The notes under the pieces were generated by a model that saw nothing but the letters and a program-made list of their open reading frames with translations, had not been told where the DNA came from and did not search any database. Made by a program: the position numbers and the translations under genes. Below are positions 1-64,000 of a DNA stretch of 64,000 nt, piece by piece (the stretch's first letter is position 1; each line of letters starts with the position of its first letter). This DNA comes from Leptolyngbya sp. BC1307 (GTDB taxonomy: Bacteria; Cyanobacteriota; Cyanobacteriia; Phormidesmidales; Phormidesmidaceae), in assembly GCF_002286735.1 (NCBI RefSeq), contig NZ_NRTA01000005.1, positions 124,001 through 188,000 of the forward strand, written 5' to 3'.

Positions 1-138
1 ACTTCTACATTTTATGTGCTGGCTCTCGGCTTTCCCTCTGCCTTAAGGATATTTCTCGTCAGCCGTAGGTTACATCTTAAAATCTGTTTGAAAAATAGTC
101 AAACAGATGATAGCCGGAGCAGCCTGACTACAAGCTGA

Positions 139-321
139 CTATTTGCTGTTGTCTTTGATATCTGTTTTCGCGTCTTCTTTGTCGACGAGGGCAGCGGCTT
201 CTATCTGCTCGTCTTCACCTTCAGCCTGTGCTTCGGGATTGTCTTGCGCTCTGCCGTAGGCTTCCTTTAGTTTGCCTTCAGTAGCTTTAGCCGCTGCTTT
301 TGCTTTGTCTTCGAGGCTCAT
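139..321 (-). CDS. CsbD family small stress protein
   Basis: A 60-residue hydrophilic protein starting MSLEDKAKAAAKATEGKLKE. The segment ATEGKLKEAYGRA matches the KxxGxxKExxG pattern of CsbD proteins, which are small general-stress proteins of unknown biochemical role. There is no signal peptide, so it should be cytosolic. The C-terminal half is Asp/Glu/Lys rich and probably disordered. A good ribosome site (gggagaaag) lies 7-8 bases before the ATG on the minus strand. It stands alone, divergent from the DUF389 gene. A secreted relative is encoded at 14762-15196. The family call is fairly sure; the function is unknown. Confidence 0.85.
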   Translation of the reverse strand: MSLEDKAKAAAKATEGKLKEAYGRAQDNPEAQAEGEDEQIEAAALVDKEDAKTDIKDNSK

Positions 322-513
322 GATAATCTTTCTCCCATAGGAGTAATACTACAACTATGATGCTACGTCGTAATATCTGAACAGGACTCTATCAAAGGAT
401 ATTTTTTCTCGCATCGTAGGTTATGTCTATGAAGGTTATAATGCTATCGACTACAGTTGTCTGTCACCCGGTTGTCTGCCTGCTCTAAAAGGGTTTGCTT
501 ATGCCTCGAAAAC

Positions 514-1689
514 ATGCCCAAAAAAGAGAGTAGCTCGCAGCCAGCGCCTAAACGGCCAGCGCCCACAGGGGATGATCGGCCAGTGGCCCGGCGGCTGCCG
601 ATCTTAGCGCTATTACGTCATTACCTACCGCAGCACATTCACCGTCCAATCGTTCGCACGGCTCGCAAGGCCAACCGAGTATGGGCGGTAAACAGCGGTG
701 ATTGGCACTGGATGGCGAACAATCCGGTTCCTCTCAAAAGCCTGAATCGCAATTTGTGGCGCAACGCTGAGCCATCTTTTAACTACTACATCATGCTGTT
801 TCTCTCCGGGATGATTTCTGCCCTGGGACTGCTGGCTGGCAGCACGGCGGCGATTATCGGGGCGATGATCGTCGCGCCGCTGATGGGGCCAATCACGGGC
901 ATGGCTTTTGCCATTACTATGGGCAACCGCCGGTTGCTGAAGCGATCTGGGCTATCGGTGGCAACCGGCGCGGCGATGACGGTGCTGACGGCCTACCTTA
1001 TCTGTGTGGTGGTGGGGCTCAATACGCTAAATCCAGAAATTTTAGAACGGACAAGGCCAACTTTGATCGATCTGGCGATTGGCCTGGCAGCGGGGGCAGC
1101 GGGGGCTTTTGCAACCACCCGGCGGGATGTGGCCAGTGCGCTATCGGGGGTGGCGATCGCCGTAGCGCTAGTGCCGCCGCTGAGTGTGATTGGCATCGGC
1201 CTAGCCTTGGGCTCGCGCGATGTCGTCATCGGCTCGACGCTGCTGTTTTTGACCAACCTTTCTGGCATCATCCTCAGCGGCGGCCTGATTTTTGTCTGGC
1301 AAGACTATGGCACCATGAAAAGAGCCCGGCGAGGACTGCTGGCCTCGACGCTGATGATTACGCTTTTGGGCATTCCGCTGGGGCTGGCGCTGCGAGATTT
1401 GGTGATAGAAGAGCGGGCACGAACGTCGGTAGGGAGTATTATTCGGCAGGAGAACGATATTTTTAGAGAGACTGACATTCGCAGGCTGCAGGTAAACTCG
1501 CGCGGAAAATCCCTGATGGTGACGCTCGAAGTGGCCGCGCCCGCAGGCTCAATCTCGGCAGCGGATGTGGATAGCGTCCATCGTTTTTTAGAAGATAAGC
1601 TAAAGCGCCCGGTAAACCTGGCCGTGAGCGTTTTTCCGGTGGAAGCGTTTTCAATTGACCAAACGGCGCAGACTGCTGAGGCTGAATAG
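514..1689 (+). CDS. DUF389 integral membrane protein
   Basis: About 391 residues. A hydrophilic N-terminal stretch of about 100 residues is followed by the hydrophobic DUF389 core: FLSGMISALGLLAGS, then IIGAMIVAPLMGPITGMAFA, then several more helices to about residue 300. The motif GAMIVAPLMGPI is the hallmark of the family (TIGR00341-like). A soluble C-terminal domain of about 90 residues follows. DUF389 proteins lie in the plasma membrane and have no agreed biochemical function. An upstream in-frame TTG at 457 would add 19 residues (MSVTRLSACSKRVCL...). I prefer the ATG at 514 because that extension is not protein-like, but no strong ribosome site decides it. Confidence 0.85.
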   Translation: MPKKESSSQPAPKRPAPTGDDRPVARRLPILALLRHYLPQHIHRPIVRTARKANRVWAVNSGDWHWMANNPVPLKSLNRNLWRNAEPSFNYYIMLFLSGMISALGLLAGSTAAIIGAMIVAPLMGPITGMAFAITMGNRRLLKRSGLSVATGAAMTVLTAYLICVVVGLNTLNPEILERTRPTLIDLAIGLAAGAAGAFATTRRDVASALSGVAIAVALVPPLSVIGIGLALGSRDVVIGSTLLFLTNLSGIILSGGLIFVWQDYGTMKRARRGLLASTLMITLLGIPLGLALRDLVIEERARTSVGSIIRQENDIFRETDIRRLQVNSRGKSLMVTLEVAAPAGSISAADVDSVHRFLEDKLKRPVNLAVSVFPVEAFSIDQTAQTAEAE

Positions 1690-1715
1690 CCGCTAGCGTC
1701 TCTGTCTGAGATCGC

Positions 1716-2846
1716 CTACCGGCTCACTTTAGGCAGAGACAGGGTAAAGGTGCTGCCCTTTCCAACTTCAGACTCTAGCGTCAGCGTACCCTCGTGCATT
1801 TCTGCAATTCGCTTAGACAGGTGTAGCCCCAAGCCGCTGCCAGCCCGCATGTGGTCGCCCTGGTAAAACCAGTCAAAAATTTGGCTTTGCGCCTCCGGGT
1901 CAATACCGGCACCCGTGTCTTTAACCGCGATGTGAATAGCCTCGGGCGATCGCACTGCTTCAGTAGGCTCATGGCTAACCGACAGCAGCACCGATATGCT
2001 ACCGGTGTCGGTAAATTTAATCGCGTTACCCAATAGATTGGTCAGGAGTCGTCTTAGCTCAATGCGATCGCCTTCGGTCTGATAGTATTCGCTGCTGGTT
2101 TGTCCATCGCTCGGCTGAGTCTCTAACTCTAGCGTCAGATTTTTCTCTTCGGCCAGAGGCTTGAGCTCTTGGACGACTTCTTTAGAGAGCGTGTAGATAG
2201 AAAGGGATGATCGCACCAGCTTTTTGTGTCCGGCCTCGTGGCGGTAGATCTGCAGCAGCGTGTTGGTCATCTGCAGCAGATTTTCGTTGTTGGTAATAAC
2301 GTTGTCGATGGCCTCCTTCATTTCTTCGGGTGGCGTACCAAAAATGCCCTCTAGGCACAGAGACAGCACCCTATTGGCAGCGACCAGGGGCGTGCGCAGG
2401 TCGTGCGTGAGCCGCGCGACAAAGTCATCTCGCTGGCGAATCATCTCTGTCTGCTCATCTATACTGCGCTTGAGCCGGAGCAGCGATCGCACCCTGGCCA
2501 TCAATTCATCAATATCAAACGGCTTCCGAATAAAGTCATCCGCGCCAGAGTCCAAGCCATCTGCCAGACTCGGCTGATCGTGAGCCGTTACGAGCAAAAT
2601 CGGAATGTAGGGCAGCTTTTTATCCTGGCGGATGCGCCGGGTTACCTCGTAACCATCGATACCGGGCATCATCACGTCTAGCAAAATCAGCTCAGGAGGG
2701 CTATCTGCCACGTAATTCAGAGCAGCTTTCCCATTATTGACGCAATCAAGGTGGTATTCGTCTACTTCTGACAAAATAGAATCTAAAATAAACAAATTGT
2801 CTTGAACGTCATCGACAGCGAGTATCGTCACAGAGTTATTAGACAT
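1716..2846 (-). CDS. Response regulator-histidine kinase hybrid (REC-HisKA-HATPase)
   Basis: 376 residues. The N-terminal receiver domain (residues 6-122) has the acidic pair VDD at 11-13, phospho-acceptor D57 in LLDVMMPG and the switch Lys in RKPF at about 108. A HisKA domain follows with H148 in LTHDLRTPL, then a HATPase_c domain with the N box (LLGNAIKF), the G1 box (DTGAGI) and the G2 box (GSGLGLHLS). There is no membrane segment, so it is a cytosolic kinase that probably takes input by phosphorelay or protein contact. It is the last of a run of minus-strand signalling genes, but 336 bp separate it from the next, so it probably has its own promoter. The partner regulator is unknown. Confidence 0.9.
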   Translation of the reverse strand: MSNNSVTILAVDDVQDNLFILDSILSEVDEYHLDCVNNGKAALNYVADSPPELILLDVMMPGIDGYEVTRRIRQDKKLPYIPILLVTAHDQPSLADGLDSGADDFIRKPFDIDELMARVRSLLRLKRSIDEQTEMIRQRDDFVARLTHDLRTPLVAANRVLSLCLEGIFGTPPEEMKEAIDNVITNNENLLQMTNTLLQIYRHEAGHKKLVRSSLSIYTLSKEVVQELKPLAEEKNLTLELETQPSDGQTSSEYYQTEGDRIELRRLLTNLLGNAIKFTDTGSISVLLSVSHEPTEAVRSPEAIHIAVKDTGAGIDPEAQSQIFDWFYQGDHMRAGSGLGLHLSKRIAEMHEGTLTLESEVGKGSTFTLSLPKVSR

Positions 2847-3182
2847 GTAGTAAAGACAACTTAAATAGAAGCGTATTAGCAGCTATGTTTATAGATGTGG
2901 AGCTGTCAGTGCCAGTTCCCTTTAAGCTGAGCGTTGACACCCATTTTGCTGACCAAAGGCGTTGACAAAAGACTTTCCCAACTTGGTTATATGGAGAGTA
3001 GCACTACTTCTGTAGCGCTTGTTTATAACCAGGGACATAGGCTGATCTTTCGCAAGGTCTGACTTAGGTCAGTCGGTGGCGTGAATGTGGGATATCAGGG
3101 GTAGGCGGCAGGAGACAGAAAGGTGCTTCTGGCTGCTGAATACTGGGGTAGCCCTTAAAACGGAGGGCTTAAGATCGCTGGC
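2847..3182. other. Intergenic region between two kinase genes
   Basis: 336 bp without a credible ORF. On the plus strand TTGACA (2962-2967) and TTATAT (2987-2992) are 19 bp apart, a promoter-like pair that points away from the flanking minus-strand genes. A small inverted repeat CTGAC/GTCAG lies at about 3059-3072. A hairpin with arms AGCCCT/AGGGCT lies just after the 3183 gene but has no T-run. A small RNA is possible but unproven. Confidence 0.3.
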
Positions 3183-4487
3183 TTACGGGAGTTTGCGCCT
3201 GACAACAGATTCGACAGGCTCTGGGAAAACCAGCTCGCCGATCTGGTTGACCTCTTGAGGCGTTACTTTTCTAGGCAGCTCTATTCTAAACGTAGAGCCT
3301 TGCCCTAGCTGGCTACTGACCGTAATTTCTCCGTGCATGATCTTGACAAGAGAGTAGGTGATAGCGAGCCCGAGTCCGGTTCCGGAGTGCTTGCGCGTCA
3401 CCTTTTGGTCGGCTTGGTGAAACGCATCAAAAATATATGTTAGGTCGGCCTCGCTAATGCCGCAGCCGGTGTCAGTCACCGAAATCACTATCTTGTCCGC
3501 TCGGTCGCCATTTCTAGACAGCTCTTTGGCCTGTACCCGCACCCGGCCCTGGTCGGTAAACTTAATCGCATTTGAAATGAGATTGACTAAAATCTGCCGC
3601 AGGCGCCCCCGGTCATTGACGACTGTCGGATTACTCAGCCTGATGTCGGTCTCTAAGCAGAGGTTCTTTTGCGCAGCGAGAGATCTCAGCTCCTCTGTTG
3701 TCTCCTCAATCAGCTGTGGTAATCCTACAGCCTCAGGCTCTAGCTCTAAGCGGCCCGCTTCAATTTTAGAAAAGGCTAAGATGTCGTTGATTAGCTCCAG
3801 CAGATTGCGACCGTTGGCCAGCACCCGGCTGAGCATATCCCCCTGGTAGCCGGTCAGCGGCCCTTTTGACTTGCTCAGTAAGATTTGAGAGAAGCCAATA
3901 ATGGCATTGAGCGGAGTTCTCAGCTCGTGAGACATGGTGGCCAAAAATTCTGACTTGAGCCGTGATACTTCCTGTAGCTGCAGGTTTTGCTTATAGATGT
4001 AGCGGCGCTGCCGGTCTAGCTCCCAGTTTTGCCGTTCTAAGAGGCTGTTTTTTTCCCTGAGGTCCTGATTGACCTGCTCAATTTTGAGCTCTGCCCGGTG
4101 TACCAGGATGGCGCTACGCACTAAGCGGTCAACGGTTTCTGCAGAGAGCTTGCGCTTGGGCAAATAGTCAGAGGCACCGGCTTTCATCAGGCTTACAGCT
4201 GTTTGCTCGTCGCCTTGGCCGGTGAGGACAATCAGCGGCACCCGGATACCCTCGTGACGAATTTGCTTGACCAGCGCCAGGCCGCTTTTGTCGGGCAGGT
4301 GATAGTCCAAAAAGATGCAGTTGTAGTCGGTTTTCTCAATCGCTGCTAGCGCTGTATCCGCGTTCGTAGCTTCTGAAACGGAGAGGTTGAGCGTGGAGGC
4401 GCTGAGCGATCGCTGAAGCGCCATGCGATCAACTTCATCATCGTCCACAATTAATATATTTAAGGTTTTTTCAAAGAGATTAGGCAT
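3183..4487 (-). CDS. Response regulator-histidine kinase hybrid (REC-coiled coil-HisKA-HATPase)
   Basis: 434 residues from the ATG at 4487. Ten further codons upstream (MICGWLSLIK) are possible, but the receiver domain fits the shorter start. REC spans residues 9-125, with VDDDE at 14-18, D61 in LDYHLPD and Lys in PKRKL. A coiled coil at about 130-178 (EQVNQDLREKNSLLERQ) leads into HisKA with H187 in MSHELRTPLNAI, then HATPase_c with LISNAIKF, DTGCGI and GTGLGLAI. There is no membrane segment or sensor domain, so the input is probably phosphotransfer to D61. It is encoded in the same direction as the neighbouring signalling genes at 1716 and 4768 but separated from each by about 280-340 bp. 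Confidence 0.9.
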   Translation of the reverse strand: MPNLFEKTLNILIVDDDEVDRMALQRSLSASTLNLSVSEATNADTALAAIEKTDYNCIFLDYHLPDKSGLALVKQIRHEGIRVPLIVLTGQGDEQTAVSLMKAGASDYLPKRKLSAETVDRLVRSAILVHRAELKIEQVNQDLREKNSLLERQNWELDRQRRYIYKQNLQLQEVSRLKSEFLATMSHELRTPLNAIIGFSQILLSKSKGPLTGYQGDMLSRVLANGRNLLELINDILAFSKIEAGRLELEPEAVGLPQLIEETTEELRSLAAQKNLCLETDIRLSNPTVVNDRGRLRQILVNLISNAIKFTDQGRVRVQAKELSRNGDRADKIVISVTDTGCGISEADLTYIFDAFHQADQKVTRKHSGTGLGLAITYSLVKIMHGEITVSSQLGQGSTFRIELPRKVTPQEVNQIGELVFPEPVESVVRRKLP

Positions 4488-4767
4488 CTTTATCAAGCTT
4501 AGCCAACCGCATATCAAACTCTAACAGCCAAAAACTGGTAAGACTTAACCATCAGTTACTACCGAGCCGCTCGTCCTATCACCTTAAGTACTATTAAGAC
4601 TAGACCATTAAGATTCAAGAGCCGCCTACACCAGCTTAACCAAGATTACCTGACAGGCGGGCTGCTTTGACAGCGTCAATAGTAACGAGCTCATCACAAC
4701 ATGCCTATTCTTAAGATACATTCCTATTTAGCGATATCCGTGATCTTCTGCAACGGCAGCGGGCTAG

Positions 4768-5199
4768 CTAGGGAATCTCAGATAGCGTCCAGTAGCGATT
4801 GAGTGCCGCCATCACTTCTGCAAACTGAATAAACGTCACCGGTTTGAGTATGTAGCCCGCTACGTTGAAATTGTAAGCTTCGACGCGATCTCTCTCCTGG
4901 TCAGAAGTGGTGAGCACAATCACAGGAATAGGCCGCAGCTCGGGATCTTTCCTCAGCTCTTCTAAGAACTCAATGCCGCCCATTTTCGGCATGTTTAAAT
5001 CTAGTAAGATCAGGCGACGCAATTTAGGCATCTCTACCGCTTCCGACTCGCCCCGGAGAATTTCTAAAGCCTCTAATCCATTGCCAGCGACAAAGATGGG
5101 ATTGGTGATATTCGCTCTTTTGAAAGAGCGCTGGACATTCATCACATCTACTCTGTCATCCTCTACTAACAATATATTGGTGGTGACCATCTCCGGCAT
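4768..5199 (-). CDS. Rcp1-like single-domain response regulator
   Basis: 143 residues, a receiver domain only: VEDDRVD at 12-18, phospho-acceptor D67 in LLDLNMP, T97 and K119 in LKP. ILLVEDDxxD and the LxDLNMPxxxGxEFLxxLR helix are typical of the Rcp1 family, the small regulators that pair with cyanobacterial phytochrome-type kinases. The triple-PAS kinase at 5313-7400 lies about 110 bp upstream in the same direction and has the matching transmitter type, so the two probably form one operon and a cognate pair. The ATG at 5199 has gaggag 11 bases upstream. A longer start at 5241 and a shorter one at 5190 are possible. Confidence 0.85.
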   Translation of the reverse strand: MPEMVTTNILLVEDDRVDVMNVQRSFKRANITNPIFVAGNGLEALEILRGESEAVEMPKLRRLILLDLNMPKMGGIEFLEELRKDPELRPIPVIVLTTSDQERDRVEAYNFNVAGYILKPVTFIQFAEVMAALNRYWTLSEIP

Positions 5200-5312
5200 T
5201 GCCCTGTATACTCCTCGCTTAAATGCTAGTGGTTTCAACACGAAATACCGACTCTCTGGCGATAGAGTCTGCTTCTAGCTGAAGAGAGTGGGCAAAAACT
5301 GACTTCCAACTC

Positions 5313-7400
5313 CTACTTAACTGCTGTAAGGGGGTCTTTGGGCCAGGTAAAGCAAAAAGTCGCGCCTTCCCCAACGGCTGACTCTAGCGTGATTTCGCCC
5401 CCTTCGGCAGTGACTATCTTTTTCACGAGCGATAGGCCAATGCCGGTACTCTCTAGATCGTCGCGCGGTTTTAGCGTCTGAAAGATGGCGAAAATTTTGT
5501 GGTGGTAGGCAGGCGCGATGCCAGGCCCATCGTCGGCAACCGTAAACTGGTAAAAATCGCCCAGATCTGCTGCCGATATCTGCACGCGCCCGCCCGGCTG
5601 ATGATGGTGCTTGATAGCATTGCTAATCAGGTTAGAAAAGACCTGCATGAGCAGTACGCGCCTGGCCTCTAGCTCTGGCATGGGCGGTAAGACTTCGACA
5701 GTAAAACTCTTTGGCGGCGATATCGAATCGACAATATCAGTGAGCAGCTCATCTACCGATACGGCTTCATGACTCTGACGGGTGCGGCCAATGCGCGAAT
5801 ACTTCAGGAGCCCGTTGATCAGGCCCTCCATCCGATGCACCCGGTTGGTGAGCAGATCTAGCTGCTCTTTGTTTTCAGGTGGGAGGCGATCGCCCAAGTC
5901 TTCTTCTATCCAGGTGGCCAGGTTGGCGATCGCTCGCAGCGGCGCTTTGAGATCGTGAGAGGTGACGTAGGTAAACTGGTCGAGTTCCTGGTTGCGCTGC
6001 TCTAGAGCCGCCATGGTGCGGGTGAGCAGCAGATTGGCTTTGAGCAGGTCGTTTTTTTGCGATCGCAGAGCCAAGTTAGCCTGTTTGCGCTGGGTAATAC
6101 CTTGAATAGTGGTAATAAAATAAAGCAGCTGACCCTGCTGGTCGCAGACCGGCGAAGCGGTGACCTGTGTCCACAGAACTTCGCCGTCTTTGGTCAGATA
6201 GCGCTTTTCAAAACCGGCGTGCAGTTTCTCCCCGTTGATCAGCTGCTGATAGTGCGCTTGGGCAATGCTAACGTCGTCTGGATGGGTTAACTCAAAAGCG
6301 TTTGTCTGTAGTAGCTCCGGCATGCTGTAGCCGAGCAAGTCACACAGTCGCTGATTGACCTGTATCCACTGGCCGCCACTATTGAGTCGAGCCATGCCGA
6401 CAGCTGCCTGCTCAAAAATAATTCTCAGCTGCGTCTGTTGCTCCTGACGCAGGGCTTCCTGCTGCTTACGCACCGTGATATTTTCAAAAACGATGCCAAC
6501 GCACCGGTCAGGCAGCGGAAATGCCTTCACCGAAAAGATGCCTTTCTCCACTCGTTCATCTTCGTAAGACACTTCCCCCAGGTTATGCTTCTGCCCGGAG
6601 CGAACCATGTCTGCATAGATTTGCGGCACCTCACTGTCGATGAACGCTGGGAAAGCCTCCAGGATGGGTTTGCCTACAATATCTTCTACCGGTACGCCAA
6701 TCAATTCGCTGGCCGCTGGATTGGTCACGATTAGCCGCAGACTATGGGCGTCATCGGCTGATTCTAACTGCCAAATTTGAAACCCTATCTGCATATTCTG
6801 TACGGCATTTGCATATAGCTGCAGCTCTGCTTGAGACTGCTCTATGCGTTCGTCCGCCTGCCGCTTTGCCTGGAGCAGATCCAGATGGCGATACCGGGCG
6901 GTCTTGATCTGCTCAGTGCTTTGCTCAACCTGCCTTTCTAGGGTCGTATTAAACAGGTCAGCCTTACTTTTGACGGGATTGGGCTCCGTCTCATCGGGGG
7001 TCACATCACGGGCCACACAGTACAGCATTCGGCTGGCCTGGGCATTGTCAGCCATCGCTCTAGTGCCATTGATCGCTGAGATTTGCCACGTTAGCGATCG
7101 CCAGTCGCCCGGTTGAGTGCGGTAACGACCGGTTAACTGCCCGTCTGACTGCCCATCTGACTGGTCAGCTAGCAGCCGATCTATCTCAGCTTGGTGACTC
7201 GCCTGGTCACCCGGATGAACTAACGCTGTGAGCGGACGAGCATAGAGGTCGTCAGTGCTGTAGCCCAACGTTTGCCGAAAGGCCAGATTGACCTGTCTGC
7301 AGCAGCCCGACGCATCTAAAACGCAAATCAGGTCAGAAACGAAATCAAACAATTGCTCTAGCTCAGCCGTAGAGAGGCTGACCGCAGAGAGTCTGCTCAT
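5313..7400 (-). CDS. Triple-PAS histidine kinase with phytochrome-type transmitter
   Basis: 695 residues. There are three PAS-like domains at about 15-135, 190-310 and 325-440, the last with a PAC motif (KDGEVLWTQVTASPVCD). A coiled coil follows, then a HisKA domain with H482 in VTSHDLKAPLRAI, then HATPase_c with LISNAIKH, DDGPGIAP and STGIGLSLV. The DQFTYVTSHDLKAPLR signature is the Cph1/bacteriophytochrome transmitter type. However, no GAF domain or bilin-binding Cys is present, so it is not a phytochrome. With no membrane segments it should sense a cytosolic cue, possibly through a PAS cofactor. Its likely output is the Rcp1-like regulator just downstream. Confidence 0.9.
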   Translation of the reverse strand: MSRLSAVSLSTAELEQLFDFVSDLICVLDASGCCRQVNLAFRQTLGYSTDDLYARPLTALVHPGDQASHQAEIDRLLADQSDGQSDGQLTGRYRTQPGDWRSLTWQISAINGTRAMADNAQASRMLYCVARDVTPDETEPNPVKSKADLFNTTLERQVEQSTEQIKTARYRHLDLLQAKRQADERIEQSQAELQLYANAVQNMQIGFQIWQLESADDAHSLRLIVTNPAASELIGVPVEDIVGKPILEAFPAFIDSEVPQIYADMVRSGQKHNLGEVSYEDERVEKGIFSVKAFPLPDRCVGIVFENITVRKQQEALRQEQQTQLRIIFEQAAVGMARLNSGGQWIQVNQRLCDLLGYSMPELLQTNAFELTHPDDVSIAQAHYQQLINGEKLHAGFEKRYLTKDGEVLWTQVTASPVCDQQGQLLYFITTIQGITQRKQANLALRSQKNDLLKANLLLTRTMAALEQRNQELDQFTYVTSHDLKAPLRAIANLATWIEEDLGDRLPPENKEQLDLLTNRVHRMEGLINGLLKYSRIGRTRQSHEAVSVDELLTDIVDSISPPKSFTVEVLPPMPELEARRVLLMQVFSNLISNAIKHHHQPGGRVQISAADLGDFYQFTVADDGPGIAPAYHHKIFAIFQTLKPRDDLESTGIGLSLVKKIVTAEGGEITLESAVGEGATFCFTWPKDPLTAVK

Positions 7401-8038
7401 AGTGAAAAAGAGAGGTGAGAAGATGGAATTAGCAGTTTCAGATGGCTTTTTGTGAAAGCAGCTCTATCTATAACTATGTAGATTTAACTATGTAGATTTA
7501 TACAGGATTTTAGACATTTTATTGAGGCATTTGAGCGGTCATCGGCGTTGGCGCAAGTGATCGGCGCAAAAGAGTGATCGCGACTCTGCCTAAAACCAGT
7601 TGCCTCACATGCAAGCTTAAAACTTAATCTATGAATATTAAGTTATTTATAGATCCTCTGAATTGGGAACGTCTGTTTCTTTGGATACACGACCCTGCGC
7701 AGTTTATCATCTGATCTGAGCTATGAATCTCTAGACTCTGATATGCCTGATATGTCTGCTTCTGAGGCTAGCTCGAAGATGACTGGCAAGCCGCTTTATA
7801 GGCTTTGTTGGCGGGCGATCGCGCTACTGGCTCATGGGCCTCTCTCCCTTTAGGACTGCGCTAACTTCTTTCCCTGGCTATCTAGACGCCTCTACCTTTA
7901 GAAAGAGTTGCCAGCGGTCTTTGTCATTCGGCTGGCAGATGCCCCGGTTGCCAATATGCTGCAACTTAATCTGAGTAGCCCCTTACTGAAGATTGCTACA
8001 CTGACCTTATTCACAAGACTTTAGGCATTACGAAAGGC
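7401..8038. other. Long intergenic region between divergent signalling genes
   Basis: About 640 bp upstream of both the kinase (minus strand) and the NarL-type regulator (plus strand). It should carry both promoters. A perfect 14-bp tandem duplication TAACTATGTAGATT occupies 7471-7498, about 70-100 bp upstream of the kinase start. I see no credible ORF or RNA gene. Confidence 0.5.
7471..7498. repeat. 14-bp perfect tandem duplication
   Basis: TAACTATGTAGATT is repeated twice head to tail (7471-7484 and 7485-7498) in the kinase leader region. It could be a duplicated protein-binding site or a product of replication slippage. Confidence 0.85.
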
Positions 8039-8755
8039 ATGGCAGAAATTGACGAAGAAATTAGTGTTGCACTGATTGAAGATCATGACCTGACCCGGAT
8101 GGGCTTGAGAGCAGCCTTTCGACAGGCAGGGCTGAGGTTTTTAGGCGAAGCGGGCAATGGTGAGAAGGGTATTGCACTGCTAGAGGAAATGCGGCCAGAT
8201 GTTGCCGTTGTCGATGTGGGGCTGCCCGATATTGACGGCATTGAGCTCATTCAGCGATTCAAGAAAAATAATCCTGACAGCGAGACTCGCATTTTGATGC
8301 TGACCATGCACGACAGCGAAAAGGCCGTGCTTGCAGCCTTTGCCGCTGGTGCAGATTCGTACTGTACCAAAGAGATTGAGACTCAGGACCTGGTCACGGC
8401 CATTCGTGAGACCAATGCCGGTAACTCATGGATTGATCCGTCTATTGCTAGCTTGGTGCTCTCTCAGGTCAAGCCTACAGTTGCGGTAGGTGAGTCCTTT
8501 AACAGCCGCACCGTTGAGATTCGCGCGGTAGATCCAGAATATGAGCAGATCATTGAGTCTTACCCACTGACCGAGCGTGAGCTAGAGATTTTGGAGTGCA
8601 TCGTCTCTGGCTGTAGCAATGCGCAAATTGCTGAAAAGCTTTTTGTCACCGTCGGTACGGTCAAAACCCACGTCCGCAACATTTTGAACAAGCTGGGCGC
8701 GAGCGATCGCACTCAGGCCGCCGTTCGGGCTTTGCGCTCAGGGCTAATTAGCTAG
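8039..8755 (+). CDS. NarL/LuxR-type DNA-binding response regulator
   Basis: 238 residues. The receiver domain (residues 8-125) has EDHD at 14-17, phospho-acceptor D59 in VVDVGLPD, T89 and K111. A linker of about 45 residues leads to a LuxR-type helix-turn-helix at about 175-235 (LTERELEILECIVSGCSNAQ, then KTHVRNILNKLGASDRTQAA). This is the NarL subfamily of cytosolic transcription factors. No kinase is co-transcribed. It is divergent from the triple-PAS kinase, and a good terminator follows at 8796. Its target genes cannot be read from the sequence. Confidence 0.92.
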   Translation: MAEIDEEISVALIEDHDLTRMGLRAAFRQAGLRFLGEAGNGEKGIALLEEMRPDVAVVDVGLPDIDGIELIQRFKKNNPDSETRILMLTMHDSEKAVLAAFAAGADSYCTKEIETQDLVTAIRETNAGNSWIDPSIASLVLSQVKPTVAVGESFNSRTVEIRAVDPEYEQIIESYPLTERELEILECIVSGCSNAQIAEKLFVTVGTVKTHVRNILNKLGASDRTQAAVRALRSGLIS

Positions 8756-8795
8756 CGCTGGCAGACAGCCATTAATTGTTCGAGCTTGGCTCTCC

Positions 8796-8825
8796 ACAGG
8801 CAATCCATTGGGTTGCCTGTTTTGA
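8796..8825 (+). terminator. Rho-independent-type terminator after the NarL regulator
   Basis: An 8-bp perfect stem ACAGGCAA (8796-8803) / TTGCCTGT (8813-8820) with a 9-base loop is followed by TTTGATATTTTT. It separates the regulator from the YihY gene. Confidence 0.75.
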
Positions 8826-8872
8826 TATTTTTCCTTTGATATTTTTTCTGTTTTTATCTTGTCATAGCAGCT

Positions 8873-9943
8873 ATGTTATCTCTCTCTACTCTCTGGTCTC
8901 TCCTGCGGCAGACCTTTGCCGAATGGCAGCGGGACAAAGTCTCAAGGCTAGCGGCAGCTTTGGCCTACTACACGACATTTTCGTTGGCTCCGGTGCTGGT
9001 GATTGTAATTGCGATCGCCAGCTTCTTATTTGAGCAGAGTACCGTACAGTCTCGAATTATCGAGCAGTTGCAGGGGCTGCTAGGCGAAAACGGCGCAGCG
9101 CTCGTGCAGGAGATGTTGACCAATGCCCAAACGCAAGAGGGCGGCCTCTGGGCGACCGCTATCAGCTTAGCACTGTTGATTATTGGGGCATCGGGGCTGT
9201 TTATTCAGCTGCAAGATGCGCTCAATACGGTGTGGAACGTAGTGCCCCGGCCCGATGGCGGCATTTGGGCGCTGGTGCGAAATCGCCTGCTGTCTTTTGG
9301 CATGGTGCTGGCGATTGGGTTTTTGCTGATGGTGTCGCTGCTGCTGAGTGCGGCCCTAGCAGGGATTAGCGGCATGTTAGGCGACGGGCTGATCGGCTGG
9401 GATGTCGGCTGGCAGATACTCAATACGATTGTCTCGTTCGGCGTGATCACGCTGCTGTTTGCTCTGATCTATAGAATCTTGCCCGATGTCACCATTGCCT
9501 GGGGCGATGTTTGGGTAGGTGCTGCGATGACGGCGGTACTGTTTACGATTGGGAAGGCGCTGATTGGCTTTTACCTCGGTAACAGCGGTGTGGCCTCGGC
9601 CTACGGTGCGGCAGGCTCGTTTGTTGTGCTGCTGCTGTGGATTTACTATTCGGCCCAGATTTTGCTCTTTGGCGCAGAGTTTACTCAGGTATATGCCAAT
9701 CGGTTTGGCTCTTACATTGAGCCCAATGAGCATGCTATTTTTGCCGCTGATGCCACGCCCGAAGAGAAGGCAGAAGATACGAACACAGAGTCAGAAACGA
9801 CCCAAAACCAGGTGGCTCGCCCTGAGCCGCCGCAAACGCGATCGCAGTTTCGCTCTCAGGTCAGAGCCCAGCAGCGGGCACGGCGAATGAGAAGATCGCC
9901 CAGAAGATCATTGAGAGGGTCTCAGGGGCGATCGCTGGAGTAA
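8873..9943 (+). CDS. YihY/BrkB family inner-membrane protein
   Basis: 356 residues. The N-terminal RLAAALAYYTTFSLAPVLV is the family signature. Six hydrophobic segments run from about residue 30 to 280, including the conserved stretch AYGAAGSFVVLLLWIYYSAQ and ILLFGAEFTQVYA. The cytosolic tail of about 70 residues is rich in Gln, Arg and Ser. Members are annotated as YihY/virulence factor BrkB (formerly misnamed RNase BN); no biochemical activity is established. The gene starts at ATG 8873 after the terminator of the preceding gene. No clear Shine-Dalgarno site is visible. Confidence 0.92.
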   Translation: MLSLSTLWSLLRQTFAEWQRDKVSRLAAALAYYTTFSLAPVLVIVIAIASFLFEQSTVQSRIIEQLQGLLGENGAALVQEMLTNAQTQEGGLWATAISLALLIIGASGLFIQLQDALNTVWNVVPRPDGGIWALVRNRLLSFGMVLAIGFLLMVSLLLSAALAGISGMLGDGLIGWDVGWQILNTIVSFGVITLLFALIYRILPDVTIAWGDVWVGAAMTAVLFTIGKALIGFYLGNSGVASAYGAAGSFVVLLLWIYYSAQILLFGAEFTQVYANRFGSYIEPNEHAIFAADATPEEKAEDTNTESETTQNQVARPEPPQTRSQFRSQVRAQQRARRMRRSPRRSLRGSQGRSLE

Positions 9944-10284
9944 TCGAAAAAAGCTTGCCCTCATTGCCAGTTTCGCACCGATGGCTGAGCAATAATCCCT
10001 CTCTCTTTAGGTATATCTTCTAACGCTCCTTTCACAGTTTTCAGCGAGTAGTCACTCGTAGAACCCACCTAAAGAGATAAGTCAAACGAGAGAAACAATC
10101 TGTCTATCGTGCTCCATAAATCTGCCTGCACTCTCTCAAAAGAGCGAGCATTGCCTCTCACTTTTAGGCAAATTTTGCACGATGGCTTCCCTCTGGGGGG
10201 AGAGGAATTTTAGGCGGCGGTAACGCCTTAATAAAGAACGCACACCATTCGAATACAGCTAACTGAAGCAAAGAGAAATACGTT
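9944..10284. other. Intergenic region, no gene seen
   Basis: About 340 bp. It presumably holds the promoter for the large repeat protein. The ribosome site is weak (aaagagaaat, about 10 bases before the ATG at 10285). No strong hairpin, repeat or ORF is apparent. Confidence 0.4.
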
Positions 10285-13200
10285 ATGGAATTTCCTATGG
10301 GCCTATCGGCCACGCCCTTTTATGCGACCAGCTGGCTCGCGCAGCTCGCCGATCCGCGCATCGTTACGCCACGCGCCGTTACGCCAGAAGAAGCGGCTCT
10401 AGTTTTCTCGGGCCCGCAGTTCTTCATTGCGCTGCTCTCTGGAGTGATTTTGGCTTTTGGCTTTCAGCTACTGCTGACCAATCTTTCGATGGCGGCGGGC
10501 GTCTCTTATGTCAGCCACTCCGGCAGCTCTAGCAGCAGCTCGGGCAGCAGCTCTAGCAGCAGCTCGGGCACTGGCATTAAGAAAATCAGCGCCGCCTTTG
10601 GAGCTTGGACGCTGATTACCGTCAGCCTGGCTTTGTTCTTCGCCTGCTGGCTGGCCGTCAAGCTCAGCCTCTACAACAGTGTGACGCTCGGTGCGATTAC
10701 TGGTCTGGTGATTTGGGCTACTTATTTCACCCTGCTGGTGTGGTTTAGCTCTACTGCGGTCGGCTCTTTGGTTGGTTCAGTCGTGAAGTCGGCCACTAAC
10801 GGCTTTCAGGCACTGGTGGGCACGGCGACTGCTGCCCTCGGCGCTAAGACGGCTAGCAATCAGCTGGTCGAAACCGCTGAAGCTACTGCCGCTGCAGTTC
10901 GCCGCGAGTTTACTACCGGTTTAGACACCTCAGCGATGCAAGATCGGCTGCAGGAGTATTTGTCCGGGTTACGCTCTCCTGAAGTGGACGTAACTTCGAT
11001 TGAACAAGAATTTGAGCGACTGCTGCGCAGCTCTGAAATAGCAACTGCCAAAGATGGTGACGCGCTGCCCCCGGTTGACAGTGAAACGTTTGTTAAGCTG
11101 CTGAGCGATCGCACTAATCTTTCGCGGCAGGAGACCCGGCGCATTGCCAATCGCCTTTACAGAGTGTGGCAACGGAACACAGGCGGCAGCAATCGGCTCG
11201 ATGAAATCATGACGTTTGTGGCTTCGGCAGGAGCCGGACAGCTAGCCTCTGAGGGCTTAGGTAGCCGGTTAGACCAGCTCGTAGACGAGCTCAAGCAGCA
11301 GCGCAGCCAAGGCCAGCAGAAGGGCCAGCAGAGCCAGGGCAGCGGCGGCAATGCCTTTTCCCAGGCGATGACCCAGAGCCTGAACGCTATGATTGGCATG
11401 GTTATGGGTAAGGTAGATCTCTCTGACTTCGACGCCAACAAAGTAGTCGGGCAGATTAAGTCAACCCAGCGTGAGCTGACCGGTCAGTCCGGAATGTCTT
11501 TGCCAGAAGACGATGCCTCTGATCAAAACCTGATTAAGGCCGATGTCGAAAACTATTTACACCATGCATACATTGGCGAGCTGAAGTCGCCTGAGTTAGA
11601 AGAAAACTTTCGCAACGTTCTCTACGACGTAGAGGCAGACGAAACTGAGCTGCGAGAGCAGATTTCTGGCATTAGCCGCAAGGTCTTTATCGATACGCTG
11701 TCAGCTCGTGGTCTGCTGACTCAAACAGAAGTTCGCGATCTAGCCAATCGCCTGGAGGTTGTGCGACAGAGCGTGCTCCAAGATGTGATCACAGCAGAGA
11801 CAGTAGCCTCAGAGAAGCGAGTTCGTCAGGAATTAGAAACCTTCTTCCGCTTTACGCCGCTCAGCGAACTGTCTTCTGATATGGGTGAGCGGGCCTTTAG
11901 AGCTCTGATTGAAGATGAACCGCTCGACGCAGACTACATGCGCGATCGCTTAGGGCAAATCAGCAGTGACTACTTCCGGCAATTTTTAATTGCCCGCGAA
12001 GACATTGATGAGCCGACCAGCCACGATCTGGCCAATCGCTATCGCAGCTTGCTCGACCGCGTGATTGCCGATGCCGATAGCGTCAACCAGGCGGCTAAAG
12101 TGCGCTTGCAGCAGCAGCAGCAGTCTCTAGAAGACTATCTACGGCGCACAGACAAAGCCGAGCTTGATCCCGACGGCATTAAGCGCGATATTAGTGCGTT
12201 GCTAAATGAGCCTGACCAGGGCATTTATCAGATCCGAGGCCGGCTAGCCCGGTTTGATCGCGACACGCTGGTGAAGCTGTTAGGGCAGCGCCCCGAATTT
12301 TCTGAGCAAGAGGTTGACCATGTCGTCAGCACGATAGAAGAGAGCTGGAACGCTACTATTAGTGCGCCTAAAAAGATCAGCTTGCGGGCTCAGGCTAAGT
12401 ACGACGAAGCGACAGCAGCGATCGCCGACTACCTGCGCAGCACAGGCAAGCCAGAGCTACACCCCAATGGCATTCAGCGCGACCTGCAAAAGCTGATCGA
12501 CAACCCCAAGGTAGGGGCCAAGGCTATTCGCTATCGGCTCTCTAAAATGGACCGCGATACGCTGGTGCAACTGCTCAGCCAGCGCGACGACCTCAGCGAA
12601 GCCGAAGCCAACCAGGCCATTGACGATGTGCTCTCTAGCATTCAGGGCGTCATCAAAGCGCCCCGTCGATTGGCTCGCCGCGCCCAAACTCAGGCGCTCT
12701 CTTTCCAGAGCGCGCTAGAAGACTACCTGCGCAATACTGATAAAGAAGAGCTGAACCCGACGGGCATCAAGCGTGATCTGCAGCTGCTGCTGAACGATCC
12801 TAAGCTAGGAGTGAGCAGGTTGAGCGATCGCCTCTCGCAAATGGATGACTCCACGATGGTGGCACTATTGGCCCAGCGGCCAGACATGACCGAAGCGGAA
12901 GCCACTGATGTCGTCCGGCAGGTTACCGACGTGCGCAATCAGCTAGTCGCCCAGGTACGCAGTATTCAGCGCAGCGTCGAGTCGGTGATCAACCGGATCT
13001 TTGCCCGCATCCGCCAGTATCTGCAGTCGCTAGATCGTCCCGAGCTAGACTATTACGGCATCAAGAGCGATGTGCGCACTCTGTTTGATGATCCGCAGGC
13101 GGGCTTTTCTGCAATGCGCGATCGCCTCTCTCAGTTTGACCGCGATACGCTAGTTGCCCTGATCAGCTCTCACGACCGCGTCTCCGACGCCGATGCCAAC

Positions 13201-13425
13201 CGTGTGGTAGACCAGATAGAATCTGCTCGCGACGGCGTTCTCCACAGGGCCGAGCGCATAGAGCAGCAGATAGAAGGCCGACTCAGTAGCATCAAAGCCC
13301 AAACTCAGCAGCAGATGGAAGATACCAAGGCAGCGGCTGAAGCAGCGGCCTGGTGGCTCTTTGGTACGGCGTTAGTCTCAGCAGTCGTCGCCGCTATTGG
13401 TGGCAGTCTGGCTGTAGTTGGCTAG
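10285..13425 (+). CDS. Large membrane protein with seven diverged ~98-residue repeats, function unknown
   Basis: 1046 residues. The N-terminal part has membrane helices at about 46-68, 104-126 and 131-155, with a Ser/Gly tract between the first two (residues 79-95, from a 24-bp DNA repeat). The long soluble middle has repeats starting near residues 220, 421, 515, 616, 714, 812 and 911. The last four are clearest: YLR-x-TDK-x-ELxPxGIKRDL...LLxDP...RDRLSxxDRDTLVxLLSQR...SEAEAxxVVD. A Gln-rich linker lies at about 330-360. A final hydrophobic segment at about 1022-1044 could be a second anchor. The predicted structure is helical. I do not recognise a named family; a scaffold or envelope-tethering role is only a guess. 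A terminator follows at 13479. Confidence 0.85.
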   Translation: MEFPMGLSATPFYATSWLAQLADPRIVTPRAVTPEEAALVFSGPQFFIALLSGVILAFGFQLLLTNLSMAAGVSYVSHSGSSSSSSGSSSSSSSGTGIKKISAAFGAWTLITVSLALFFACWLAVKLSLYNSVTLGAITGLVIWATYFTLLVWFSSTAVGSLVGSVVKSATNGFQALVGTATAALGAKTASNQLVETAEATAAAVRREFTTGLDTSAMQDRLQEYLSGLRSPEVDVTSIEQEFERLLRSSEIATAKDGDALPPVDSETFVKLLSDRTNLSRQETRRIANRLYRVWQRNTGGSNRLDEIMTFVASAGAGQLASEGLGSRLDQLVDELKQQRSQGQQKGQQSQGSGGNAFSQAMTQSLNAMIGMVMGKVDLSDFDANKVVGQIKSTQRELTGQSGMSLPEDDASDQNLIKADVENYLHHAYIGELKSPELEENFRNVLYDVEADETELREQISGISRKVFIDTLSARGLLTQTEVRDLANRLEVVRQSVLQDVITAETVASEKRVRQELETFFRFTPLSELSSDMGERAFRALIEDEPLDADYMRDRLGQISSDYFRQFLIAREDIDEPTSHDLANRYRSLLDRVIADADSVNQAAKVRLQQQQQSLEDYLRRTDKAELDPDGIKRDISALLNEPDQGIYQIRGRLARFDRDTLVKLLGQRPEFSEQEVDHVVSTIEESWNATISAPKKISLRAQAKYDEATAAIADYLRSTGKPELHPNGIQRDLQKLIDNPKVGAKAIRYRLSKMDRDTLVQLLSQRDDLSEAEANQAIDDVLSSIQGVIKAPRRLARRAQTQALSFQSALEDYLRNTDKEELNPTGIKRDLQLLLNDPKLGVSRLSDRLSQMDDSTMVALLAQRPDMTEAEATDVVRQVTDVRNQLVAQVRSIQRSVESVINRIFARIRQYLQSLDRPELDYYGIKSDVRTLFDDPQAGFSAMRDRLSQFDRDTLVALISSHDRVSDADANRVVDQIESARDGVLHRAERIEQQIEGRLSSIKAQTQQQMEDTKAAAEAAAWWLFGTALVSAVVAAIGGSLAVVG
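10521..10569 (+). repeat. 24-bp direct repeat coding a Ser/Gly tract
   Basis: Two near-exact copies of a 24-bp unit (GGCAGCTCTAGCAGCAGCTC...) encode the run of Ser and Gly between the first two membrane helices of the large repeat protein. It probably arose by slippage and may vary in length between strains. Confidence 0.8.
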
Positions 13426-13478
13426 TGTGCTGGAGTGGCTAGCTTACTAGTTCCACAGCGCAGAGTTTGATATAACAA

Positions 13479-13531
13479 CCCGCTCACTAAGCCCTCTTTG
13501 AGAGATCTTTAGTGAGCGGGCTTTGTGCTTT
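13479..13531 (+). terminator. Strong terminator after the repeat protein
   Basis: A 12-bp perfect stem has its left arm CCCGCTCACTAA at 13479-13490 and its right arm TTAGTGAGCGGG at 13509-13520, with an 18-base loop. CTTTGTGCTTT follows. It ends the 10285-13425 transcript. Confidence 0.8.
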
Positions 13532-13559
13532 AAAGAGTTTCAGCGTTGATATATAGCAA

Positions 13560-13581
13560 GCGTACGGATGCATTCGTACGC
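13560..13581. promoter_or_regulatory. 22-bp near-perfect palindrome
   Basis: Arms GCGTACG and CGTACGC flank the centre ATGCAT. Only one base pair breaks the symmetry across 22 bp. The putative ATG of the following ORF (13568) lies inside it. It could be a repressor site or a hairpin over the start codon. The function is inferred only from the symmetry. Confidence 0.4.
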
Positions 13582-14032
13582 CTGCGCGCCACTTTGCCCG
13601 CTATACACAAGGGTTCCGACGATTACTTGTGTAGTAAGCAAAGCAGCCAACGCTATAGATGCAGGCGTCCCTAATGATGAATGGATAACTGGGGGGCTTG
13701 CTTACAACACAATCGGCGACACTGTCGAATGGCGCATTCACATTGGCCAGCCAGTGGCTATCATCTTGCGATACAACTTTATGGACGATGGCTTCATGGA
13801 CGATGGCATCGATCCCACGAGCTGGTCAGAGCTGGCTGTCACCTCAATCGGACAGGCGGGTTCGCCCGGCTGCTTGATTGAATGGGTAGAAGCTGATGCA
13901 CAACCCACCCAAAATACAGCCGCCCGCCAGATTGCCGATCAGCAAGCTGGAGACTTTGGTTGCAAATCGCCAGGGCTAGCCAATGAAGGGGCTGCCGCTG
14001 AGACAGCGCACAAAAAAAGTCAGCCAGAATAA
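13568..14032 (+). CDS. Hypothetical protein, possibly 5'-truncated
   Basis: 154 residues. The middle (about 30-130) looks like a genuine folded protein: NDEWITGGLAYNTIGDTVEW, then IHIGQPVAIILRYNFMDDG, then GQAGSPGCLIEWVEAD. The first 25 residues (MHSYACAPLCPLYTRVP...) are not convincing, and no signal peptide is present. The true start may be elsewhere, or the gene may have lost its 5' end. The last codons overlap a terminator that serves the opposite strand (14012-14046). I do not recognise the family and assign no function. Confidence 0.5.
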   Translation: MHSYACAPLCPLYTRVPTITCVVSKAANAIDAGVPNDEWITGGLAYNTIGDTVEWRIHIGQPVAIILRYNFMDDGFMDDGIDPTSWSELAVTSIGQAGSPGCLIEWVEADAQPTQNTAARQIADQQAGDFGCKSPGLANEGAAAETAHKKSQPE

Positions 14033-14046
14033 TCTGTCTGGCTGAC
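14012..14046 (-). terminator. Minus-strand terminator overlapping a convergent ORF end
   Basis: A 10-bp perfect stem GTCAGCCAGA (14019-14028) / TCTGGCTGAC (14037-14046) has a run of seven A residues on its left (14012-14018). Read on the minus strand this is a hairpin followed by T7, so it terminates the gene at 14171-14533. It covers the last codons of the plus-strand ORF ending at 14032. Confidence 0.8.
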
Positions 14047-14170
14047 TACTTGATGCTTTCTGGATTAATCCGCTTTAGCTATAAATCGCCCCTGGAAAAT
14101 CGCCTCGGGGAAATCACCACTGGGCGAATGATAGCTAGCGGATCGCTACTGGTTGAAAAGCCACAAAGCC

Positions 14171-14533
14171 TTAAGGCGTGATCTTTTCAAGTGCTTCTTG
14201 AATCTCTTGTTCCACGGATTCGCCCGTTGCATTAGCAGGATTGGACATGTTTTCAGTATCTGCTGATCCTTGGACGCCGTTGAGCCCTTTTTCGGAGTTT
14301 TTCATCACGCTATCAGTACCGTTGTCGTCAGTCATAGGGCCCGAAATTGCCTGCTCAGACTTCTCCTGTACGGTATTGAGTGACTCTGAGCCTTTCGCGG
14401 GGCTAGAGCTGCTTTTGCCGAAGGCCAGGGCTGGGGCTGCGCTTGAAAATATCAATAGCGCGCAGGCAATGGCGATCGCCAGGGGCTGCAAACTAGCAAG
14501 AAAAGTAGAAAAGTAGTTACGAACGCTTTTCAT
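14171..14533 (-). CDS. Small exported protein of unknown function
   Basis: 120 residues. A signal peptide is clear: a basic start (MKSVR), a hydrophobic core at about 18-33 (LAIAIACALLIFSSAAPA) and an AxA-type cleavage site near LAFG. The mature part of about 80 residues is acidic, Ser/Asn/Glu-rich and lacks Cys, so it is probably a disordered periplasmic protein. A strong ribosome site (aggaggga) precedes the ATG. It lies beside another exported stress-type protein at 14762 on the same strand, about 230 bp away, which suggests related regulation. A function cannot be named. Confidence 0.75.
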   Translation of the reverse strand: MKSVRNYFSTFLASLQPLAIAIACALLIFSSAAPALAFGKSSSSPAKGSESLNTVQEKSEQAISGPMTDDNGTDSVMKNSEKGLNGVQGSADTENMSNPANATGESVEQEIQEALEKITP

Positions 14534-14761
14534 GGAAAATCCCTCCTGGGAATAACATAAGTTTAAATGTGTGTAAGCACAAAGATGCGAAGACAGCTAT
14601 AAAGCCAGCCGTGCTCATAAGAGCTACATACAGAGACTTCAGAACACAAAGACTTCAGACCTAGCCATGCCTACAGAAGCAGATTTAACAACGGCCGCTG
14701 GCTTTCATCAATAGAAATCCAACGGCGTTCAGTTCTGCTAAACCTTTCTTAACAGTCATGT

Positions 14762-15196
14762 CTAACGGTCGAAAAAGTCTTTTATTGACTCTACTACACC
14801 GTCAGCCTTATCTTGAATATCGTCGCCTATATCAGCGGCGGCACCCTTAGCTTTACCCACATCGCGCTTGACGCTGCCTTCGAGCTGGTCGGTAGCACCC
14901 TCTGCCTGCTTTGCTGTCCCTTCATACTGGCCGGTTACGTCGCCGACGCCGCGCTTTACCTTGCCGGTAGTCTCTTGAACTGCGCCTTCTAGCCTGTCGC
15001 TTGTTCCTTCACCAGACATGCGGTCTAGCTCTGCAGCAGCCCGAGAATTGAGCACGTCGCTGGCTGACTCAGAGCCCAAGGCGACTGCCCCAGGAACCCA
15101 AGCGCCACTCCATACGACTAGGCTCACCATCATCAGGCAAACAGCCCGAACAGCCAGCCGCTTTAATCGCTGACGATATTGGTTAATTTGAATCAT
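14762..15196 (-). CDS. Exported CsbD-like stress protein
   Basis: 144 residues. The signal peptide spans residues 1-40 (basic MIQINQYRQRLKRLAVR, core AVCLMMVSLVVWSGAWV, cleavage near AVALG). The mature chain holds CsbD-like repeats: RLEGAVQETTGKVKRGVGDV, then QYEGTAKQAEGATDQLEGSV and KRDVGKAKGAAADIGDD. CsbD proteins are normally cytosolic, so an exported version is notable. Similar cyanobacterial proteins are often annotated as low-temperature-induced; that is recollection, not evidence from the sequence. A strong ribosome site (aaggaggcg) precedes the ATG, as for the neighbouring exported protein. Confidence 0.8.
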   Translation of the reverse strand: MIQINQYRQRLKRLAVRAVCLMMVSLVVWSGAWVPGAVALGSESASDVLNSRAAAELDRMSGEGTSDRLEGAVQETTGKVKRGVGDVTGQYEGTAKQAEGATDQLEGSVKRDVGKAKGAAADIGDDIQDKADGVVESIKDFFDR

Positions 15197-15730
15197 TAAA
15201 TTACGCCTCCTTATATTGTTTAAATTTGTTCACTACCTACCCATACAATCCCGTCGCTACCCTCTGGCAAATCCACCCTGTGACGGATTCGGCAGTATCT
15301 TTGGAAATAGACCCCGATATTCCTGGGGATTTACTTTTTATCTCTTCCAATATATGTATGCTATCGTTCACTAATCTCTACCGCTGGCGTAAAAAGTCAT
15401 GGGCAGATAAATAGTTAACCTGAAGCATACGCAACAAAACGTGTCAAAAAAATAAGACGCCAAGGATTAAGACGCCAAGAATGTCAATACTTGGCTAACA
15501 GCGCCTCCCTTTATTTGATTTCATCAGCTTTTAATATCTATCGCTGCGCTGCCTTTCTTATCTGACGCTACTTGCAACTGTTGGCCAAGGGTAGTCATTT
15601 AGGTTGCGAATAGACTGACGGGCCCGTCAATCTAGCCAAGGTGAAAATGCTGACACCTCTTTAATTAAGTGCGTTTGTTTACTCTTTTATCCTCGCTGAG
15701 AGGATTATCGTTAGCAGGATCTAAGTACGT
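15197..15730. other. Intergenic region with a 15-bp tandem repeat
   Basis: About 530 bp between divergent genes. A 62-codon plus-strand ORF (15226-15414) has no ribosome site or protein-like composition and is rejected. A 15-bp tandem pair and an inverted repeat occur at 15453-15495. The stretch probably holds promoters for both flanking genes. Confidence 0.5.
15453..15495. repeat. 15-bp tandem repeat with overlapping inverted repeat
   Basis: TAAGACGCCAAG occurs at 15453-15464 and again at 15468-15479. The second copy ends in GCCAAG (15474-15479), which pairs with CTTGGC at 15490-15495. Repeated and palindromic half sites suggest, but do not prove, a regulator-binding region. Confidence 0.6.
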
Positions 15731-16132
15731 ATGGAAACTACCGAACAACAAACCGTTGGTCAGTTGGAACGAGAAGTCTCTCAAAAAATGCAGGCGCTCT
15801 ATAGAAAGTATTTAGGTCATCAGCCCAGTAAGGTCACTTGTCAGCTATTTGACGAAAAGTTAGCCATTATCTTAGAAGATTCTGTCACTCAGCCAGAGCA
15901 GCTACTGGCACAAGACGGACAGCTAGAGCTTGCCAAGCAAGTACGCGCTGATCTCAATCAGGCTATTCGGCCTCAGGTAAAAGCGCTCGTTGAAAGTATC
16001 CTCAAGGTAGAGGTGCTAGATCTCTTGAGCGATGCTACGTTAAAAACCGGACGTACAGGCATTATTGTGATTTTGTCAGATACGCCCGCAGTGCGTAATC
16101 CAGATGCGATTCCAAAGGCAAGGAAGGGGTAG
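15731..16132 (+). CDS. DUF2294 family protein
   Basis: 133 residues, soluble. The pattern QLEREVSQKMQALYRKYLG, then PSKVTCQLFDEKLAIILEDS, then TGRTGIIVILSDTP fits the DUF2294 family across its full length, including the conserved GxGP/GRxG-type turn before the last strand. The cellular role is not established. It is a single gene with its own leader, next to other stress-type genes. The start ATG at 15731 fits the family start. No membrane segment or signal peptide is present. Confidence 0.8.
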   Translation: METTEQQTVGQLEREVSQKMQALYRKYLGHQPSKVTCQLFDEKLAIILEDSVTQPEQLLAQDGQLELAKQVRADLNQAIRPQVKALVESILKVEVLDLLSDATLKTGRTGIIVILSDTPAVRNPDAIPKARKG

Positions 16133-16178
16133 TCGCTTTCCTCAGTCTCGATTTGGGGTTCTCACGATTCTGATAAGG

Positions 16179-16715
16179 CTACCGGGGCAGATGGCGGCTA
16201 ATGATAGCGGCTAGCTCTTCAAGCATGTAGGGCTTAGCTAAATAGTCAGAAAAGCCAGCGGCGGCAATCCTTTGGCGATCGCGCGGATGATCCAGCGCCG
16301 TCACTGCAATAACTGGCACCTGGGCGATTAGCTCGTGCTGACGCAAACGCTTGAAAACATCAATGCCGCTAATGTCTTTAAGCAAAATATCGAGCAAAAT
16401 GATGTCGGGAAAGCAGGTCAGCGCGGTAGCGATCGCCCCATCTCCTGACCAGACTGAGGTCGCCTGATAGCCCATAGACTCTACTGCATACTGAGCAAAC
16501 AGCAGGTTGTCTTCATCGTCATCAATAATTAAGATGCTGTAGGGGCGTTCACCCCTCGTTGCCAAAGCTTGCTGGAGGGCAGGACGAGACGGCCTATTGG
16601 ATATCGGTCCGCGCTGCTGCGTCCGGTTGAGCAAACTCATACTGGTTCCCAATTCAGCATACAGTTCAGCTAGCCATGATAGCGAGCTAGGAGCCGTCCT
16701 CTTAACCATTTTCAT
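16179..16715 (-). CDS. Orphan single-domain response regulator
   Basis: About 178 residues from the ATG at 16715. A 60-residue extension or tail without recognisable domain precedes a receiver domain with IDDDEDN, phospho-acceptor Asp in LLDILLKD, Thr in VTALDH and Lys in AKPYMLEEL. No output domain follows, so it probably acts by protein contact or in a phosphorelay with one of the hybrid kinases in this window. Starts at 16811, 16709 and 16640 are also in frame. 16715 has aggacgg upstream; 16640 would give a near-minimal receiver. Confidence 0.8.
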   Translation of the reverse strand: MKMVKRTAPSSLSWLAELYAELGTSMSLLNRTQQRGPISNRPSRPALQQALATRGERPYSILIIDDDEDNLLFAQYAVESMGYQATSVWSGDGAIATALTCFPDIILLDILLKDISGIDVFKRLRQHELIAQVPVIAVTALDHPRDRQRIAAAGFSDYLAKPYMLEELAAIISRHLPR

Positions 16716-16811
16716 GGGGCTATCCGTCCTGTTAGATATCCTCCTCAGATGCCAACCAGGGAAGGAAGATGGTGGCGGCTGACGAGGGATTGACTTGCTC
16801 AACAAGGCCAC

Positions 16812-17503
16812 TTTCTTAACAAAGCCCCTCTTAGTTGCTCTTAATTGAGAAAAGTTAGAGAGTTATGCGGTTGCCCTGAATTTAAAGGCTTGTATGGATG
16901 TCTAAAGAGGATATCACTGGTAGTATAGCGCTGTCATTTACTAAGCTACAGACAGCAGCAGGTAGCTATACTCCCTAGACTCGGATTATAAAGATATTTG
17001 AAGCGCCAGGGTCTATATTTTGAGCGGATCTGCTGCAATAATTCTGCTATTTTCGTTACTTCAGCGCAAAAATACGCTGCTGCCTGAAACCTGAAGAATA
17101 GATTATCCTTACTCAGAGAATACTGAAAGTACACTGGCTAAATTGGCTGACCAGCGGGATATCTTAAGGAATTACAGGGGCGTTACAGAAGGCATTACGA
17201 GTATCGCGGCATTTCCTGGCGCTGACTGAACCAATTTGCGCAGTTCCTTGCAAATCTATTCCTTGCAAATCTATATCAAAAGGTAGGCTTCAGTGACCGC
17301 TATTTTCTCTCCAGCGATTGACCGTGCTGTCAGCGCCTCTCCCGTACGATTAGGCAATACAAAAGGCTGAGTGCAGGCTTGTTCGTCACTGTTTACTATG
17401 ATGAATTTTGTTGCCTGCTAAGGCTGCCGTGCGGGTTTCGCCTTGATAGGCCCGGCAGTATTGAGGTTTACGGCTGCTAATAAATCATTGGAGATATTTT
17501 TTT
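16812..17503. other. Long intergenic region, no gene seen
   Basis: About 690 bp between divergent genes. A 62-codon minus-strand ORF at 16946-17134 is not protein-like. No tRNA, strong hairpin or tandem repeat stands out. The right end carries the ribosome site ggag before the DUF2267 gene. Confidence 0.4.
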
Positions 17504-18292
17504 ATGACTATAGAGTTAAAAGAAGACATTGCCTACATTCTGCTGAAGAAGATGGGCGATCGCCCAGAGGCAGAACGGGGCCAGCCGCTAGATCTCGAAG
17601 CTACTGATTTTGTTGGCCGCAACACTGACAAAACCGAGATCATGGCCCATCTGGACTATCTTAATCAAAAAGGATATATCAACGCCGACTTTAAAGGAGA
17701 TGCCTACGCCGATGAGGGCCCCAACCCGCTCCCAGACGCTGTTAGCGTTAAGTCAGTTGAGCTGACGCCCAGCGGACAAGACCTCTTAAAGAAAATGAGC
17801 GAAAATCCGCCCAAAGAGATGCGGTCGGGCCCGAGCACTCAGGTTGCCAGTAAAGACATGGACTTTCTTAACAAAGTCATGCTCAAGGGACACATTGGCG
17901 ACATCTACGACGCGCGCGACATTACAGAAGTGGTCTTTCGCACCATGCGCGATCTGATGACCACCGAAGCGACTCGCAACGTCGCCGAAGGGCTGCACAC
18001 AGCGGCGACGCATACCGAGAAAAAATCAGCGCAAGAAGAGGTTGCCGACCTCTGGAAAGACTCTAACCCGCTGGTGCGTTTTCTTAGCAAGGTGCGTCCT
18101 CCGCTTAACTTTGACGATGAGACGTTTCTCTTTAGAGTGAAGCAGGAAGGCGGCCTACCCAAGTCCACTGGCCCCAATACGGTCGTCAAGGCAGTCTTCG
18201 GCGCGACCAAAGACGAACTGTCATCTGAACGCATTGCCGAAATTGCAGAATTCATGCCCGGCAAAATTCGTACCCTATGGGAGGAAGCATAG
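17504..18292 (+). CDS. DUF2267 domain protein
   Basis: 262 residues. Residues 1-110 form an unassigned N-terminal part that resembles a small winged-helix-like segment (IMAHLDYLNQKGYI, LTPSGQDLLKKM). Residues 118-262 match DUF2267: DFLNKVMLKGHIGDIYDA, VVFRTMRDLMTTEATRNVAE, and LWKDSNPLVRFL with a C-terminal helical half. DUF2267 proteins are cytosolic helical proteins of unknown activity, common in stress-rich gene neighbourhoods. The ribosome site ggag precedes the ATG. A small acidic protein follows 5 bp downstream, and its own ribosome site lies inside the end of this gene, so the two are an operon and probably translationally coupled. Confidence 0.8.
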   Translation: MTIELKEDIAYILLKKMGDRPEAERGQPLDLEATDFVGRNTDKTEIMAHLDYLNQKGYINADFKGDAYADEGPNPLPDAVSVKSVELTPSGQDLLKKMSENPPKEMRSGPSTQVASKDMDFLNKVMLKGHIGDIYDARDITEVVFRTMRDLMTTEATRNVAEGLHTAATHTEKKSAQEEVADLWKDSNPLVRFLSKVRPPLNFDDETFLFRVKQEGGLPKSTGPNTVVKAVFGATKDELSSERIAEIAEFMPGKIRTLWEEA

Positions 18293-18297
18293 TCACT

Positions 18298-18561
18298 ATG
18301 AGTGAACAAGAAAAACAAACCATCAATCCAGGCGATAAAGAAGCGCCCCCTTCTGCTTCGGTAGAAGAGAAAGCTGACAAAGTCGCTGTCGAATACGACG
18401 ATGTTCTAGGCAACCCGGTTGAAGTGCCGACCTACTTCGCAGTAGAAGACAAGGAAAGCGGCGAAAAGAAAGCCCTGCATCATGTCGAAGACGCAGAAGA
18501 AATTTCTGATGTCATTCGTCAAGCGCGAACGAATGAAGATGGAGAGCGTACCTGGCGCTAG
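18298..18561 (+). CDS. Small acidic hypothetical protein coupled to DUF2267
   Basis: 87 residues, very acidic. It starts at ATG 18298, five bases after the stop of the DUF2267 gene. The ribosome site gggagg lies within the final codons of that gene. An upstream in-frame start at 18277 is unlikely. Composition is low-complexity at the N-terminus (EEKADKVAVEYDD), with a more ordered region around PVEVPTYFAVEDKESGE. No motif is recognised. The tight spacing suggests a partner or regulator of the DUF2267 protein; that is inference. Confidence 0.75.
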   Translation: MSEQEKQTINPGDKEAPPSASVEEKADKVAVEYDDVLGNPVEVPTYFAVEDKESGEKKALHHVEDAEEISDVIRQARTNEDGERTWR

Positions 18562-18832
18562 CTTATCTTCTACTAGACCTGAATGCTGGGTCCAAAATAG
18601 ACGAAAACCGTCAGCTCTGCGCTTTCTCAAGGCAATAGGGCTCAGCCAAACAGCCTAACAAACCGAACATATAAGAGCTGCCACGATAGCTGCAACTGAG
18701 GTTTTGAAAACTGAAGTTATGACGGCTATTGTGGCAGCTTTCTAGCTTGTAATAGAGGTGATCACCCAGTCCCCCGGCCTCAGTGATCGCCTTGTAATAA
18801 ACTTAGAAATAAGTTTAAGCAAAGGAGCGAAC

Positions 18833-19765
18833 ATGAGTTCTCTGATCGAAGGGGTTCGAGTCAGGCTGATAGATCTAGTGGCTGAAGGTGTTGCCATTTT
18901 GCCAGCGATCGCCTTCGCTCTGGTGATCTTGTTGCTAACTCGCTTAGCTGCCAATTTGGTACGCCGCGCTGCCCGTAGAATAGCAGATAGAACTCTCAAG
19001 AGCCTTTCTCTCCGCTCGCTACTCGTACAGACTAGCTATACCTTTGTCTGGGTCGCGGGCATTCTTCTGGCCTGCATTATCGCTTTCCCAAGCTTAGGAT
19101 TGGGCGATCTGATCGCTTTGCTGGGGCTAGGTTCGGTTGCCATTGGTTTTGCTTTTCAAGATATCTTTAAAAACTTCCTGGCAGGTGTTTTACTGCTGTT
19201 GCAAGAGCCCTTTTCCTTAGGCGATCAAATTATTGTGAGCGACTTTGAGGGAACGGTCGAAGAGATTGCTCTGCGCTCTACTCAAATTCGCACCTATCAG
19301 GGCGAACTGGTGGTTATGCCCAATTCGATTGTATTCACTAGCCCGGTGCAGGTGATGACGGGTAAACTACAGCGGCGAACGGATTTAGAGATTGGGGTAG
19401 ACTACAACACGCCGCTGCCACTGGCGATAAAAACGCTGCATAGCGCCGCTAAGACAGTCGAAGAAGTCGATAATACGCCCTCTATAGAAGTCGATATTAC
19501 CGGCTTTGGCGACAGCTCAATTGATCTGGTTGTGCGCTATTGGACTCATCCGGAGCAAAAGAGTGTACGCCGAATCAAAACGCAGATGATGCTGGCACTC
19601 AAACAAGCCTGTGACCAGGCTGACATCACGATTCCCTACCCGATTCGGACGGTCTATCACTTTGATCAGGAAAAGTACAGTGATGCGAGCCCGATTGCGA
19701 CGCCGGATGATTCGCGCGATCGCGCCAACCCAGAAAAGAGCCAGTCTGCTTCTGCTCAAAGTTAG
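18833..19765 (+). CDS. MscS-family mechanosensitive ion channel
   Basis: 310 residues. There are three membrane helices: about 17-40, 65-85 and 90-115. The last is the Gly/Ala-rich pore helix (ALLGLGSVAIGFAFQDIFKN). It is followed by the MscS beta domain (LGDQIIVSDFEGTVEEIALR, then GELVVMPNSIVF) and a C-terminal alpha/beta part. The family opens under membrane tension to release solutes on hypo-osmotic shock. The size is close to E. coli MscS (286 residues). The ATG at 18833 has the ribosome site aaaggag eight bases upstream; a start at 18758 would lack this. The lipid kinase gene follows 23 bp downstream and is probably co-transcribed. Confidence 0.93.
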   Translation: MSSLIEGVRVRLIDLVAEGVAILPAIAFALVILLLTRLAANLVRRAARRIADRTLKSLSLRSLLVQTSYTFVWVAGILLACIIAFPSLGLGDLIALLGLGSVAIGFAFQDIFKNFLAGVLLLLQEPFSLGDQIIVSDFEGTVEEIALRSTQIRTYQGELVVMPNSIVFTSPVQVMTGKLQRRTDLEIGVDYNTPLPLAIKTLHSAAKTVEEVDNTPSIEVDITGFGDSSIDLVVRYWTHPEQKSVRRIKTQMMLALKQACDQADITIPYPIRTVYHFDQEKYSDASPIATPDDSRDRANPEKSQSASAQS

Positions 19766-19788
19766 TTTTTACGGACGGTATATAGCTG

Positions 19789-20754
19789 GTGTTTGAGAAT
19801 ATCTACCTGATTTTTAACCCTGCCTCAGGTCGAGGCGATCCCATCACCGAGCTGTCATTCATTCATGACTCGCTTAAGCAAACCCCTAAGCTGACCGTTT
19901 TAGAGACGACGCCTGAGCGCTCTGCTGGCGCTTTGGCCCAAGAGGCGATCGCCCAATCTGCTGACTGCCTGATCGCGTCCGGTGGTGACGGCACTGTCTC
20001 AGCGGTTGCAGGCGTGTTGTTTGGCAGCGATATTCCGCTAGGCATCGTGCCACGCGGTACGGCAAATGCGATCGCCGCTGCTTTTGACATTCCTAGCAAC
20101 GACATCGACGCCGCCTGCCAAATCATCCTGAGCGGTGTTCCCAGAAAAATTGATGTTGCTACCTGCAATGGCGAGCCGCTGCTGCTACTCGCAGGCATTG
20201 GTCTAGAAGCCGACGTGATCGAACAAGCCAACCGCCAGCTCAAAAATAAGATGGGCACGATTGCCTACATTTTTTCTGCCTTTAAAGAGGTACAAGATCT
20301 CTCCCCGTTTCAGGCTACGCTAGAAACACCCGACCGCATTATCACGGTAGAGGCATCTGGCATTACGGTTGCCAACGCGGCTCCGGCCACTTCTGTCCTA
20401 GCCCAGGGGCCTTCAGATGTGGTTCCTTATGACGGTCTGTTAGATGTTACTATTTTTGCGCCCCAAGGAACTGGTGGGGCGATCGCCGCTTCTTATAATC
20501 TCTTGCAAACCGCTCTCAGCAAACGCTCTACCCAACGAAAAGACATTGGCTATTTCCGCTGCTCTTCAGTCAAGATTTCAGCAGATCCGGCCCAAGGCGT
20601 CGTTCTAGACGGTGAAATGATCGGCGATACCCCCATCGACATTCGCTGTTTTTCTAAGGGGCTTACCCTCATGACGCCCAAAGATGGCAACTTTGATCCG
20701 CCAGAGAAGCTAGAAGGGCTGCCTAACCTGAAGATTCAACACAAAGAGCAATAA
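19789..20754 (+). CDS. Diacylglycerol kinase family lipid kinase (YegS/DgkB-like)
   Basis: 321 residues. The catalytic-domain motifs are all present: NPASGRGDP at 8-16, GGDGTVSAVAG at about 65-75 and GIVPRGTANAIA at about 84-95. A C-terminal beta-sandwich ends with VVLDGEMIGDTPIDIR. The family phosphorylates diacylglycerol or related lipids with ATP at the membrane surface. Which lipid is used here cannot be told. The start is GTG at 19789. It follows the MscS gene closely, consistent with a membrane-stress operon. The accessory restriction island begins right after it. Confidence 0.9.
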   Translation: MFENIYLIFNPASGRGDPITELSFIHDSLKQTPKLTVLETTPERSAGALAQEAIAQSADCLIASGGDGTVSAVAGVLFGSDIPLGIVPRGTANAIAAAFDIPSNDIDAACQIILSGVPRKIDVATCNGEPLLLLAGIGLEADVIEQANRQLKNKMGTIAYIFSAFKEVQDLSPFQATLETPDRIITVEASGITVANAAPATSVLAQGPSDVVPYDGLLDVTIFAPQGTGGAIAASYNLLQTALSKRSTQRKDIGYFRCSSVKISADPAQGVVLDGEMIGDTPIDIRCFSKGLTLMTPKDGNFDPPEKLEGLPNLKIQHKEQ

Positions 20755-20855
20755 AAAAGCCAGCGCTTTCTTCCCGACCCGTTTTTTTAGCGACGTAGCT
20801 TCTAGAGGCGTTTTGCGGCACTATGCAGGACACGGGTTCGAATAGAAACTGAGGC

Positions 20856-23219
20856 ATGGATAAAAAGCAACTGTCTGAGCGCGAAATTTGTACGCAGTAT
20901 ATTACGCCAGCGATCGCTCAATCAGGCTGGGACATCGCGACGCAGGTGCGCGAAGAGTTTACGCTGACGGCGGGGCGAATTATCGTACGGGGCAAGCTGC
21001 ATACTCGGGGACAGAGTAAGCGGGCGGACTATGTGCTGTTTTATAAGCCGAATATTCCAATCGCGGTGGTGGAAGCGAAGCGGAATGACCATGCGGTGGG
21101 CGATGGTATGCAGCAGGGGTTGGGCTATGCGGCGCTGCTGGAGGTGCCGTTTGTGTTTAGCTCGAATGGCGATGGCTTTCTCTTTCACAACAAAATTACG
21201 ACCGATGGGGTAATTGAGCGGGAGCTGCCTTTGGAGGCGTTTCCTTCGCCGGAGACGCTGTGGCAGTGGTGGGCGGCGCATAAGGGGCTAAGCGCGCCGC
21301 AAAAGGCGCTGGTGACGCAGGACTATTACGGCGGGGGCGGGGAGAAAACGCCGCGCTACTATCAGCTACTGGCGATTAATAAGACGACGGAGGCGATCGC
21401 ACGCGGTCAAAACCGGATTTTGCTGGTGATGGCGACGGGTACAGGCAAGACCTTTACAGCGTTTCAAATTATCTGGCGGCTGTGGAAGGCGAAGGCAAAA
21501 AAGCGGATTTTGTTTTTGGCGGATCGCAATGTTTTGGTCGATCAGACGATGACGAACGACTTTAAGCCGTTTGGGCAGGTGATGACCAAGATTAAGAAGC
21601 GGCAGGCGAATAAGGCTTATGAAATTTATCTGTGTCTGTATCAGGCGGTGACCGGTTCAGAAGAAGAACAAAATATTTATAAGCAGTTTAGCCCTGACTT
21701 TTTTGACCTGATTGTGATTGATGAGTGCCATCGGGGGAGCGCAAAAGAAGATTCTGCCTGGCGGGAGATTTTGGAGTACTTTTCGGCGGCGACGCAGATT
21801 GGGCTGACGGCGACACCCAAGGAGACGAAGACGGTTTCGAATATTGACTATTTTGGCGAGCCGATTTATACCTATTCGCTCAGAGAGGGGATTGACGACG
21901 GCTTTTTAGCGCCTTACAAGGTGGTGCGGATTGATCTGGATCGCGATCTTTCGGGCTGGCGACCGGATCGGGGCATGGTGGATATTTACGGCAATGAGAT
22001 TGAAGATCGCATTTATAACCAGAAGGATTTTGATAAAAAGTTGGTGCTCACCCGGCGTAATCAACTTGTGGCTGAGAAGATTTCGGAATTTTTGAAACAG
22101 ACGAATCGCTTCGATAAGACAATTGTGTTTTGTGAAAATATTGACCATGCGCAGCGAATGCGGCAGGCGCTGATCAACGAAAATAGCGATCTGGTGGCGG
22201 AAAACTATAAGTACGTGATGCAGATTACGGGCGATAACGCTGAAGGGAAGGCGGAGCTAGATAACTTTATTTTTCCGGAGAGTGTGTATCCGGTGATTGT
22301 GACCACTTCTAAGCTGATGACGACCGGGGTTGATGCGCAGACCTGCAAGCTGATTGTGCTCGATCAGCGGATTGCGTCGATGACGGAGTTTAAGCAGACG
22401 ATTGGGCGCGGCACTCGCATCAATGAGGACTATGGCAAGTACTATTTCACGATTATGGATTTTAAAAAGGCGACAGAGCTGTTTGCCGATCCTGATTTTG
22501 ATGGCGATCCGGTGCAGATCTATGAGCCGAAAAATCTAGACGACTCGCCGGTGCCGCCAGATGACGCAGACGATATGGCTGATGAGGGCTCTACTTACCC
22601 AGATCGGGGGGATGGGGCTGAGCGGTTTGGCGTAGCCGAGGAGGATGAGGGCTCGGCGGTACGGCGCTATGTGGTTGATAGCGTTGAGGTGCGGGTGGTG
22701 GCTGAGCGGGTGCTGTATTTTGATGCAGAGGGGCGGCAAATTACGGAGTCGCTGAAGGACTATACGCGCAAGCAGATGCTGGGGGAGTATGCGTCGCTGA
22801 ATGATTTTTTGAGTCGGTGGAGCGGTGCGGATAAGAAGCAGGCGGTGATTGAGGAGTTGGCGAATCAGGGTGTTTTCTTTGAGGCGCTGGCGGATGAGGT
22901 GGGGCGAGATTTTGACCCGTTTGACCTGATTTGCCATGTGGTGTGGGATATGCCGCCGCTGACCCGGCGAGAGCGGGCGGACGAGGTGCGCAAGCAAAAC
23001 TACTTTACGAAGTATGGCGAGCAGGCGCGGCGGGTGCTGGAGGCACTGCTAGAAAAGTATGCCGATGAAGGGATGGCACAGATTGAGCGGCCACAGATTT
23101 TGAATGTGTCGCCGTTTACGGAGATGGGGACGCCGATGGAAATTGCCTGGGCGTTTGGCGGGAGCACGGCATATTTGGCGGCTTTGCAAGAACTGACTCA
23201 GGCGCTTTATAGTGCGTAG
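20856..23219 (+). CDS. hsdR: Type I restriction enzyme R subunit (HsdR, EcoEI-like)
   Basis: 787 residues. The N-terminal nuclease domain has D58 and E73-A-K75 (PD-ExK pattern in RADYVLF and VVEAKR). The superfamily 2 translocase follows with Walker A MATGTGKT (192-199), DECH (289-292) and the TATP motif at about 321, then the second RecA fold (QTIGRGTRI). The last 200 residues form the HsdR C-terminal domain that docks on HsdM. It cleaves unmethylated DNA after ATP-driven translocation. The length suits the shorter EcoEI-like R subunits. The coding strand is markedly G-rich compared with its neighbours, a sign of transfer. It appears intact. Confidence 0.95.
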
Positions 23220-23260
23220 TGGCTCGCCCCGTCCCTGCGGGCCACCCCTCCCAAAAGGGG
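23219..23260. repeat. Paired hairpins between hsdR and hsdM
   Basis: Two adjacent inverted repeats follow hsdR immediately. The first has arms GTGGC (23219-23223) and GCCAC (23241-23245), extended by CGC/GCG. The second has arms CCCCT and AGGGG (23245-23260). There is no T-run, so this looks more like an intergenic repeat element or an RNA-stability structure than a terminator. Confidence 0.55.
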
Positions 23261-23299
23261 ATTTGCTTCAGGCTATGAGTTGTAAGGTTTACCGAAGAT

Positions 23300-24751
23300 A
23301 TGTCGATAAGAACGCTGGTCAAGACGATTCAGGACATTATGCGCAAGGATGTGGGCGTCGATGGGGACGCTCAGCGCATTAGTCAGCTTGTGTGGATGCT
23401 GTTTTTGAAGATTTTTGATGATAAGGAGAAAGAGTGGAAATTTATAGAGGATAGCTATGAGTCTCCTTTAGAGGATCGCTTTCGATGGCGCAACTGGGCG
23501 AAGAATGACGAAGGGAGGACGGGTGAGGAGCTGATTGATTTTGTCAATAATGATTTGTTTCCGGCGCTGCAAAAGCTCAGCTCGACGGCGGGGGTGAAGG
23601 CTCGGGGGAAGGTGATTGGCTCGGTGTTTGAAGATGCCTACAACTATATGAAGTCGGGGACGCTGCTGCGCCAGGTGATCAACACCATTGAGCAGGATTT
23701 AGACTTTAATTCTTCGGATGATCGCCATGTGTTTAACGATATTTACGAGAAGATTTTGGCGGATCTTCAGTCGGCGGGGAATGCGGGGGAGTACTATACG
23801 CCGCGTGCGGTGACGCAGTTTATGGTGGATATTTTGAATCCGCAGCTTGGGGAGACGGTGCTAGATCCGGCTTGTGGGACGGGGGGATTTTTGGCCTGTA
23901 CGATTGACCATTTGGCGGGGCAGGTGAAGAATGCGGATGATCGGAAGACTTTGCAAAGTGGCGTGCGGGGCATAGAGAAGAAGTCGCTGCCGCATATGCT
24001 GGCGATGACGAATATGATGCTGCACGGGGTGGATGTGCCGACGAATATTCGCCATGACAATACGCTGAGTAAGCAGCTACAGAGCTATACGCCGAAGGAT
24101 CGGGTGGATATTATCATCACGAATCCGCCGTTTGGGGGGATGGAGGAGGATGGGATTGAGACGAATTTTTTGAAGAAGTATCAGACGCGGGAGACGGCTG
24201 ACCTCTTTATGGCGCTGATTATGCACTTGCTGAAGCATGACACGGGGCGGGCGGCGGTGGTGTTGCCGGATGGGTTTTTGTTTGGGGAAGGGGTGAAGAC
24301 GACGCTGAAGCGGGAGCTGCTAGAAGAGTTCAATTTGCATACGATTGTACGATTGCCGAAGGGGGTGTTTAGCCCGTATACGAGCATTTCTACGAATATT
24401 TTGTTTTTTGAGAAGGGCGGGCCGACTAAGCAGGTTTGGTTTTTTGAGCATCCTTATCCGGAAGGATATAAGGCTTATTCGCGGACGCGGCCTTTGACGA
24501 TTGGGGAATTTGACCGGGAGAAGAAGTGGTGGAAGAAGCGGAAGACGAGTGAGTACGCTTGGAAGGTTTCGGCTGAGGAGATCGCCAAGGGAAACTATAA
24601 TCTGGATAGTAAGAATCCTCACGAAGAAGATGTGAACCTTGGCAACCCTGATGAGCTAATGGAAGAATACATAAAGATTTCTAGAAGGCTAAAAGATGCA
24701 CAGAACGATCTAAAACAAGAACTTCTACAGGCTTTAAGGGATAGTAATTAG
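23300..24751 (+). CDS. hsdM: Type I DNA adenine methyltransferase subunit (HsdM)
   Basis: 483 residues. An N-terminal HsdM helical domain (about 1-130) precedes the N6-adenine methyltransferase core: AGEYYTPRAV, motif I DPACGTGGF (from D189), and catalytic motif IV NPPFGG (from N275). It methylates adenine in the recognition sequence set by HsdS, using S-adenosylmethionine, and forms the core of the restriction complex. The gene is intact. Its stop codon TAG overlaps the GTG start of hsdS by one base, so the pair is translationally coupled. I find no full HIP1 octamer inside this gene, and the coding strand is G-rich like hsdR. Confidence 0.95.
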   Translation: MSIRTLVKTIQDIMRKDVGVDGDAQRISQLVWMLFLKIFDDKEKEWKFIEDSYESPLEDRFRWRNWAKNDEGRTGEELIDFVNNDLFPALQKLSSTAGVKARGKVIGSVFEDAYNYMKSGTLLRQVINTIEQDLDFNSSDDRHVFNDIYEKILADLQSAGNAGEYYTPRAVTQFMVDILNPQLGETVLDPACGTGGFLACTIDHLAGQVKNADDRKTLQSGVRGIEKKSLPHMLAMTNMMLHGVDVPTNIRHDNTLSKQLQSYTPKDRVDIIITNPPFGGMEEDGIETNFLKKYQTRETADLFMALIMHLLKHDTGRAAVVLPDGFLFGEGVKTTLKRELLEEFNLHTIVRLPKGVFSPYTSISTNILFFEKGGPTKQVWFFEHPYPEGYKAYSRTRPLTIGEFDREKKWWKKRKTSEYAWKVSAEEIAKGNYNLDSKNPHEEDVNLGNPDELMEEYIKISRRLKDAQNDLKQELLQALRDSN

Positions 24752-26415
24752 TGAAACTTCTGGAAAAGCATTTTGATACTGCCTTCAATGCGCACAACAG
24801 TGTAAAAAGGCTGCGGCAATTAATTTTGAATCTTGCTGTACGAGGAAAGTTAGTGTCGCAAGATCCTAATGATTTACCTGCTTCAGAAATTTTAGAGAAA
24901 GCTAGAACGGAGAGACAGAAGCTAATAGACGAAAAGAAAATCAGACAGCCTAAATTGTCGTCAGAAGTTAGTCAGACAGATCTCCCTTATGAATTGCCAC
25001 TCGGGTGGGCATGGGTGAGATTTGGTGACATAAGCATAAATAGAGATGCAGAACGTATCCCTATCTCAAAAGAGCAGCGAGAGGGAACTCAGGGAGTCTA
25101 CGATTACTACGGCGCTTCAGGCATTATAGATAAAATTGACGACTATCTCTTCGAAGGAGATCTATTACTCATAGGTGAAGACGGCGCAAACTTGATCAAT
25201 AGAAGTACTCCTATTGCCTTTATTGCTCGCGGAAAGTATTGGGTAAACAACCATGCTCACGTTATTGACGCGCATGACCACGATTTACTGCTTTATCTAG
25301 AGAAGTACATTAACGCGATAGATCTCAAACCTTACGTCACAGGAACAGCTCAGCCGAAAATGAATCAGGTAAAGATGAACTCCATCATGGTTGCTTTACC
25401 TCCCATTCCTGAACAACGTCGCATCGTCGCCAAAATCGATCAGCTTATGGCTCGCTGTGACGAGCTAGAAAAACTCCGGGCTGAGCGCGATCGCCTCCAA
25501 ATCACCGTTCATAAAGTGGCGTGCGATCGCCTCCTCACCGCCAAAGACCCCGATACCTTCACCCGATCTTGGCAGTTCATCACCCAGCACTTCAGCGAAC
25601 TCTATTCAGTCAAAGAAAACGTCACCGAACTCCGCAAAGCCATCCTTCAGCTTGCCGTCATGGGCAAACTCGTCCCACAAGCTCCGAATGATATATCCGC
25701 TAGCGACTTATTAGAAGAGATTAGTTTAGAGAAGCAGCGACTTATAAAGGAAAAAACAACTAGAAAATCTAAACCACTGCCAGAGCTGACACAGGATGAC
25801 TTCCCCTTCAGCATTCCGAACTCTTGGCGATGGTCGAAGTTTGAAGACCTCGTTGATATTGGAAGCGGCGTTACTAAAGGACGAAAACTTGCTGGAAGGA
25901 AGGTGATCGCTCTACCATATCTACGGGTAGCCAATGTTCAGCGCGGATATTTGGACTTAGACGTGATCAAAAAAATTGAGATTCCAAAAGATGAAATCGA
26001 TAAGTACGCCCTTCATCAGGGGGATCTACTCCTGACAGAGGGTGGCGATTGGGACAAAGTCGGGCGAGCAGCAATCTGGAATTCAGAAATCACTCCTTGC
26101 ATACACCAAAATCATGTTTTTAAGGCGCGTAGATATATTTCAAAGCAAAACGTTCACTGGCTAGAGTGCTTCCTTAACTCGGCTCCAGCAAGAGACTATT
26201 TTGCAGGAGCTTCCAAGCAAACGACGAATCTTGCATCCATAAACAAGACACAGCTTCGGAGATGTCCAATTCCGATGCCGCCTTTGCCGGAACAACACCG
26301 CATCGTCACCAAAGTCGATCAACTCATGACCCTCTGCGACACCCTAGAACAACAAATCGACGCCGCCACCCAAAAACAAACCGCCCTGCTAAACGTCATT
26401 ATTAATCAAATTTGA
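24751..26415 (+). CDS. hsdS: Type I restriction specificity subunit (HsdS)
   Basis: 554 residues, starting at GTG 24751. There are two target-recognition domains (about 85-215 and 350-510). Each is followed by a conserved helical region that begins PPIPEQRRIVAKIDQLM (about 217) and PPLPEQHRIVTKVDQLM (about 509). The N-terminal stretch RQLILNLAVRGKLVSQDPND is repeated in the centre as KAILQLAVMGKLVPQAPND, the internal duplication typical of HsdS. The two recognition domains should read the two halves of a bipartite site, which cannot be predicted here. The recognition-domain DNA is AT-rich, whereas the conserved spacer (about 25400-25680) is C-rich, so the gene looks mosaic. Confidence 0.93.
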   Translation: MKLLEKHFDTAFNAHNSVKRLRQLILNLAVRGKLVSQDPNDLPASEILEKARTERQKLIDEKKIRQPKLSSEVSQTDLPYELPLGWAWVRFGDISINRDAERIPISKEQREGTQGVYDYYGASGIIDKIDDYLFEGDLLLIGEDGANLINRSTPIAFIARGKYWVNNHAHVIDAHDHDLLLYLEKYINAIDLKPYVTGTAQPKMNQVKMNSIMVALPPIPEQRRIVAKIDQLMARCDELEKLRAERDRLQITVHKVACDRLLTAKDPDTFTRSWQFITQHFSELYSVKENVTELRKAILQLAVMGKLVPQAPNDISASDLLEEISLEKQRLIKEKTTRKSKPLPELTQDDFPFSIPNSWRWSKFEDLVDIGSGVTKGRKLAGRKVIALPYLRVANVQRGYLDLDVIKKIEIPKDEIDKYALHQGDLLLTEGGDWDKVGRAAIWNSEITPCIHQNHVFKARRYISKQNVHWLECFLNSAPARDYFAGASKQTTNLASINKTQLRRCPIPMPPLPEQHRIVTKVDQLMTLCDTLEQQIDAATQKQTALLNVIINQI

Positions 26416-26439
26416 CTAAAAGTTAGTAGGTTCACCCCC

Positions 26440-26615
26440 ATGCCTACTCTGATAGATTGTCAGAACCGGCCTGTCCGTCTCATCGATGAACGGCTTGCCC
26501 ATATTTTGCTCCACCCTGAAATGGTCGGCATGGAATACCGCTATCATAGATACGTTGAGGCACCCGTAAGTACATGAGAGACAGCAACGAGGCTGTTTTG
26601 AGGCGAGTCGCTTGA
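26440..26615 (+). pseudogene. Frameshifted relic of a small HPEM-motif protein
   Basis: From the ATG at 26440, frame 1 reads CQNRPVRLIDERLAHILLHP, then EMVGM. This strongly recalls small cyanobacterial proteins with a DERLxHIxxHPEM start, possibly of the phage-Barnase/RelE-like PBECR group. Frame 1 then ends at TGA 26575. The expected continuation is split between frame 2 (NTAIIDTLRHP, about 26544-26567) and frame 3 (KYMRDSNEAVLRRVA, 26568-26612). At least two frameshifts and loss of the C-terminal half make it inactive. The family call is from memory and could be wrong; the frame pattern is what I see. Confidence 0.5.
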
Positions 26616-26647
26616 GCGTTGTGATTGAATGACTTTGGAACACTTCA

Positions 26648-26887
26648 ATGAAGGCAAATGCTATGAGTATTGAGCAGGCGTTGATTGCGGAAGTGCGAGC
26701 ATTGACGCCACAGCAACAGCAAGAAGTCCTTAACTTCGCTGCATTCCTCCGCCACCAGCACAGCCCCGTCGTCGCCAATCCTCCCGTGCCCGGATTACAC
26801 AAACACATTCCCTATTGGATGGCAGAAGACTTCGATGCCCCACTGCCAGATTCATTCTGGCTGGGAGAAAATGAAACTACTGCTTGA
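26648..26887 (+). CDS. VapB-type antitoxin (DUF2281-like)
   Basis: 79 residues (74 if it starts at ATG 26663, which has aagg upstream). The N-terminal EVRALTPQQQQEVLNFAAFL is the DUF2281 pattern. The C-terminal tail with DFDAPLPDSFW is the toxin-binding segment usual in these antitoxins. It probably neutralises the PIN toxin encoded next and may repress the shared promoter. The coding sequence overlaps the toxin start by 17 bases (26871-26887), a standard toxin-antitoxin arrangement. It sits between the restriction operon and the phosphoribosyltransferase-like gene. Confidence 0.85.
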   Translation: MKANAMSIEQALIAEVRALTPQQQQEVLNFAAFLRHQHSPVVANPPVPGLHKHIPYWMAEDFDAPLPDSFWLGENETTA

Positions 26888-27248
26888 TACGCACACATTT
26901 ATCTGGTGGGACAGAGAACCGAGCCTGATCCCTGCCGCTACGCTTGACCAACTACAGCGCTCCGAACTTCTTTTAAGCCTGGTCTCACTTTGGGAAATTC
27001 AAATCAAATCGCAGATAGGGAAACTGCACCTGAATATGCCATTATCCGAAATGGTGAACCGTCATCAATCCAACGGCATTACGCTTCTACCCATCACAGT
27101 AGCCCACATTCTAGAGCTAGAGCAGCTTCCTCAACATCATAAAGATCCTTTTGATCGGCTACTCATTGCGCAGAGCCGCATTGAAGTCGTTACTATCGTT
27201 ACCCGCGACTCAGTCTTTCAAGCGTATGACTGTAAAATTGTCTGGTAA
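26871..27248 (+). CDS. PIN-domain toxin (VapC-like ribonuclease)
   Basis: 125 residues. The acidic active-site set of PIN nucleases is present: D6 (LLLDTHTF), E42 (SLWEIQIK), D92 and D95 (KDPFDRLLIAQ), and D113 (TRDSVF). VapC toxins cleave tRNA or rRNA when freed from their antitoxin. The ATG at 26871 is preceded by ctgggag, and the start overlaps the antitoxin gene. An upstream in-frame start at 26835 would add 12 residues and is not favoured. The reading frame is intact, so the pair is probably functional. Confidence 0.9.
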   Translation: MKLLLDTHTFIWWDREPSLIPAATLDQLQRSELLLSLVSLWEIQIKSQIGKLHLNMPLSEMVNRHQSNGITLLPITVAHILELEQLPQHHKDPFDRLLIAQSRIEVVTIVTRDSVFQAYDCKIVW

Positions 27249-27337
27249 CTTTTAAGTTGTATTCTGTTGCATAATGCTGCTTAAAGCGTCTTTTACAGGC
27301 AGCCGATCTAAACCTTTGAAGCATTCGAGATCTTGCT

Positions 27338-28039
27338 ATGACAAGGACATACTCCGACTTCAATACAGACCTTTCGCGATCGCAGCTAAGTCGGCTAGCG
27401 GACAAAACCACCGCACCAGATGCTTATAAAGACTCAATGATCCTACTAGGAGAACGTCTTGGCGAAGTCGTCTCTTCAAAAATTTCAGACAGCGCATCTA
27501 CCCTATACCTTGCCTGCACCGTCGAAGATGCTGACTACCTAGCCAAAGGTATGCTGACCCCATTAGAGCGGCATTTTAAGTCTGTCTCACTCGCTTGCTT
27601 TTGGAACGAACGATTCTCACCCTTCAACGTAAGTGACATACAAGCCTCACCCATCATCAGAAAGTACACAGAGCCTGTCAACAGCACCGTCAACCACTTA
27701 GTCATTGTCAAATCCATTATTTCCGGTGGCTGCGTCGTGAAAACCAATCTGAACGACCTCATCCAGACCATTAACCCAGAGAAAATATTTATCGTCGCAC
27801 CCGTCATTTACTCAGGGGCCGAAGAGAGACTAGCCGTTGAGTTTGAAGCCTCAGTCCGTGAAAAATTCCAGTTCATTTACCTCGCTGAAGACGACGAACG
27901 CAGTGACGAAGGGGAAGTTATCCCTGGTATTGGTGGCATGGTGTATGAGCGTCTTGGTTTCGATGGACAAGAGGGCAAAAATAAATACGTTCCTGAACTC
28001 GTCAGAACTCGGCGTCGTCAGCTCGTTTCAAAAGTATAA
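27338..28039 (+). CDS. Phosphoribosyltransferase-like protein with degenerate PRPP loop
   Basis: 233 residues, soluble. The region at about 119-170 (NHLVIVKSIISGGCVVKTNL, then INPEKIFIVAPVIYSGAEER) has the strand-loop-helix-strand pattern of uracil-phosphoribosyltransferase-type folds, where VDPMLATGGS normally binds PRPP. Here the acidic residue is replaced by K125, while the GG pair (130-131) is kept. That points to a binding or regulatory protein, or a different substrate. It is not a normal salvage enzyme: the length and N-terminus differ from Upp. The location after hsdS and the toxin-antitoxin pair suggests a defence-linked role. The fold is inferred by eye; the function is unknown. Confidence 0.6.
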   Translation: MTRTYSDFNTDLSRSQLSRLADKTTAPDAYKDSMILLGERLGEVVSSKISDSASTLYLACTVEDADYLAKGMLTPLERHFKSVSLACFWNERFSPFNVSDIQASPIIRKYTEPVNSTVNHLVIVKSIISGGCVVKTNLNDLIQTINPEKIFIVAPVIYSGAEERLAVEFEASVREKFQFIYLAEDDERSDEGEVIPGIGGMVYERLGFDGQEGKNKYVPELVRTRRRQLVSKV

Positions 28040-28119
28040 GCATCCACGCTCCAGATTAGTCTAGCGATCGCATTGTTCCACCTGCTAGTGTCTATCTGAC
28101 ACTAATTACCGGGTCTGCT

Positions 28120-28455
28120 GTGGTGCCTTCCTTCGACTTAACCAATACTGAAATTCAAGCTGCATTAATCTCTGGAATATTTACCGTCTTGAGTGCGCTC
28201 ATTGCGGCAGTTGCCGCCGCAATAATAGGAAATACCATCGCTGACCGGAGAAAGCTACAAGAAAAACTCAAGATAGCCATTCAAGACATTGCTTTTTTAC
28301 TGGAAGTCGAAGAACTACATTGCGAACACAACAAGCGCAGCAACAGACCCTCACGCAAGAATACTGTCCGTAATGAAGTCAGAGATGCAGGTCTGGATTT
28401 TTCAGGGCAATTCACACCTGGGAGAGTACGGGCCAACAAGCAGTTTCGATTGTGA
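28120..28455 (+). CDS. Small single-helix membrane protein of the accessory island
   Basis: 111 residues from GTG 28120 (a second GTG follows at 28123). One strong membrane helix at about 13-37 (ALISGIFTVLSALIAAVAAA) is followed by a charged helix (DRRKLQEKLKIAIQDIAFLL), then a short basic domain ending GLDFSGQFTPGR. The DIAFLL...FTPGR combination recurs in small membrane proteins I recall from accessory regions of bacterial genomes; no function is established. It is the last gene of the island. A membrane-bound partner for the upstream protein is possible but speculative. Confidence 0.6.
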   Translation: MVPSFDLTNTEIQAALISGIFTVLSALIAAVAAAIIGNTIADRRKLQEKLKIAIQDIAFLLEVEELHCEHNKRSNRPSRKNTVRNEVRDAGLDFSGQFTPGRVRANKQFRL

Positions 28456-28585
28456 CTGAATGCCTGATTGGCGAATTCTTAGGGGGATTGAGCGAACGTG
28501 ATCGCACACGTAACTGCAAAAAATTGGCTTTGGATTAATGGGATAAAACCGTCGAAGACGAGGACTACCTATTAAGCCCAATGAA

Positions 28586-28606
28586 TATAGCGTTGTTCAC
28601 TTGGCT
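28586..28606. repeat. 21-bp dispersed repeat, copy 1
   Basis: It begins TATAGCGTTG and ends CACTTGGCT, and matches 46053-46073 in 20 of 21 positions. It lies in gene-free DNA at the right edge of the accessory island. It may be the end of a lost insertion sequence or a small interspersed element. Confidence 0.6.
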
Positions 28607-28696
28607 GCTGAGAAGATTATAAAACCGCATGCAAAAGCAGGCAGATAGCTTAGCCGTCTGCCCGCTCATTCTGGCCGCTCATACCGTTACCTTCCA

Positions 28697-29284
28697 TTGA
28701 CTGACTGTATAGCCGCATGTTTGCTACACCTTGCGTTTACTCAGGAACCGCTGAAGGATAAATGCTGTCAGCAACAAATACAGGCTTTTGCTCATACTCG
28801 GCTTCGATATTTTCTTTCACCGAGAGATCCCACTGTAAGTCGTAGTCTCTGTCAAAATCTGACCGTATATAAGAGCGCAAGACACCTGTTACAGGATCTC
28901 TCAACGCAGGGCCTCTCAACAGCAGCCTTTCAGCCACCCACAGAAGTTAGAGAAGGCGACTACAGTTTCTCTATCTACGTAGATTTGCCTGGGGTTAGCG
29001 CTCAGACTATTAACATCGCTAGCTGTCCAACATCGGTGACGATTCAAGGAGAGCGGCGATCGCCTCATGCCAACAGCCAGACCGATAGCCAGCTAGTCAG
29101 TAGCGACCGAGCAACCGGCAGCTTTGAGCGGGTGATCCAGCTTGCTCAACCTATTTTAGGAGAGCAGGTTTACGCTGAGTACAGCCACGGTGTCTTAAAG
29201 CTAGAGCTTCCCAAACAGCTATGCGTAGACGATCAGGATAAGATGCCAGCCACCTGTCGCAGCGTGACGCCGCAGGTCATCTAA
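28697..29284 (+). CDS. Hsp20/alpha-crystallin small heat-shock protein with unusual N-terminus
   Basis: The alpha-crystallin domain spans about residues 79-176: FQPPTEVREGDYSFSIYVDL, then PGVSAQTINI, VTIQGERR and the closing motif GVLKLELPK. Such proteins form oligomers that hold unfolding proteins. The first 78 residues (MTDCIAACLLHLAFTQ...) do not look like a normal Hsp20 N-terminus, which is usually about 40-50 residues, and no ATG exists in frame before the domain. TTG 28697 and TTG 28721 are possible starts. Either the N-terminus is lineage-specific or the 5' end was replaced by rearrangement. Function depends on which is true. Confidence 0.75.
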   Translation: MTDCIAACLLHLAFTQEPLKDKCCQQQIQAFAHTRLRYFLSPRDPTVSRSLCQNLTVYKSARHLLQDLSTQGLSTAAFQPPTEVREGDYSFSIYVDLPGVSAQTINIASCPTSVTIQGERRSPHANSQTDSQLVSSDRATGSFERVIQLAQPILGEQVYAEYSHGVLKLELPKQLCVDDQDKMPATCRSVTPQVI

Positions 29285-29325
29285 TTTCACTGCCACTGCT
29301 TCACCCTCATTTGAGTCAGCTCAAC

Positions 29326-29373
29326 CTCTTAACTGCTCAGACTCTTAGCTGCTCAAACTCTTAGCTGCTCAAA
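29326..29373. repeat. 16-bp tandem repeat through a stop codon
   Basis: Three copies of CTCTTAGCTGCTCAAA lie head to tail (29326-29341 with two differences, 29342-29357, 29358-29373). The last two are identical. On the minus strand they encode the end of the epimerase (FEQLRV) and its TGA stop. Because 16 is not a multiple of three, copy-number change would alter the C-terminus. Confidence 0.9.
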
Positions 29374-30561
29374 CTGCTGCCAGCAAAGATACAATGCTCG
29401 GGGCACGTGGAAGCAGCCTTTCCACTTCCCGCCCTTTAGCGGCAATAGCACTTCACCTCGCCGGTTGAGATAGCCGTACCACTCAGCGCCGTCGCCATCG
29501 GCAAAGTGGCTCCAGGTATACTCATGCACCCGTTGATACCAGCTCCAGCACTCTTCTCGTCCGGTTAGGCGGTAGGCCATTGCCAGTGCTACCAGCGTTT
29601 CTAAATGCACCCACCAGAGCTTTTGATCCCACTCTAGCTGCTGAGGCGGATGGCCTTCAGCGTCCATAAAATAATAGAGGCCGCCGTACTCCTCATCCCA
29701 GGCAAAGCTAAGAATGCTGAGAACAACGTCGGTGGCCCGATTAATCAGCGCCAAATCGTTTTGCCGCTCGGCGTTGGCGGAGCCTCTCTTTTCGAGAATC
29801 GCCATCACAAACCACATGGCCTCAATTCCATGCCCCGGATTGATCAGCCGCCCCTCATAGCAATCGACATGAGTACCATCGGGGGCGACGTGTTCGTATA
29901 AGAGGGTGCGATCGCTATCTAAAAAGTCACCCATCACTTCATCCACCGTTCTTTGCAGCACCGCTTCGAGCTGCCCTGCCGCCAGTAGCCAATCCATCTC
30001 CAGCGACAGATTCGCCAGGATCATGGGCACCGCTAGAGATTTAAGCGGACGGGTACCCGGATAAGCCTTGTTATACTGACCCTTCGGATTTTCCTGACGG
30101 CGCAACACATTGCCATAGGCTTGCAATGCAATCTCTTTGGCCTGCTCTTTGGCCTGCTCTTCTCCTGTAGCCAACGCATATTGGCTAAACGCCATCGCCG
30201 CAAAGCAGTCAGAAAAAATGTTGTAAGGCTGCACGAGCGGCTGCCCCGCTTGATTAAGTGAAAAGTACCAGTTGCCCTCAGCATCTCGCCCGTGCTGCGC
30301 CAAAAAGTCTGCGCCGCTTTGAGCGATCGCCAGCCAACTCTCCCGCTTTTCGAGCTGGTTATACAGCATAGAAAACGTCCACACCTGTCGGTTTTGCAGC
30401 CAGACAAATTTGTCGGTGTCATACACCCTGCCGTCTTGGGCCAGACAGGTAAAATACCCGCCGTAAGTAGTGTCAATAGAGTATTTCTGCCAGAAGGGAA
30501 TCACATTTTCTAGCAGAGCGGTTTTATATAGAGTAGCCAAAGCCGAAAAGTCGTAGGTCAT
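29353..30561 (-). CDS. N-acylglucosamine 2-epimerase family protein
   Basis: 402 residues from the ATG at 30561 (a TTG at 30573 would add four). An (alpha/alpha)6-barrel protein is suggested by the motifs [39 protein letters not shown] and the late [14 protein letters not shown], with [11 protein letters not shown] at the end. Family members interconvert GlcNAc and ManNAc or epimerise cellobiose-type sugars in the cytosol. The exact sugar cannot be decided by eye. It is a single gene, convergent with Hsp20. The C-terminus and stop lie in a 16-bp tandem repeat. Confidence 0.88.
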
Positions 30562-30573
30562 AGGAGAATTCAA

Positions 30574-30798
30574 TGCAAACGCTCAGGCTGAGCGCCGTAA
30601 GAGATGGGCGACTACTCGCGTCGTACCCTTTAGACTGGCTCAGCCCGAAACAAGTTTAGTTGTTTCCTTGAACGGGGCATAGTAAGCCTGCCCAGTCCGG
30701 TGAAGTAGCCCGGTGGAGGAGCCAGGGCCTGTGCTGCGGTTCAAGGCGGGCCAGATTCCGGAGGGCGGCGTAATTTTTTGTATAGAGGTGTAATCAAA
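30574..30798 (+). promoter_or_regulatory. GC-rich leader upstream of the coiled-coil protein gene
   Basis: About 225 bp. The right half (30680-30772) is very G+C-rich, with several short complementary blocks (CCGGT, GGCC, GCCC), so a structured 5' leader is plausible. I compared it by eye with cobalamin, glutamine and SRP RNA patterns and found no convincing match. The ribosome site agaggtg (30784-30790) precedes the GTG at 30799. Confidence 0.3.
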
Positions 30799-32829
30799 GT
30801 GTTCGTTTTACTGGCACACCTTGTCGTATCTGGACAGGCCCTCATGCAACTCCATCAAGACGCCCCGTCTTTAGACTCACTCCAAGCTGAGCCCAAAGCT
30901 GAGCAGATAGACAGAGACAGCCGAGCCGATGCCCTTCCGGGCAATGGTCAGCGCAATGGTCAGCGCAATGGTCAGAGCACTGGGGCGCAATGGCGGTATG
31001 CGGGTGCCTTTACTGGGGCAGCGGCAGTGGCTTCAGCCGGTATAGTGCTGCCGCTAGCCGGAGAAAGCGCAGTTGCCTACAGCGGTCTGACTGAGGGCAC
31101 TATTCCACAAGTGAGGGCCGCAGCCTCAGATCGGGCGACACAAGGCAATAGCCAGAGCCAGCCGCTAGCCCCTCAGATTGCGCAGGCGAAAGGCGTCAGG
31201 TTTAGCGAAAGCACTCAGCGCCGCGCCGCCGGTAGCCCCGAACAAAGCACTCAGCCGTCACAGCCCTCGCTGATCACTAGAGGAGAAGACGGTAGCTGGA
31301 CGCTCGCCTATGAGTCTCAGGCAGGCTATCAGCCACAGCAGGTAATTGCCCAGCTAGCCAAAGAGACGGCTCAATCTGCCCAAGCCCAGCGCAACTGTAG
31401 CGGTGGCAGCTGCCAGAGCCTGGCCTACATTGCAGCGCAGTTGCCCCAGGCTCAGCAGCGCGTGCAAACCCTTCAGCAGGCTATTCAAAAGTTTGAGGCG
31501 CAGCACGGCCAGCAAGACATGGCGGCCTACCAGGAAGTGCTGACTGGCCGCATATCAGAAATTACCCAGCAAAATACGCAGCTCCAAAATAGCCTTGAGC
31601 AGACCCGGCGCAACCTGCTGCAGCTGAAGATGCGACTAGCGACCGTCGAGGCCGATGCGGGTATGGCGGAGCAGATCTTGTCTGAGGATGGCAATTATCA
31701 AGTTGCCTGGATGCGACTGCAGCGAGCAGAAGAAAATTTGCTTGCAGAGTTTAGCAAAGCGGATCTAGACGCGACGACGCTGAATGAGATTTACGCCGAC
31801 TATCGATATCAGCAGCAGCAGTTGCAGCGAGCTGCCCAAGCGGCGCTAGGCAGCTACTTGACAGCGCCTGATACAGTGGCTCCAAGCTTTGTTTATCAGG
31901 CTCCAGCAGCGCTAGATATCATGCAGGATCTGGTGATCACCACTCATCAGTATCAGGTGCAGCAGCTCCGGCAGGACACGATTGATGAGATTGATCAGCG
32001 CTTGCAAGGTCGCCAAAAACAGCTATTAGAAAACCTGGGGCAGTATGAGCAACTGCAGCGCGAGCTGACCATCGCGAAGCAGAGCGTGGCCCAGTATCAG
32101 CAGGAAGGCGATCGCCTCAGCAACAATTCACAGACAACCGATCAGCCCAGCCCATCTGCTATGGCGGTGCCCAGGGCACGGACGCTGGCCTTGCAGTTGC
32201 CCGACGGCACGGTGGGTAAAACGGTGCTAGGCGTTGTCGTGGCCGCTGGGGCGATCGCCGCTGCAGTCGCACGGCAGCAAGCCAAAAAAGCTGCCGCTGT
32301 ACCCTCTGCCGCTGTCTCCTCTGCTGCTATACCTCCATTCCGACCTACAGTCGATAGCACTACGCTCCACCTGCTACAGCAACCTTTGGTCGGCGCTTCC
32401 CGCTATACGTCTGTAACCCCAAAACCCCCAGAAAAAACCCCAGAAAAAACCCCAGAAAGAACCCCAGAAAGAATCTCAGAGCAAGCCGATCTAGTGACAC
32501 AGCTACTGGAGATGACCGGCCAGTCTCCGCAGATGATAAGCGCTTCAGTATTCACCCAGGCAGATACTGCCGAAGACGATTTGACAATCGAGCTAATGGT
32601 GCGTGAGCTAGATGACATCCTCGATCAGGCAACCGCAGAAGCTAGCTTTGCCGATGCCGTCAGCGATCGCTCTATGCCACCTGTGCAGCTATCTCTCAAA
32701 GAGGTCGATCTGTTTGCCGAACATGCCGTGCGCTGGGTACTCAAAGATCTGGGCCTGAATCCTGACTCTGCCGAACCGATGGCTAAGCCCGTTCGCTTGG
32801 AACCTGCCGAGTATGCCAGGGCGACTTAA
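30799..32829 (+). CDS. Coiled-coil protein with N-terminal signal-like segment, function unknown
   Basis: About 676 residues from GTG 30799, chosen for the ribosome site agaggtg; a TTG at 30778 is upstream in frame. The N-terminus FVLLAHLVVSGQAL is signal-like. A GNGQ repeat (12-bp DNA repeat at 30942-30977) follows, then a hydrophobic segment near 75-95. A long coiled coil rich in Gln runs at about 190-440 (AQLPQAQQRVQTLQQAIQKF). Then come a hydrophobic helix TVLGVVVAAGAIAAAVA, a Pro/Glu/Lys tract and an acidic C-terminal part. It is probably a membrane-attached structural or envelope protein. I do not recognise a family. Confidence 0.75.
   Translation: MFVLLAHLVVSGQALMQLHQDAPSLDSLQAEPKAEQIDRDSRADALPGNGQRNGQRNGQSTGAQWRYAGAFTGAAAVASAGIVLPLAGESAVAYSGLTEGTIPQVRAAASDRATQGNSQSQPLAPQIAQAKGVRFSESTQRRAAGSPEQSTQPSQPSLITRGEDGSWTLAYESQAGYQPQQVIAQLAKETAQSAQAQRNCSGGSCQSLAYIAAQLPQAQQRVQTLQQAIQKFEAQHGQQDMAAYQEVLTGRISEITQQNTQLQNSLEQTRRNLLQLKMRLATVEADAGMAEQILSEDGNYQVAWMRLQRAEENLLAEFSKADLDATTLNEIYADYRYQQQQLQRAAQAALGSYLTAPDTVAPSFVYQAPAALDIMQDLVITTHQYQVQQLRQDTIDEIDQRLQGRQKQLLENLGQYEQLQRELTIAKQSVAQYQQEGDRLSNNSQTTDQPSPSAMAVPRARTLALQLPDGTVGKTVLGVVVAAGAIAAAVARQQAKKAAAVPSAAVSSAAIPPFRPTVDSTTLHLLQQPLVGASRYTSVTPKPPEKTPEKTPERTPERISEQADLVTQLLEMTGQSPQMISASVFTQADTAEDDLTIELMVRELDDILDQATAEASFADAVSDRSMPPVQLSLKEVDLFAEHAVRWVLKDLGLNPDSAEPMAKPVRLEPAEYARAT
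32422..32476 (+). repeat. 12-bp tandem repeat coding PEKTPEKTPERTPER
   Basis: Four near-identical 12-bp units of the type CCAGAAAAAACC encode a Pro-Glu-Lys/Arg-Thr spacer inside the coiled-coil protein. The unit is a multiple of three, so length variation would keep the frame. Confidence 0.8.
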
Positions 32830-32987
32830 CCGGGGCGCTTATGCACCGGAGTCTGCCCATCAGGGGATCATGCACGGCCTGAGCCGGTAGCAACCCCCTT
32901 CGATTTAGTTTGCTATAGTCCTTATCTATAGGCAAACGTCAATGATGCCCTCAGGCGCGTTTGCATTGCCCTTTGCGATCGCCCCTT

Positions 32988-34793
32988 ATGGCTGCCTCCT
33001 CTCGCCATCCGTTTCAGCGCTTGCTAGCCTATGGCCGTCGGTATCGTGGCCGCATGTGGCTAGCTAGCCTCTGCTCAGTACTCAATACGATATTTGACCT
33101 GGCACCGCCCGCCCTGATCGGCATCGCCATTGATATTGTGGTCGATCAGCAAAACTCCATCCTGGCACAGTGGGGCATTACCGAGCTGCGATCGCAGTTC
33201 ATGGTGCTCTCAGCACTGACTTTTTTGGTGTGGATATTAGAGTCGGCCTTTCAATATGCCTATGAGCTGCTCTGGCGCAATCTGGCGCAGACCATAGAGC
33301 ACGATCTGCGAATGGAGGCTTATCAGCATGTGCAGGGGTTAGAGCTTGCCTATTTCGAAGAGCGCAGCACGGGCGAGCTGATGTCGATGCTCAATGATGA
33401 CATCAATCAGCTAGAGCGCTTTTTAGATACGGGTGCTAATCGGCTTTTGCAAATGAGCGCGACGGTGGTGATTATCGGCACCGTCTTTTTTGTGCTGGCT
33501 CCGGGGCTGGCGTGGATGGCCGTAGTGCCGATGCCGTTGATTATTGTCGGGGCGATCGCCTTTCAAAAACGCTTGGGGCCGCGCTATGCCAAAGTGCGCG
33601 AACGAGCGGGGCTAATCAACTCCCGGCTGGCTAACAATCTGACCGGCATTGCCACGATTAAAAGCTTCACTGCCGAAGGCTATGAGCTGTCACAGTTAGG
33701 GCGAGAGAGCAACGCCTATCGTGCGAGTAACCGCCGAGCGATCTCCCTTAGCGCCGCCTTTATTCCGCTGATTCGCGTTATCATTTTGGTCGGCTTTACC
33801 GGCATTCTCTTCTATGGAGGGATGGCTACTGCCGCTGGCAATCTAGAAGCGGGCACCTATACGGTGCTGGTCTTTCTCACGCAGCGCCTGCTCTGGCCGC
33901 TAACTCGTTTGGGTGAAACGCTCGACCAGTATCAGCGAGCCATGGCCTCGACGCAGCGAGTGATGAACCTGCTCGATACGCCCGTGATGATTCCGACCGG
34001 AAAGGTTGCCCTACCCTCTACGCAGGTCAGCGGCGACATTGTTTTTGAAAATGTCACCTTTGGCTATAGCGTTGGCGCAGCCTCTCCTCTGGAGAATCAC
34101 CATCCCATTCTCAAAAATCTCTCACTGAAGATTCCAGCGGGTAAAACGATTGCCATTGTCGGCGCAACCGGATCGGGGAAAAGCACGCTGGTAAAGCTGC
34201 TGCTACGCTTTTACGAAGTCACGTCTGGCCAGATCACGCTGGATGGTCTAGATTTGCAATCGCTAGATCTTAGAGATTTGCGGCGCTCTATTGGTTTAGT
34301 CAGTCAAGATGTGTTCTTGTTTCACGGATCAGTCGCTGAAAACATTGCCTACGGTAGTTTCAACGCGACTCAATCAGAAATTGCAACAGCCGCGAAGATT
34401 GCCGAGGCTCACGATTTCATTACTCAGCTGCCTGCCGGTTATGACACGGTTGTTGGCGAACGCGGTCAAAAGCTCTCTGGCGGTCAAAGGCAGCGACTGG
34501 CGATCGCCCGCGCCCTGCTCAAAAATCCCCCCATTCTGATCTTAGATGAAGCGACTTCAGCCGTAGACAATGAGACCGAAGCGGCCATCCAAAAGTCATT
34601 AGAGAAGATCACTCAAGATCGGACTGTAGTAGCGATCGCTCACCGTCTCTCCACCGTCCGCAATGCCCACCGCATCTATGTTATGGAGCAGGGCGAACTG
34701 GTCGAAAGCGGCACCCACGAAGAACTGGTAGCCAAAAACGGCATTTATTCAGGACTGTGGAAAGTGCAGACAGGTGAGCGTGTCACTGCCTAG
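32988..34793 (+). CDS. ABC exporter, fused membrane and ATPase domains (MsbA/BmrA-like)
   Basis: 601 residues from ATG 32988 (TTG 32961 would add nine). Six membrane helices at about 25-310 include the family coupling region [20 protein letters not shown]. The ATPase domain follows: Walker [13 protein letters not shown]-loop SQDVFLF, signature [15 protein letters not shown], Walker [13 protein letters not shown] and H-loop IAHRLST. Such half-transporters form dimers that export lipids, drugs or peptides. The substrate is unknown. Its stop lies 11 bp before the SelD-fusion start, so the three genes 32988-38235 may form one transcript. Confidence 0.93.
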
Positions 34794-34804
34794 CGCCGCC
34801 TGCT

Positions 34805-37135
34805 GTGAACCCTGAGAATCTCTCGTTAATGACTATGCAATCAACTGTCTCTATTAAGAAAGATCTGGTCATGGTCGGCGGTGGGCACAGCCATGCGCTC
34901 GTATTGCGCAAAATGGGCATGAATCCCTGGCCTGGCGACGTGCGCCTGACGCTGATCACCAACCTGGCCGACACGCCCTACTCTGGCATGTTGCCCTGTC
35001 ATATCTCCGGCCTCTACGACTTTGATACCGCCCACATCGACCTGCGGCCCCTCACTCGCTTTGCCAACTGTCGGCTGATTATGGATGAAATGATTGGCCT
35101 TGACCCCGATCAGCAGCAGATTATCTGCAACAACCATCCTCCCATCGCCTATGACACGCTCTCTATAGATGTTGGTAGCACACCCACAAAGTCTCAAGTA
35201 CCCGGCGCAGCTCAATATGCGATACCGGCTAAACCTGTGCCAACGCTGTTAAAAGCTTGGGCCGACTATCTTAAGCAGCTTGCAAAAAATCTAAATAACA
35301 ATCCTAAAACAACAGCGACGATTGCCATCGTTGGGGGCGGCGTCGGCGGCGTAGAAATGGCCTTTGCTATGCAAGTGCGGCTCACTCAGTTGCTGACTCA
35401 CCGCGATCAAGATCCGCAACAGATAGCTATCCATATCTTCCAACGAGGTCCCCATCTAGCAAAAGGGCGCAACTGGCTGACTCAGCGCATGGTTGAGCGA
35501 ATGTGCAAAGAGCGGCAGATTCGAGTGCATACCGGCGAAACGGTCTGTGAAGTGACATCTGAATCGGTGCGGTGCGAATCGGGTTTGGTCGTGGAATGCG
35601 ATCGCACCTTTTGGGTCACCAACGCTTCTGCCCCACCCTGGCTGACTGACAGCGGCCTCACCCTCACCGACAGCGGTTTTCTCGCCGTCAAAGACACCCT
35701 GCAAACCTGCTCGCATCCCAACATTTTCGCTGCCGGCGATGTGGCCACCATGGTCAACCACCCACGTCCCAAAGCGGGCGTTTTTGCCGTTCGCCAAGGC
35801 CCGCCCCTCTACGAAAATCTGAAGCGCTATGTCACCGGCCAACCGCTCAAACCCTTCCGCCCGCAGAGCCGCTATCTCAACATTATTGATACCGATACTA
35901 AAAGTGCGATCGCCTCCTGGGGCCCCTTCGCCATCCATTCCAGATGGAGCCGCCGCTGGAAAAATCACATTGACCAAAAGTTCATGCGCCTCTTTTCAGA
36001 CTTTCCAGACATGGCTTCGGCTACGCTCAGCGATCGCCTTCCGTCTCCAATATCTGAGCGCAGTCAAAGCTACATTCCCTGCGCAGGCTGTGGCTCCAAA
36101 GTCGGCAACCAAACCCTCACTCGCGCCCTCAGCAGAGTCCGCGCCGAATCAATCAGCAGCGCCGACTGGCCCGATTACAACAACATCTACACCGGCTTAG
36201 ATTCGCCTGACGATGCTGCTATCGTCCGCGTCCCCCCTGGCAAACTGTCCGTCCACACCGTTGATCAATTCCGCGCCCTTGTGGACGACCCGTTTATCTT
36301 CGGACAAATCTGCGTGAATCACTGCCTGAGCGATCTGTTTGCCATGGGCGCAACTAGCAGCAACGTCCTCGCATTGGCGACCATTCCCTACGGCACCGAC
36401 GCGAAACAAGAAGAAACCCTCTATCAACTGCTATCAGGGGCAAGTTTAGCGCTAGCTGATGCCAAAACTTTTTTGGTCGGCGGTCACACGACTGAAGGCC
36501 CCGATCTCTCTTTGGGGTTTGCTTGCAATGGCTGGATTGACCCCGATCAGGTGTGGCGCAAGGGCGGCATGGTGCCAGGTCAGTCGCTAATTCTTACCAA
36601 AGCGCTGGGCACGGGCAGTCTCTTTGCTGCCGATATGCAGCGTCAGGCCAAAGGCAGATGGATAGAAGCGGCTGTAGATAGTATGCTGCGCTCTAATCGC
36701 CTGGCTGCGGATTGTTTGAAGCAGTATGGCGCTACCGCCTGTACAGATGTCACCGGGTTTGGCTTGGCGGGTCACTTATTAGAGATGCTGACAGCTTCGG
36801 GGGTAGGTGCTGAGATTGATTTAGCGGCGATCGCCCTTCTCCCTGGCGTCACCGAAACGCTACAGCAGGGCCTTGTCAGCTCCCTACATGCGCGAAACCG
36901 TCAGGCAGCGATCAACAGCTTTCAAACCCACGCCTCCCAAACCGCTGTGCCCGCCTTTCAAATTCTCTTCGACCCGCAGACCTCAGGAGGTTTGCTCGCC
37001 AGCATGCCGTCAGCCCAAACTGAGGCTTGTTTAGCCGACCTGCACCGCTTGGGCTACTCAGAGAGCCGCTGCATTGGCACGATTACGACTGAGCTAACTT
37101 CGACGGCCAAACCCCTTACAATTAAGCAGTGGTAA
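34805..37135 (+). CDS. selD: NADH dehydrogenase-like oxidoreductase fused to selenide, water dikinase
   Basis: 776 residues. Residues 1-390 form a two-dinucleotide-binding-domain flavoprotein (VMVGGGHSHALVLR near the start; IVGGGVGGVEMAFAM at about 178). Residues 420-776 are SelD, which makes selenophosphate from selenide and ATP. C429 in CAGCGSKV aligns with the catalytic Cys of E. coli SelD, and K432 is kept, but the second Cys is Ser (S431). DDAAIV, GGHTTEGPDLSLG, TDVTGFGLAGHL and DPQTSGGLL are all present. The fusion is a known architecture (the N-terminal part corresponds to the Nterm_to_SelD family). The flavoprotein may supply reduced selenium. The start is GTG 34805; ATG 34829 is possible. 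Confidence 0.93.
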   Translation: MNPENLSLMTMQSTVSIKKDLVMVGGGHSHALVLRKMGMNPWPGDVRLTLITNLADTPYSGMLPCHISGLYDFDTAHIDLRPLTRFANCRLIMDEMIGLDPDQQQIICNNHPPIAYDTLSIDVGSTPTKSQVPGAAQYAIPAKPVPTLLKAWADYLKQLAKNLNNNPKTTATIAIVGGGVGGVEMAFAMQVRLTQLLTHRDQDPQQIAIHIFQRGPHLAKGRNWLTQRMVERMCKERQIRVHTGETVCEVTSESVRCESGLVVECDRTFWVTNASAPPWLTDSGLTLTDSGFLAVKDTLQTCSHPNIFAAGDVATMVNHPRPKAGVFAVRQGPPLYENLKRYVTGQPLKPFRPQSRYLNIIDTDTKSAIASWGPFAIHSRWSRRWKNHIDQKFMRLFSDFPDMASATLSDRLPSPISERSQSYIPCAGCGSKVGNQTLTRALSRVRAESISSADWPDYNNIYTGLDSPDDAAIVRVPPGKLSVHTVDQFRALVDDPFIFGQICVNHCLSDLFAMGATSSNVLALATIPYGTDAKQEETLYQLLSGASLALADAKTFLVGGHTTEGPDLSLGFACNGWIDPDQVWRKGGMVPGQSLILTKALGTGSLFAADMQRQAKGRWIEAAVDSMLRSNRLAADCLKQYGATACTDVTGFGLAGHLLEMLTASGVGAEIDLAAIALLPGVTETLQQGLVSSLHARNRQAAINSFQTHASQTAVPAFQILFDPQTSGGLLASMPSAQTEACLADLHRLGYSESRCIGTITTELTSTAKPLTIKQW

Positions 37136-38235
37136 GCAAAAAAGTATCTGTGTCCTCAGTTCAATCGGCAGAAGTCAAACTGCCAGAAGTCGAAATAGAT
37201 AAGCGACAATCACCTCAGCTTACGATTGACGAATTCTTGACGGCTTCCGGCCCCATTCTAGACGTGCGCAGCCCCGGCGAATACGAGCAGGGCCACATTC
37301 CAGACGCGGTTAGCCTGCCGCTGTTTAGCAATGAAGAACGGGCTCAAGTCGGCACCTGCTACAAGCAGGAGAGTCGTGAGCAAGCCGTAGAGCTAGGCTT
37401 TGAGATTGTGGGGCCAAAGTTTGCAGATTTCATTCGCACCGCTAAAAAAAATGCGCCCGAGAAGACGGTGCGAATTCACTGCTGGCGGGGGGGTATGCGT
37501 AGTGGGGCGGTCGCCTGGGCGCTCAATCTGGCTGGGTTCAAAACGGTCACGCTCACTGGCGGTTACAAAGCCTTTCGGCAGTGGGTGCGCCGCACCGTCG
37601 CCACGCCCAAGCCGATCATCTTGCTCGGCGGCATGACCGGCACTGCTAAGACAGACATTCTTCACGCGCTGGCCCAGCAAGGCGAACAAATGCTTGACCT
37701 AGAAGGCTATGCCAACCACCGGGGCAGCAGCTTTGGCGCGCTCTGCCTGCCCCCGCAGCCGAGCACCGAGCACTTTGAAAATCTGATTGCCACTGAATGG
37801 CACCAGTTCGATGGCAATCGGCCTATTTGGGTAGAAGCCGAAAGCCGCAGCGTTGGGCCTTGCCGCATTCCGGCTGAGCTGTTTGAGCAGATGGAAACGG
37901 CCTTTGCGTTGGAAATTGTCCGCCCAATTGCTGAGCGGCTGGCGCTGCTGGTAGACATTTACGGTCAGGCCGATCCCGATGAACTGATAGCCGCGACCGA
38001 GCGCATTCGCAAACGGCTTGGCGGGCAGCGTACTCAAGAGGCAGTGGCCCTAGCCAAAGCAGGCGATCTGACGGCGGCTGTTGCTATTTTGCTTACCTAC
38101 TACGACCGCGCCTATCGCTACGGGTTAGAGCAACGCGATCGCACGGTTCCCGAAGTAGACGTTACCGGCCTATCGCCTATCCAAGCCGCCCAGCGCCTGC
38201 TCCAAACCCTCAAGACCAGCCCAATCGCTACCTAG
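37129..38235 (+). CDS. selU: tRNA 2-selenouridine synthase (SelU/MnmH)
   Basis: 368 residues. The N-terminal rhodanese domain carries the catalytic Cys C118 in HCWRGGMRSGAVAW. A P-loop domain follows (GGMTGTAKT, 167-175), then a helical C-terminus with GGQRTQEAV. The enzyme replaces sulfur with selenium in 2-thiouridine at the tRNA wobble position, using selenophosphate. Its GTG start overlaps the end of the selD fusion by 7 bases, so supply and use of selenophosphate are translationally coupled. No selA, selB or selenocysteine tRNA is seen nearby, so the module appears devoted to tRNA modification. Confidence 0.93.
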   Translation: MVSKKVSVSSVQSAEVKLPEVEIDKRQSPQLTIDEFLTASGPILDVRSPGEYEQGHIPDAVSLPLFSNEERAQVGTCYKQESREQAVELGFEIVGPKFADFIRTAKKNAPEKTVRIHCWRGGMRSGAVAWALNLAGFKTVTLTGGYKAFRQWVRRTVATPKPIILLGGMTGTAKTDILHALAQQGEQMLDLEGYANHRGSSFGALCLPPQPSTEHFENLIATEWHQFDGNRPIWVEAESRSVGPCRIPAELFEQMETAFALEIVRPIAERLALLVDIYGQADPDELIAATERIRKRLGGQRTQEAVALAKAGDLTAAVAILLTYYDRAYRYGLEQRDRTVPEVDVTGLSPIQAAQRLLQTLKTSPIAT

Positions 38236-38532
38236 ACCAACCGTGAGCGATCTCCCCCCATAAACGGATTAGAACGTATTAGTCCGCAAGTTGTAGCAAA
38301 CAAAAGTCTATTAAAGCCAAATGAAGCAACCGCCAAAGAGATCGTCAAATCTTCACCCTGACAGCGAGAACTATCCTCTAGGATCGAAAACAAGTATTCA
38401 AGCTAAGCAGGACAAGTAGAGCAGCTTTAAGCCGCGCCGCCCAGATGAATGGCCGGACATCTCAACTTCTCTTACCCATTGACCTACTGAGCGGGCATAT
38501 TAAATCATCCAAACTCATTTCTAAGATCGTCA

Positions 38533-38859
38533 ATGGCTATTGCTTATTGGTCTGTGGCTGCTATTATCTTCTCCATCGTATTGGCCTCTTTCGTAAAAGA
38601 CACCAACGCTCCCAAGTTTAGCGCTGATGCCTGGCTGTTTATTGCGATCGCCACGCTCCTCTGGCCAGTCACCCTACCTTCTATTCTCAGTAGCAAGCTG
38701 CGCAGCCGTCAGCGAACTAAACCGTCCAAATATACTGCCGAAAAGTCTTCTCCAGTCGAGTGCTCCGCCGCTGCATACTTCCCAGAGACCCTACCGACGC
38801 AGAGCCAGCCACCGGCTGTCCTCCCCAATGTGTATACCACCTCTACCTGTAACCTGTAG
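38533..38859 (+). CDS. Small two-helix membrane protein, hypothetical
   Basis: 108 residues. Two membrane segments, at about 5-21 (YWSVAAIIFSIVLASFV) and 32-52 (AWLFIAIATLLWPVTLPSIL), are separated by KDTNAPKFSADA. A basic patch (SKLRSRQRTK) and a Pro/Ser-rich tail follow. The start-to-helix-2 pattern VKDTNAPK...WLFIAIATLLWPVTLP is what I recall of a conserved cyanobacterial hypothetical family, without known function. The tail appears variable. It stands alone between selU and the convergent radical SAM gene. Confidence 0.65.
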   Translation: MAIAYWSVAAIIFSIVLASFVKDTNAPKFSADAWLFIAIATLLWPVTLPSILSSKLRSRQRTKPSKYTAEKSSPVECSAAAYFPETLPTQSQPPAVLPNVYTTSTCNL

Positions 38860-38912
38860 CCGGTGACCTGTAGGCTGTTTTGACCTATCTATAACCCTGT
38901 AGAAGGGCTAAT

Positions 38913-40529
38913 CTAAGCCGCCATCGACTGCTGCGCGTCAGCCAAATGCTTGACTAACGTCGCTTTGGGCAAGGGGCCTGCCAAATGCTCCCAAGGCAGT
39001 ACCCGGTCAGTCGGCCACTGCTCGTAAACGTAAAAATCTAGCGGCGGCAGCTTGCCCTTAAGCGTTTTGAAGGCGCGGCGGTAGCTGCCTAGCGTATCCC
39101 CATAGCCTCGGGTGAGCTCTAATAGGTCTGCTAGACGGCGATCGCCCCTCGAAATCAGCGCCTGAATTGCCGACCAGCTATAGCTCTCAGGGCGAAAGTC
39201 AATGCCGCAGGGCCGCAGTTGCTTTTGCAAAAACTTTAGCCGCTTTTCTGCCTGCCGGTCAACGCCGTACCATTGAAAAGGCGTGTGGCTCTTGGGCACA
39301 AACGTACTGCAGCCCAGTGTCAGCCGTAGCCCCGGCGTTTGCTTGTTAAGCTCGATCAGCAGATCCGCTGTCTGCGCCAGATCGTCTTGAGTTTCTCCCG
39401 GCACCCCGGCCATGCCATACAGCTTAAGCGCCTTTAGCCCGCCCGCCTTAGCCTGCTGCGCCGCTGCAAAAATCTGGTCGGTCTCTAGCTTTTTATTGAC
39501 GATATCGCGTACCCGCTGCGAGCCGCTTTCAATCGCGATCGTAATTGACCGGGCACCATGTTTGACCAGTGTTTCAGTCAGCTTCTGATTCACCGTATTC
39601 GTCCGTACCGACGACATACTCACGCGCACATCGTCATACTGCGGCTGGTTGAGATAGTCCAGCAGCGCTTCAAACTCGGGATGCTGGGTAATCGAAGCCC
39701 CTAGCAGCCCCAATCGCCGGGTTGCCTGCAGTCCCTTTTCAATCGCCGGAATCAGCGACGCCTCCATACTCGCCGCCCGGAAAGGCAGCGTCAGATAGCT
39801 AGCCAAGCAAAAGCGACACATCTCCGGGCAGCTGCGCACCACCTCCACCATAAAGATATTCTCCCAGGCCGCTTTTTCGGTGACAACGGTCGAAGCAGAG
39901 AGGACGTTGCCGCGATAGGTCTGTTTCTGTACTGACGCTGGCACATCGCTGTCTATTGGCGAAATCGCCGCAATCGGTCCGTCAGTTGCCTGATAGCTCA
40001 CGCTGTAGAGCGCTGGGATGTAGACTCCTGGTACCTGAGCCAGTGCCTTGAGCTGGGCCGTTCTAGGTTTCCCGCGTACCTGCTGATACGCATCTAAAAA
40101 GTCATCCAGCAAGGTTTCGCCATCTCCTAGCAAAATCACATCGAAGAAGGCGGCAAAGGGCTCTGGGTTGGCCGTCAGCACCGGCCCGCCGCCAAACACT
40201 AAGGGCTGTTCATCCGTGCGATCTGCTGTCCGCAGCGGAATTTGTTGAGACTCCAGCAGGTTGAGAACGTTGACGTAGTCTAGTTCCCACGAGAGGGAAA
40301 ATCCCATTAGTTCGGCTTGGGCGGGCAGCGGCTCGCTGACATCGGTAAATAGCCGGCTGACATCAATATCGGCTCGCTGTGCCAGCATTGCCCACACCAC
40401 CTGATAGCCCAAGCTGGTGATGCCCACGCTGTATTCGTTAGGGAAAGCGAAGATGAGGGGGATGGCGCGATCGCTCAAAGCCGCCGGAGTAAACAGGCGT
40501 TTCTCAGCTGAGAAGACAGAAGTAGACAC
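38913..40529 (-). CDS. Radical SAM protein with N-terminal B12-binding-like domain
   Basis: 538 residues. The N-terminal 170 residues resemble the B12-binding-like fold of this class (FAFPNEYSVGITSLGYQVVW; LVFGGGPVLTANPEPFA; LLGDGETLL). The radical SAM cluster motif CPEMCRFC (C-x3-C-x2-C) follows at about 235-242, with the downstream strand LKLYGMAGVPGETQDD. It therefore binds a 4Fe-4S cluster and S-adenosylmethionine. The substrate is unknown; related proteins include methylthiotransferase-like and TIGR03960-like enzymes. A cobalamin DxHxxG motif is not evident. It is a single minus-strand gene convergent with the small membrane protein gene. Confidence 0.88.
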   Translation of the reverse strand: MSTSVFSAEKRLFTPAALSDRAIPLIFAFPNEYSVGITSLGYQVVWAMLAQRADIDVSRLFTDVSEPLPAQAELMGFSLSWELDYVNVLNLLESQQIPLRTADRTDEQPLVFGGGPVLTANPEPFAAFFDVILLGDGETLLDDFLDAYQQVRGKPRTAQLKALAQVPGVYIPALYSVSYQATDGPIAAISPIDSDVPASVQKQTYRGNVLSASTVVTEKAAWENIFMVEVVRSCPEMCRFCLASYLTLPFRAASMEASLIPAIEKGLQATRRLGLLGASITQHPEFEALLDYLNQPQYDDVRVSMSSVRTNTVNQKLTETLVKHGARSITIAIESGSQRVRDIVNKKLETDQIFAAAQQAKAGGLKALKLYGMAGVPGETQDDLAQTADLLIELNKQTPGLRLTLGCSTFVPKSHTPFQWYGVDRQAEKRLKFLQKQLRPCGIDFRPESYSWSAIQALISRGDRRLADLLELTRGYGDTLGSYRRAFKTLKGKLPPLDFYVYEQWPTDRVLPWEHLAGPLPKATLVKHLADAQQSMAA

Positions 40530-40619
40530 AGATTAACAATTCCTTGATCTAGTTCAATTCTCCCTCATTTACCCTAGATTGAGCGCCCCCTTAAAGCTGC
40601 TAAGCCGCAAACGGCCACT

Positions 40620-40647
40620 AAAAAAGCAGGAGCTTTGCGCCCCTGCT
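40620..40647 (-). terminator. Terminator of gap2
   Basis: On the minus strand, AGCAGG and CCTGCT (40625-40647) form a stem extended by GC/GC across one mismatch, followed by a run of T (A residues at 40620-40625 on the plus strand). It lies about 30 bp after the gap2 stop codon. Confidence 0.75.
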
Positions 40648-40678
40648 CTGGTCTCTATCAGGCTTTAGATACCCAAAT

Positions 40679-41695
40679 CTAGTCTTTCCACTTGGTGGCG
40701 ATGAGTTCAGCTAAGTCTACTACCCGCTGGCTGTAGCCCCACTCGTTGTCATACCAGGCGATTACCTTGACTAGGTCGCCATCCATCACCAGCGTCAGGT
40801 CAGAGTCAATCGTGGCAGATTCATTGGTCTTGCGATAGTCGATAGAGACCAGCGGCTCATCGGTATAGCCCAAAATGCCCTTCATCGTCGTTTCAGAAGC
40901 CTTCTTGAGCACTTCGTTCATCTCTTCGGTGATGGTCTTTTTCTTCACCTGAGCAACCAAGTCAACGATAGATACGTTAGGGGTCGGCACTCGCAGCGCA
41001 ATGCCGTTGAGCTTACCTTTCATCTCAGGAATCACCAAAGCAACTGCCTTAGCAGCGCCCGTTGTCGTCGGCACAATGTTGATTGCCGCTGCTCTAGCCC
41101 GGCGCAAGTCGCGGTGGCTCGCGTCTAAGATTCGCTGGTCGCCAGTATAGCTGTGAGTAGTGGTCATCGTCCCTTTGATGATGCCAAAGTTATCGTTGAT
41201 CACTTTGACTACAGGGGCTAAGCAGTTAGTCGTGCAGCTAGCGTTGCTGACGACGTTTTGCTTGTCGTGTTCGTAGTCTTGGTCATTGACACCCATCACA
41301 TAGGTGCCTATGTGACCGCCTTTGCCGGGCGCAGTGATCAAGACCTTTTTCGCGCCTGCTTCGAGATGGCGAGAAGCCCCTTCTTCACTGTTGAAGACGC
41401 CAGTCGATTCGATGACCAAGTCAATTCCCCAGTCCTTCCAGGGCAAGTTGCTAGGGTTACGGTCGGAGTAGCACTTAATTACTTTGCCGTTGACGGTCAT
41501 GGTGTCGGCATCGTAAGAAATGTCTGCATCTAGACGACCCAGTAAGGAGTCGTATTTCAACAGGTGAGTGTTGATTCTAGGATCAGAAGTGTTGTTGACA
41601 GCAACCAGGTCCAGGTTGCTATTTTCACGTGTCAACCAACAACGTAAAAAGTTCCGGCCAATCCGCCCAAAACCGTTGATAGCTACTCTAACCAC
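40679..41695 (-). CDS. gap2: Glyceraldehyde-3-phosphate dehydrogenase, Gap2 type
   Basis: 338 residues. The Rossmann motif [15 protein letters not shown] starts the protein. Catalytic Cys (about residue 154) is in [19 protein letters not shown]-binding and phosphate-site motifs ([34 protein letters not shown]) are all present. The sequence is the cyanobacterial Gap2 type, which works in the Calvin cycle and gluconeogenesis with NADPH or NADH. The start is GTG at 41695. It is divergent from murC across a 647-bp region and has a clear terminator. Confidence 0.95.
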
Positions 41696-42106
41696 TGCGC
41701 GATAACCTCGTGTCTTTAGAAGAAAGGGGAGTCAAGTTATAAGTCTTGATAAGCAAGCTCATCATATCGCATCATCGTCACGCCAAGGTTAGGCAGACTG
41801 GGTTTTTATACTCAATGATTGCCGATGCCAGCGCTTGAGTTAGCAGGAAATTGATAGGGGTTAGGTGACCAGAAGCGACTGTTTGAGGAGCTAGTCAGTC
41901 AGTATTGAGGGCTGTCGTGGGCGGAGGCTGAGCTCAGCAAAAGCCCGCTATCTCTTTGCTGAGCGTTGACGGATCATGAGGGGTCTAATGCTTTTTAAGC
42001 GCTCATCAAATTGGGCCGTTCGGCTTTTGAGGATGAGTATTGATCCGGTCAGACAGACTTCAAATAAAAATTGACAATTTCTTTGCTTTTCTCAGATAAA
42101 AATCCG

Positions 42107-42132
42107 CTTGTCTTTGGGTCTTGTCTTTGGGT
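42107..42132. repeat. 13-bp perfect tandem duplication
   Basis: CTTGTCTTTGGGT occurs twice head to tail (42107-42119, 42120-42132) downstream of a TTGACA-type promoter candidate in the gap2-murC intergenic region. Confidence 0.9.
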
Positions 42133-42288
42133 GAGGTTAATTTTTCTACCAGAGATTTTCTACTATTTTTTGTTTTTGTGAAATCAGGGAAACTATGTCG
42201 TGCAGGCTACAAGCAGTGTACTTGCTTTTGTACTCTCTGACTGGCTGGCACCTGAGCGCCTCTAGTTTAGGGCGGGACTGAAGATTCC

Positions 42289-42297
42289 TGGTATGAT
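42289..42297 (+). promoter_or_regulatory. Extended -10 promoter candidate for murC
   Basis: TGGTATGAT fits the TGnTATAAT extended -10 pattern, about 45 bp before the murC start. No good -35 box is seen, which extended -10 promoters can tolerate. Confidence 0.35.
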
Positions 42298-42342
42298 ACG
42301 CCTGATTATGATGACGTACAGTGGTTTGTGAGGGAGTGAAAC

Positions 42343-43800
42343 ATGCTGAATTCAGTAGATTTCAGCGGTAAACCGTTCCATTTTATCGGAATTGGTGGCA
42401 TCGGAATGTCGGCGCTGGCCCATGTCTTGGCGAGCCGCAAACTGCCGGTTTCCGGGTCTGATTTGCGCTTGAGTCACATCACTGAACGGCTAGAGCGGCA
42501 GGGGGCGCATATTTTTAACCAGCAGCGGGCAGAAAATTTGGCCTTTTTTACTGGCCCGGTGCCCCGACAGCCCGCAACTACTGCGTCGTCATTGCCTCAG
42601 GTCGTGTGCTCAACGGCCATTAGCGAAAGCAACGCTGAATATAAGGCAGCGATCGCTATGGGCTGTCCTATCTTTCATCGCTCAGACATTCTGGCAGCGC
42701 TGATGAATGAGCGCCGGGGGATTGCGATCGCGGGCACCCACGGCAAAACCACCACTAGCAGCATTACCGGCTATCTACTGCTGAAAGCGGGTATCGATCC
42801 AACCATCATTATCGGTGGCGAAGTCAGCGCCTGGTCGGGCAATGCCTATGTGGGTCAGAGTAACTATGTGGTCGCTGAAGCCGATGAGTCTGATGGGTCG
42901 CTGGTGAAGCTCTCAGCTGAGATCGGTGTGATTACCAATATTGAGCTAGATCACCCTGACCACTACAGCAACCTCGATCAGGTCGTGGAGATTTTTGACC
43001 GGTTTGTCGCTCAGTGTGAAACGGTGATCGGCAGCATAGATTGCCCAACCGTGCGCGATCGCATCAATCCAGACATCTCTTACAGTCTTGACCCGGACTC
43101 TGGCGCTGACTATATCGCTACCCACATCTGCGAAAGCGCGGACGGGATGACGGCCTGCATCTGGGAGCGGGGCCAAAAGCTTGGGGTGCTAGCAGTGCCT
43201 CTGCTGGGCCTGCACAACTTGAGCAATACGCTAGCGGCGATCGCCGTTGCCCGGCAGATCAAGGTCGATTTCGCCTCGATTGCTACTCACCTGCCTAACT
43301 TCAAGGGGGCGCGTCGTCGGTTTGAGCATCGTGGGTTCTACAACGACATTTTATTTATTGATGACTATGCCCACCATCCCAGCGAGATTAGAGCGACGCT
43401 TGCCGCTGCTCAGGTACAGCGCCGGGGGCCGTTGCCGTCTCAGCGCGATCGCCGGGTGGTTGCGGTCTTTCAGCCCCACCGCTACAGCCGCGCCGCTACG
43501 TTGCTGAGCGAATTTGCCACTGCCTTTGAGGGCGCAGACCGGGTAATCGCGACCGACATTTACAGCGCTGGCGAAACCAACACCGGTCGAATTACCGGCG
43601 AACAAGTGGCTCAAGCTATTTCTCAGCATCGGCCAACCGAATACTACCCGACGCTAGAAGGCGTTAGGCAAGCACTCGAAACCAGCCTGACGCCCGGCGA
43701 TATTGTCATCTTTCTCACGGCTGGCAACCTCAATCAACTCATCCCCACCGTGATGGCTGCTTACCAAAGAGTGCCTCAGCCCGAAGCGGCACTCACATAG
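42343..43800 (+). CDS. murC: UDP-N-acetylmuramate--L-alanine ligase
   Basis: 485 residues. The N-terminal Rossmann motif is FHFIGIGGIGMSALAHVL. The ATP site is GIAGTHGKTTTSSI, followed by EADESDGSL, NIELDHPDHY and the C-terminal motifs DDYAHHPSEIRATL and FQPHRYSR. It adds L-alanine to UDP-N-acetylmuramic acid in the cytosol, an essential peptidoglycan step. It is full length. The ribosome site gagggag precedes the ATG. murB follows 14 bp downstream. Confidence 0.97.
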   Translation: MLNSVDFSGKPFHFIGIGGIGMSALAHVLASRKLPVSGSDLRLSHITERLERQGAHIFNQQRAENLAFFTGPVPRQPATTASSLPQVVCSTAISESNAEYKAAIAMGCPIFHRSDILAALMNERRGIAIAGTHGKTTTSSITGYLLLKAGIDPTIIIGGEVSAWSGNAYVGQSNYVVAEADESDGSLVKLSAEIGVITNIELDHPDHYSNLDQVVEIFDRFVAQCETVIGSIDCPTVRDRINPDISYSLDPDSGADYIATHICESADGMTACIWERGQKLGVLAVPLLGLHNLSNTLAAIAVARQIKVDFASIATHLPNFKGARRRFEHRGFYNDILFIDDYAHHPSEIRATLAAAQVQRRGPLPSQRDRRVVAVFQPHRYSRAATLLSEFATAFEGADRVIATDIYSAGETNTGRITGEQVAQAISQHRPTEYYPTLEGVRQALETSLTPGDIVIFLTAGNLNQLIPTVMAAYQRVPQPEAALT

Positions 43801-43814
43801 GGGGTGCCACAAGC

Positions 43815-44780
43815 GTGACGGTAAGAGCGGCGAAGACTGTTCAACTTGGCAATGATTTCAAAATTATCGCCTTATCGCCTTTGGCCAAGCTGACGACCTT
43901 TCGGGTGGGCGGCTGGGCCCAGTGGCTAGCGCTGCCTAAAACGTTTGATCAGCTGCAGGCAGCCTTAGGCTGGGGGCGATCTGAGGGGTTGCCGGTGACG
44001 CTGCTGGGCGCGGGGTCTAATCTGCTGATTAGCGATCGCGGTTTGCCGGGCCTGGTCATTTGCACCCGGGCCCTGCGCCATAGCGAATTTGACCCGGTGA
44101 CTGGCCGCGTTACCGCTGCTGCTGGAGAGCCCTGGTCTTCTCTCGCCTGGAAAGCTGCCCGCTATGGGCTTAAAGGTTTTGAATGGACGATTGGCATTCC
44201 GGGTACGGTCGGCGGCGCAGTGGTGATGAATGCGGGCGCTCATGGCAGCGAAACCGCCGATATCTTAGTCAAGGCAGAAATCATTAGCCCAGACGGTAGG
44301 CTGAGCCTACTCAAACCCGCTGACTTGGGCTATCGCTACCGCACCTCCAATTTACAAGGGCTCGATCAGATCGTGACCACCGCCACCTTTCAGCTCAGTC
44401 CCGGCCACGACCCGGCCAAAATCAAAGCGGCCACCGCTGCCGATCTGAAACAGCGCCGTACCACTCAACCCTACCATCTGCCCAACTGCGGCAGCGTCTT
44501 TCGCAATCCTCGGCCCTACAGCGCCGGCCATCTGATCGAACAAGCCGGACTGAAGGGCTATCAGATCGGCCAGGCCCAAATCTCTATGCTGCATGCCAAC
44601 TTTATCGTCAATCTCGGCAATGCCAAAGCCAGCGACGTGCTCGCCCTGATTCGCCATACCCAGAGCGTTATCTACGAGCACCATCAGATTCAGCTAGAAA
44701 CAGAAGTCAAAATTATGGGTCACTTTAATGATGCTCCAGGCGATCAAAAGATCTCGACTTCAGCCCTGCCAAACGGCTGA
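43815..44780 (+). CDS. murB: UDP-N-acetylenolpyruvoylglucosamine reductase
   Basis: 321 residues, starting at GTG 43815. The FAD-binding part contains TTFRVGGWAQWLALP, LLGAGSNLLISDRGLPG and the catalytic-region motif GIPGTVGGAVVMNAGAHG. The C-terminal domain contains CGSVFRNP and AGHLIEQAGLKGYQIG. The enzyme uses NADPH to make UDP-MurNAc, the substrate of MurC, so the two adjacent genes encode consecutive steps. It is full length and co-transcribed with murC. Confidence 0.97.
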   Translation: MTVRAAKTVQLGNDFKIIALSPLAKLTTFRVGGWAQWLALPKTFDQLQAALGWGRSEGLPVTLLGAGSNLLISDRGLPGLVICTRALRHSEFDPVTGRVTAAAGEPWSSLAWKAARYGLKGFEWTIGIPGTVGGAVVMNAGAHGSETADILVKAEIISPDGRLSLLKPADLGYRYRTSNLQGLDQIVTTATFQLSPGHDPAKIKAATAADLKQRRTTQPYHLPNCGSVFRNPRPYSAGHLIEQAGLKGYQIGQAQISMLHANFIVNLGNAKASDVLALIRHTQSVIYEHHQIQLETEVKIMGHFNDAPGDQKISTSALPNG

Positions 44781-44881
44781 TTTTTGGTCAATCCCTGAAT
44801 AGGGGCAATTGCAAATAACCAAGATGCGCCGTATAGTTTGACAGTTATTTGACAGTTAGTTTATCCCTAATTCAGCGAATT

Positions 44882-45232
44882 ATGACTAAAGGACAAGGGC
44901 AAGGATTTGGCTTCGGCCTCGGCAAGATGAAAGAACTCACTGAGGCATTTAAGAAAGCCCAGCAGGTGCAGGAAGGGGCCAAACGCCTGCAAGAAGAGCT
45001 AGAGCAGATGATGATTGAAGGCCAGGCGGGTGATGGCATGGTCAAGGTCACCATGAGTGGTAACCAGGAGCCGCGCGATGTGGTGATTACTGAAGCAGCG
45101 CTCGGTGAAGGCGCAGAAATGCTTTCTGATCTGGTTAAAGCGGCTATGCTAGATGCCTACAACAAGTCCACAGCTACCATGCGCGAGCAAATGGAGGAGC
45201 TGACCGGCGGACTAAATCTACCGGGCATGTAA
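44882..45232 (+). CDS. YbaB/EbfC family nucleoid-associated protein
   Basis: 116 residues from ATG 44882; a TTG at 44849 gives an unlikely 11-residue extension. A Gly/Gln-rich start ([16 protein letters not shown]) leads to the conserved helices [19 protein letters not shown], the strand [17 protein letters not shown], and the final helical segment [14 protein letters not shown]. Family members form dimers that bind DNA and shape the nucleoid. It lies between murB and a tyrosine phosphatase gene in the same direction. Confidence 0.92.
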
Positions 45233-45285
45233 GCTTTCCCGGGTCAGTTGACGGCATCGCCCGGTCAGGTTTTGACAATACGCTT

Positions 45286-45789
45286 ATGGTCACCCGTCTT
45301 CTCTTCGTCTGCTTGGGCAATATCTGCCGTTCTCCTTCAGCCGAAAACATTATGAACCACCTGATCGAGCAGCGGCAGCTGAGCGGTCAGATTGTCTGTG
45401 ACTCAGCGGGTACCGCTAGCTATCATGTCGGTAGCGCCCCGGACCGTCGGATGAACGTAGCGGCGCAGCGGCAGGGTATAACACTCACCGGCAGCGCCCG
45501 GCAGTTTGTGATCGCAGATTTTGAAAAATTTGACCTGATTTTAGCGATGGACCGCAGCAACTATCAGGATATTTTGGCGCTGCTGCCGGGCGATCGCGCC
45601 ATCGCTGACCTGTCTACTCGCTACGCCGACAAGGTTAGGCTAATGTGCGAATTTTGCCGTACCCACAGCGATACAGAAGTTCCTGACCCCTACTATGGGG
45701 GCGAAGCGGGCTTCGACTATGTTATTGACCTGCTGCGAGATGCCTGTGAGGGGCTGTTGACAACTATTGCTGCCGACCTAGGAGCGTAA
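45286..45789 (+). CDS. Low-molecular-weight protein-tyrosine phosphatase
   Basis: 167 residues. The active-site loop C9-x5-R15-S (VCLGNICRSPSAE) is at the N-terminus. The general acid Asp is in DPYYGGEAGFDYVIDLL near residue 130. LAMDRSNYQDI is also typical. It should remove phosphate from tyrosine (or arginine) residues in the cytosol. No tyrosine kinase is encoded nearby. It lies 53 bp after the YbaB gene and may be co-transcribed. Confidence 0.93.
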   Translation: MVTRLLFVCLGNICRSPSAENIMNHLIEQRQLSGQIVCDSAGTASYHVGSAPDRRMNVAAQRQGITLTGSARQFVIADFEKFDLILAMDRSNYQDILALLPGDRAIADLSTRYADKVRLMCEFCRTHSDTEVPDPYYGGEAGFDYVIDLLRDACEGLLTTIAADLGA

Positions 45790-46002
45790 GTAAAAGTACG
45801 ACGATCAAAGTTGAAAGTTATACAGGCTTCTGGTTGATCCCACGATGTAAACACCTGTCTGTTTGGTTACACTAGCGGGAACTTTGTATTATGTGTGTAG
45901 CCAAAGGTGTACCGGGCACTTTTTGAACGCTTTACCCAATTGCTGATAGTACTGAGCGCTAATGCTACGCCTTGAATAGATTGAGACTCAGTAGAATCTC
46001 GT

Positions 46003-46034
46003 AGAAAGCTAGAAAGCTAGAAAGCTAGAAAGCA
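46003..46034. repeat. 8-bp tandem repeat, four copies
   Basis: AGAAAGCT is repeated at 46003, 46011 and 46019, with a last copy AGAAAGCA at 46027. It sits about 30-100 bp upstream of the REC-GGDEF-EAL gene and could alter promoter spacing if copy number changes. Confidence 0.9.
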
Positions 46035-46052
46035 GGTCGCAGGTTAAGCAAC

Positions 46053-46073
46053 TATAGCGTTGGTCACTTGGCT
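46053..46073. repeat. 21-bp dispersed repeat, copy 2
   Basis: It matches 28586-28606 in 20 of 21 positions. It overlaps the earliest possible TTG start (46068) of the next gene, which argues that this start is not genuine. Confidence 0.6.
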
Positions 46074-47969
46074 CCCCCAGCTTGTTTGGAGTTGATTGAA
46101 GCCGTTTGTTGGGCAGACAGTTCATTGAGCATAACGTTGTCAGATACTTTTACCATCCCGGCTGATGAGGTGACAGGCCGAATATTAGTTGTTGACGATA
46201 CAGCGACTAATTTATACATACTGTCCAAGCTGCTAGCGCGAAGCGGCTATGAGGTTTACCAAGCACAAGATGGCGCTGCCGCTCTAGATATGGCTAGCGC
46301 CCACCAGCCCAGTCTGATCTTGCTTGATATTATGATGCCGGGTATGGATGGCTATGAGGTCTGTACTCGGCTGCGGGCGATGCCTGAAACTGCTCATATT
46401 CCGATTATCTTTCTCAGTGCGCTCGATTCATCTGTAGACAAAGTGCTGGCCTTCAGCCATGGCGCGGCTGACTATGTCACCAAGCCCTTTCAGCCAGAAG
46501 AAGTGCTAGCCCGGGTGCGTCACCAGATTAACTTGCAGCTAGCGCAGCGGCAGCAGCAGTATCTTAACGCCGAACTAGAGCGCCGGGTACAAGATCGTAC
46601 CCATCAGCTAGAACTGGCTCACCAGCAGCTGCTAGAGGTTGCTATGAGCGATCGCCTCACCCGGCTGCCTAATCGACTGTCGTTTGTCAAACAGCTTGGC
46701 AATGTGATGGCCCAGGCCCAAATCGAGCCAGAGCAGCATTTTGCCGTTTTGTTTTTAGACTGCGATCGCTTCAAGCGCATTAACGATTCTCTCGGCCATC
46801 GAGTCGGCGATCAGTTACTCAAAGAGATTGCCAGCCGTCTTACCCGTATTCAGCACAGCCATTCGACCGTCGCCATCATCGCTCGCTTTGGCGGTGATGA
46901 ATTTGCGCTGCTGCTCACCCCCCTAGCCGATAGACAAGCCGTCGTCCTTGTGGCTGATGAAGTTTTGACCGCGTTAGCTAAACCTTTTGCCCTCGCTGAT
47001 CGCAAAATCTTTATGAGCGCTAGTCTGGGCATTGTCTGGGGCGATGCCAGCTATGCGGCTGCCGAACACCTGCTGCGCGACGCAGATGTGGCCATGTACC
47101 GAGCCAAAGACTGTAGCTACAGTCAGTATCTCTGGTTTGAGCCAGCGATGCATAACCGAGCGGTGCATTTGCTCCAGCTAGAGACTGATCTGAGGCTAGC
47201 GCTAGAGCGTAGAGAGCTGGAGATTTACTATCAGCCGATAGTCGAACTTTGTGGGCTGAGAATAGTCGGGTTTGAGGCGCTGGTGCGATGGCGGCATCCT
47301 ACCCAAGGACTGGTTTTTCCTGGTCACTTCATTAGCTTTGCAGAAGAGTCGGGTCTGATTGTGCCGCTAGGTGAGCAGGTGCTCGAAATGACCTGCGCTG
47401 ATATCGCTCGGTGGGAGCGCTCAGGTGCAATCAGCCCTGAGATTACGGTCAGCGTCAATATGGCAGCGCAGCAGCTTCTACAGCCTGATATTGTTGCCCG
47501 AATTCATCACTTTGTCGAGACGGCAGGCATTGCACCGCATCGTTTGCGCTTGGAGCTGACTGAGCGCTCGATTCTTAACAACCATGCTTTTATTGATGGG
47601 GTACTCAGAGCGCTGCAACACCGCAATATTCAGCTCAGTATTGACGACTTTGGTACGGGCTACTCGGCGCTGAGCTATTTGCATACCCTGCCGGTTGACT
47701 GCCTCAAGATAGATCGTTCGTTTGTGCAGCCGATGACCGCGCGGCCCGATAGTCTAGGGATTGTGCCGCTGATTATTAATATTGCTAAGACGATGAATAT
47801 GCAGGTGATTGCGGAGGGCATTGAAACCATCACTCAGCTCAGACAGCTTCAGCAGCTTGGCTGTGAATATGGTCAGGGCTATCTGTTTCAAAAGGCGGTG
47901 CCTGCCGACGTGGCGATCGCTCTGCTCAAACGTCCTTTGATTGCCTGGACCCGTGAGGCGAGTGCCTGA
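46068..47969 (+). CDS. REC-GGDEF-EAL cyclic-di-GMP signalling protein
   Basis: Up to 633 residues. A receiver domain (about 37-155: ILVVDDTATNLYILSKLL, LLDIMMPGMDGYEV, TKPFQPEEV) is followed by a coiled linker, a GGDEF domain with intact RFGGDEFALLL, and an EAL domain with GFEALVRWRHP, DDFGTGYSALSYL and KIDRSFV. Both the cyclase and phosphodiesterase motifs look intact, so net activity is unclear and may be set by phosphorylation. There is no in-frame ATG before the receiver domain. TTG codons at 46068, 46125 and 46137 are candidates; the later ones fit better, since the first overlaps a repeat. Confidence 0.9.
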   Translation: MAPPACLELIEAVCWADSSLSITLSDTFTIPADEVTGRILVVDDTATNLYILSKLLARSGYEVYQAQDGAAALDMASAHQPSLILLDIMMPGMDGYEVCTRLRAMPETAHIPIIFLSALDSSVDKVLAFSHGAADYVTKPFQPEEVLARVRHQINLQLAQRQQQYLNAELERRVQDRTHQLELAHQQLLEVAMSDRLTRLPNRLSFVKQLGNVMAQAQIEPEQHFAVLFLDCDRFKRINDSLGHRVGDQLLKEIASRLTRIQHSHSTVAIIARFGGDEFALLLTPLADRQAVVLVADEVLTALAKPFALADRKIFMSASLGIVWGDASYAAAEHLLRDADVAMYRAKDCSYSQYLWFEPAMHNRAVHLLQLETDLRLALERRELEIYYQPIVELCGLRIVGFEALVRWRHPTQGLVFPGHFISFAEESGLIVPLGEQVLEMTCADIARWERSGAISPEITVSVNMAAQQLLQPDIVARIHHFVETAGIAPHRLRLELTERSILNNHAFIDGVLRALQHRNIQLSIDDFGTGYSALSYLHTLPVDCLKIDRSFVQPMTARPDSLGIVPLIINIAKTMNMQVIAEGIETITQLRQLQQLGCEYGQGYLFQKAVPADVAIALLKRPLIAWTREASA

Positions 47970-47981
47970 GATTCGGGGCAT

Positions 47982-48584
47982 TCACGGCTTAAAAACAAAA
48001 TCGTAGCCGGCGTATTCTCCTGCCTGATAGTTCACTACTAGCCAAGCTTCGCGGTCAAAGGCTAGCGGATAGGCTTCGCGCTCCATTAGCCCGGTTGGCT
48101 GACCGTCGCCGTCAGTCGTGCCAGTTGGCAGTACGCAGTAGGGCTCATTGACTACCTGCCGAACGGCGGCCTGAGCCGATCCTTCTGGCACTGCTAGCAG
48201 CCGCGAGATTTGTCCGCGAGAAATTTCAGCGCCCGACTGCACAATGGCCTGACAGCTCGACTGAGAAATGGCTTTAGACCCCTGGTTGGGGACGACGGCC
48301 AGCAGCGCCAGGGTCGCCACCGAGCCACCTGCCCAGAGGGCTTTTTGAGAGACGCGATCGCCCATCAACCGGCTGACGATATGCAGACACTGAGCCAGCC
48401 CACGCCTTTTCTGGGGGGCCTTGCGCTGAGTTCGGGCGGGTGGCCTATCGACCAATTGAGCCGTTGCCCGGGAGCGGCCTGACCCCCGACCAGCGGTTCT
48501 AGCCTCCTGCATTGACAAAGTCTGAACCGCAGTCATTGACGGCGGCGAGCGATGCGGTGAATGAGATGCGCGAGGATATGACAT
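47982..48584 (-). CDS. Hypothetical protein with one membrane helix
   Basis: 200 residues from ATG 48584; the longer start at 48641 adds an unlikely 19 residues. The N-terminal 90 residues are basic, Ser/Arg/Pro-rich and probably disordered. One membrane helix follows at about 82-98 (ALWAGGSVATLALLAVVP), then an extracytoplasmic domain of about 95 residues (SSCQAIVQSGAEISRGQISR, REAYPLAFDREAWLVVNYQA, AGYDFVF) with two Cys. The C-terminal pattern is one I recall from conserved cyanobacterial hypotheticals. No function is known. It is convergent with the GGDEF-EAL gene. Confidence 0.75.
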   Translation of the reverse strand: MSYPRASHSPHRSPPSMTAVQTLSMQEARTAGRGSGRSRATAQLVDRPPARTQRKAPQKRRGLAQCLHIVSRLMGDRVSQKALWAGGSVATLALLAVVPNQGSKAISQSSCQAIVQSGAEISRGQISRLLAVPEGSAQAAVRQVVNEPYCVLPTGTTDGDGQPTGLMEREAYPLAFDREAWLVVNYQAGEYAGYDFVFKP

Positions 48585-48813
48585 CAGCTGTCTCCAAAAT
48601 CTGCCAGTGGTACAATAATAGTACATATATAGTACAGGCAAACTGCTTTTAGAAAATTTTGCATACTTCGCAAATGCAGGTCTGTGAGCAAATCGCAGGG
48701 GCTAGCAATAGACCTGATGAGCAACAATCCTCACCGAATTGGCTGGCTGCAAGGGTGCCAGCTAACATTCAACTGATAGTTTGCGATCGCATAGTTTCCA
48801 ACCGATGAGCCAG

Positions 48814-50262
48814 TTACTGTTCAGTTGCCTCTATGGGCTCGTGCTGAGTCGAGTTGGCTAGAGCAGTGGCGATCGCATCCACCACTCTCCCTACCTCAAT
48901 TACCTCCATACCGATATCGCCTCGCTTCTGACCCTTGGGCACCAGCGCCCGCTTAAACCCTAGCTTAGCCGCCTCTTTGAGCCGCAGTTCCATCTGTGAG
49001 ACCGGGCGAATCTGTCCGCCCAAGCCCACTTCACCGATGAGCACCAGCTCAGGGTCGATGATGCGATCGCGAAAGCTCGCCGCTACCGCCACCGCAATGC
49101 CCAAATCCGCCGCTGGTTCACCCACATTCAGCCCGCCCGAAGAGGCGACATAAGCATCTAGCTTGGAGAGCGGAATGCCGACTCGCTTTTCTAGCACCGC
49201 TAAAATCTGCAGCAATCTGTTGTACTCAATGCCCGTAGTTGAGCGGCGCGGTGAACTGTAGCTAGTCGGGCTGACCAGCGACTGCAATTCGACGACTAAA
49301 GGGCGCGTTCCCTCACAGGCGACAATGGTAGCGACACCCGGCACATTCTCTTCATGACTGCCCATAAACAGCTCGGAGGGATTCAGCACTTCTTCTAGGC
49401 CCTTGTCCACCATTTCAAAGACGCCTAGCTCGTGGGTCGCCCCAAAGCGGTTTTTTACCGAGCGCAGCAGCCGATGGCTGGCAAATCGGTCGCCTTCAAA
49501 ATACAAGACGGTATCGACTAGATGCTCTAATACTTTGGGGCCAGCGATCGCCCCTTCCTTAGTCACATGACCGACAATAAATAGCGAAATATTCTCTTTT
49601 TTTGCCAGCTGCATCAGCGCCGACGTGCATTCTCTCACCTGCGCTACTGAGCCGGGAGCAGACGTTAGCGCCGAGTAAAAGAGCGCTTGAATACTGTCAA
49701 TCACCGCTACTTTAGGCCGGAGTGATTCTAATTCTTCTAGAATTGTCTCCAAATTAGTTTCTGGCAGCAGATAGAGATTTTCATGAATGCTGGCCTCGGC
49801 CTCACCCATGCCAAGGCGCAGCGATCTGAGCTTGACTTGCTGCCCTGACTCCTCTGCGCAGACGTACAGAATCGGGGTTTCTCTCGCTAGCTGATTGGCC
49901 GTTTGCAGCAGCAGCGTCGATTTGCCGATGCCCGGATCGCCTCCGAGCAAAACCAGCGAACCCGGTACAATGCCGCCGCCAAGTACCCGGTCTAGCTCGT
50001 AATAGCCCGAGGGAATGCGCGACTGCGGATGGTCTTGAATTTGGTTAAAGGTCAGCGACAGGCGGGGCTGAGCCGGGGCTTTGCGCTTGCGGCTAGTGGT
50101 GGCGCGCGACTTCATGCTGGGCCGGGTGGTAGCGGTCTCTGTCGCTTCTATTTTTTGCTCTACCAGGCAGTTCCAGCTATTGCAGGTGGGGCATTTGCCA
50201 AAGTACTGGCGAGACTCAGCGCCGCAGGCATTGCAGACGTAGATAGATCGGGTTTTAGGCAT
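48814..50262 (-). CDS. radA: DNA repair protein RadA
   Basis: 482 residues from ATG 50262. The N-terminal zinc finger is C-x2-C...C-x2-C (CNACGAESRQYFGKCPTC). Walker A is GGDPGIGKSTL. The RadA-specific KNRFG motif (KNRFGATHELGVF) is present, and the Lon-like C-terminal domain is GLNVGEPAADLGIAVAVAAS. RadA is an ATPase that aids recombination intermediates and branch migration. A TTG at 50274 would add four residues. It is divergent from rpaB across about 540 bp. Confidence 0.96.
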   Translation of the reverse strand: MPKTRSIYVCNACGAESRQYFGKCPTCNSWNCLVEQKIEATETATTRPSMKSRATTSRKRKAPAQPRLSLTFNQIQDHPQSRIPSGYYELDRVLGGGIVPGSLVLLGGDPGIGKSTLLLQTANQLARETPILYVCAEESGQQVKLRSLRLGMGEAEASIHENLYLLPETNLETILEELESLRPKVAVIDSIQALFYSALTSAPGSVAQVRECTSALMQLAKKENISLFIVGHVTKEGAIAGPKVLEHLVDTVLYFEGDRFASHRLLRSVKNRFGATHELGVFEMVDKGLEEVLNPSELFMGSHEENVPGVATIVACEGTRPLVVELQSLVSPTSYSSPRRSTTGIEYNRLLQILAVLEKRVGIPLSKLDAYVASSGGLNVGEPAADLGIAVAVAASFRDRIIDPELVLIGEVGLGGQIRPVSQMELRLKEAAKLGFKRALVPKGQKRGDIGMEVIEVGRVVDAIATALANSTQHEPIEATEQ

Positions 50263-50801
50263 GGGCTCTAGCACAACTCAAAGCAAACGTAAAATTCTCT
50301 TAATAGTATAAACGTACTCTGCTAAAGTCCTCTGCGCCATCGATGGTCTCGCTTCAGCGAGCCGTCTAATGAGCTATCTATAAACCCAACTTTTTAAAAC
50401 CCAACTTTTTCCTGAGAAGCAGCCGCTGTCGCTACACAATTCTTTGCAAAAACAGCAGCCAAAAAACGAAGGCAAATAGCGGGAAAAGTCAGTAATTTAC
50501 CCTCAGTTGGTAACTTTCCTTAATCTAAACGCTAGCGCTAGCCTGTGCTGTAGCGATTCGTATCAGTTTGCCTGAATATGTCAAAAACCTTAAGAAACCC
50601 TGAACGCCTCTTATGCGGGGCGCTTGAGATGGATTCGGCAACATATAATCAAGTATGAGACGATAGCTATCTGCGAATACGCACGCAAAATTGGGTTGTT
50701 AAACGTAATATCAGGTATTAACTCTTATTCGTTTATCTTGTACGTTTGTTTTAGCCACGACCTCAACCCAGCCACGACTTTATTAGGAGTATTAGAGAGC
50801 T
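50263..50801. other. radA-rpaB intergenic region
   Basis: About 540 bp holding both divergent promoters. AAACCCAACTTTTT is repeated at 50382-50395 and 50397-50410 (15-bp period). A 63-codon ORF at 50624-50815 overlaps rpaB and is not protein-like. The ribosome site for rpaB is weak (ggag/gagag). Confidence 0.5.
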
Positions 50802-51530
50802 TTGGAAAGCGCTAAAGAAAAAATTCTGGTTGTCGATGACGAAGCCAGCATTCGCCGGATTTTGGAAACTCGCCTCTCTATGATTGGCTACGATGTCGTG
50901 ACGGCTGCCGATGGAGAAGAGGCGCTAGAAACATTTCGCAACACCGTTCCCGACCTGGTCGTACTCGATGTGATGATGCCGAAGCTCGATGGCTATGGCG
51001 TCTGTCAGGAGCTGCGCAAAGAGTCAGATATCCCCATCATCATGCTGACGGCGCTAGGCGATGTGGCTGATCGCATCACCGGCCTAGAGCTAGGCGCAGA
51101 TGACTACGTTGTTAAGCCTTTTTCGCCCAAAGAGCTAGAAGCGCGCATTCGTTCTGTGCTGCGCCGGGTAGAGAAAACGGGAGCCTCCGGCATTCCTAGC
51201 TCCGGTGTGATCACGATCAACAATATTCGCATCGATACCAACAAGCGTCAGGTGTACAAAGGTGATGAGCGCATTCGCCTGACCGGGATGGAGTTTAGCC
51301 TGCTAGAGCTGCTGGTGAGCCGCTCGGGTGAGCCCTTCTCTCGCTCCGAAATTTTGCAGGAAGTGTGGGGCTACACCCCCGAGCGCCACGTTGATACCCG
51401 CGTCGTTGACGTGCATATCTCCAGGCTGCGGGCCAAGCTAGAAGATGACCCCAGTAACCCTGAGCTGATCTTGACAGCGCGAGGCACGGGCTACTTATTT
51501 CAGCGCATTGTCGAACCGGGCGAGGAGTAG
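50802..51530 (+). CDS. rpaB: OmpR-type response regulator RpaB (Ycf27)
   Basis: 242 residues, start TTG 50802. The receiver domain (EKILVVDDEASIRRILETRL, LDVMMPKLDGYGV, KPFSPKEL) is followed by a winged-helix DNA-binding domain (RLTGMEFSLLELLVSRSGEP, RHVDTRVVDVHISRLRAKLE, TARGTGYLF). The sequence closely follows cyanobacterial RpaB, a usually essential regulator of high-light and photosystem genes partnered by the kinase NblS. NblS is not in this window. There is no ATG in frame near the start, and the known family start EKILVVDD supports TTG. plsX follows 97 bp downstream. Confidence 0.95.
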   Translation: MESAKEKILVVDDEASIRRILETRLSMIGYDVVTAADGEEALETFRNTVPDLVVLDVMMPKLDGYGVCQELRKESDIPIIMLTALGDVADRITGLELGADDYVVKPFSPKELEARIRSVLRRVEKTGASGIPSSGVITINNIRIDTNKRQVYKGDERIRLTGMEFSLLELLVSRSGEPFSRSEILQEVWGYTPERHVDTRVVDVHISRLRAKLEDDPSNPELILTARGTGYLFQRIVEPGEE

Positions 51531-51627
51531 TCAGGGCGTATTAACGGACGCAGGAAGATTAGTCTGATAGAATTCTTAAAGTTTCTATTGGCCCGGTCTG
51601 TGGGCCAGATTAAAGGACAGAGCTTTG

Positions 51628-52659
51628 ATGAATTCACAGCCGGTACGCATTGCAATAGACGCAACAGGCGGCGACTATGCCCCTGCTGAGGTAGTCGCAG
51701 GTGCGATCAGGGCAAAAGAAGAGCTAGGCGTAGAAGTGCTGCTAGTGGGCGATCCAGAGCAGATCAAAGCCTCAGTCTCACAGAGTGACCTGCTGCGCCA
51801 AATCGAAATTGTGCCAGCTGAGGGCACCATCGAAATGCACGAGGAGCCGCTGAGTGCGCTGCGCCGTAAGCCCAACGCTTCGATCAATGTATCGATGGAT
51901 CTAGTTAAGCAAGGGCGGGCCGATGGCGTGGTATCGGCGGGTCACTCCGGGGCGGCGATGGCGGCGGCGCTGCTGCGGCTAGGCCGGATTAAGGGCATCG
52001 TCCGGCCAGCGATCGGCGCGGTCTTTCCGACGGTGATTGCCGGTAAGCCGGTGCTGGTTTTAGATGTGGGCGCTAATGTTGACTGTCGGCCTAAGTATTT
52101 AGAGCAGTTTGCTGTAATGGGCAGCGTCTATTCTCGCTATGTGCTAGGCACCGAAAGCCCTAGAGTAGGGCTGCTCAATATTGGCGAAGAGAAGAGTAAG
52201 GGCAATGAAGTGGCCGTGCAGGTGTACAAAACCCTGGCTGCGCGCGAGTCGATTAATTTTGTCGGCAACGCTGAGGGCCGCGATGTGCTCTCTGGCGATT
52301 TTGATGTGATCGTGTGTGATGGCTTTGTCGGCAATGTGCTGCTCAAGTTTGCCGAGGCCGTGGGCGAATCGGTTTTGCAAATTTTGCGTGAAGAGCTGCC
52401 ACAGGGCATCGCTGGAAAGGTAGGCTGTACTCTGCTCAAGGGAAACTTAAAGCGGATTAAGCAGCGGGTAGACCACGCTGAGCATGGCGGTGGTCTGCTG
52501 TTGGGCGTCGCTGGTATTGCGGTGATTAGTCACGGCAGCTCTCGGGCTCCCTCTATTTTTAACGCGATTCGGCTGGCCAAAGATGCGGTCGATAATCAGG
52601 TATTGGATCGGATTAAAGGGCAGTATCACAAGGTCGCAGCCACAGCTCAAGGTGAATAG
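51628..52659 (+). CDS. plsX: Phosphate acyltransferase PlsX
   Basis: 343 residues from ATG 51628 (ribosome site aaaggac). The family motifs IAIDATGGDYAPAEVVAGA, VGDPEQIKA, EPLSALRRKPNASI, SAGHSGAAMAAALLRLGRI and ICDGFVGNVLLKFAE-type sequence are present. PlsX makes acyl-phosphate from acyl-ACP for glycerolipid synthesis. It leads a plsX-fabH-fabD run that links phospholipid and fatty-acid synthesis. It is full length. Confidence 0.96.
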   Translation: MNSQPVRIAIDATGGDYAPAEVVAGAIRAKEELGVEVLLVGDPEQIKASVSQSDLLRQIEIVPAEGTIEMHEEPLSALRRKPNASINVSMDLVKQGRADGVVSAGHSGAAMAAALLRLGRIKGIVRPAIGAVFPTVIAGKPVLVLDVGANVDCRPKYLEQFAVMGSVYSRYVLGTESPRVGLLNIGEEKSKGNEVAVQVYKTLAARESINFVGNAEGRDVLSGDFDVIVCDGFVGNVLLKFAEAVGESVLQILREELPQGIAGKVGCTLLKGNLKRIKQRVDHAEHGGGLLLGVAGIAVISHGSSRAPSIFNAIRLAKDAVDNQVLDRIKGQYHKVAATAQGE

Positions 52660-52687
52660 CTTAAGGTGAATAGCTCAAGGTGAATAA

Positions 52688-53722
52688 ATGATTCAGCAGA
52701 TAGACGCCTCTGGCAAGCCTAGCCGTCAGCAGACCTTTGGGGTCGCGTTTGTAGGCAGTGGGTCTGCCCAGCTGAAAACCGTTCTCAGCAATGACCAGCT
52801 TGCAGCGGTGGTCGATACCTCCGATGAGTGGATTGCCACTCGTACCGGCATTCGCCAGCGCCATATTGCTGGGCCAGATGAGTCGGTGCGATCGCTCGGC
52901 GCACAGGCAGCAGCAGCAGCGATCGCCCAAGCCAATCTCGCCCCGGCAGATATTGACCTGATCTTACTGGCCACCTCCACACCCGATGACCTATTTGGCT
53001 CAGCCTGCCAGATTCAGCATGAGATCGGGGCGAGCCGGGCGGTTGCTTTCGATATCACAGCGGCCTGTTCGGGGTTTGTCTTTGCGCTGGTGACTGCCGC
53101 TCAGTTTATTCGCACTGGTGCCTATAAAAATGTGGTGGTGATTGGCGCAGATGTGCTTTCGCGGCTGACCGATTGGCGCGATCGCCGTACCTGCGTTCTC
53201 TTTGGCGACGGGGCCGGGGCGATGGTGATGCAGCGGTGTGAAGAGAGCGATCGCCTGCTCAGCTTTGAAATGCACAGCGACGGCAGCTTAAACGACTGCT
53301 TAAACGCGACCTACCAGCACGAATCGACGCCGCTGGCAGACGAGGTAACCACCCAAAAGGGCGGCTTTGTCCCGATTACGATGAATGGCCGTGAGGTCTA
53401 CCGCTTTGCCGTCAAGCGAGTGCCCGAAGTGCTCGAAAAAGCGCTCTTTCATGCGGGGCTATCCACCAGCGACATCGACTGGCTGATTCTCCATCAGGCC
53501 AATCAGCGCATTCTCGATGCGGTCGCCCAACGCTTAGGCATCCCGGCTGAGCGCGTCGTCAGCAATATGGCCAAGCACGGCAACACTGACGCGGCTTCGA
53601 TTCCGATTGCAATTGACGAATGGGTGCGCGCTGGCAAAATCAAGCCGGGCGACACATTAGCGCTATCTGGCTTTGGCGCGGGTTTGTCTTGGGGCGCTGC
53701 CATCTTAAAATGGGGTCAGTAA
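52688..53722 (+). CDS. fabH: Beta-ketoacyl-ACP synthase III
   Basis: 344 residues. The catalytic triad context is present: the Cys in DITAACSGFVFAL, the His in WLILHQANQRIL and the Asn in SNMAKHGNTDAASI. ATRTGIRQRHIAG and the C-terminal GFGAGLSWGAAIL are also typical. It condenses acetyl-CoA with malonyl-ACP to start fatty-acid synthesis. It follows plsX by 28 bp. The short spacer contains a partial direct repeat (aaggtgaatagct). Confidence 0.97.
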   Translation: MIQQIDASGKPSRQQTFGVAFVGSGSAQLKTVLSNDQLAAVVDTSDEWIATRTGIRQRHIAGPDESVRSLGAQAAAAAIAQANLAPADIDLILLATSTPDDLFGSACQIQHEIGASRAVAFDITAACSGFVFALVTAAQFIRTGAYKNVVVIGADVLSRLTDWRDRRTCVLFGDGAGAMVMQRCEESDRLLSFEMHSDGSLNDCLNATYQHESTPLADEVTTQKGGFVPITMNGREVYRFAVKRVPEVLEKALFHAGLSTSDIDWLILHQANQRILDAVAQRLGIPAERVVSNMAKHGNTDAASIPIAIDEWVRAGKIKPGDTLALSGFGAGLSWGAAILKWGQ

Positions 53723-53774
53723 ATCCTAGCGAGCCGATTAAACGCCGCTAGCTACCGGACAAAACTGCATCACA

Positions 53775-54650
53775 ATGACAAAAACTGCATGGGTATTTCC
53801 GGGGCAAGGGTCACAGGCGGTCGGGATGGGCGTAGACCTGGCTGAGACCTGCCGCGACCAGCTAGCTCAGGCAACCGATATTTTGGGCTGGTCAGTGCTG
53901 GAAGTCTGCCAAAACGAAGACAAGCTGGCGAGCACGCTCTATACCCAACCGTGCCTTTATGTGGTTGAATGTGCGCTGGCAGATCTGCTGTTGGCTGCGA
54001 GCAACCCACCTGAGGTAGTGGCAGGCCACAGCCTGGGCGAATACTCCGCCCTCTACACAGCCAGCGTATTTGATTTTGCCGCTGGCCTGCGCTTGGTGAA
54101 ACGCCGCGCTGAGCTAATGTCTCAAGCCTCATCCGGGGCGATGGCTGCACTGATGGGCTTCAAACGCGATGAGCTAGATGCCAAAATTGCCGAGACCGAA
54201 GGTGTCGTGCTTGCCAATGACAACAACCCCGGTCAGGTTGTTATTTCGGGCATACCCGCAGCGGTAGAAGCGGTGATGGAGAGCGTTAAATCTAAGCGAG
54301 CAGTGAAGCTAAACGTCAGCGGGGCCTTTCATTCGCCGCTGATGGCGGAAGCTGCCAGCGAATTTGAAACTGTGCTGGCCGAGGTGCCTTTTCGAGACGC
54401 CAAAATGCCTGTTATGTCTAACGTAGATCCGAGTCCACAGACGACAGCGGCGATCTTAAAGGAACGGCTAGCGCAGCAGATGACGGGCGCTGTGCGGTGG
54501 CGAGAAATTTCTTTGAATTTGCCTGAGCAAGGCATTGAGACCGTGGTGGAAGTTGGCCCTGGCAAGGTGCTGACGGGTCTGATTAAACGCACCTGTAAGG
54601 GACTAACTCTGAAGAACATCGATAGCGTTGAGGCGATCAATCAGTCTTGA
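53775..54650 (+). CDS. fabD: Malonyl-CoA:ACP transacylase
   Basis: 291 residues. The N-terminal motif WVFPGQGSQAVGMG, the catalytic Ser in VAGHSLGEYSAL and the His in SGAFHSPLM are present. The C-terminal EVGPGKVLTGLIKR is also typical. It loads malonyl groups onto acyl carrier protein. It follows fabH by 52 bp on the same strand. fabG and acpP, often nearby in other bacteria, are absent here. Confidence 0.97.
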   Translation: MTKTAWVFPGQGSQAVGMGVDLAETCRDQLAQATDILGWSVLEVCQNEDKLASTLYTQPCLYVVECALADLLLAASNPPEVVAGHSLGEYSALYTASVFDFAAGLRLVKRRAELMSQASSGAMAALMGFKRDELDAKIAETEGVVLANDNNPGQVVISGIPAAVEAVMESVKSKRAVKLNVSGAFHSPLMAEAASEFETVLAEVPFRDAKMPVMSNVDPSPQTTAAILKERLAQQMTGAVRWREISLNLPEQGIETVVEVGPGKVLTGLIKRTCKGLTLKNIDSVEAINQS

Positions 54651-54769
54651 CATTTGCTTGAGCGTTGACGGGCAGTTTTCTCTGTTTCGCGCCATAGCGT
54701 ATTGCCGTAACTTGAACCCAGTCGGCAATCAAGCTTAAATGGGTAGGTAAGATTCCTCAGGCAGATAGT

Positions 54770-55675
54770 ATGACCGTTGACCAGCTCAATCAAGAATTTG
54801 GCATCCCTAACCAGCTTAAAATAATTGAAGGTAAAGGCGGATTCCCGGTCGTTGAAGTTGATAACAAAAGAGCTAAAGCCAGGATTTCTGTTTATTCGGC
54901 GCAGGTTCTGTCTTTTCAACCAAATGGAGAGACTGAAGATCTCTTATTTGTCAGTGAGAATGCTTATTATCAGACAGGGAAGGCGACGAAAGGGGGAATT
55001 CCTATCTGCTGGCCGTGGTTTGGCCCCGACCCGGAAGGGCTAGGCCGGGCTAGTCATGGGTTTGTTCGGAACCGGATGTGGTCGCTGCTGAGCGCTGAGG
55101 AAACGCCCGATGGCGAGACGAAAGTTAGGCTAGGGGTGACGGCTGACGAAGAGACTCTAGAAATCTGGCCGCATCGCTTTGAGCTGGTGATGGAGATTTT
55201 GGTGGGGACTCAGCTCAGGGTTACTTTGATTACTCAAAATACTGGCGACGAAGCCTTTTCCATTACTCAGGCATTTCATGCTTATTTCACGATTGGCGAT
55301 GTCACTCAAGTGCGGGTGCTGGGTCTAGAAGATAAGACCTACCTGGATAAAGCAGACGGCGGCGCTCAAAAGACGCAGTCGGGGGCGATCGCAATCTCCG
55401 AAGAAACAGATCGAATCTATATGGATGTGCCGCCTGAGCTAATTGTGGATGATGGGGCATTAGGACGGCGCATTCGCATCGCTACGACCGGTAGCCACAC
55501 GGCCATCGTCTGGAATCCGTGGAAAGAGATCTCTATGAAGATGGCTGACCTAGAAGAACAGGACTATCAGCGGTTTATTTGTGTAGAGACTGCAAATGCT
55601 GAGAACGAGGTGATTGAGGTATCACCGGGCAGTGACTACCGGCTACAGGCAGTTTACGCAGTGGAACGTGGCTAA
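54770..55675 (+). CDS. D-hexose-6-phosphate mutarotase (YeaD family)
   Basis: 301 residues with an aldose-1-epimerase-like beta-sandwich. Motifs include GGIPICWPWFGPD, SHGFVRNRMW (catalytic His region), FHAYFTIGDVTQVRVLGLED and the late FICVETAN (catalytic Glu region). It interconverts the alpha and beta anomers of glucose-6-phosphate in the cytosol. It is a single gene between fabD and a strong terminator at 55746. Confidence 0.92.
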   Translation: MTVDQLNQEFGIPNQLKIIEGKGGFPVVEVDNKRAKARISVYSAQVLSFQPNGETEDLLFVSENAYYQTGKATKGGIPICWPWFGPDPEGLGRASHGFVRNRMWSLLSAEETPDGETKVRLGVTADEETLEIWPHRFELVMEILVGTQLRVTLITQNTGDEAFSITQAFHAYFTIGDVTQVRVLGLEDKTYLDKADGGAQKTQSGAIAISEETDRIYMDVPPELIVDDGALGRRIRIATTGSHTAIVWNPWKEISMKMADLEEQDYQRFICVETANAENEVIEVSPGSDYRLQAVYAVERG

Positions 55676-55687
55676 AGCTGTCTCTTG

Positions 55688-55711
55688 TTGCGGGAGGCGA
55701 TCGCCCCGCAA
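55688..55711. repeat. Inverted repeat enclosing HIP1
   Basis: TTGCGGG and CCCGCAA flank the palindrome GGCGATCGC, giving a 7-bp stem around a HIP1 octamer. There is no T-run. It lies just before the stronger terminator. Confidence 0.6.
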
Positions 55712-55745
55712 TAGTCACCGGTAAAATTAGAAGAACCAGAGGCAA

Positions 55746-55776
55746 AGGGGGCACTCTTTCGTATGCCCCCTCTTTT
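55746..55776 (+). terminator. Terminator after the mutarotase gene
   Basis: An 8-bp stem AGGGGGCA (55746-55753) / TGCCCCCT (55764-55771) is followed by CTTTTG. The T-run is short but the stem is strong. Confidence 0.7.
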
Positions 55777-55845
55777 GAATGCTTAGAGACAATCTCTATA
55801 TAATCTAGGGGTAGCTGTTCTGTCGCCTGTAAAGCGCGCTGTGTC

Positions 55846-56448
55846 ATGACTGTATCTTTATCTCCGGAGCGATCGCCCGATCTCCAAAAAAACTACACCG
55901 CTGAGGAATACCTGGCCTTGGAGGTAACGTCTGATATTCGCAGTGAGTTTCGAGATGGAGAAATTGTTGAGATGACCGGGGGAACACCAGCTCATAACGA
56001 AATTACGCGCATGTTGGTCGTTCTGCTAACAATGGCGCTGAGGAAACAGCCCTACAGCATTTTTGTGACCGACCAGCGGCTCTGGATTCCTGAAGCTAAT
56101 CTTCATACTTACCCAGATGTGATGATAACACCGCGACCCCCAGCGCTCAAACCGGGTCGTAAAGACACGGTGATGAACCCGATTTTTATTGCAGAAACGC
56201 TCTCCGACTCAACTGAGGGCTACGATCGGGGAGAGAAATTTGCGCACTATCGCACCATTGAAACGTTTCAGGAGTATCTGCTGGTCAGCCAGTATCAGCC
56301 ACGGGTAGAGCACTATGTGAAGCAGGCGGAAAATCAATGGCTGTTTACAGAATATAGCGGGTTAGAGGCTCGCTTGAAGCTGTCGTCGGTGGCGGTAGAG
56401 ATAACGCTAGCAGACCTGTATGAGGCGGTTGAGTTTGAGGCGTCATAA
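55846..56448 (+). CDS. Uma2 family (DUF820) putative endonuclease
   Basis: 200 residues. The family pattern YTAEEYLALEVTSDIRSEFR, then GEIVEMTGGTPAHNEI, TYPDVMITPRPP and IAETLSDSTEGYDRGEKFAH carries the PD-x(n)-E-x-K-like acidic and Lys residues of the restriction-nuclease fold. Uma2 proteins are very numerous in cyanobacteria; the physiological role is unknown. The copy looks intact. It is convergent with the DUF362 gene. Confidence 0.92.
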   Translation: MTVSLSPERSPDLQKNYTAEEYLALEVTSDIRSEFRDGEIVEMTGGTPAHNEITRMLVVLLTMALRKQPYSIFVTDQRLWIPEANLHTYPDVMITPRPPALKPGRKDTVMNPIFIAETLSDSTEGYDRGEKFAHYRTIETFQEYLLVSQYQPRVEHYVKQAENQWLFTEYSGLEARLKLSSVAVEITLADLYEAVEFEAS

Positions 56449-56467
56449 CTAACTGGGGCGATCACCC

Positions 56468-57250
56468 TCAAGTAGATGAGGAGATGCGCAACTGATCGAT
56501 TGGCGATAGATAGTCTGCTTCGGCTTCATTACCTACCTGGCAAGCCATTCGGTCTACTGCTAGCAAATCATCGCCCCAGATAATCTGGCCGATGTCGATA
56601 GTCTTACCCTTGTCGGGTTTCCAGTCGGGGCTGACAAACTTTTGGGTGCAGTCCACCACGCCGCCATCAAACAGGTGGCCGATAGTGAAGTAAATGTCTT
56701 GCAGGACAAGCGGGACCGAGGGGCGGTGGAGCTGACCGCGAGAATTTGGGCTGCGGGCCTTGTATTTAGCGCGCGGGAAGAGCCCGTAGAGATTTTTGAG
56801 AGAGGCAGAAATGAGAGAGCTACCTTTGAGATGCGTTTTTTTGAAAGCGCCAACAGAAATGCGACAGTCTACTTCTTGTAGCAGTTTGGGCGCTAGCATG
56901 GTTTTGAAGCGTACGGGTGCAGGCGACTGGTTCGGATATTCTACGCAGTCTAACTCGTCGGCATTGAGCAGGCGGATGCCTTCTGTTAGCAGGTGGGGGA
57001 GCCCGTGACGCTCGGCGATATCAGCTAAGGAAACTTTGGAGCAGACGCCTTCGACGATGAGGATTTCAGCGGTGGGGTTGGCCTGGCGTAAGCCTGCCAG
57101 CACTTTGCTCAGTACGGCCATGCTCACGGTGACCGGTGGCCCGACCGGATAGCCTAAATTGGGCTTGACCAGGATGCGTAGCGCATCTTTGGCGGTCTCA
57201 GGCGGTGTATAAATAAAGTCTGCTGCAGAGGAAAAATAAGCTGGAGCCAT
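56468..57250 (-). CDS. DUF362 domain protein
   Basis: 260 residues from ATG 57250. The motifs LRILVKPNLGYPVGPPVTVS, ILIVEGVCSKVS, ISVGAFKKTHLKGSSLISAS and LKNLYGLFPRAKY fit DUF362, proteins sometimes linked to iron-sulfur or ferredoxin partners. No ferredoxin domain or Cys cluster is visible here. Its ATG shares two bases with the folP ATG on the opposite strand (CATG at 57248-57251). A longer in-frame ORF up to 57382 would overlap folP and is not favoured. The function is unknown. Confidence 0.82.
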   Translation of the reverse strand: MAPAYFSSAADFIYTPPETAKDALRILVKPNLGYPVGPPVTVSMAVLSKVLAGLRQANPTAEILIVEGVCSKVSLADIAERHGLPHLLTEGIRLLNADELDCVEYPNQSPAPVRFKTMLAPKLLQEVDCRISVGAFKKTHLKGSSLISASLKNLYGLFPRAKYKARSPNSRGQLHRPSVPLVLQDIYFTIGHLFDGGVVDCTQKFVSPDWKPDKGKTIDIGQIIWGDDLLAVDRMACQVGNEAEADYLSPIDQLRISSST

Positions 57251-58358
57251 GGCTTTTAAAATAGTAACGCCCGGATTTGAGCAAACATTTGAACGATGGA
57301 CGGACGCGCTAGAGACGGCGAATTCGATGAAGCCTTCGCTCAAAAGCTGGTTTAAAGACATTCGTATTTTAGAGGGCGGCAAACCGGTGTGGGTGTACGG
57401 TCGGCTGCGGGCTCACCCTGAGTATTTGGGGCCGGGTACCTATAACCGGCTGGCCAGGCTGTTTGTAGAAGAGGGGCAGGCTGAGGCGGCAGCGGCGCAG
57501 TCGTGGCAGATTAGAGACAAGCGGTTTGACTGGGGTAGCCGTACTTATTTAATGGGCGTGCTCAACGTTACCCCAGATAGCTTTAGCGATGGGGGCCAGT
57601 TTGACACGGTCGAGACGGCGCTGGCTCAGGCGCAGCAGCTAGTAGAAGCGGAGATGGACATTCTCGATATTGGCGGGCAGTCTAGCCGGCCCGGAGCCAG
57701 GCCAATTTCTGTAGAGGAGGAGTGCGATCGCCTCTTACCCATCATCAAAGCCATCCGCGCCACCAATCACGACTGGCTCAGAGAAATTCCGATATCGGTC
57801 GATACGACCCGGGCCGAAGTTGCCCGGCTAGCGCTAGAAGCGGGCGCTGACATGATTAACGATATCTCTGGCGGCACGTTTGAACCCGATATCTTCAAAG
57901 TGGCTGCCGGGTTCGACGCGCCGCTGATATTAATGCATCTGCGCGGCACGCCCGAAACCATGCAGCAGATGACAGACTACGAAGACCTCATGAGAGAGAT
58001 CGTCAGTTTTTTGGCAGGACAGGCAGATCGGGCGATCGCGGCTGGTGTAGATCCGAAAAAGATTGCCATCGATCCGGGTATTGGCTTCGCGAAGACGGCA
58101 GCGCAAAATATCACTATTCTGCAGGAATTAGAGAAGCTGAAAATTCTGAACTGTCCGATTTTGGTGGGCACTTCGCGTAAAAGCTTTATCGGCAAAATTA
58201 TCAATCAGCCGGAGGCTAACGCTAGAGCTTGGGGAACGGCGGCAACCTGCGACTGTGCGATCGCCCACGGGGCCGACATTTTGCGAGTACATGACGGGCC
58301 TCAAATGCGCGATGTCTGTCGGATGGCGGATGCTCTGTGGCGGCCTCTGGCTCCGTAG
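57249..58358 (+). CDS. folP: Dihydropteroate synthase with N-terminal extension
   Basis: 369 residues. Residues 90-369 are a normal DHPS: YLMGVLNVTPDSFSDGGQ, DIGGQSSRPGA, SVDTTRAEVARLALEAGAD, ILMHLRGTPETM, DPGIGFAKT and GTSRKSFIG. It joins dihydropterin pyrophosphate to p-aminobenzoate in folate synthesis. Residues 1-85 (MAFKIVTPGFEQTFERWTDA, WFKDIRILEGGKPVWVYGR, GTYNRLARLFVEEG) form an extra domain that I recall as a separate small cyanobacterial protein. The gene therefore looks like a fusion. The ATG overlaps the divergent DUF362 start, so any promoter must lie in that coding region. Confidence 0.93.
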   Translation: MAFKIVTPGFEQTFERWTDALETANSMKPSLKSWFKDIRILEGGKPVWVYGRLRAHPEYLGPGTYNRLARLFVEEGQAEAAAAQSWQIRDKRFDWGSRTYLMGVLNVTPDSFSDGGQFDTVETALAQAQQLVEAEMDILDIGGQSSRPGARPISVEEECDRLLPIIKAIRATNHDWLREIPISVDTTRAEVARLALEAGADMINDISGGTFEPDIFKVAAGFDAPLILMHLRGTPETMQQMTDYEDLMREIVSFLAGQADRAIAAGVDPKKIAIDPGIGFAKTAAQNITILQELEKLKILNCPILVGTSRKSFIGKIINQPEANARAWGTAATCDCAIAHGADILRVHDGPQMRDVCRMADALWRPLAP

Positions 58359-58383
58359 GCCGTTTGATCTAAAGACACTGTGA

Positions 58384-58411
58384 TTTACACTGAGTAACGC
58401 AATCTTAGAAT
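58384..58411 (+). promoter_or_regulatory. Sigma-70-type promoter candidate for psbQ
   Basis: TTTACA (58384-58389) and TAGAAT (58406-58411) are separated by 16 bp, just upstream of the CyanoQ start at 58429. The predicted leader is very short (about 10 bases) but includes gagg. Confidence 0.45.
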
Positions 58412-58428
58412 CGAGTACGAGGTTTTCC

Positions 58429-59061
58429 ATGAGACCATATCGAGCCGTGGTAGGCGTTTTGCTAGCAGCGATCGCCACCCTTTTGGTGAGCTGCGGCGGC
58501 GGCCCAGCCGCTGAAGCCCCCACCTACACGCCCGAAAAAATTACCCAGTTGCAAAACTACGTCAACCGCATTGAGGCGACCCGCGAGCGATTGCCTGAAT
58601 TGGCCAAGTACATTGAAAAAGACAACTGGATCAATGTAGATAATTTCACCCACGGGCCGCTAGGCCAACTGCGCTCTGAGCTGACGCGCTTGAGCAATCA
58701 GCTTTTGCCTGAAGATCAAGAAAAGGCCAAGTTCCTCACGGATGACATTTTGGGCCACCTGCAAAACCTGGATGAAGCCTCTCAAGCACGCAACTATGAC
58801 AGCGCGATCGCTCAGTATGGCGAATTTGTAGACGACTTCGATGCGTTTTTCACGCTATTGCCTGAAGGGGCTCGCCAGCAAGCAGAAGAAACAAAGGAGC
58901 CCAGCGTTTACGAAATGACGACGGCCATTCCTGACCCTGAAGAAGTGCGAGCTGAGCCAGAAGACATGGTGCGTGCGCCAGTCCTGCTAGACGGCGGCTC
59001 AGACGAGTTTCAGGCAGAGGCCGAAAAACTGACGCCTAACGACATGAACGCAGCAAGTTAG
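58429..59061 (+). CDS. psbQ: Photosystem II lipoprotein CyanoQ (PsbQ)
   Basis: 210 residues. The lipoprotein signal peptide ends in LLVSC with lipidated C22. The mature part is a four-helix bundle of the PsbQ type: NYVNRIEATRERLPELAKYI, NWINVDNFTHGPLGQLRSEL and AIAQYGEFVDDFDAFFTLLP. A Pro/Glu-rich C-terminal tail of about 50 residues extends past the usual domain. CyanoQ binds the lumenal face of photosystem II and supports oxygen evolution. It is monocistronic, with a terminator at 59130. Confidence 0.93.
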   Translation: MRPYRAVVGVLLAAIATLLVSCGGGPAAEAPTYTPEKITQLQNYVNRIEATRERLPELAKYIEKDNWINVDNFTHGPLGQLRSELTRLSNQLLPEDQEKAKFLTDDILGHLQNLDEASQARNYDSAIAQYGEFVDDFDAFFTLLPEGARQQAEETKEPSVYEMTTAIPDPEEVRAEPEDMVRAPVLLDGGSDEFQAEAEKLTPNDMNAAS

Positions 59062-59129
59062 CGCGAGTACCCCATCGAGGCTTCCTACTTAAACCAGGAA
59101 ACCTGATGATGTGAAAGCTCATAATTATC

Positions 59130-59162
59130 AACAGAGGGTGGTTGTTCATTCTCTGTTTTTTA
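59130..59162 (+). terminator. Terminator of psbQ
   Basis: A 7-bp stem AACAGAG (59130-59136) / CTCTGTT (59151-59157) is followed by a run of T. The next gene starts only 15 bp later. Confidence 0.8.
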
Positions 59163-59176
59163 TTCTCTAGATTCCA

Positions 59177-60325
59177 ATGGTGACAAACCCTAAGATCGTA
59201 ATTGTTGGCTGCGGTGTGGTAGGCGCTTTGGCAGCTTATGAGCTAAGCCATAAAGTCTCTGCAGACATTGTTGTCATAGACCGGCAGCTGTCAGCTCAGG
59301 GCTCTACAGGGGCGGCTTTGGGCGTGCTAATGGGCGTCATCAGCCATAAAACAAAAGGGCGTACCTGGCGACTGCGCGAGGCCAGTACTCGCCGCTATCG
59401 GGCGCTGATCGCGGAGCTAGCGCTGCAGGGATACCCCGTTCCGTTTAACACCGACGGGATTGTGAGTCTGTGCTTTGATCAGAGCAAGCTGCCTCGTTGG
59501 CAAGCGCTAAAAGAACAGCGTCACGCTCAGGGCTGGCCATTGGAAATTTGGAGCCCTGAAATGCTACAGGCCCGCTGTCCGCATATTGACATTGTTAGTC
59601 AGTCAGCGCTTGAGCTAGCCTCTGTGAAGGCAGCCATCTATTCACCCGCTGACGGGCAGGTGCATCCGGTAGCCCTGACACAGGCGCTAGTCGCGGCGGC
59701 GGCGGCCCGAGGCGTGGCCTTTCGCTGGAATACCGAAGTTACGCGGCTACAGATGGCAGGACTGCAGTGTAGAGGCGTTCAAACGGTGCAGGGCGATCTT
59801 GAGGCAGATTGGGTTGTGCTTTCAGCCGGGTTGGGTTCAGCAGCGTTGACTAAATTAACGGGAGATAGCAGAAAAGAGAATAGCGGAAAAGATGATGAGC
59901 CCCTAGAACTGATGCCGGTGCTGGGTCAGGCTATGGAGATTCAGCTGTCGCGGGTTTTAGGGAAAGCAGATTTTCAGCCAGTGGTTAATGGCGATGACGT
60001 ACATCTGGTGCCGCTAGGAGAGGGACGCTACTGGCTAGGCGCGACGGTAGAATTCCCTCCCGAGCAAGGAGTGCTACTGCCCGAAGCTGAGCGGTTAGCG
60101 GCTGTACGACAGGGGGGAGAACGGTATTGCGGCGCGATCGCTCAAGCCGAAATCCTCAGAACTTGGAGCGGCCTGCGGCCTCGTCCGGTAGGCCAACCGG
60201 CCCCGGTCATTAAGCCGCTAGGCAATATCAGCAATGTCATCCTGGCAACCGGTCACTATCGCAACGGCGTTTTGCTTGCGCCAGCAACAGCGCAGCAGCT
60301 GTGTGAGCTGCTGGCGATCGCTTAG
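59177..60325 (+). CDS. FAD-dependent amine oxidase (ThiO/glycine-oxidase-like)
   Basis: 382 residues. The FAD-binding Rossmann motif IVGCGVVGALAAYELS starts the protein. The DAO-family pattern continues with STGAALGVLMGVI, ADWVVLSAGLGSAAL and the closing TWSGLRPRPVGQPAPVI and ATGHYRNGVLLAPATA. It probably oxidises glycine or another amino acid, as ThiO does in thiamine synthesis. No thiG or other thiamine gene is nearby, so the substrate is open. It is convergent with the stress protein gene. Confidence 0.88.
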   Translation: MVTNPKIVIVGCGVVGALAAYELSHKVSADIVVIDRQLSAQGSTGAALGVLMGVISHKTKGRTWRLREASTRRYRALIAELALQGYPVPFNTDGIVSLCFDQSKLPRWQALKEQRHAQGWPLEIWSPEMLQARCPHIDIVSQSALELASVKAAIYSPADGQVHPVALTQALVAAAAARGVAFRWNTEVTRLQMAGLQCRGVQTVQGDLEADWVVLSAGLGSAALTKLTGDSRKENSGKDDEPLELMPVLGQAMEIQLSRVLGKADFQPVVNGDDVHLVPLGEGRYWLGATVEFPPEQGVLLPEAERLAAVRQGGERYCGAIAQAEILRTWSGLRPRPVGQPAPVIKPLGNISNVILATGHYRNGVLLAPATAQQLCELLAIA

Positions 60326-60335
60326 CCCAGTTCGT

Positions 60336-60944
60336 CTAGCCGATACTGTGTCCAGTAGCCGGCGGCTCTAGCCGGGTTTTGCTGTCTAAGCGGGCGTCGG
60401 TGCGGGTATCGGTCGTGGCTGAAAAGGTTTGCCAGTCGCTAATGCGATTGTTCGTAAGAACAGTTTGGGCGTTCTGAATATCAGCGGTGTCACCTTCAAT
60501 CATGACCAGGTAGTCGCCTGATTTGTTGACGCGATCGCTATAGTACTGAGCCCTATCTTCAGGCAGACCCCAGCCGACTAGCGCTCCGACCAAGCCACCC
60601 CCAGCGGCACCAATCGCACCGCCCAGCACCGTATTTGCCAGCAATACGCCGAGTTCAGCGATCAGGCCAACCCCCGGAATCGCCAATATGCCGAGACTGC
60701 CGATCAGCCCAATGGTACCCCCGCCAATGCCGCCAATCTTAGCTCCTTTGCCGGCGGCCTCAGCGATCTTGTTATCTTTTTCTGATGTGACAGCCGCGCC
60801 ATGCATGCTATCGGCTTCAGCATTTTTATTAACCACAGAGACTTTGTCCATATTAAAGCCGCTGTCTCTAAGCTGCATGAGCGCAGCCTCTGCATCTCGA
60901 CGACTAGAAAACAGTCCAACGGCGCGGTGTAGTTCGGTAGGCAT
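60336..60944 (-). CDS. General stress protein GSP17M/YflT-like
   Basis: 202 residues. The N-terminal RAVGLFSSRRDAEAALMQLRD matches the GSP17M-like ferredoxin-fold domain. The central Gly-rich hydrophobic region (KIGGIGGGTIGLIGSLGILA, ANTVLGGAIGAAGGGLVGAL) resembles membrane-inserting segments. The segment YYSDRVNKSGDYLVMIEGD closes the domain. The strong ribosome site aggagaacc precedes the ATG. Its role in stress is inferred from the family; biochemistry is unknown. It is a single gene. Confidence 0.83.
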   Translation of the reverse strand: MPTELHRAVGLFSSRRDAEAALMQLRDSGFNMDKVSVVNKNAEADSMHGAAVTSEKDNKIAEAAGKGAKIGGIGGGTIGLIGSLGILAIPGVGLIAELGVLLANTVLGGAIGAAGGGLVGALVGWGLPEDRAQYYSDRVNKSGDYLVMIEGDTADIQNAQTVLTNNRISDWQTFSATTDTRTDARLDSKTRLEPPATGHSIG

Positions 60945-61413
60945 AAGGTTCTCCTAATATCTTTCAACAGCATTGAGAGAGATCTGTCTCTAAATCCAAA
61001 TCTCTTGAGTCCTATATTTGATTGTTTGCTAATAATCTTCATCCCCAATTAGGGGGAACCCAATCGCACAGATCGGGCGACTATATAAACCCCCGACGGT
61101 CTGGTTATCTGAGCTTTCTGTTCATACGCAGATGATGACTGGTTGACTATCTGTCCCGATAGGAAGACCGCTTAGCGGGTTTAACTGACCTCAGCCGGCA
61201 GAGTAGAAATAGGAGAAAATAGCTCTTTAGATAGATGTCTACATTGTACGGTTTCGTACAAATTACTAGGTGGGATACTGCTCTGTTAGATGAATATACA
61301 AAAGTCATTTCACCAGATTGCACAACTCTATCTTAGGACGATACAGTATCAAGCATTACAATCGCCGTGGTAACAGCCCTGGGCACAGGTTTACTCCAGA
61401 GCTTGAAAATATC
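60945..61413. other. Intergenic region, no gene seen
   Basis: About 470 bp between the divergent stress protein and hybrid kinase genes. Upstream in-frame codons of the kinase (from TTG 61318) are not protein-like. No hairpin or repeat stands out. Confidence 0.4.
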
Positions 61414-63720
61414 ATGATAAATTCAACTTCTGCTGCTGCCCCTTCTCATGCTGAGCTGATTCTCCGAGCGGTGACGGAGAGTATGCCTGATATCGTATTT
61501 GTCAAAGACCTGCAGGGAAAATACATTCTGGCTAATGAGGCGGCGGCTAGCTGGCTGCACACCACTGTCGAGGCAATGGTCGGGCAAGACGATGAGGCGC
61601 TCTTCTCGCCGGAGATCGCCCGGCAGATTCAGGCAGACGATCAGCGGGTTTTGCGCTCGGGTCAGTCGGTTAGCTATGAAGAAGAGATTATTCAATCTGG
61701 AGAGGCGCGATCGCTCCTCACTACCAAATTTGTCTGGCGAGATAACAATGGCCAGGCGCTTGGCATTGCTGGCATCAGCCGGGACATTACCGAACGCAAG
61801 CAGTCAGAACGCGCTCTGCGTCGCAGTGAACAAAAGCTCCGCCAGGTAATCAACAGCCTCAATAGCTACGTCGGCGTCGTCACCCCTGACGGTATTTTGA
61901 CTGAAGTTAACCAGCTAGCGCTGGACGCCGCTGACCTGAAACCTGAAGAGGTGCTGGGGTTACCGTTTGAAGAGACCCACTGGTGGGCACATTCGCCCGG
62001 GGCCCAAGCAAAGCTGCGCGCCGCCATCCAGCAGGCAATGCAGGGCAAAACCATTCGCTACGATACGCAAGTTCGAGTGGCTGATAATCAGCTCATGATT
62101 ATCGACTTCAGCCTGACACCGGTTTTTAACGATGCTGGCAAGGTGGAATATTTGGTGCCTTCGGGGGTCGATATCACCGAACGTATGCAGACTGCTAACG
62201 CGCTGCGCCACAGCGAAGCTTTGAATCAGGCCATTCTTTCAGCGCTGCCCGATCTGATTATTCGGATGCGCGCAGACGGTACCTACCTTGATGTGAAAGC
62301 TGGCAATTTCCCGCTGAGCCAGACATCAGCGGAGATGATCGGTGAAAACGTTCGTGATATTCTCTCGCCACCAGTTGCTGAGCGGCGGTTGGCAGCAGCG
62401 GCAAAAGCGATCGCCACTGGAGAAATGCAGCGCTATGAATTTCAGCTAGAAATAGAGGATAAACCCTGCCGGCATGAGGTGCGAATTGTGCCTTTAGGGC
62501 TCAACGAAGTGCTGGTGAGCATTCGCGACTTTAGCGATCTGCATCAGGCGGAAGCGGCGCTTTCTAAAGCTTTGCAGGAAGAGCAAACGGCCAGGCAAGC
62601 GGCTGAGTACGCCAGTCGAGTAAAAGACGAGTTTTTGGCCGTACTCTCTCACGAGCTAAGAACGCCGCTAAACCCTATATTGGGCTGGGCCACGCTGCTC
62701 AGACGGGGAAAGCTGTCGCCTGAGAAAACAGAGATGGCAGCAGAAACGATTGAGCGCAATGCCAAATTGCAAACGCAGCTGATTGAGGATCTTCTCGATA
62801 TCGCTCGTATGCTGCGAGGCAAGCTAGAGCTTGAGGCTGAACCGGTTGACTTAAAAGTCGTGGTTACTCAGACGCTAGAAACTGTGCAGCTAGCCGCGCA
62901 GTCTAAATCATTACAGGTCAAGACGGCGCTACAGTCAGGCGTGATGGTACAGGGCGATCCTACCCGCCTGCAGCAAATCGTTTGGAACTTGCTTTCTAAC
63001 GCGGTCAAGTTTACCGCTGCCTGGGGGCGAATCACCGTTCGCTTAGCCGCCATTGACGACCAGGCCTGTATTCAGGTGAGTGATACGGGGGTGGGCATTC
63101 AGCCTAAGTTTTTACCCTATGTGTTTGAGCGTTTCCGTCAGGCAGATAGCACACTCACCCGGCAGTTTGGCGGGCTAGGACTAGGGCTAGCGATTGTGCG
63201 TCAGCTGAGCGAGCTACATGGGGGCACCGTTAGCGTAGAGAGCCCAGGAGAAAATCAGGGCACCGTGTTTACAGTGCGACTGCCTTTGATGCGGGGCGCT
63301 GCCGTTGCCCAAGCGGATGCGTTTGCAAGCTGTCAGACGGGCAGTTTGGCGCAGCTCAAAGTTTTGATCGTAGATGACGATCCTGATTCGCGCCTGATTG
63401 TCACTGAGATTTTGGCAGACAAACAGGCCAGGGTCATCCAGGCAAGCTCAGGGTTGGACTGTCTGCAACAGCTAGACCGGTCAATTCCAGACCTGCTGAT
63501 CTGCGATATTGGTATGCCTGATTTAGATGGCTATGAGCTGATTCGGCAGATCCGCCAGCGGCCCGCTCAGCAGGGCGGTGAGATTCCGGCGATCGCCCTC
63601 ACGGCCTATGCCAGCCCAGAGTACGAAAAGCAGGCGATCGCAGCGGGGTTTCAAGCCTATTTCGCTAAGCCAGTAGAGGTTGACCAGCTATTGACAGCGA
63701 TTGTCTCTCTGGTTTGTTAG
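61414..63720 (+). CDS. Hybrid histidine kinase (PAS x3-HisKA-HATPase-REC)
   Basis: 768 residues from ATG 61414; a TTG at 61318 would add 32. Three PAS domains span about residues 10-135, 140-265 and 275-385, the first ending in a PAC motif (GIAGISRDITERK). HisKA has the phospho-His in VLSHELRTPLNPIL; HATPase_c has LLSNAVKF, DTGVGIQ and GLGLGLAIV. The C-terminal receiver domain has VDDDPDS, LICDIGMPDLDG and AKPVEV. It is cytosolic, with no membrane helix. Phosphate probably passes to the internal receiver and then to an unlinked regulator. Confidence 0.92.
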   Translation: MINSTSAAAPSHAELILRAVTESMPDIVFVKDLQGKYILANEAAASWLHTTVEAMVGQDDEALFSPEIARQIQADDQRVLRSGQSVSYEEEIIQSGEARSLLTTKFVWRDNNGQALGIAGISRDITERKQSERALRRSEQKLRQVINSLNSYVGVVTPDGILTEVNQLALDAADLKPEEVLGLPFEETHWWAHSPGAQAKLRAAIQQAMQGKTIRYDTQVRVADNQLMIIDFSLTPVFNDAGKVEYLVPSGVDITERMQTANALRHSEALNQAILSALPDLIIRMRADGTYLDVKAGNFPLSQTSAEMIGENVRDILSPPVAERRLAAAAKAIATGEMQRYEFQLEIEDKPCRHEVRIVPLGLNEVLVSIRDFSDLHQAEAALSKALQEEQTARQAAEYASRVKDEFLAVLSHELRTPLNPILGWATLLRRGKLSPEKTEMAAETIERNAKLQTQLIEDLLDIARMLRGKLELEAEPVDLKVVVTQTLETVQLAAQSKSLQVKTALQSGVMVQGDPTRLQQIVWNLLSNAVKFTAAWGRITVRLAAIDDQACIQVSDTGVGIQPKFLPYVFERFRQADSTLTRQFGGLGLGLAIVRQLSELHGGTVSVESPGENQGTVFTVRLPLMRGAAVAQADAFASCQTGSLAQLKVLIVDDDPDSRLIVTEILADKQARVIQASSGLDCLQQLDRSIPDLLICDIGMPDLDGYELIRQIRQRPAQQGGEIPAIALTAYASPEYEKQAIAAGFQAYFAKPVEVDQLLTAIVSLVC

Positions 63721-63766
63721 ATGGGTTTGTTAGATGGCTTGTCAGTCTAGCCCGTAGCCCGTTGAC

Positions 63767-64000
63767 CTATTCGACTTCTTCGCGACCCGGCAAAAAAATA
63801 TTGAGCAGTAGTGCGGTGAGGCCACCCGTCGAGATACCCGAAGAAAATATGCTCTTCACCAGCGTTGGCATTTGCTCTAGGATGTCTGGTGCGTAGGTGA
63901 CCCCAACGCCCAAGCCCAAAGAGGTTGCCAGGATGATAGCTGACCGCTTGGTAAAGGTAATCGTCGAGAGAATGCGAACACCGGCTGTAGCCACGCTGCC
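63767..64000 (-). CDS. NCS2 uracil/xanthine permease, C-terminal part (runs off the window)
   Basis: 77 C-terminal residues are visible: ATAGVRILSTITFTKRSAII, then LATSLGLGVGVTYAPDILEQ and SSGISTGGLTALLLNIFLP. The pattern of two last membrane helices with GISTGGLTALLLN fits NCS2 purine/pyrimidine-proton symporters. The 5' end lies beyond position 64000, so length and substrate cannot be judged. Confidence 0.85.
   Translation of the reverse strand, partial: GSVATAGVRILSTITFTKRSAIILATSLGLGVGVTYAPDILEQMPTLVKSIFSSGISTGGLTALLLNIFLPGREEVE

Follow-up and report, generated by a model that had tools for sequence, protein, structure and literature searches.

The open reading frame at positions 10285-13425 on the plus strand of the window (a stretch of 64,000 nucleotides from Leptolyngbya sp. 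BC1307, genome size 4.9 Mb) encodes a protein of 1046 residues that combines an N-terminal membrane domain, a predicted helical array of eight diverged units and a C-terminal membrane helix. It appears to belong to an unnamed, widespread cyanobacterial family. We tentatively read it as a membrane-anchored helical rod that may space or tether cyanobacterial membranes or their complexes. We regard this role as quite possible, though short of probable; it bears on the spacing of cyanobacterial membranes and on their attachment. The frame is present exactly as reported in a first-pass annotation made from the letters alone. Its features are given in Table 1.

Table 1. Features of the repeat-protein gene (nucleotide positions in the window; residue numbers of the encoded protein).
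Feature	Positions	Strand	Basis
Repeat-protein ORF	10285..13425	+	frame open over about 1020-1110 aa in almost all 78 orthologs
TM1, residues 44-72	10414..10500	+	hydropathy peak 46-64; model helix 44-78
Ser/Gly-rich TM1-TM2 linker, residues 79-97	10519..10575	+	sequence; low model confidence
TM2, residues 107-125	10603..10659	+	hydropathy
TM3, residues 134-152	10684..10740	+	hydropathy
Unit 1, residues 221-305	10945..11199	+	unit HMM E 1e-12
Unit 2, residues about 306-400	11200..11484	+	only 367-400 matched here (unit HMM E 4e-4)
Gln/Gly-rich low-complexity stretch, residues about 335-360, inside unit 2	11287..11364	+	sequence
Unit 3, residues 420-505	11542..11799	+	unit HMM E 3e-9
Unit 4, residues 516-610	11830..12114	+	unit HMM E 5e-9
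Unit 5, residues 613-709	12121..12411	+	unit HMM; in training set
Unit 6, residues 712-804, with PF00216-like helix pair	12418..12696	+	unit HMM; Pfam
Unit 7, residues 810-905	12712..12999	+	unit HMM
Unit 8, residues 908-1003	13006..13293	+	unit HMM
TM4, residues 1023-1046, extreme C-terminus, without tail	13351..13422	+	hydropathy

An ungapped self-comparison of the protein yielded 12 diagonals with scores from 47 to 175, whereas the best of 50 shuffles scored 46. Each of the 12 lies no more than about 3 residues from a multiple of 98. A unit HMM built from units 5-8 only, taken from 24 orthologs, matched the protein at eight places (Table 1). The first-pass annotation had described seven ~98-residue units starting near residues 220, 421, 515, 616, 714, 812 and 911, and had suggested self-alignment and a repeat HMM as the check. 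With both in hand, the significant repeats number more than four, all seven proposed units are real and their starts are right within a few residues; the count, however, is eight. The additional unit at about residues 306-400 had been missed because a Gln/Gly-rich stretch, whose length varies in an alignment of 24 orthologs, interrupts it. This second unit is near full length in several orthologs, among them L009 and L022 (residues 280-375 in the latter, E 6e-9). Since it is nearly complete there and survives here as the fragment 367-400, the array holds eight diverged units of ~98 residues, the second of which is a remnant in the window. Within one protein, units 5-8 are 35-48% alike, and units 1-4 share 13-28% with the other units.

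One genome each of 84,980 bacterial and archaeal species was scanned, which gave 485 confirmed related stretches. Judged by record titles, the best 80 of these 485 are all cyanobacterial, and the closest relatives among the matches listed come from Phormidesmis and Leptolyngbya. When the phylum was sampled evenly, 38 of 244 genomes had a match; the spread is thus patchy and the protein is therefore not a general thylakoid component. Two of the 80 relatives were left out for in-frame stops. The unit HMM found eight unit slots in 76 of the remaining 78 orthologs and seven in the other two. Eight units were also counted in all members of the smaller set of 24 orthologs, which shares genomes with the set of 78 and is not independent of it. 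Nineteen further full-length copies gave eight unit matches (15 copies) or seven (4 copies).

A tree was built of 152 units, taken from 19 of the 56 aligned proteins, and the units in it group by their position in the array. The clades are exact for units 1-4 and 6-8 and nearly so for unit 5 (18 of 19), with clade supports of at least 0.94 except for unit 2 (0.37) and unit 5 (0.54). The array was therefore set before the sampled species diverged, and it has been neither homogenised nor resized since then. Constant unit number and order indicate constraint, which would fit a part whose length is critical. The first-pass annotation had asked whether the repeat number varies between species: within the ortholog group it is held at eight, and variation is found between paralogs, which carry from none to about six or seven units (see below).

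A decayed copy of the gene was seen in a 3.3 Mb genome (L144:6001-6864). Only the last units and TM4 are still open in this copy, and a trace of TM2 lies just before the open part in a different frame.

The AlphaFold2 model of the full-length protein is of low confidence (mean pLDDT 60.5, pTM 0.33). Its pattern over residues 416-1046, comprising units 3-8, is one of short helices followed by a single helix of about 44-46 residues; the long helices span residues 480-523, 576-621, 674-719, 772-815 and 870-915. A model restricted to three units (residues 413-720) was computed from 112 alignment rows that included segments from other array positions. It reached a mean pLDDT of 81.8 and a pTM of 0.73, with values that mostly exceed 90 in the first two units and are poor at the end. 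In this model the long helices 68-111 and 164-209 cross the unit borders. According to the models, the units would be all-helical, with three or four short helices each, and joined by helices of ~44 residues running from unit to unit. The confident part looks like globules of short helices on long shared helices. The array may form a rod, though, given the low confidence of the full-length model, not necessarily a straight one. A solenoid with a period of about 98 residues had been named in the first-pass annotation as the confirming result; the period is borne out, but a closed solenoid is not seen in the model.

Fold comparisons gave no relatives above background. For the full-length model the best hit of a PDB search had a Z-score of 6.5, which is background. 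With the three-unit model, Foldseek found nothing in the PDB or among viral models that reached E 0.001, and the best VIA-align hits (Z 6.7; designed repeats, exocyst Sec6 and similar) score too low to be meaningful for helical repeats. The plakin repeat 5j1h_A aligned to the three-unit model with Z 4.9 and an r.m.s.d. of 5.0 over 133 residues, amid unrelated rows and no better than background.

Hydropathy peaks at residues 46-64, 107-125, 134-152 and 1027-1046 correspond to three N-terminal helices and one C-terminal helix, in keeping with the membrane helices that had been noted at both ends. The N-terminal domain has repeat-free homologs. Unit-free relatives sharing it have lengths of 222 (L114), 211 (L120) and 224 residues (L121 and L123); similar proteins have been annotated as YrzE or PhnA-like membrane proteins. 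An alignment of the N-terminal domain with these unit-free relatives (hhalign 97.7%, E 1.6e-12, 109 columns) identifies TM1-TM3 as homologous, and a protein from pSymA of Sinorhizobium medicae matches the domain at 29.9% over residues 32-174 (E 7e-4). An HMM of the C-terminal end gave no match to the unit-free proteins; by eye, a hydrophobic segment is present near the C-terminus in both groups. Cyanobacteria and rhizobia thus have small membrane proteins that resemble the repeat protein in the TM1-TM3 domain, but whose TM3-TM4 segment is short and without units. Based on these comparisons, the array may have entered a small membrane protein of four helices between TM3 and TM4, where it would have replaced the original TM3-TM4 segment.

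Paralogs of intermediate length are also found. Two proteins of 502 (L112) and 525 residues (L113) contain one clear unit and traces of more, and in longer ones (L111, L115, L116, L117 and L124) the unit slots number about six or seven, of which several are weak. The same-genome paralog (contig C12, L111:3403-5994) comprises 863 residues, contains several weaker units and has the same membrane segments at its ends. In two loci a unit-free gene is located ~2.3-2.5 kb downstream of the eight-unit gene (6907-7575 in L114 and 6794-7468 in L123). The gene between the two resembles one for glucose-1-phosphate adenylyltransferase.

The charges flanking the membrane segments point in two directions. 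Averaged over 56 orthologs of the repeat protein, the N-terminal tail carries -2.05 and the region after TM3 +1.29, and loop 1 contains about 2.4 Lys/Arg with 2.6 Asp/Glu. This pattern mildly favours a location of the units on the cytosolic side. In the unit-free relatives, by contrast, Arg and Lys residues are found in loop 2 and in the N- and C-terminal tails, which by homology favours a TM3-TM4 segment on the outside and suggests the opposite orientation. The topology of the array is therefore ambiguous as judged from charges. Of the earlier proposal of a helical periplasmic or cytosolic spacer anchored at both ends, the helical character and the two anchors agree with sequence and models, but the choice of the side does not follow from the charges.

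The architecture had not been recognised in the first-pass annotation, and indeed no family in Pfam or NCBIfam describes it. NCBIfam gave nothing near the cut-offs, a search of the open-licence literature found no description of the family, and no enzymatic or binding domain was detected in Pfam or NCBIfam beyond a partial match to HU. A phage origin was rejected, as no match was found among phages and none of 61 pattern matches in viral contigs was confirmed. The one Pfam family above its cut-off is PF00216 (HU; 33.5 bits, cut-off 22.4), which also matches 24 of 24 orthologs at E 0.01 or better, the best with E 4.6e-11. One could imagine from this recurrent match, and from a weak DNA-binding match in PHROGs (E 6e-5), that HU-like helix pairs bind or organise DNA beside the membrane and that the protein tethers the nucleoid. 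We consider this very improbable. The match covers only positions 1-38 of the 90 profile positions, the β-arms by which HU grips DNA are absent and the models are all-helical. Furthermore, hhalign revealed no profile similarity between the units and the genome's own HU (0.2%), and the net charge is negative in seven of the eight units. Membership in the HU/IHF family was rejected on the partial match, the missing arm and the hhalign result. The repeat unit contains a pair of helices resembling the α1-α2 helix-turn-helix pair of HU/IHF, but HU/IHF is a complete domain with the β-arm; we read the match as a common helix pair that does not signify HU membership.

Two further Pfam candidates were rejected. 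DUF2267 (PF10025) scored 14.0 bits against a cut-off of 29.8, and hhalign with the window's own DUF2267 protein gave 0.3%. The apolipoprotein family PF01442 reached 10.1 bits in the repeat protein against a cut-off of 90. Matches to the latter at E 0.01 or better occur in 8 of 24 orthologs and would agree with amphipathic array helices that lie on the lipid and shape or stabilise membranes in the manner of apolipoproteins. Such a remodelling of the membrane surface is quite unlikely in our judgement, as the score is far below the cut-off and the units were modeled as packed multi-helix globules, with high confidence over units 3 and 4. Weak apolipoprotein matches are common for long helical proteins. 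A Tic110-like chloroplast translocon was also dropped as a candidate: the fold searches contained no Tic110 row and the literature search returned nothing on it, which is not proof of absence.

Based on these results we return to the spacer or tether and propose the following, conditional mechanism. A small membrane domain formed by TM1-TM3 and TM4 would carry the eight all-helical units of ~98 residues between TM3 and TM4. The helices of ~44 residues from unit to unit would arrange the units like beads on a continuous helical backbone. The array would then have a mechanical role: a spacer or tether whose length is fixed, keeping membranes or membrane complexes a defined distance apart or aligned with one another. 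With both ends anchored in a membrane, the rod would either loop back to one membrane patch or bridge two. The proposal draws on the eight units, their position-wise conservation, the helical prediction, the membrane segments at both ends, the repeat-free homologs of the N-terminal domain, the paralogs of intermediate length and the domain searches, which beyond the partial HU match detected nothing enzymatic or binding. Against it stand the patchy spread, the conflicting topology, the low confidence of the full-length model and the PF00216 match in 24 of 24 orthologs, which would not be expected if the role were purely mechanical.

The fixed architecture of this large, conserved family makes a ruler or tether an attractive hypothesis, and an analogy to known systems comes to mind. 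Spectrin repeats are helical units of about 100 residues in which a helix continues across the unit border. Spectrins and plakins thus share with the predicted repeat protein the unit size and the border-crossing helix, but spectrin has two further long helices where the repeat protein has several short ones, and the latter is anchored in the membrane at both ends. No spectrin family was among the Pfam matches up to E 10. A more specific version of the tether would be a bacterial spectrin analogue: eight position-specific units, inserted into a small membrane protein, that bridge the gap from one thylakoid sheet to another, or to the plasma membrane, and set the distance between the two. We think this version unlikely; if it held, a paralog with a smaller number of units would be a ruler of shorter length. 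By its role, AncM may be a functional analogue. This thylakoid-plasma membrane anchor of Synechocystis is needed to attach the membranes to each other, according to PMC13353191.

The genomic surroundings suggest a different role in part of the family. Sixty-seven loci had at least 2 kb of upstream sequence. In 28 of them, one to five tandem, divergently oriented genes for high-light-inducible proteins (HLIPs) are located within 2.5 kb upstream; by record title and genus, 26 of these 28 loci belong to Nostocales, and the others to Trichocoleus (L050) and Gloeocapsopsis (L060). HLIP arrays at 0.4-2 kb upstream of the repeat gene were observed in L050, L055, L060, L063, L106 and others, often with an exact HLR1 in between. 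For HLR1, the RpaB site, we used the consensus as printed in PMC13421787. Of 29 HLIP-bearing loci, 15 have an exact copy no farther than 800 bp away, and of 42 other loci 0 have one; control stretches contained them in 0 of 145 cases (HLIP-bearing loci) and 1 of 210 cases (others). The array might accordingly be imagined as a stress or photoprotection scaffold that docks small thylakoid proteins such as HLIPs and is made together with them under high light, and the HLIP genes and the HLR1 copies in the shared region are what speak for it.

This role, too, is unlikely. The window is among the 39 of 67 loci without an HLIP neighbour, and the HLIP-adjacent loci come mostly from one order and are not independent. 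None of the 42 non-HLIP loci has an HLR1 with fewer than 3 mismatches. In eight genomes with two full-length copies, HLIP genes were found at only 2 of the 16 loci. The listed exact copies of HLR1 are on the strand that faces the HLIP genes, at a distance of about 270-360 bp from the repeat gene, and therefore probably serve the HLIPs; as a promoter element of the repeat gene itself HLR1 is unsupported outside HLIP-bearing loci. These neighbours and sites connect the locus with regulation by high light in a single part of the tree, which does not imply a light response of the repeat gene itself. In five loci (L067, L073, L079, L106 and L108) a protein ending in an HLIP-like helix is encoded 3-7 kb downstream; it is probably a ferrochelatase with an HLIP tail.

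In the window, the repeat gene is preceded by genes for a histidine kinase, a LuxR-type response regulator and a BrkB/YihY membrane protein. Downstream of it, CsbD-like, MpsC-family and DUF2267 proteins are encoded. Two small minus-strand genes at 14171-15196 have hydrophobic starts, and one of them is CsbD-like, with a score below the Pfam cut-off. The protein encoded at 17504-18292 comprises 262 residues: its N-terminal half matches no family and its C-terminal half is a DUF2267 domain (E 1.3e-24).
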